A DNA stretch of 17,051 nucleotides from an uncultured Alphaproteobacteria bacterium. GTDB taxonomy: Bacteria > Pseudomonadota > Alphaproteobacteria > UBA3830. Within the stretch, counting starts at the first letter, position 1, and every line of letters begins with the position of its first letter. Below, piece by piece: positions 1-17,051 of this stretch. The translations under genes and the position numbers were made by a program. The notes under the pieces are model-generated. The model had not been told where the DNA came from, made no database searches, and worked only from the letters and a program-made list of their open reading frames with translations. Location of the stretch: the NCBI GenBank assembly GCA_905233775.1, contig CAJOEB010000004.1, positions 1-17,051 on the forward strand, read 5' to 3'.

Positions 1-1910
1 CTTACAACTCTTTTTTTCGGTTTTTCTGTAATTAATTCAGCATCTTTACTACTCGGCATTTTTGTTTTTTTCGATAATTCAGGCGGTTTTTTCTTTTGAT
101 GCTTTTTTATTTTTTCTCCTCCGATAATTTTCCTTATTTCTTCTCCGGTTAGTGTCTCGTGTTCTAGTAATCCATGAGCAAGAAGTTCTAACGCATTAAG
201 ATTATTCTTCAAAATATTTTCAGCACGAGCATATGTTCGATCAACAATTGCTCGAATTTCCTCATCTATAATTTTTGCTGTTTCTGCTGAAATGTTTTCG
301 CTTGAAATTGTTGAATGTCCTAAAAATACTTCACGAGGACTATCATCTGCATAGGATAGAAATCCAAGTTTCTCACTCATGCCCCATTCAACAACCATCA
401 TTTTTGCAATTCTGGTTGCCTGACTTATATCAGAGGATGCTCCTGTCGTGACTTTATCATGTCCGAAGATCATTTCTTCAGCAATCCTTCCTCCTGCGGC
501 AACTGACAAATCCGCTTCCAATTTTACACGAGAAACGGACAGACGATCGTTTGTTGGCAAACGCATAACCATACCGAGTGCACTGCCTCTCGGAATAATA
601 GTAGCTTTATGAATAGGATCTGAATCAGGAAGATTTATAGCGACAATCGCATGACCCGCTTCATGATACGCCGTTAATTTTTTCTCTTCTTCGGACATTA
701 CCATAGATCGGCGCTCAGATCCCATCATGACCTTGTCTTTCGCTTCTTCGAGATCGTCCATGCTTACTACTCGTTTATCACGACGTGCTGCAAGCAATGC
801 AGCTTCATTGACCAGGTTTGCTAAATCTGCTCCGGAAAATCCCGGCGTGCCACGAGCCAATACAGATGGATCTACGTCTTCTGATAACGGTACTTTTGCT
901 AAATGAACTCGTAATATTTTTTCGCGACCGTTTAAATCCGGAGAAGGAACGACAACTTGCCGATCAAATCTTCCCGGACGTAATAATGCAGGATCCAAAA
1001 CATCAGGTCGGTTTGTTGCGGCAATAATTATGACGCCGTTGTTTTCTTCAAAACCGTCCATTTCGACCAAAAGTTGGTTTAGTGTTTGTTCGCGCTCGTC
1101 GTTTCCGCCTCCCAAACCAAAACCTCTATGACGTCCGACTGCATCAATTTCATCTATGAATATAATACACGGAGCGCTTTTCTTTCCTTGATCAAACATA
1201 TCACGAACTCGACTGGCGCCAACACCGACAAACATTTCAACGAATTCGGAACCGGAAATACTGAAAAAAGGAACATCAGCTTCTCCGGCGATTGCACGCG
1301 CAAGAAGAGTTTTACCGGTTCCCGGAGGTCCGACGAGTAATACACCTCTGGGGATTTTCCCACCCAATCGACTAAACTTCGCCGGATCTTTTAGAAAATC
1401 CACGATTTCTTCAAGTTCTGCTTTTGCTTCATCTACACCTGCAACATCACTGAAAGTAACTTTTTGTGTTTTTTCATTGAGTAATTTAGCTTTTGATTTT
1501 CCGAAACCAAGCGCTTTATTTCCTCCTGCTTGCAACTGTCGCATAAAGAAAAACCAAATACCCATAAGAAGTAATAAAGGAAGTACACTACTGAAAAATA
1601 TATGGAGTAGAGCAGAATGTTCTTCGTTAGGTCCGGCAATTATCTTTACATTTTTTGAGATTAATCGGTTTATTAAACCAGTGTCTCCCGGATTGTATGT
1701 AGAAAATAACTTTCCGTCAGAGGTTACACCATCAATTGACAGTCCTCTTATTGCGACATTTACGACTTTTCCATTTTCTACGTCACTAATAAAATCGGAG
1801 TAGGGAAGATTATTTATTCCATCTTTTATATTACTGAAAGAATTAACCAATAAATAAAAGAAACAAACTATTGCAATCCAAATAACGGCATTTTTTTGAT
1901 TTTTGCTCAC
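1..1910 (-). CDS. ftsH: ATP-dependent zinc metalloprotease FtsH, C-terminus cut by window edge
   Basis: Membrane-anchored AAA+ protease that extracts and degrades misfolded or regulatory membrane and cytosolic proteins. I read 636 codons, running off the left edge; FtsH is usually 610-650 residues, so little is missing. Visible in order: a membrane segment at about residues 6-24, a periplasmic domain, a second membrane segment at about 100-120, Walker A GPPGTGKT at 194-201, a Walker B stretch ending FIDEIDA, the second region of homology with RPGRFDR, and the zinc-binding HEAGH at 416-420. The C-terminal tail is rich in Lys and Pro. The start is GTG at 1910, with a GAGG ribosome site six bases upstream (minus strand, 1917-1920); no better ATG precedes the first membrane segment. 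It is the last gene of the minus-strand run, 65 nt after tilS, in the usual alphaproteobacterial tilS-ftsH order. Confidence 0.97.
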
Positions 1911-1975
1911 TATATACCTCTGTACCTCTAAAACTATTTCAAATGAAAATACTACTTCAAAAAATCTTAATTAAA

Positions 1976-3352
1976 TTATAAGAATACATCAAACAAATTT
2001 ACCTTAGGTATGAATTCACATTTTATAGAAACATTATTTTTTAGTCGAACTTTTTCTGTTTCAAATGTTCTATACTCATAAAATACTCTATTATCCCCGT
2101 ATATAAAAACAGGTTCTGTATTATTATTCATGCATAAGCACGGTAAACTATATAATGCTTCATGCGGAATATCAGGGTTATTTTCAAAATTATCTCCAAA
2201 TATTATTCCCAGTTTCTTACGTGATAATATCATATATTTCATTAATTCATCGTGAAATTCATAATCATTTACAGAAATTAGAAATCGATTATCAAAAATA
2301 TAAGAACCATTGCTGTTTACCGTTATTGTTTCGTCTAAGTTCCTATTTTCGCGAAAGATTGCTATATATATTTTATTAGCTTTTATAAAACATCGTCCGA
2401 TAGTATTTATTTTTTTCCCGAATATTTTTTGCAGAATATCGTTATCTATTTTTGAAGCGTATTTTTTCCCACCGATATTCCAAATTGTTCTTTTTAAAAT
2501 TTCTATTTGTATATCGTTTTTTTCTGCTAGAAATTTTTTTGTATTGAACATTGTATATCCGAATTTAGTTTGTATCGGATTTAAATTTTCTTTTAAAAAA
2601 TGCACACTTTGGTGTTCAATCTCTCTTCTTTGTTTTCCAAATAATTTTATTTTTGCGGTTTTCTGTAATAATTTTTCTTTATCTGTTAATTCTATATTTT
2701 TTCGATGAAATACGCGTTTAAAATTCACATCTTCATTCATAGGATCATTTTTCCATGAAACTTTTTCATTTATAAGGAAATCTTGCAAATGTTTTCTGGT
2801 GAAATTCATTATTGGTCGGATTAATTTTACGTCTTTTGATATGGATCTGATTTTGCTGATTCCCGCTAATCCAAATTCTGAGCTTTTAGCTTCTTTTCTC
2901 ATTTCAAATGTTTCAAGTTGATCGTTCCAAGTATGTCCTGTAGCGACAACTTCAATTGATTTTTGTGAACAAAATTTGCTTATTAAATTATAACGAGCAT
3001 CACGAGCAAGGTTTTCTATTTTTCCTGAGTTAATTTTTTCGTAATTTCTGATCCATTCGAGTGTTACGTGTTCGATATTATTTTTTTTGCAGAAGTTTTT
3101 TACGAATAAAGCTTCATCTGCCGATTCTTTACGTAATTTATGATCAATTGTTATGCAAATTAACGATATTCCTGTTCGTTCTGACCAATATTTCATCAAA
3201 ATAAGCAAAGACATACTATCTGATCCACCTGAGACCGCAACCGCTATATTTCTCGGTATTTTTGATAGATGTTTAATAATAAAGTCAATTTCTTCATGAA
3301 ATAAATTAATCGTCGTTTCTTTATTAAAAAAATCCCAAGCGATATCTGTCAT
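1976..3352 (-). CDS. tilS: tRNA(Ile)-lysidine synthetase TilS
   Basis: Converts C34 of the CAU-anticodon tRNA-Ile to lysidine, using ATP and lysine, so that it reads AUA; essential in most bacteria. The 458-residue protein has the N-type ATP pyrophosphatase P-loop SGGSDS at 41-46, then IDHKLRKES, the NLARDARY stretch, and a WKNDPMNED motif matching the family's NDPSN region. The ATG lies inside the cpoB stop codon (ATGA overlap at 3349-3352), which implies translational coupling and explains the lack of a clear ribosome site. The motif usually written HHxDDQAET or HTxDDQAET reads HTWNDQLET here, and the following loop, usually Arg/Gly-rich (RGSG), reads KEAKSSE. The protein is therefore a divergent member. 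The family call rests on motifs plus the tilS-ftsH order. Confidence 0.93.
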   Translation of the reverse strand: MTDIAWDFFNKETTINLFHEEIDFIIKHLSKIPRNIAVAVSGGSDSMSLLILMKYWSERTGISLICITIDHKLRKESADEALFVKNFCKKNNIEHVTLEWIRNYEKINSGKIENLARDARYNLISKFCSQKSIEVVATGHTWNDQLETFEMRKEAKSSEFGLAGISKIRSISKDVKLIRPIMNFTRKHLQDFLINEKVSWKNDPMNEDVNFKRVFHRKNIELTDKEKLLQKTAKIKLFGKQRREIEHQSVHFLKENLNPIQTKFGYTMFNTKKFLAEKNDIQIEILKRTIWNIGGKKYASKIDNDILQKIFGKKINTIGRCFIKANKIYIAIFRENRNLDETITVNSNGSYIFDNRFLISVNDYEFHDELMKYMILSRKKLGIIFGDNFENNPDIPHEALYSLPCLCMNNNTEPVFIYGDNRVFYEYRTFETEKVRLKNNVSIKCEFIPKVNLFDVFL

Positions 3353-3852
3353 TTTTTATTATCTGAACGAATTACTTTTTCATTTAGACGTTTCAATGCT
3401 ATTTCTGCATCTTTTGCAAAAGTCGATTTCGGATAATCTGCTTTTAATTTTTCGTATGAAATTTTTGCTTTCTTTTTATTTTCTTCTTTACTGCTATTAT
3501 CCGGCATGTTTTCAAAACATACTGCGAGCTTATACAAAGCTTCTGCTGCTTTTTCTCCGTTTTTTCCTCTTACTTCTTTATATTTTTTTACAAAGAATTT
3601 TGAAGCTTCCTCATATTCTCCTTTTTTTAATAAAATATCGCCGATATCACCTTCTTGAAGTAACTCGGCCAATTTTACTTTTAACTCTGCAACTTCCCTT
3701 TTTAATTCTTCAATTTCGCCCGTATTATTTCGAACAGTTTCTTCTAAGGTCGAAAAATCACTAGTAGCGTAAGTACTGTAGGAACAACAAGCACAACAAA
3801 AAGACAATAATAAAATTCTTATACTTATACTATTCATAAAAAGACTATTCAT
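3349..3852 (-). CDS. cpoB: Short CpoB/YbgF-type periplasmic protein (coiled coil + TPR)
   Basis: CpoB (YbgF) is a periplasmic partner of the Tol-Pal system that coordinates outer-membrane constriction with peptidoglycan synthesis. With the start at 3852 the protein has 167 residues, well below the usual 250 or so. It shows an export signal (hydrophobic stretch at about 11-25, small residues to about 29), a heptad coiled coil at about 34-64, and one to two TPR-like repeats covering the C-terminal half (GEYEEASKFF, then YEKLKADYPKSTFAKDAEIAL, the last repeat typical of CpoB). An upstream ATG at 3888 would add 12 residues overlapping folD and has no ribosome site. The ATG at 3852 has GGAGG five bases upstream. 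The gene overlaps tilS by 4 nt. Pal and the tol genes normally beside it are absent. The assignment rests on architecture and gene order. Confidence 0.8.
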   Translation of the reverse strand: MNSLFMNSISIRILLLSFCCACCSYSTYATSDFSTLEETVRNNTGEIEELKREVAELKVKLAELLQEGDIGDILLKKGEYEEASKFFVKKYKEVRGKNGEKAAEALYKLAVCFENMPDNSSKEENKKKAKISYEKLKADYPKSTFAKDAEIALKRLNEKVIRSDNKK

Positions 3853-3857
3853 AAAAA

Positions 3858-3862
3858 CCTCC
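3858..3862 (-). promoter_or_regulatory. Ribosome binding site that fixes the cpoB start
   Basis: A perfect GGAGG on the minus strand, five bases before the ATG at 3852. It selects this start over the in-frame ATG at 3888 (which would overlap folD) and over the ATG at 3837, neither of which has a comparable site. The ATG is followed by a repeated ATGAATAGT, giving the odd N-terminus MNSLFMNS. Confidence 0.75.
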
Positions 3863-3875
3863 GAGAGAAACAATT

Positions 3876-4730
3876 TTAATAACAGCATGCAAGCTTAAGT
3901 GTATTGTACATAAGGTAGGCAACAGTCATGGGACCAACACCGTTTGGTACAGGGGTAATTGCTCCAGCAATTTCACTTACTTCATCGAAATCTACATCGC
4001 CAACAATTTTCTTTGTTCCGTCAGGAGCGGTTATTCTGCTGACTCCGACATCAATAACAGTAGCGCCTGGTTTTACAAAATCTCTTCCGACAAACTTTGG
4101 CTGACCTGTTGCACTCACTAAAATATCAGCAGTTCTACAGACTTCCGGAAGATTTCGGGAATAAGAATGCAAAGCCGTAACGGTACAATTTGCATTTAGT
4201 AATAATAAGGTTGTAGGACGTCCGACAATGGATGATCTTCCGATAACAACTGCATGAAGTCCCGCAACTTTTTCATGAATAGAACGAATAAGATGCAAAA
4301 CTCCGAGCGGTGTACAAGGGACAACTCCGGGTTCTCCTGAAAACAGACGCCCTTGATTGATTGAGGTAAGTCCATCAACGTCTTTATCCGGAGATATCAG
4401 GTTTACCAACTCGCGAAATCTAAGTCCTTCCATTAACGGCGATTGTAAAAGGATTGCATGAACATTATTATCTGCATTTAGTTTTTCAATCAATTCGGCG
4501 ATATCTGCTTCTTTTGTTCCCGCAGTAAATTTGTATGTATCCGATTTTATTCCTACGGATTCGGCAAGTGTTTCTTTTTTTTCTACATATATTTCACTTG
4601 CGGGATCATTGCTTGCATTTATCAAAGCTATACGAGGGAAAACTCCGCGTACTTTTAGTTCATCTACTCGTTCTCTTACGGAATTACAAAATTCAGCTGC
4701 AATTTTTTTCCCGTTAATTATTTTTGCCAT
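3876..4730 (-). CDS. folD: Bifunctional methylenetetrahydrofolate dehydrogenase/cyclohydrolase FolD
   Basis: Interconverts 5,10-methylene-, methenyl- and 10-formyl-tetrahydrofolate in the cytosol, supplying formyl groups for purines and initiator tRNA. The 284-residue length is standard. Visible: DPASEIYVEKKE with the family's catalytic Tyr48 and Lys52, Gln96 in LLQSP, PDKDVDG with Asp119, the NADP-binding GRSSIVGRP at 164-172, and the C-terminal signature at 262-269. That signature reads PNGVGPMT where the family has PGGVGPMT, so one invariant-looking Gly is Asn263; the QLPLP loop is also altered to QSPLM. The start at 4730 has a strong AGGAGGA ribosome site. yggT ends 17 nt upstream and cpoB begins 23 nt downstream, so all are probably one transcript. 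Confidence 0.96.
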   Translation of the reverse strand: MAKIINGKKIAAEFCNSVRERVDELKVRGVFPRIALINASNDPASEIYVEKKETLAESVGIKSDTYKFTAGTKEADIAELIEKLNADNNVHAILLQSPLMEGLRFRELVNLISPDKDVDGLTSINQGRLFSGEPGVVPCTPLGVLHLIRSIHEKVAGLHAVVIGRSSIVGRPTTLLLLNANCTVTALHSYSRNLPEVCRTADILVSATGQPKFVGRDFVKPGATVIDVGVSRITAPDGTKKIVGDVDFDEVSEIAGAITPVPNGVGPMTVAYLMYNTLKLACCY

Positions 4731-4747
4731 TTTTCCTCCTGTTTGAT

Positions 4748-5050
4748 TTATGCAAACCTTAATAAAATTCGTGTTACAATATGCTCAATGAATGTGAGTA
4801 ATATCAGTAAGACGACAGGGGAAAAATCAAGTCCTTCAATAGTTAAAGATAACTTAGCTCTGATCGGGTTAAGCATTGCATTTGAAATTTTTGATACAAT
4901 TTCGACAACAGAATAGACAAATCTATTGTTGATATTCAATATTCCCAAAGCTGTAAGCCAACTTAATATTACATCAGTAACTATTACAATTACGGCAATG
5001 CCTATGAGAGATTTTACTAACAATAATAAAGGTACTATAATTATATCCAT
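4748..5050 (-). CDS. yggT: YggT family small membrane protein
   Basis: A 100-residue integral membrane protein of the YggT family, related to plant CCB3; its bacterial function is poorly defined, with proposed links to osmotic stress and membrane or division-site organisation. Two hydrophobic segments are visible, at about 5-35 and 75-95. Between them is the family pattern: ILSWL in the first segment, NNRFVY at about 41-46, then LNPIRAKL and GLDFSPVVLLILL. AAGGAG lies six bases before the ATG. It sits between xseB (43 nt) and folD (17 nt) in the same run. The family call is firm; the role is not established. Confidence 0.9.
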   Translation of the reverse strand: MDIIIVPLLLLVKSLIGIAVIVIVTDVILSWLTALGILNINNRFVYSVVEIVSKISNAMLNPIRAKLSLTIEGLDFSPVVLLILLTFIEHIVTRILLRFA

Positions 5051-5093
5051 AACGAACTCCTTTCAGAAAAAACTATCACAATATTATAAAATA

Positions 5094-5336
5094 TTACAGA
5101 TCAATTTCACTTACGCTAATTCCACCGGTGTCTTTATCAACAGAAATTTTATTTATTCGCAATTGAGTTGATTCTAAAATTTGATCGCAGTGCTTTTTTA
5201 GCATAGTTCCGCGTTCATATAAATCAACAGATTCTTTTAGAGTTGATTTTCCATCTTCCAATATTTTTACGATGTTTTCTAATTCCTCTAATGCCTCTTC
5301 GAATTCCATTTTATCGATATTTTTTTTCTCTGTCAT
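5094..5336 (-). CDS. xseB: Exodeoxyribonuclease VII small subunit XseB
   Basis: The small subunit that assembles in several copies on XseA to form exonuclease VII, which degrades single-stranded DNA. At 80 residues it has the expected size. The family core FEEALEELENIVKILEDGKSTLKESVDLYERGTML is visible in parts as FEEALEELE (12-20), the LEDG turn, then LYERG at about 44-48, all predicted alpha-helical. A GGAG lies about ten bases before the ATG. It is the first gene of the minus-strand run and is divergent from the CCA-transferase gene. The large subunit gene xseA is not in the window, so the complex must be completed from elsewhere. Confidence 0.93.
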   Translation of the reverse strand: MTEKKNIDKMEFEEALEELENIVKILEDGKSTLKESVDLYERGTMLKKHCDQILESTQLRINKISVDKDTGGISVSEIDL

Positions 5337-5366
5337 TCGTTTTAGCTCCGCTTATAATCTTATAAT

Positions 5367-5396
5367 ATTATAATAATACTGTAATATAGAATACAA
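5367..5396 (-). promoter_or_regulatory. Possible promoter of the xseB-ftsH run
   Basis: On the minus strand a TTGTAT box (5391-5396) is followed 18 nt later by a perfect TATAAT (5367-5372), leaving about 30 nt to the xseB ATG. The region is so AT-rich that TATAAT-like words are frequent (another sits at 5353-5358 on the plus strand), so the spacing and position are the main support. The plus-strand promoter of the CCA-transferase gene must lie in the same 79 bp but cannot be picked out. Confidence 0.35.
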
Positions 5397-5415
5397 AAAC
5401 ATTGAGCTTTTTAAC

Positions 5416-6639
5416 ATGGGGTATCAGGAAAAAATATCCGATTTATTAACCGAAGACGTTATTTTTATTCTCAATAAGATAGAGAACGCAGGATATGAAG
5501 CAAGAATTGTTGGCGGAGCGGTACGTAATCTGTTGATGGGAATTAATATTTCCGATGTTGATATAGCGACTACAGCGTTGCCGAACGAAATTAAGATGAT
5601 TTTTGGTGAAAGTGGGATGAAAGTTGTTCCAAGCGGTATTAATTATGGTACGGTTACTATTATTTATCATGACATTCCATATGAAATAACAACTTTACGT
5701 AGAGATATAAAAAATTTAGGACGAAAGGCTATAGTTGAATTTACAAAATCGTTTGAAGTCGATTCCGAACGTCGAGATTTTACCATGAACGCCATATATA
5801 TGGATAAAAACGGACGTATGTATGATTTTCATGGAGGGATTGACGATATTTATATGAAGAAAGTGAGATTTATTGGTAATCCTTCGACGAGAATATCTGA
5901 AGATTTTCTTAGGATTTTAAGATATTTCAGGTTTGTATCTTATTATGGGAATTTTGAATGTGATGCGGAATATTTAAGTATAATATATAGTGTAAAGGAA
6001 AAAATTCATCTATTATCTTATGAACGGATTCAAAACGAATTATTAAAAATATTTGAACTTAGTGATGCATATAGGATAATTCCGGCAATGCGTCCTGTGT
6101 TAGATGAATTATTTGCGTTAAATCAAAATCCGCTAGAGATTGCGGTGGAATTAGGAATTGATCTTTCTTCGATAGAAAAGTTTTGTTTACTTTTGAAATT
6201 TTCAAGTTTATTTCCAAGTTTAAATGCAAAAGAATTAAATAATCGATATAAATTTCCAAAGCGAATGAAACGATTATTAGCGCTGCATTTTGATATTAAC
6301 ACAAGAAGATATGAGAATACTGCAAAGATTTATTTAAAGAAAATCAGAGAAGAAGATAGATTATTTTTTGTAAATTGGCTTGCAGTAAAGTTATGTATTG
6401 AGAATAAAGTTTCAAAAAAACAAATATTAAAGATTCGCGAAAAACTTTTTAATTTCTGTAATTCCGAATATGTTGATTTTTATTTTCGGGCATCTGATTT
6501 AGTTAATTACAATTTATCGAAAGAAAAAATAAAAGAGGTTATGAAATATACAAAAAGTATTTGGATATCTTCTGAAAAAGATTTATCTGTTAAAAATTGC
6601 AAAAAAATTGCAGAAAATTTTATAGAAGCAGATAAATAG
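5416..6639 (+). CDS. cca: CCA-adding tRNA nucleotidyltransferase (class II, poly(A) polymerase head domain)
   Basis: Adds or repairs the 3' CCA of tRNAs from CTP and ATP. The 407-residue protein starts with the class II nucleotidyltransferase head: VGGAVRNLLMG at 32-42, the catalytic carboxylates of DVD (Asp47 and Asp49), EITTLRRD at 90-97, the RRDFTMNAI motif at 119-127 and ISEDFLRILRYFRF at 160-173, which matches the motif D EDxLR signature. The C-terminal half is helical, Lys-rich and less conserved. Alphaproteobacterial relatives are often labelled PcnB-like; the Asp and EDxLR motifs fit CCA addition rather than mRNA polyadenylation, but the two are hard to separate by eye. The ribosome site is weak (TTGAG about 10 nt upstream). 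Confidence 0.9.
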   Translation: MGYQEKISDLLTEDVIFILNKIENAGYEARIVGGAVRNLLMGINISDVDIATTALPNEIKMIFGESGMKVVPSGINYGTVTIIYHDIPYEITTLRRDIKNLGRKAIVEFTKSFEVDSERRDFTMNAIYMDKNGRMYDFHGGIDDIYMKKVRFIGNPSTRISEDFLRILRYFRFVSYYGNFECDAEYLSIIYSVKEKIHLLSYERIQNELLKIFELSDAYRIIPAMRPVLDELFALNQNPLEIAVELGIDLSSIEKFCLLLKFSSLFPSLNAKELNNRYKFPKRMKRLLALHFDINTRRYENTAKIYLKKIREEDRLFFVNWLAVKLCIENKVSKKQILKIREKLFNFCNSEYVDFYFRASDLVNYNLSKEKIKEVMKYTKSIWISSEKDLSVKNCKKIAENFIEADK

Positions 6640-6663
6640 TATTTGATTTTTAAACTATTTTTT
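6634..6663 (+). terminator. Weak AT-only hairpin at the end of the CCA-transferase gene
   Basis: AAATAGT (6634-6640, containing the stop codon) can pair with ACTATTT (6654-6660) across a 13-nt loop, followed by a short T-run. The stem is AT-rich and the loop long, so it may terminate poorly or be chance in AT-rich DNA. Confidence 0.3.
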
Positions 6664-6710
6664 CGAGTATTCTTTAATTTTTATATCTTTTTTATTTTTT
6701 TTTGCCTTTT

Positions 6711-6740
6711 TTGTTGAAATATTTGTTGTTTTTGTATAAC
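6711..6740 (+). promoter_or_regulatory. Possible tlc promoter
   Basis: TTGTTG (6711-6716), an 18-nt spacer, and TATAAC (6735-6740) lie 36 nt before the tlc ATG, after a T-rich tract. TTGAAA at 6714-6719 is an alternative -35 box with short spacing (15 nt). Position and a good -10 box support it. Confidence 0.4.
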
Positions 6741-6775
6741 ATACAGCCCGTTTCAAATTTTAAGAGGTAATTATT

Positions 6776-8281
6776 ATGGCGGAAGCAAAGAAATCTGAAG
6801 AGCAAGAATTCACTGGATGGAGGTCTGTATTTTGGCCAATTCATTCATTTGAATTGAAGAAATTTCTTCCTATGGCTCTCATGATGATGTGTATATTATT
6901 TACATACAGTATGTTGCGAGGAATGAAAGATTCCTTAGTTGTTACTACGATGGGAGAGGATACAATTCCGACTCTGAAATTGTGGTTTGTCTTGCCTTCA
7001 GCAGTATTGTTTATGCTCGTGTACTCCAAGCTTTCCAGCGTATTTTCAAAAGACCAAGTCTTTTACATGGTTACGTCATTTTTCTTGGTGTATTTTATAG
7101 CATTTGCTACTGTTTTATATCCGTGTCATTCATATTTGCAAGCGGATTTTTCAGGCATTGAGAATGAAGCTTTAAGAAGAGTTATGCGTCCTGTCGGAAA
7201 TTGGGTATTTTCTTCTTTTTATGTTATGGCGGAGCTTTGGGGCAGTGCCATGGTAAGCTTGATGTTCTGGAGATTTGCAAATGATGTAACTTCTTTGAAA
7301 GAATCAAAACGTTTTTATGCAATGTTCGGATTTGTAGCAAACGGTGCTCTTATTATTTCCGGTCTTTTCTTGAAGAATATTAACGGAGGGAATTCCAGTG
7401 GAGATGAGTGGGCTGCCTTGCCTTACCTTATCGCATCTGTTTCTGTTGCTTGCGTAATTATTATCAGTTTGTACTACTGGCTTAATAACAGTGTTTTAAA
7501 AGATCCCCGTTTCTTTAATCCTGATGAGATCAAGAAGCCAAAGAAGAAAGTTAAATTATCTCTTGGAGAAAGTTTGAATTACATTCTTCACTCAAAATAT
7601 CTTGGTTTTATCGTTTTACTGGTCGTGTGTTACGGTATTAGCATAAACTTAGTCGAGGTTATGTGGAAAGGTCAGGCGAAGCTCATGTATCCGACAAAAG
7701 ATGCATTTAACTCATTTATGGGCGGATTGCAAATTTGGACTGGTTTTGCAACGATATTCTTCATGCTTGTTGGTGCAAATGTATTGCGTAGATGTAGTTG
7801 GTTTACGGGAGCAATTGCTACTCCGGCTATAATTTTTATTACCGGATTGATTTTTTTCGGATTTATCATTTTCAAAGAGACTTTGACTCCTTATTTTTCT
7901 TCCAGTGAAGGTCTGACGGTATTGGGTGTTATTGTAGGTGTTGGATTAATTCAAAATGTTTTGAGTAAAGGTGTTAAATATTCTATGTTTGACCCGACTA
8001 AAGAAATGAGTTATATTCCTCTCGATGACGAGTTGAAATCGAAGGGGAAGGCTGCAGTTGATGTTATTGGTGGTCGTGCCGGTAAATCAGGTGGAGCTTT
8101 GATCCAATTTCTTCTGCTTAACGTGATTTTTGTAGGATCATCGTTGGTAGAACTCGCTCCGGTTATTGCCGGAATATTTGTTGTTATTTTGTTGGTGTGG
8201 TTCTATGCTGTTTCGGGACTTAATAAAGAGTTCTTGAAGATTACATCAGAGCAACAACAGAACAGTAATAATAATAAGTAG
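6776..8281 (+). CDS. tlc: ATP/ADP translocase (Tlc, NTT family)
   Basis: An inner-membrane nucleotide antiporter that takes up host ATP in exchange for bacterial ADP, the hallmark of energy-parasitic intracellular bacteria (Rickettsia, Chlamydia, Holosporales) and plastids. The 501-residue length and about twelve hydrophobic segments match the family. Diagnostic stretches: MLRGMKDSLVVT at 46-57 with the charged KDSL after the first membrane segment, AELWGS at 152-157, NLVEVMWKGQ at 291-300, SFMGGLQIWTG at 313-323, KYSMFDPTKEMSYIPLD at 401-417 and GRAGKSGGALIQ at 433-444. GAGG lies eight bases before the ATG, and the gene ends in a strong terminator. Paralogues in related genomes carry other nucleotides or NAD, so the exact substrate is inferred. 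Confidence 0.96.
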   Translation: MAEAKKSEEQEFTGWRSVFWPIHSFELKKFLPMALMMMCILFTYSMLRGMKDSLVVTTMGEDTIPTLKLWFVLPSAVLFMLVYSKLSSVFSKDQVFYMVTSFFLVYFIAFATVLYPCHSYLQADFSGIENEALRRVMRPVGNWVFSSFYVMAELWGSAMVSLMFWRFANDVTSLKESKRFYAMFGFVANGALIISGLFLKNINGGNSSGDEWAALPYLIASVSVACVIIISLYYWLNNSVLKDPRFFNPDEIKKPKKKVKLSLGESLNYILHSKYLGFIVLLVVCYGISINLVEVMWKGQAKLMYPTKDAFNSFMGGLQIWTGFATIFFMLVGANVLRRCSWFTGAIATPAIIFITGLIFFGFIIFKETLTPYFSSSEGLTVLGVIVGVGLIQNVLSKGVKYSMFDPTKEMSYIPLDDELKSKGKAAVDVIGGRAGKSGGALIQFLLLNVIFVGSSLVELAPVIAGIFVVILLVWFYAVSGLNKEFLKITSEQQQNSNNNK

Positions 8282-8314
8282 CATTGTTATTATACTCCTT
8301 TTAATTAATCTATG

Positions 8315-8345
8315 GATCCCGGTACTTGTTATCGGGATCTTTTTT
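8315..8345 (+). terminator. Rho-independent terminator of tlc
   Basis: GATCCCGGTA (8315-8324) pairs with TATCGGGATC (8330-8339) over a 5-nt loop, with one G-U wobble, and is followed at once by six T's (8340-8345). It lies 33 nt after the tlc stop codon. This is the clearest intrinsic terminator in the window. Confidence 0.93.
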
Positions 8346-8415
8346 ATAATCTTTTTGTATAAAAAAAATCATCGGTTGAGTTAATTTGGTTCAAAAAGGT
8401 TTGTTATTTATATAG

Positions 8416-8451
8416 ATAGAAGGGAAATAAGAGAAATATAGAAGGGAAATA
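8416..8451. repeat. 14-bp direct repeat, period 22
   Basis: ATAGAAGGGAAATA occurs perfectly at 8416-8429 and again at 8438-8451, inside a purine-rich tract that continues to about 8462. It may have arisen by replication slippage. Confidence 0.8.
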
Positions 8452-8729
8452 GAAAGGAAAATGTATGGATATAGAACATCAATATTTGATTTTTATATTT
8501 CCGATTATATAAATTATATAAGAAGAACATAATAAGACCCCTGTTAGTTTAAAATTCAACAAGAAAATCTTATGTATCTTTAATCTATTAATTCACGGTG
8601 TTTCCTTTTGACGTTTTATATCTGCTTTTGCTTGTTTAATCAATCTATTTTTTAAGAAAAACAGTTCTTTTATTTATGATTTATGAATAAAATATACATA
8701 AAGATTAGCAATTAGAGCTTTCGCAAAAT

Positions 8730-8821
8730 TAGAGTTCTCACAAAAGCAGAAAATGGCATTTTTAAGTTTTTGATTTCTGGGAGCTAAAAAAAGGGCAAGA
8801 CGACTTTCGCAAGAGGGTCTA
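8730..8821 (+). mobile_element. Palindromic MITE-like element, copy A
   Basis: A 92-bp element flanked by TA on both sides. The left end TAGAGTTCTCACAAAAGC and the right end, read in reverse as TAGACCCTCTTGCGAAAG, are related inverted repeats. The left arm continues through GAAAATGGCATTTTTAA, which recurs almost unchanged in copies C (15579-15657) and D (15748-15836). A second, degenerate copy of the left terminus sits just before it at 8712-8731 (TAGAGCTTTCGCAAAA). It encodes nothing. It lies downstream of tlc in non-coding DNA. Confidence 0.75.
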
Positions 8822-9306
8822 TTGTAAATTTATATATTGTTTTTTACAAAACAAGTATCACAAAATATTATCGACAGTCTTAATACTGGTATTAATACAG
8901 TTTTAATTTAGTTTTTAGTTATATCGATAGAAGTTTTTTGCAGGATAGCCTAAGGAATTTTTTTCAGAGAGATATATATAAGAGAGATATAATATATATT
9001 TTTTTAGAAATAACAGAAGCAGATGTTTAGAATAGAAGAAAGATTAAAGAGTTTATTTTTAAGAGACCTATATAATTAATAGGCATATATAATATAAGTA
9101 GTATTAAGTAGTATACTGGAAGTAGTAAAAAAGAACTTGTGTAGATTTATTATATAAACACTCTACTTTATAATGTGCTGCTATAGTTGTTATTTTCTTA
9201 TTATAAATATATGTATTTTAGAACATAAGAACAATAACAAATATTGAAATCTGTTTTTATAGGATAATAAGATTAGTATTAGATTAATAATTAAAAGTGA
9301 TATTGA

Positions 9307-9397
9307 TAGATGTCTTGCAAAAGTAGTTTTTGGCTATTTATAGTTCCTGATAAACAGATTTTCAAAAATATCGTTTTCAACTTTTGCAAAGGATCTA
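9307..9397 (-). mobile_element. Palindromic MITE-like element, copy B (inverted)
   Basis: A 91-bp element with TA at each end, in the opposite orientation to copies A, C and D. On the minus strand it starts TAGATCCTTTGCAAAAGTTG, continues GAAAACGATATTTTTG and ends in CTTTTGCAAGACATCTA. Its internal part (CTGTTTATCAG and what follows, up to the end) closely matches copy D, including the identical AAGACATCT terminus. B and D therefore form a subgroup. No coding capacity. Confidence 0.75.
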
Positions 9398-9555
9398 ATA
9401 AACGTATATTAAAAGAAAAACATAAAAAATATTCGAACAACTAGAGCTTACTACAAGTAATAATATGGATAATAATATAAAAAACAATTTTGTTCAAAAA
9501 AATAGATAAAGTTAATAAGAAAAGAAAATAGAATAGTAAAAAAATATAATAACTA

Positions 9556-9585
9556 TAAGTAGCTATAAATTAAGTAGCTATAAAT
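9556..9585. repeat. Perfect tandem duplication of 15 bp
   Basis: TAAGTAGCTATAAAT is present twice head to tail (9556-9570, 9571-9585), 22 bp beyond the stop codon of the second glycosyltransferase gene. It looks like a recent slippage event. Confidence 0.85.
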
Positions 9586-9607
9586 AAAATAAATATAACA
9601 ATGTTTT

Positions 9608-10507
9608 TTAGTAACTTCTTCCCATCCTTTTTATTTCTGAGTCGTTTAATTTTTGTTCAACCATCTTTTTCATTGCGACATATCCTTTAACTTTTCCTGT
9701 GTTAATACCTCCTTGTTGGAAGACTATATCATCAATTGGATAGTCAGAAGTGTTTGTTAGATTGAGCAGTTTCCTGGCTCCTCTCTGATTTATTATATAA
9801 CCATGCATTCCGTAAACTAAATTAGTAGGTTGGATTTTTGCGACAAATGGATGGTTTTCGACATTGTCTATATCTCTGAAAATATCTCCCACGCAAACAA
9901 AGTATCCATATTTGTTATTTCTGCGCCCTACACCAAGAAAAGCAATATCCCAATCATTTGGAAGATCTGCAATGTATTCCCGTAAATTTGATTTAAAGTT
10001 TTTATCAAGAATGACGTCATCTTCAAAGATAATTACACTATCGTAGTTGTTTTTGATCATTTCTTTCCAAATCTCACGATGACTACATGCAACACCGACT
10101 TCTCCTAAAGAAAATCGCACTTTATTAACAATGACTTGCATTAATGGGCATCCACCTAATACGACATTATATTTTACTGGTTTGTTTTCCCAAGAATAAT
10201 TATGAAAGTTTTTCTTTTCTTCGGCATTTAGGAATTTACCTGTTTCTGTATTTTGAAAATCTAAGTTATATCCATCTATAGCTTTAAATCTTTCGCATTT
10301 GATATTTTGCTCATCAAGTTGATTTTTTACAAAAGAAAATCGTTCGGGTGTTCGATCTAAACTGATTACATATATTTTTGAAGCATACGGTTTTGAATTG
10401 TTGTTACAGCTTTCGATATTATTGTTATTATTATCGTTATTATTATATTGTGATGATGAACAAGCACATAATAATAAACAGATTAATAATAAAAATGTTT
10501 TTTTCAT
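9608..10507 (-). CDS. Exported (lipoprotein-like) glycosyltransferase family 25 protein, distal copy
   Basis: Family 25 enzymes transfer sugars, usually galactose, to lipooligosaccharide in bacteria and to collagen in animals. The 299-residue protein has the family's opening KIYVISLDRTPERFSFV at 44-60, FKAIDG at 74-79, VACSHREIWKEM at 139-150, the EDD metal/sugar-nucleotide motif at 162-164 (IIFEDDVI), and PIDDIVFQ near the C-terminus. It begins MKKTFLLLICLLLCAC, a short signal with a lipobox-like LCAC (Cys16), followed by an Asn-rich linker at 21-37 encoded by AAT/AAC triplets. A cytoplasmic lipooligosaccharide enzyme would not need an export signal. The start lies 4 nt after the stop of the upstream paralogue, with AGGA inside that gene's end, so both are probably co-transcribed. 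The acceptor is unknown; a host-facing or surface target is inference. Confidence 0.85.
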   Translation of the reverse strand: MKKTFLLLICLLLCACSSSQYNNNDNNNNNIESCNNNSKPYASKIYVISLDRTPERFSFVKNQLDEQNIKCERFKAIDGYNLDFQNTETGKFLNAEEKKNFHNYSWENKPVKYNVVLGGCPLMQVIVNKVRFSLGEVGVACSHREIWKEMIKNNYDSVIIFEDDVILDKNFKSNLREYIADLPNDWDIAFLGVGRRNNKYGYFVCVGDIFRDIDNVENHPFVAKIQPTNLVYGMHGYIINQRGARKLLNLTNTSDYPIDDIVFQQGGINTGKVKGYVAMKKMVEQKLNDSEIKRMGRSY

Positions 10508-10511
10508 TTTT

Positions 10512-11324
10512 TTATCGTCCTAATTTGGTAATTTCTGAATTAAAGTGATTTCCGGATACTAATTTAATTTTTGAAACATATAAATTTAAATTTTCTGCAT
10601 GATCTATTATCGCGGCATCGACAGGGACATATGCAATTTCGGTTAATTTTAATAATTTTTCAGCAGATTTTGAGTTTACGCAATATGCATGTAATCCCCA
10701 AATTCTTCTTGTGCTTTTCAAGCTTGCATAATACGGTGATGAAGTATTTGAAAAATTGCTCAACCAAAATCCAGCAGATACAAAATAAGTTTTTTCAGCA
10801 TATGGTTTGCACATACCTATATCAAGAAAGAAAATATCGAAGTCATCAGGAATGTTTTTCATGACTTCTAATAAGTTTTCTTTAAAATTATGGAAAAATT
10901 CAACATCATCTTCAAAAATTATCGCATTTTTGTAACCATGTTTAACAATATCTTGCCATACAGCTCTGTGACTTAAAAAGCATCCGCATTCACCGGGAGT
11001 TAAGTCTTGTTCTTTGTATGAATATACGAATTCCGCATTTTTATATTTTTCTGATGGATCAGCAATAATATAACTATGTCCTTTTTCCTTGTTAGAGATG
11101 GTTTTTCCTGTAGCTAAATCAGTTACTTTACATAATTTTCCATCTACAGCGTGAAAATGTGTGCATTGAAAACCGAATTTATCTAACTGATTTTTTACGA
11201 ATTTTAGTCTATGTGGTGTTCTGTCTAGGGAAATAATGTATATTTTTTCGGGGGTTTTTTCATGACAAGCCGATATATTCTGAATAGAGAAAAAACTAAA
11301 TAGTAGTACAAAAAAAATCTTCAT
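10512..11324 (-). CDS. Exported (lipoprotein-like) glycosyltransferase family 25 protein, proximal copy
   Basis: A 270-residue paralogue of the next gene downstream. Shared landmarks: KIYIISLDRTPHRLKFVKNQLD at 27-48 (nearly identical in both), FHAVDG at 57-62, GCFLSHRAVWQDI at 114-126, IIFEDDVEF at 135-143 with EDD at 138-140, and PVDAAIIDH near residue 234. The N-terminus MKIFFVLLFSFFSIQNISAC is a signal peptide ending in ISAC, a good lipobox with Cys20. The protein would thus leave the cytoplasm, perhaps anchored to a membrane. It is first in a two-gene unit; the ribosome site is weak (TTGAG, about 8 nt before ATG). Beyond the family fold, substrate and acceptor cannot be told from the sequence. 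Confidence 0.85.
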   Translation of the reverse strand: MKIFFVLLFSFFSIQNISACHEKTPEKIYIISLDRTPHRLKFVKNQLDKFGFQCTHFHAVDGKLCKVTDLATGKTISNKEKGHSYIIADPSEKYKNAEFVYSYKEQDLTPGECGCFLSHRAVWQDIVKHGYKNAIIFEDDVEFFHNFKENLLEVMKNIPDDFDIFFLDIGMCKPYAEKTYFVSAGFWLSNFSNTSSPYYASLKSTRRIWGLHAYCVNSKSAEKLLKLTEIAYVPVDAAIIDHAENLNLYVSKIKLVSGNHFNSEITKLGR

Positions 11325-11493
11325 TCATTACTCAATATTTACAACATTTAATTTATAATATTTATTGCATCTATATATTTATACATTATATTTATGCATT
11401 TTTATGTATTTACGCACTTATACACAGATTAATATATTCTTTCAATATTGTATTTTCGTTATTCAAATAAAGAGAGTTCATGTTAAAAAAGAC

Positions 11494-11523
11494 TTGTGTG
11501 TTTGATCTTTATAGTGATATTAT
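11494..11523 (+). promoter_or_regulatory. Promoter of the tRNA-Thr-thrS unit
   Basis: TTGTGT (11494-11499), an 18-nt spacer and TATTAT (11518-11523) are placed 17 nt before the first base of the tRNA. A start site would fall a few bases before the mature tRNA, as expected for a primary tRNA transcript. No other promoter is evident between the tRNA and thrS. Confidence 0.5.
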
Positions 11524-11539
11524 CGCCTAGATTTATCGT

Positions 11540-11614
<75 letters not shown>

Positions 11615-11675
11615 TGCGAATTTTCTTTATTCTTATCTTGGTTGTTATTTTGTTGTTACTCGAGGCGATGAAAAA

Positions 11676-13523
11676 ATGATTTCCGGTTTTGATTATATAA
11701 AGTCTAATGGATTAAAGAAGGTATTTGCGCTTATCGTAGATGGTGTGCCGACTGATTTAAGCGCAATATTTTCTGAGACAGCAAAGGTTGAAGCGATAAC
11801 AAAAGAGCATCCGTTGGCATTGGAGATTATGCGACATACAACAGCTCATATTATGGCACAAGCGATAAAGGAGCTGTATCCGAGTGCGAAAATTGCTATA
11901 GGTCCTGTAATTGAGAATGGTTTTTACTATGATATTTCCTGTGAACATCATTTTACTCCGGAAGATTTTCCCGGAATTGAGAAAAGAATGCGAGAAATTA
12001 TAAAGGCTGATTATAAAATTACACGAGAGATTGTTTCAAAAGAGGACGCAATTAAATTTTTTTCATCTAAGAATGAACCTTTTAAGGTTGAGCTTATACA
12101 GGATTTGGATGTTGGTGAAGTTAGTTTTTATCATCACGAAGATAAATTTACGGATTTATGCCGTGGTCCGCATTTACCAAAAACCGGTATGGCTTCTGTT
12201 CATTTCGATATCATGAAAGTTGCAGGAGCATATTGGCGCGGAGATTCGAATCGGGAGATGTTGCAACGTTTGTACGCGACGTCTTGGTTTACAAAAGAAG
12301 AGTTGGAAAATTATATCAATTTACTAGAGGAAGCAGAGAAACGCGATCACAGAAAGATCGGTAAGGAGATGGGGTTGTTTCATCTTCAGGAAGAAGCTGC
12401 CGGTTCGATTTTCTGGCATCCGCGCGGATGGACTTTATATAGGACTCTTCGCAATTATGTACGAAAGCGTATAAATGAAGATGGTTATGTTGAAGTTTGC
12501 ACACCTCAAATGGTCGATAGAGTTTTATGGGAACAATCAGGACATTGGGAAAAATTCCGCCAAAATATGTTTATATCAGAGTCGGAAGGAAAAATGCATG
12601 CAATAAAGCCAATGAATTGTCCATGTCATATACAAATTTTTAAGCAAGGAACGAAAAGCTATCGTGATTTACCTCTGCGTATGGCGGAATTCGGCTGTTG
12701 TCATCGTAATGAGCCATCGGGATCGCTGTATGGTACCATGCGTGTTCGTTCTTTTGTTCAGGATGATGCCCATATATTCTGTACACCTGAGCAAATAAAC
12801 TCCGAAACAAAAAGATTTTGCAAATTGCTGTCTCGAATTTATAAAGAATTGGGATTTGAATCATTTTCAGTTAAGTTTTCAGATCGTCCGGAAAAAAGAG
12901 TTGGTTCAGAAGCAATTTGGGATTTAGCAGAAGATTTATTGCAAAAGGCAGTTCGTGAAGTTGGCCTCGAATATACCATAAACAAAGGGGAGGGGGCTTT
13001 TTATGGTCCTAAACTGGAGTTTGTGTTGAAAGATAAACTAAATCGAGATTGGCAGTGTGGTACTTTCCAAGTCGATTTCAATCTTCCTGAACGTTTAGGT
13101 GCTTGGTATACAGGAGAAGACGGTGAAAAACATCATCCGATAATGCTTCACAGAGCAGTACTTGGATCTCTTGAGCGATTTATCGGTATTTTGCTTGAAC
13201 ATTATGCGGGAAAACTTCCTATGTGGCTTGCTCCGGTACAGATTGTTGTTGCAACAATTACCAATGATTACGATGCATATGCGCAAAAGTTTTTTGATGC
13301 TTTAGTTACAGCTGGTATCAGAGCAGAATTAGATTTGCGGGCTGAAAAAATTTCTTACAAAATCAGAAACCATTCGTTAGCGAAAATTCAACTAATGGCG
13401 ATTATCGGTGAGAATGAATCAACTAATGACACAATTACTTTGAGAAAAATGGATGGTTCGCAGCAATCTTTATCATTTTCTGCAGCTGTGGATTTTTTGA
13501 AAGAAATATGTAAAGAACCATAA
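11676..13523 (+). CDS. thrS: Threonyl-tRNA synthetase ThrRS with shortened TGS domain
   Basis: Charges tRNA-Thr and hydrolyses mischarged Ser-tRNA-Thr. The 615-residue protein contains the editing domain with HTTAH (His54, His58) and CRGPH (Cys162), catalytic zinc ligands Cys315 (MNCPCH), His366 (DDAHIF) and His492 (MLHRA), motif 2 CHRNEPSGSLYGTMRVR with Arg344, motif 3 around VLGSLERFIGI, and a C-terminal anticodon domain (WLAPVQIVV, DLRAEKISYKIR). The family's N-terminal TGS domain normally opens with about 19 further residues (a T-L-P-D-G strand). Here the protein begins at ISGFDYIKSNGLKK, mid-domain. The frame stays open upstream to the tRNA but has no start codon and no TGS-like sequence. 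GAGG lies ten bases before the ATG. Its own tRNA substrate lies immediately upstream. Confidence 0.97.
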   Translation: MISGFDYIKSNGLKKVFALIVDGVPTDLSAIFSETAKVEAITKEHPLALEIMRHTTAHIMAQAIKELYPSAKIAIGPVIENGFYYDISCEHHFTPEDFPGIEKRMREIIKADYKITREIVSKEDAIKFFSSKNEPFKVELIQDLDVGEVSFYHHEDKFTDLCRGPHLPKTGMASVHFDIMKVAGAYWRGDSNREMLQRLYATSWFTKEELENYINLLEEAEKRDHRKIGKEMGLFHLQEEAAGSIFWHPRGWTLYRTLRNYVRKRINEDGYVEVCTPQMVDRVLWEQSGHWEKFRQNMFISESEGKMHAIKPMNCPCHIQIFKQGTKSYRDLPLRMAEFGCCHRNEPSGSLYGTMRVRSFVQDDAHIFCTPEQINSETKRFCKLLSRIYKELGFESFSVKFSDRPEKRVGSEAIWDLAEDLLQKAVREVGLEYTINKGEGAFYGPKLEFVLKDKLNRDWQCGTFQVDFNLPERLGAWYTGEDGEKHHPIMLHRAVLGSLERFIGILLEHYAGKLPMWLAPVQIVVATITNDYDAYAQKFFDALVTAGIRAELDLRAEKISYKIRNHSLAKIQLMAIIGENESTNDTITLRKMDGSQQSLSFSAAVDFLKEICKEP

Positions 13524-13726
13524 AAATAATCATAGTAATATTGAATACTGTAGTAATAAAGTAGGAATAAAAATAACTGTCTTAAATATATATATCTTAA
13601 ATATATTGGTATATTATTACGATAGTAATAGTTGTTGCGACTATTATATGGAGTTAACATTTTTTGAATGTTTTTGCTCTTTAATGTTGTTTCGATAGTT
13701 GTTGTTATAAAGGTTGTGTCGTAGTT

Positions 13727-15448
13727 ATGTCTGTATTATCTGATGATAGTAGTAAGATCGATTTTTTTGATCTTTTTCCTTTTGCTGTTTTAAATCCGCA
13801 AATTGCGATGCTTTCGTATTTAAAAGTCGGCGAAAAAATGGCGCAGCAGCCAAAGAAAATGGAAGCAGCTCAGCAAGATTTATTAGATCGGCTTATTGAA
13901 TTGCAAAAGAATTTTGTGAAAGATGTGTGCAAAGATAAAAATGACGATGATGACTGTATAAATCTTGAGTACAACGAAAAAAATAAAAAATTTGAAGATA
14001 ATCCATTTGAAAACCATCCTGTAATGAAATTCACAAAGCAGTTTCATGATACTGTAGCGGATTGGTTGCTTACTACTCTTGATGATGTAGATAATGTTGA
14101 TGATAGGACGATGCACAGTGCACGTTTTTTCTTAAAACAATATATCGATATGATGTCTCCGAAGAATTTTCCGTTTCTTAATCCGGATTTCCTGCAAAAA
14201 ACTATGGATACTTACGGCGAAAATATTCGTGCTGGTATGGAAATGCTTGCAAACGATATAAAAAACGGAGCAATTACAACGAATGATCGTTCAAAATTCA
14301 AAATTGGCGAAAATATTGCGATTACTCCCGGTAAAGTGATATATCAAAATGACTTGATAGAGTTGATACAGTATACTCCGACGACAGAAAAAGTATATGC
14401 TAAGCCGTTTTTATTTGTTCCTCCGTGGATTAACAAGTTTTATATTTTGGATCTTACTCCGGAAATGTCGTTTGTAAAATGGTTGGTGGACAAAGGTTTT
14501 ACGGTATTCATGATATCATGGGTTAATCCTGATAAGCGACACAGAAACAAAGGATTTGGCAACTATATTACCGAAGGACTGATTGATTCCATAGATAAAA
14601 TACACGAGATTACCAAATCGAAATCTTTGCATGCTTTAGGTTATTGCGTTGGTGGTACGTTGATATCTGCTTTGCTGGCGTATCTCGCAAATCCTGCGTG
14701 CGTGCGTCGTCCTAAGGCACAAATAGAATCTGCGACACTGCTTACTACTCTGCTTGATTTTGATCAGGCGGGCGATATGGCCATATTTATGGCAGAAAAT
14801 TACCTTGATGCCATTAATGCGCAGTTAAAAGATCGTGGTTATTTGGACGGGCAGATAATGTTCAACACGTTTAGCGCTCTGAAGGCAAATGATATGATTT
14901 GGCGGTACTTTGTCGATAGCTATATGCTGGGAAAGAAACCGATAGCACATGAGATTTTGTTTTGGAATTCAGATCCTACTAATCTTACAGAAGCAATGCA
15001 GAAGTTTCTATCAAAAGATTTGTATAGAGATAATTTGTTGAAGACAGGAACGTTAAAAATTCTAGATGTTCCGCTTAATTTGAAGTTGATTAACACGCCA
15101 ATTTATATGATTTCTATGGAAAAAGATCATTTGGTACCTTGGAAGGCGACATTTGACGGCATGAAACTATTTAACAGCAATATTCGCTTTGTACTTGGCG
15201 GATCAGGACATGTCGCAGGCTCTATTAATCCACCTCAACGAAATAAATACTGCTACTGGGTAAACGAAGGAACAGTCGAGACGGCTGCAGAGTGGTTTGA
15301 AACAGCAACAAAAATCGCAGGATCCTGGTGGAATGATTGGTTGAAGTGGATTACTCCAATGATGGGAGAGATGGTTGCGCCAAGGCAAATCGCAAATTTT
15401 TTACGAGATGCTCCGGGGATATACGTGAATAACAGAATTGGGGAATAG
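13727..15448 (+). CDS. phaC: Class I poly(3-hydroxyalkanoate) synthase PhaC
   Basis: Polymerises (R)-3-hydroxyacyl-CoA into storage polyester granules. The 573-residue size suits a stand-alone class I enzyme. Visible: the helical N-terminal domain, GKVIYQNDLIELIQY at 202-216, then an alpha/beta-hydrolase core with PPWINKFYILDL (232-243), the lipase-box-like GYCVGG with catalytic Cys307, NDMIWRYFVDSYMLGK (388-403), Asp467 in EKDHLVPW and His495 in GGSGHVAG, completing the Cys-Asp-His triad. An acidic, low-complexity insert lies at about 66-92. It follows thrS by 203 bp of AT-rich spacer and has only a weak ribosome site. No phaA, phaB, phasin or depolymerase gene is nearby, so precursor supply must be encoded elsewhere. 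Confidence 0.95.
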   Translation: MSVLSDDSSKIDFFDLFPFAVLNPQIAMLSYLKVGEKMAQQPKKMEAAQQDLLDRLIELQKNFVKDVCKDKNDDDDCINLEYNEKNKKFEDNPFENHPVMKFTKQFHDTVADWLLTTLDDVDNVDDRTMHSARFFLKQYIDMMSPKNFPFLNPDFLQKTMDTYGENIRAGMEMLANDIKNGAITTNDRSKFKIGENIAITPGKVIYQNDLIELIQYTPTTEKVYAKPFLFVPPWINKFYILDLTPEMSFVKWLVDKGFTVFMISWVNPDKRHRNKGFGNYITEGLIDSIDKIHEITKSKSLHALGYCVGGTLISALLAYLANPACVRRPKAQIESATLLTTLLDFDQAGDMAIFMAENYLDAINAQLKDRGYLDGQIMFNTFSALKANDMIWRYFVDSYMLGKKPIAHEILFWNSDPTNLTEAMQKFLSKDLYRDNLLKTGTLKILDVPLNLKLINTPIYMISMEKDHLVPWKATFDGMKLFNSNIRFVLGGSGHVAGSINPPQRNKYCYWVNEGTVETAAEWFETATKIAGSWWNDWLKWITPMMGEMVAPRQIANFLRDAPGIYVNNRIGE

Positions 15449-15578
15449 AGATAAAGGAGAATAGGGATAAAAGCAAAAATAATAGATTTTTGCAAAAAGT
15501 TACAAGATTATCAGTTTGAACAGCCTTATTTTTGATACACTCCTATAAGAAAAGGCAGCAAATGAGTTTTCGGAGGAG

Positions 15579-15657
15579 TAGGAATCTTGCGAAAGTCGAA
15601 AATAGCATTTTTATCAGAGATAATAAATATTACCAAATTACTTTCGCAAGAGGTCTA
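15579..15657 (+). mobile_element. Palindromic MITE-like element, copy C (best-preserved ends)
   Basis: A 79-bp element bounded by TA. The 12-bp inverted termini TCTTGCGAAAGT (from 15584) and ACTTTCGCAAGA (to 15651) are perfect; the outer bases are TAGGAA on the left and GGTCTA on the right. The left arm continues CGAAAATAGCATTTTTA, as in copies A and D. It starts 131 bp after phaC ends and is non-coding. Because both arms pair, RNA read through it would fold into a long hairpin. Confidence 0.8.
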
Positions 15658-15747
15658 GTTTATTCTTGGTGCGCTATATTACAAACAGCATAGTTGGTTT
15701 AATTTTCCGTTGTTTGTAACATCATTCACCTGATCAAAATTAAATGA

Positions 15748-15836
15748 TAGAGTTCTACAAAAGTCGAAAATTTCATTTTTAAAGGTCTGATTATCAGGTC
15801 TACAAATATCAAAAAATCATTTTCGTAAGACATCTG
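15748..15836 (+). mobile_element. Palindromic MITE-like element, copy D
   Basis: An 89-bp element beginning TAGAGTTCTACAAAAGTCG and continuing GAAAATTTCATTTTTAA, with the right end ATTTTCGTAAGACATCT. The final TA of the other copies has decayed to TG here. Its centre carries the small palindrome CTGATTATCAG (15787-15797). From there to the right end it closely matches inverted copy B. It lies only 90 bp after copy C. Confidence 0.75.
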
Positions 15837-15907
15837 GTTATTTATTTCTGCAAAGTAAAACAGATTTCAAAAATTCTTTTATATAATATTCGTAAAAAAA
15901 TGTTTGT

Positions 15908-15946
15908 AAAAAAAAGAAGTGAGGCGAAGTATTAACAACTCCGCCT
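15908..15946 (-). terminator. Rho-independent terminator of the exported-protein gene
   Basis: On the minus strand, 15 nt after the stop codon at 15962, AGGCGGAGT pairs with ACTTCGCCT (9 bp, one G-U wobble, 7-nt loop; plus positions 15938-15946 and 15922-15930). After six bases it runs into a T-tract (15908-15915). The pairing is complete only on this strand (an A-C mismatch on the other), which supports its direction. Confidence 0.75.
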
Positions 15947-15961
15947 ATTTTATATCTTTTG

Positions 15962-16759
15962 CTAGCTTGGTTTTTTCTCTGTCATCGATAATGATGAAGC
16001 ATTGAATGATGAACTAGAAGAACTCGATGAGGAAGAATCAGTAGATTGATGACTCTGTCTCAGCTGGTGTGGTAGTGTATATGGAGCAGGTGCTGGCTGA
16101 TGTCCCATTGTTTTGAATACACCAAGGATATGTCTTATATTATCATCATTTGCATGTGGTATGCCTTCATATGCAATAAGTCCAAGATGCCCATCTATTT
16201 CTTTTAATTCTTCATGAGATCTACTAATGCTACTCATTAAAAGAAGAACTAAATCTAATACTTCACTTGCTTTTCCTCCGATTTGATGTTCTAATTCAGC
16301 AACAACAGGATCTTCGGTTGTCATTGAAGTCGATGATGATTGATAAGAATATGCACTCGCTCTTTCTCCTTCTTCCTCCTCTTCTTTCTTTTCTCCTTCT
16401 AGAGTACTTGATTTCATTATGAGCTGCTGTTTTTTGGCCGTTTCTTTTGCTGCTTCATGACGAAGTAATAGATTGAACACGTCATTTTTTTCTGCATTTG
16501 CAATGGTTCCTTCCAGTTGTGGGATAACACCATCTCTTAGTTTCAAATATTCTTCTTTCGTCATTTCCGACATTGCATGACGTTCTGCGTAGAAAGCTGT
16601 TAGGTCTTGATCGTGATGATCTAATGTTACCCATCGTTGGGAATTATTCGGTACATCATAGCCTTTACCAGAAGGACATCCAGGATTACTGGAATAGGCT
16701 ATACCACCCCCCATTACTACCATAGATACAACAAGATATTTGCTAATTTTTCTAATCAT
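15962..16759 (-). CDS. Exported protein of unknown function with Glu and Ser tracts
   Basis: Not recognised as any family. The 265-residue protein begins MIRKISKYLVVSMVVMGGGIAYS, a standard signal peptide with probable cleavage after about residue 23, so it should reach the periplasm or beyond. The mature part has a helical, charged region (about 60-120) ending in KKEEEEEGE, a Ser/Thr patch, a second helical region around 150-200 (VLDLVLLLMSSISRSHEEL), a Pro/His-rich stretch (HQPAPAPYTLPHQL), and a C-terminal run of ten Ser near 242-251 followed by NASSLSMTEKKPS. GGAGG lies nine bases before the ATG and a good terminator follows, so it is a real, monocistronic or last-in-unit gene. Low-complexity exported proteins of this kind are candidate surface or secreted factors, but no motif proves it. 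Confidence 0.75.
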   Translation of the reverse strand: MIRKISKYLVVSMVVMGGGIAYSSNPGCPSGKGYDVPNNSQRWVTLDHHDQDLTAFYAERHAMSEMTKEEYLKLRDGVIPQLEGTIANAEKNDVFNLLLRHEAAKETAKKQQLIMKSSTLEGEKKEEEEEGERASAYSYQSSSTSMTTEDPVVAELEHQIGGKASEVLDLVLLLMSSISRSHEELKEIDGHLGLIAYEGIPHANDDNIRHILGVFKTMGHQPAPAPYTLPHQLRQSHQSTDSSSSSSSSSSFNASSLSMTEKKPS

Positions 16760-16781
16760 ATTAAAAATCCTCCAAAGTTAT

Positions 16782-16803
16782 AAAAAAGCTCTTTTTCTCG
16801 AGC
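16782..16803 (-). terminator. Short hairpin with T-run before the exported-protein gene
   Basis: On the minus strand GCTC (16800-16803) can pair with GAGC (16788-16791) around an 8-nt loop, followed directly by six T's (16782-16787). It lies 58 nt after the stop of the partial gene upstream and could end its transcript, but the stem is only 4 bp. Confidence 0.3.
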
Positions 16804-16861
16804 AACAAATATATACATAAATACATTACAAATTTTTTTTTATTAATTTATATTTTTTTAT

Positions 16862-17051
16862 TTATTCTTCTTCCTCTGTTACCTCCTTGCTTTTTTCTAT
16901 CATAAGTTCTGCACCGGCTCCGAATAAATTTTGATCAGCAGCATTTTTTAAAGATGGAAGTATACTACTTAACTCTCCGAAAATTGCTTTTAATCCTTCC
17001 AGTAAATGACCTCTATCAGCTATTGCAGATTGAATAATTTTACGATCAAAA
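16862..17051 (-). CDS. C-terminal 62 residues of an unrecognised protein (partial)
   Basis: An open minus-strand frame enters from the right edge and stops at TAA (16862-16864). The visible tail reads through AIADRGHLLEGLKAIFGELS, then LKNAADQNLFGAGAELM, and ends in an acidic KSKEVTEEEE. It looks mostly helical with small-residue-rich stretches. No family is recognised. It lies 102 nt upstream of the exported-protein gene on the same strand; with its acidic tail it may be a related accessory protein, but that is a guess. It was not long enough to stand out as a complete gene, but codon pattern and uninterrupted frame to the edge support it. Confidence 0.55.
   Translation of the reverse strand, partial: FDRKIIQSAIADRGHLLEGLKAIFGELSSILPSLKNAADQNLFGAGAELMIEKSKEVTEEEE

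Follow-up and report, generated by a model that had tools for sequence, protein, structure and literature searches.

A family of ~90-bp MITE-like elements with IS5-type ends and ANT target duplications in an uncultured alphaproteobacterium, including a copy in frame in der

The stretch of DNA analysed here (the window; 17,051 nucleotides of contig CAJOEB010000004.1, from an uncultured alphaproteobacterium of the GTDB lineage UBA3830) carries four short palindromic repeats, copies A to D, in the DNA after tlc and phaC. A preliminary description based on the letters of the window had presented these repeats as four related copies in non-coding DNA. All four were found where it had placed them and aligned as one family, and none overlapped an open reading frame of at least 60 codons in the window. 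The lengths of 79-92 bp originally given to the copies had to be revised, since the true ends yielded 90, 89, 77, and 87 bp for A to D, respectively. The elements and their flanking duplications are located as follows:

8731..8820, plus strand: copy A, element proper, 90 bp
8728..8730: left target duplication of copy A, ATT
8821..8823: right target duplication of copy A, ATT
9308..9396, minus strand: copy B, element proper, inverted, 89 bp
9397..9399: target duplication of copy B on the left-end side, ATT on the minus strand
9305..9307: target duplication of copy B on the right-end side, ATC on the minus strand; one base different
15580..15656, plus strand: copy C, element proper, 77 bp; internal deletion relative to the other copies
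15577..15579: left target duplication of copy C, AGT
15657..15659: right target duplication of copy C, AGT
15749..15835, plus strand: copy D, element proper, 87 bp; decayed, with flanks GAT / GGT

Perfect 3-bp ANT duplications were present around copies A and C, one base was altered at copy B, and copy D was decayed. A phaC match was obtained in 10 of the 11 genomes of the genus (own genome included). At the phaC loci of the seven relatives compared, no copy of the element was seen, and none of these loci provided a precise orthologous empty site for copies C and D, which lie 3' of phaC; the downstream DNA could not be aligned.

The draft genome to which the window belongs (G000) comprises 1,207,836 bases in 220 contigs and is 83% complete. 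With copy A as DNA query, 21 other places were detected in this genome (E <= 0.001; best 2.2e-19), and the end pattern TTGCRAAAGTNGAAAA, with at most one mismatch, occurred 60 times as compared to four times for a reversed control. A model of 26 copies, for which the best 150 of 2843 candidates were scored, produced 140 matches at E <= 1, which include places matched on both strands. The preliminary description had let its interpretation depend on the existence of further copies in the genome. In a profile re-scan of 80 stretches (215,026 bases) that were picked for holding matches, 119 places were matched at E < 0.01, of which 92 were near full length and 27 partial. This number is a lower bound, as the remaining genome was covered by the copy A, end-pattern, and 26-copy model searches only; each of three partial-match pairs could be a single broken copy, which sets the copy number of the detected places at 116-119.

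The 67 well-covered copies had a median size of 89 bp (range 77-107) and showed nearest-neighbour identities of 66 to 100%, thus indicating the presence of both young and old copies. By eye, the alignments showed three sequence groups. The two arms of a copy agreed on average at 12.7 of 17 positions, and position counts yielded imperfect terminal inverted repeats, with a left end close to AGRGWTMTTGCRAAAGT and a right end close to the complement of AGAKHTMTTGCRAAAGT. Several properties by which bacterial MITEs are recognized were observed: a size below ~300 bp with terminal inverted repeats, a target duplication, non-coding sequence, and a high copy number.

TA was found at the left border of 69 and at the right border of 84 of the 92 near-full copies. 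Such borders are what would be expected of a MITE of the IS630/Tc1 type that inserts at TA and duplicates it, the leading reading of the preliminary description. Border bases were counted in the 63 copies that had TA at each border and sufficient flank; the other 29 near-full copies lacked a border TA or flank. In 55 of the 63 copies, the base before the left TA was identical to the base after the right TA, against a mean of 26.1 and a maximum of 43 in 100,000 shuffles. The second base before the left TA was A in 62 copies, and the second base after the right TA was T in 55. A full 3-bp ANT was present on both sides in 50 of the 63 copies, while the full pair was missing in 13. Duplication of TA cannot explain this agreement of the outer bases, whereas duplication of a 3-bp ANT can. 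The target duplication is therefore ANT, with the T of the border belonging to the duplication and the A being the first base of the element, and the earlier interpretation of TA as the duplicated target was not supported.

A base-exact comparison with a paralogous empty site led to the same target. Contig C23 reads GAACTAAT, element, AATAAACAGC, and its empty counterpart on contig C13 reads GAACTAATAAACAGC, so that a single AAT in the empty site corresponds to two in the filled one. The empty site equals the flanks minus one AAT, whereas a TA duplication would predict three bases more. The preliminary description had predicted that a single TA would remain at empty sites and had counted any other outcome as a refutation; taken literally, that prediction failed, as the empty site has one AAT, but the MITE interpretation behind it stands. 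The region concerned is a repeat with similarity to the gene of an IS1595-type transposase (PF12762 in G007, a relative). It contains a second insertion, which C13 and C23 share and G007 lacks, and a third (C23:8072), which occurs in C23 and not in C13, neither of these two comparisons being base-exact. Another copy (C118:171-262) is nested inside the remnants of an older copy and has AAT on either side; rejoining of its flanks lengthened the match to the older copy only slightly. Duplication of ANT speaks against an IS630/Tc1 origin and for an IS5 origin, which the preliminary description had listed as an alternative. ANT duplications are stated to be common to bacterial IS5 elements in a passage of PMC4482050.

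Candidate partner elements were found among relatives. A search with PF13359 in 40 genomes of the family gave a match in 17. Among the relatives, 28 PF13359 loci were compared, two of them overlapping: nine had at least one end of the type TCTTGCGAAAGT (<= 1 mismatch), and none was seen in the remaining 19. Of the 13 ends detected in total, 12 were preceded by ANT. In 38 control loci (29 der, 9 phaC), a TCTTGCGAAAGT-type sequence occurred in two, and neither was preceded by ANT. Relatives thus contain IS5-type insertion sequences of ~960 bp with similar ends that mostly adjoin ANT. Both ends were seen at three loci:

L069, in G016: both ends, 963 bp, flanks ACT/ATT
L075, in G003: both ends, 971 bp, flanks ATT/ATT, one end with two mismatches
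L081, in G015: both ends, 953 bp, flanks ATT/AAT

Among these three, only L075 had identical flank triplets. Domains detected in the partner transposases were PF13613, PF13359, and PF01609. Two of three transposase pieces, all incomplete, had the NCBIfam IS5 model NF033581 as their best match, with scores of 112 and 116 bits, below its cut-off of 140, and the third piece gave no NCBIfam match. These IS5-type elements may belong to the ISL2 subgroup. Transposases with a DDE_3 domain (IS630-type) were also considered as a possible parent and ruled out: of five loci in eight genomes, four lacked a matching end, and the only one with such an end (L065) had a DDE_Tnp_1 match alongside. In view of these data and of the outer-base agreement and empty site described above, an IS630/Tc1-type MITE with TA duplication is highly improbable.

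The preliminary description had proposed a search for an insertion sequence with the same ends and a transposase; elements with similar ends were obtained in relatives and not in the window's own genome. In the own draft genome, a parent transposase with matching ends was found at neither of the two PF13359 loci. One of the two, a PF13359 fragment on C135, is so close to the edge of its contig that only one side of it is visible. An IS5 element on C81 (L022) was ruled out as parent, its ends being GGGGTTGTTGGTAAA. In G004, the genome second richest in copies, no PF13359 or PF01609 match was detected. Sequence common to the insertion sequences and the MITE was limited to the terminal ~17 bp, mainly a 12-bp core, and the inner CGAAAATGGCATTT, which a deletion derivative would have in common with its parent, was in none of the insertion sequence copies found.

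Its many further copies in the genome and the insertion sequences with similar ends in relatives support the earlier view of an IS-derived, non-autonomous, MITE-like family. The four repeats in the window are very probably copies of a gene-less IS5-type MITE of ~90 bp. Judged from sequence, its ends are common to IS5-type insertion sequences of relatives that are themselves only putatively autonomous, and a transposase of this type may have moved the MITE. In the proposed mechanism, an IS5-type transposase would recognize ends of the TCTTGCGAAAGT kind and cut or copy the element out, the element would be joined to a staggered cut at A-N-T, and repair would convert that cut into a 3-bp direct repeat. 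As no matching parent was found in the draft genome, the copies might by now be stranded, or their mobilization might have depended on an insertion sequence since lost or not assembled.

Mechanically called ORFs of at least 100 codons accounted for 71% of the examined stretches, and only three of the 119 places lay half or more inside such an ORF. One of these covered the start of a DUF4280 gene, one was in an ORF without a Pfam match, and one was in der. The other places were located between convergent genes (34), tandem genes (34), divergent genes (14), or at an edge (34), as compared to background gaps of which 27 were convergent, 67 tandem, and 19 divergent. Convergent gaps made up 28% of the gap length and held 34 of the 82 copies for which both neighbors were seen; the gene ends next to these 82 copies were three-prime in 102 cases and five-prime in 62, counts that are not independent because several copies share one gap. 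Placement of this kind would also be expected of a functional palindrome, such as a bidirectional terminator or an RNA-processing hairpin, that selection maintains at the ends of genes, and copies A, B, and C folded better as RNA than shuffled sequences (z of -2.6, -3.2, and -4.7), which copy D did not (z of -1.1). Against such a function, arm pairing was not clearly maintained, as arms matched scarcely better within copies than between copies (12.66 versus 12.42 of 17 positions, sd 0.12); the difference of about 2 sd was within the shuffled range (maximum 12.81 in 2000 shuffles). The RNAalifold consensus fold retained only four base pairs, so that model R1 works essentially on sequence. The ANT duplications show that the copies arrived by transposition, and a 3' bias would equally be expected if insertions in promoters were purged. 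Selective maintenance as a functional palindrome is very improbable, and no convincing sign was seen of an RNA or peptide for which the family would be retained. For an IS5-type MITE, the intergenic location and 3'-side bias would fit removal of harmful insertions. Most insertions in genes appear to have been removed by selection, with an in-frame one surviving in der.

The latter copy (C171:369-460) lies in frame within der, the gene for a ribosome-assembly GTPase, whose reading frame starts at its ATG and stays open for 285 codons until the contig ends. This short contig of 3360 bp originates from a MAG; its der is the only one found in the draft genome, the other match, on C17, being 35% identical. 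The insertion of 93 bp corresponds to 31 codons and lengthens the protein by 31 amino acids. A Der query gave a match in all 40 genomes of the family, own genome included. Loci of 29 relatives were aligned, of which L221 was not parsed, and the 31 residues were absent from 28 of the 28 aligned relatives. At the orthologous empty site, G003 reads CCTTATGAAAATTTTAGAACTC, where the own genome reads CCTTATGGAAAT, element, GATTTTGCG, with flanks AAT/GAT of the ANT type. Spacing between the G4 and G5 motifs is 50 residues in this Der; among 116 homologues that were parsed from the best 120 of 7998, it is 19 residues in 100, 18-23 in 15, and 34 in one. BLAST alignments of four of the 120 homologues had been counted as partly covering the insert, but the G4-G5 spacing in these four is 19-23 residues. 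The preliminary description had set the family apart from Rickettsia palindromic elements (RPE) because no copy lay inside a gene; this holds within the window and not genome-wide, where this one copy is in frame in der.

The in-frame copy in a conserved gene, together with the palindromic structure, the size of ~100 bp, and the small alphaproteobacterial genome, raises the question whether the elements are true RPE or direct relatives of these. Reading frames were somewhat more often open in the copies than after Markov shuffling (95 versus 78.4, sd 8.3; ~2 sd). They were no more open than those in neighboring intergenic DNA (95 of 606 versus 185 of 1194), whereas RPE are described with an open frame in passages of PMC2229807 and PMC10969869. 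A frame that continued through the element with at least 15 codons on each side occurred in 10 of 101 copies. The small number of places inside longer ORFs also argues against RPE. Identity with, or a direct relationship to, RPE is most improbable.

In a model search of 30 genomes, own genome included, matches at E <= 1e-4 were found in eight: 94 in the own genome, 20 in G004, nine in G007, four in G016, two in G011, and one each in G003, G006, and G013, with some places counted on both strands. When 49 genomes of the order were searched at E <= 1e-5, eight had matches, now including G051 (four), and none of the nine genomes outside the family had any. The spread among relatives is thus patchy. 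An exact inner pattern matched three contigs in the GTDB collection, where records of the own genome were possibly left out: Red_deer_1_mag_183 (an alphaproteobacterium), an 'uncultured Holosporaceae bacterium', and the rumen MAG RUG14145, which by shared sequence correspond to G004, G016, and G007, respectively. Viral contigs gave no match to one exact inner pattern. A gut habitat for the species of the window is suggested by its relatives.

Several known systems resemble this family in part. According to the sections of PMC9769881 used here, MITECca01 of a Cardinium endosymbiont is likewise a MITE of a symbiont with a small genome (169 copies there, versus 116-119 here), is mostly intergenic or located within other mobile elements, and has ends in common with a full insertion sequence. 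It differs in being derived from IS982, in its size of ~240 bp, and in having intact parents in its genome, whereas the present family has IS5-type ends, is ~90 bp long, and has no parent found in its own draft genome. RPE are similarly short palindromes of small alphaproteobacterial genomes that occur in frame in genes for conserved proteins (PMC2229807 and PMC10969869, in the parts concerned), but they frequently reside in genes with an open frame, and the relevant part of PMC2229807 gives '?' for their target duplication. In the present family, ANT and IS5-type ends are visible, frames are intergenic-like, and the 119 places include one clear in-gene case. Excerpts of PMC2229807 also describe Correia/NEMIS elements of Neisseria and RUP of pneumococcus as 107-155 bp long, with inverted repeats, many copies (108 for RUP), and TA at both termini, the ends of RUP matching an insertion sequence. 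RUP is tied there to IS630 and a TA target; unlike in RUP, the border TA of the present family consists of the T of the duplication and a terminal A. IS5 elements of the ISL2 group in the Amoebophilus symbiont have inverted repeats of 19-23 bp and lengths of 914-991 bp and are entered without direct repeats in the portion of PMC3196728 that lists them; the present element lacks a transposase and has only its ends in common with the IS5-type elements found. A further close parallel is provided by the QMITEs of Coxiella, for which in-frame insertions are reported in part of PMC5896051.

In titles and opening lines of abstracts of literature on ISL2-related MITEs and on MITEs and palindromic elements of Holosporales and alphaproteobacterial endosymbionts, covering for one topic 10 of 2520 papers, no description of the family was found. 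The kind of element is already known, and the family and the in-frame der case appear to be new within the literature searched. The analysis provides the target rule, the empty sites, and the insertion sequence partners of a MITE family from relatives of gut Holosporaceae-type bacteria. The misreading of a TA border as a TA duplication has been corrected, and other TA-bordered bacterial MITEs may share that misreading. Through the copy in der, a palindromic insertion in frame in a conserved gene is connected with a transposition rule that is already known, so that the origin of the Rickettsia elements can be put to a direct test. As a speculative and rather doubtful extension, coding palindromes of the RPE type might not be specific to Rickettsia but be made by IS5-type MITEs in reduced alphaproteobacterial genomes, with RPE perhaps being worn remains of such elements. 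If true, the process would be readable here from the AAT/GAT flanks in der, the empty site in relatives, and the 31 added codons.

In the genome to which the window belongs, der (EngA, contig C171) carried an in-frame copy of the MITE family on the minus strand (L113:369-460). The copy was located between the G4 and G5 motifs, where it extended Der by 31 residues, and the insert was absent from all 28 of the 28 relatives with aligned loci. In the genome of a relative, G007, an ORF of 143 codons also continued in frame through a copy, which lay close to its 3' end (L186:1063-1155). This ORF was overlapped by a second ORF in another frame and may be decayed.

On contigs C23 (L165:1273-1945) and C13 (L013:1495-1587) of the window's own genome, several copies resided in decayed repeats that showed a relationship to a transposase gene of the IS1595 type (PF12762). 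A putative secA, recognized by eye, was situated directly downstream of these repeats. In the window, copy A was immediately preceded by TAGAGCTTTCGCAAAA (8716-8730), which by visual inspection resembles the terminus of a further element of this kind, one that has decayed.

Contig C81 of the window's own genome carried the following element:
L022:1477-2342, IS5-type IS with an open transposase ORF of 252 codons

Its transposase matched NF033580 above the model cut-off, and its ends, GGGGTTGTTGGTAAA, were unlike those of the MITE.

Further genes of the window included:
6776-8281, ATP/ADP translocase (PF03219)
9608-11324, two adjoining genes for glycosyltransferase family 25 (PF01755)

The glycosyltransferase pair apparently represents a duplication. 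Another gene (15962-16759) encoded a product with a serine run close to its end, for which a Pfam search returned no matches. ATP/ADP translocases occur in bacteria with an intracellular life, inside other cells.
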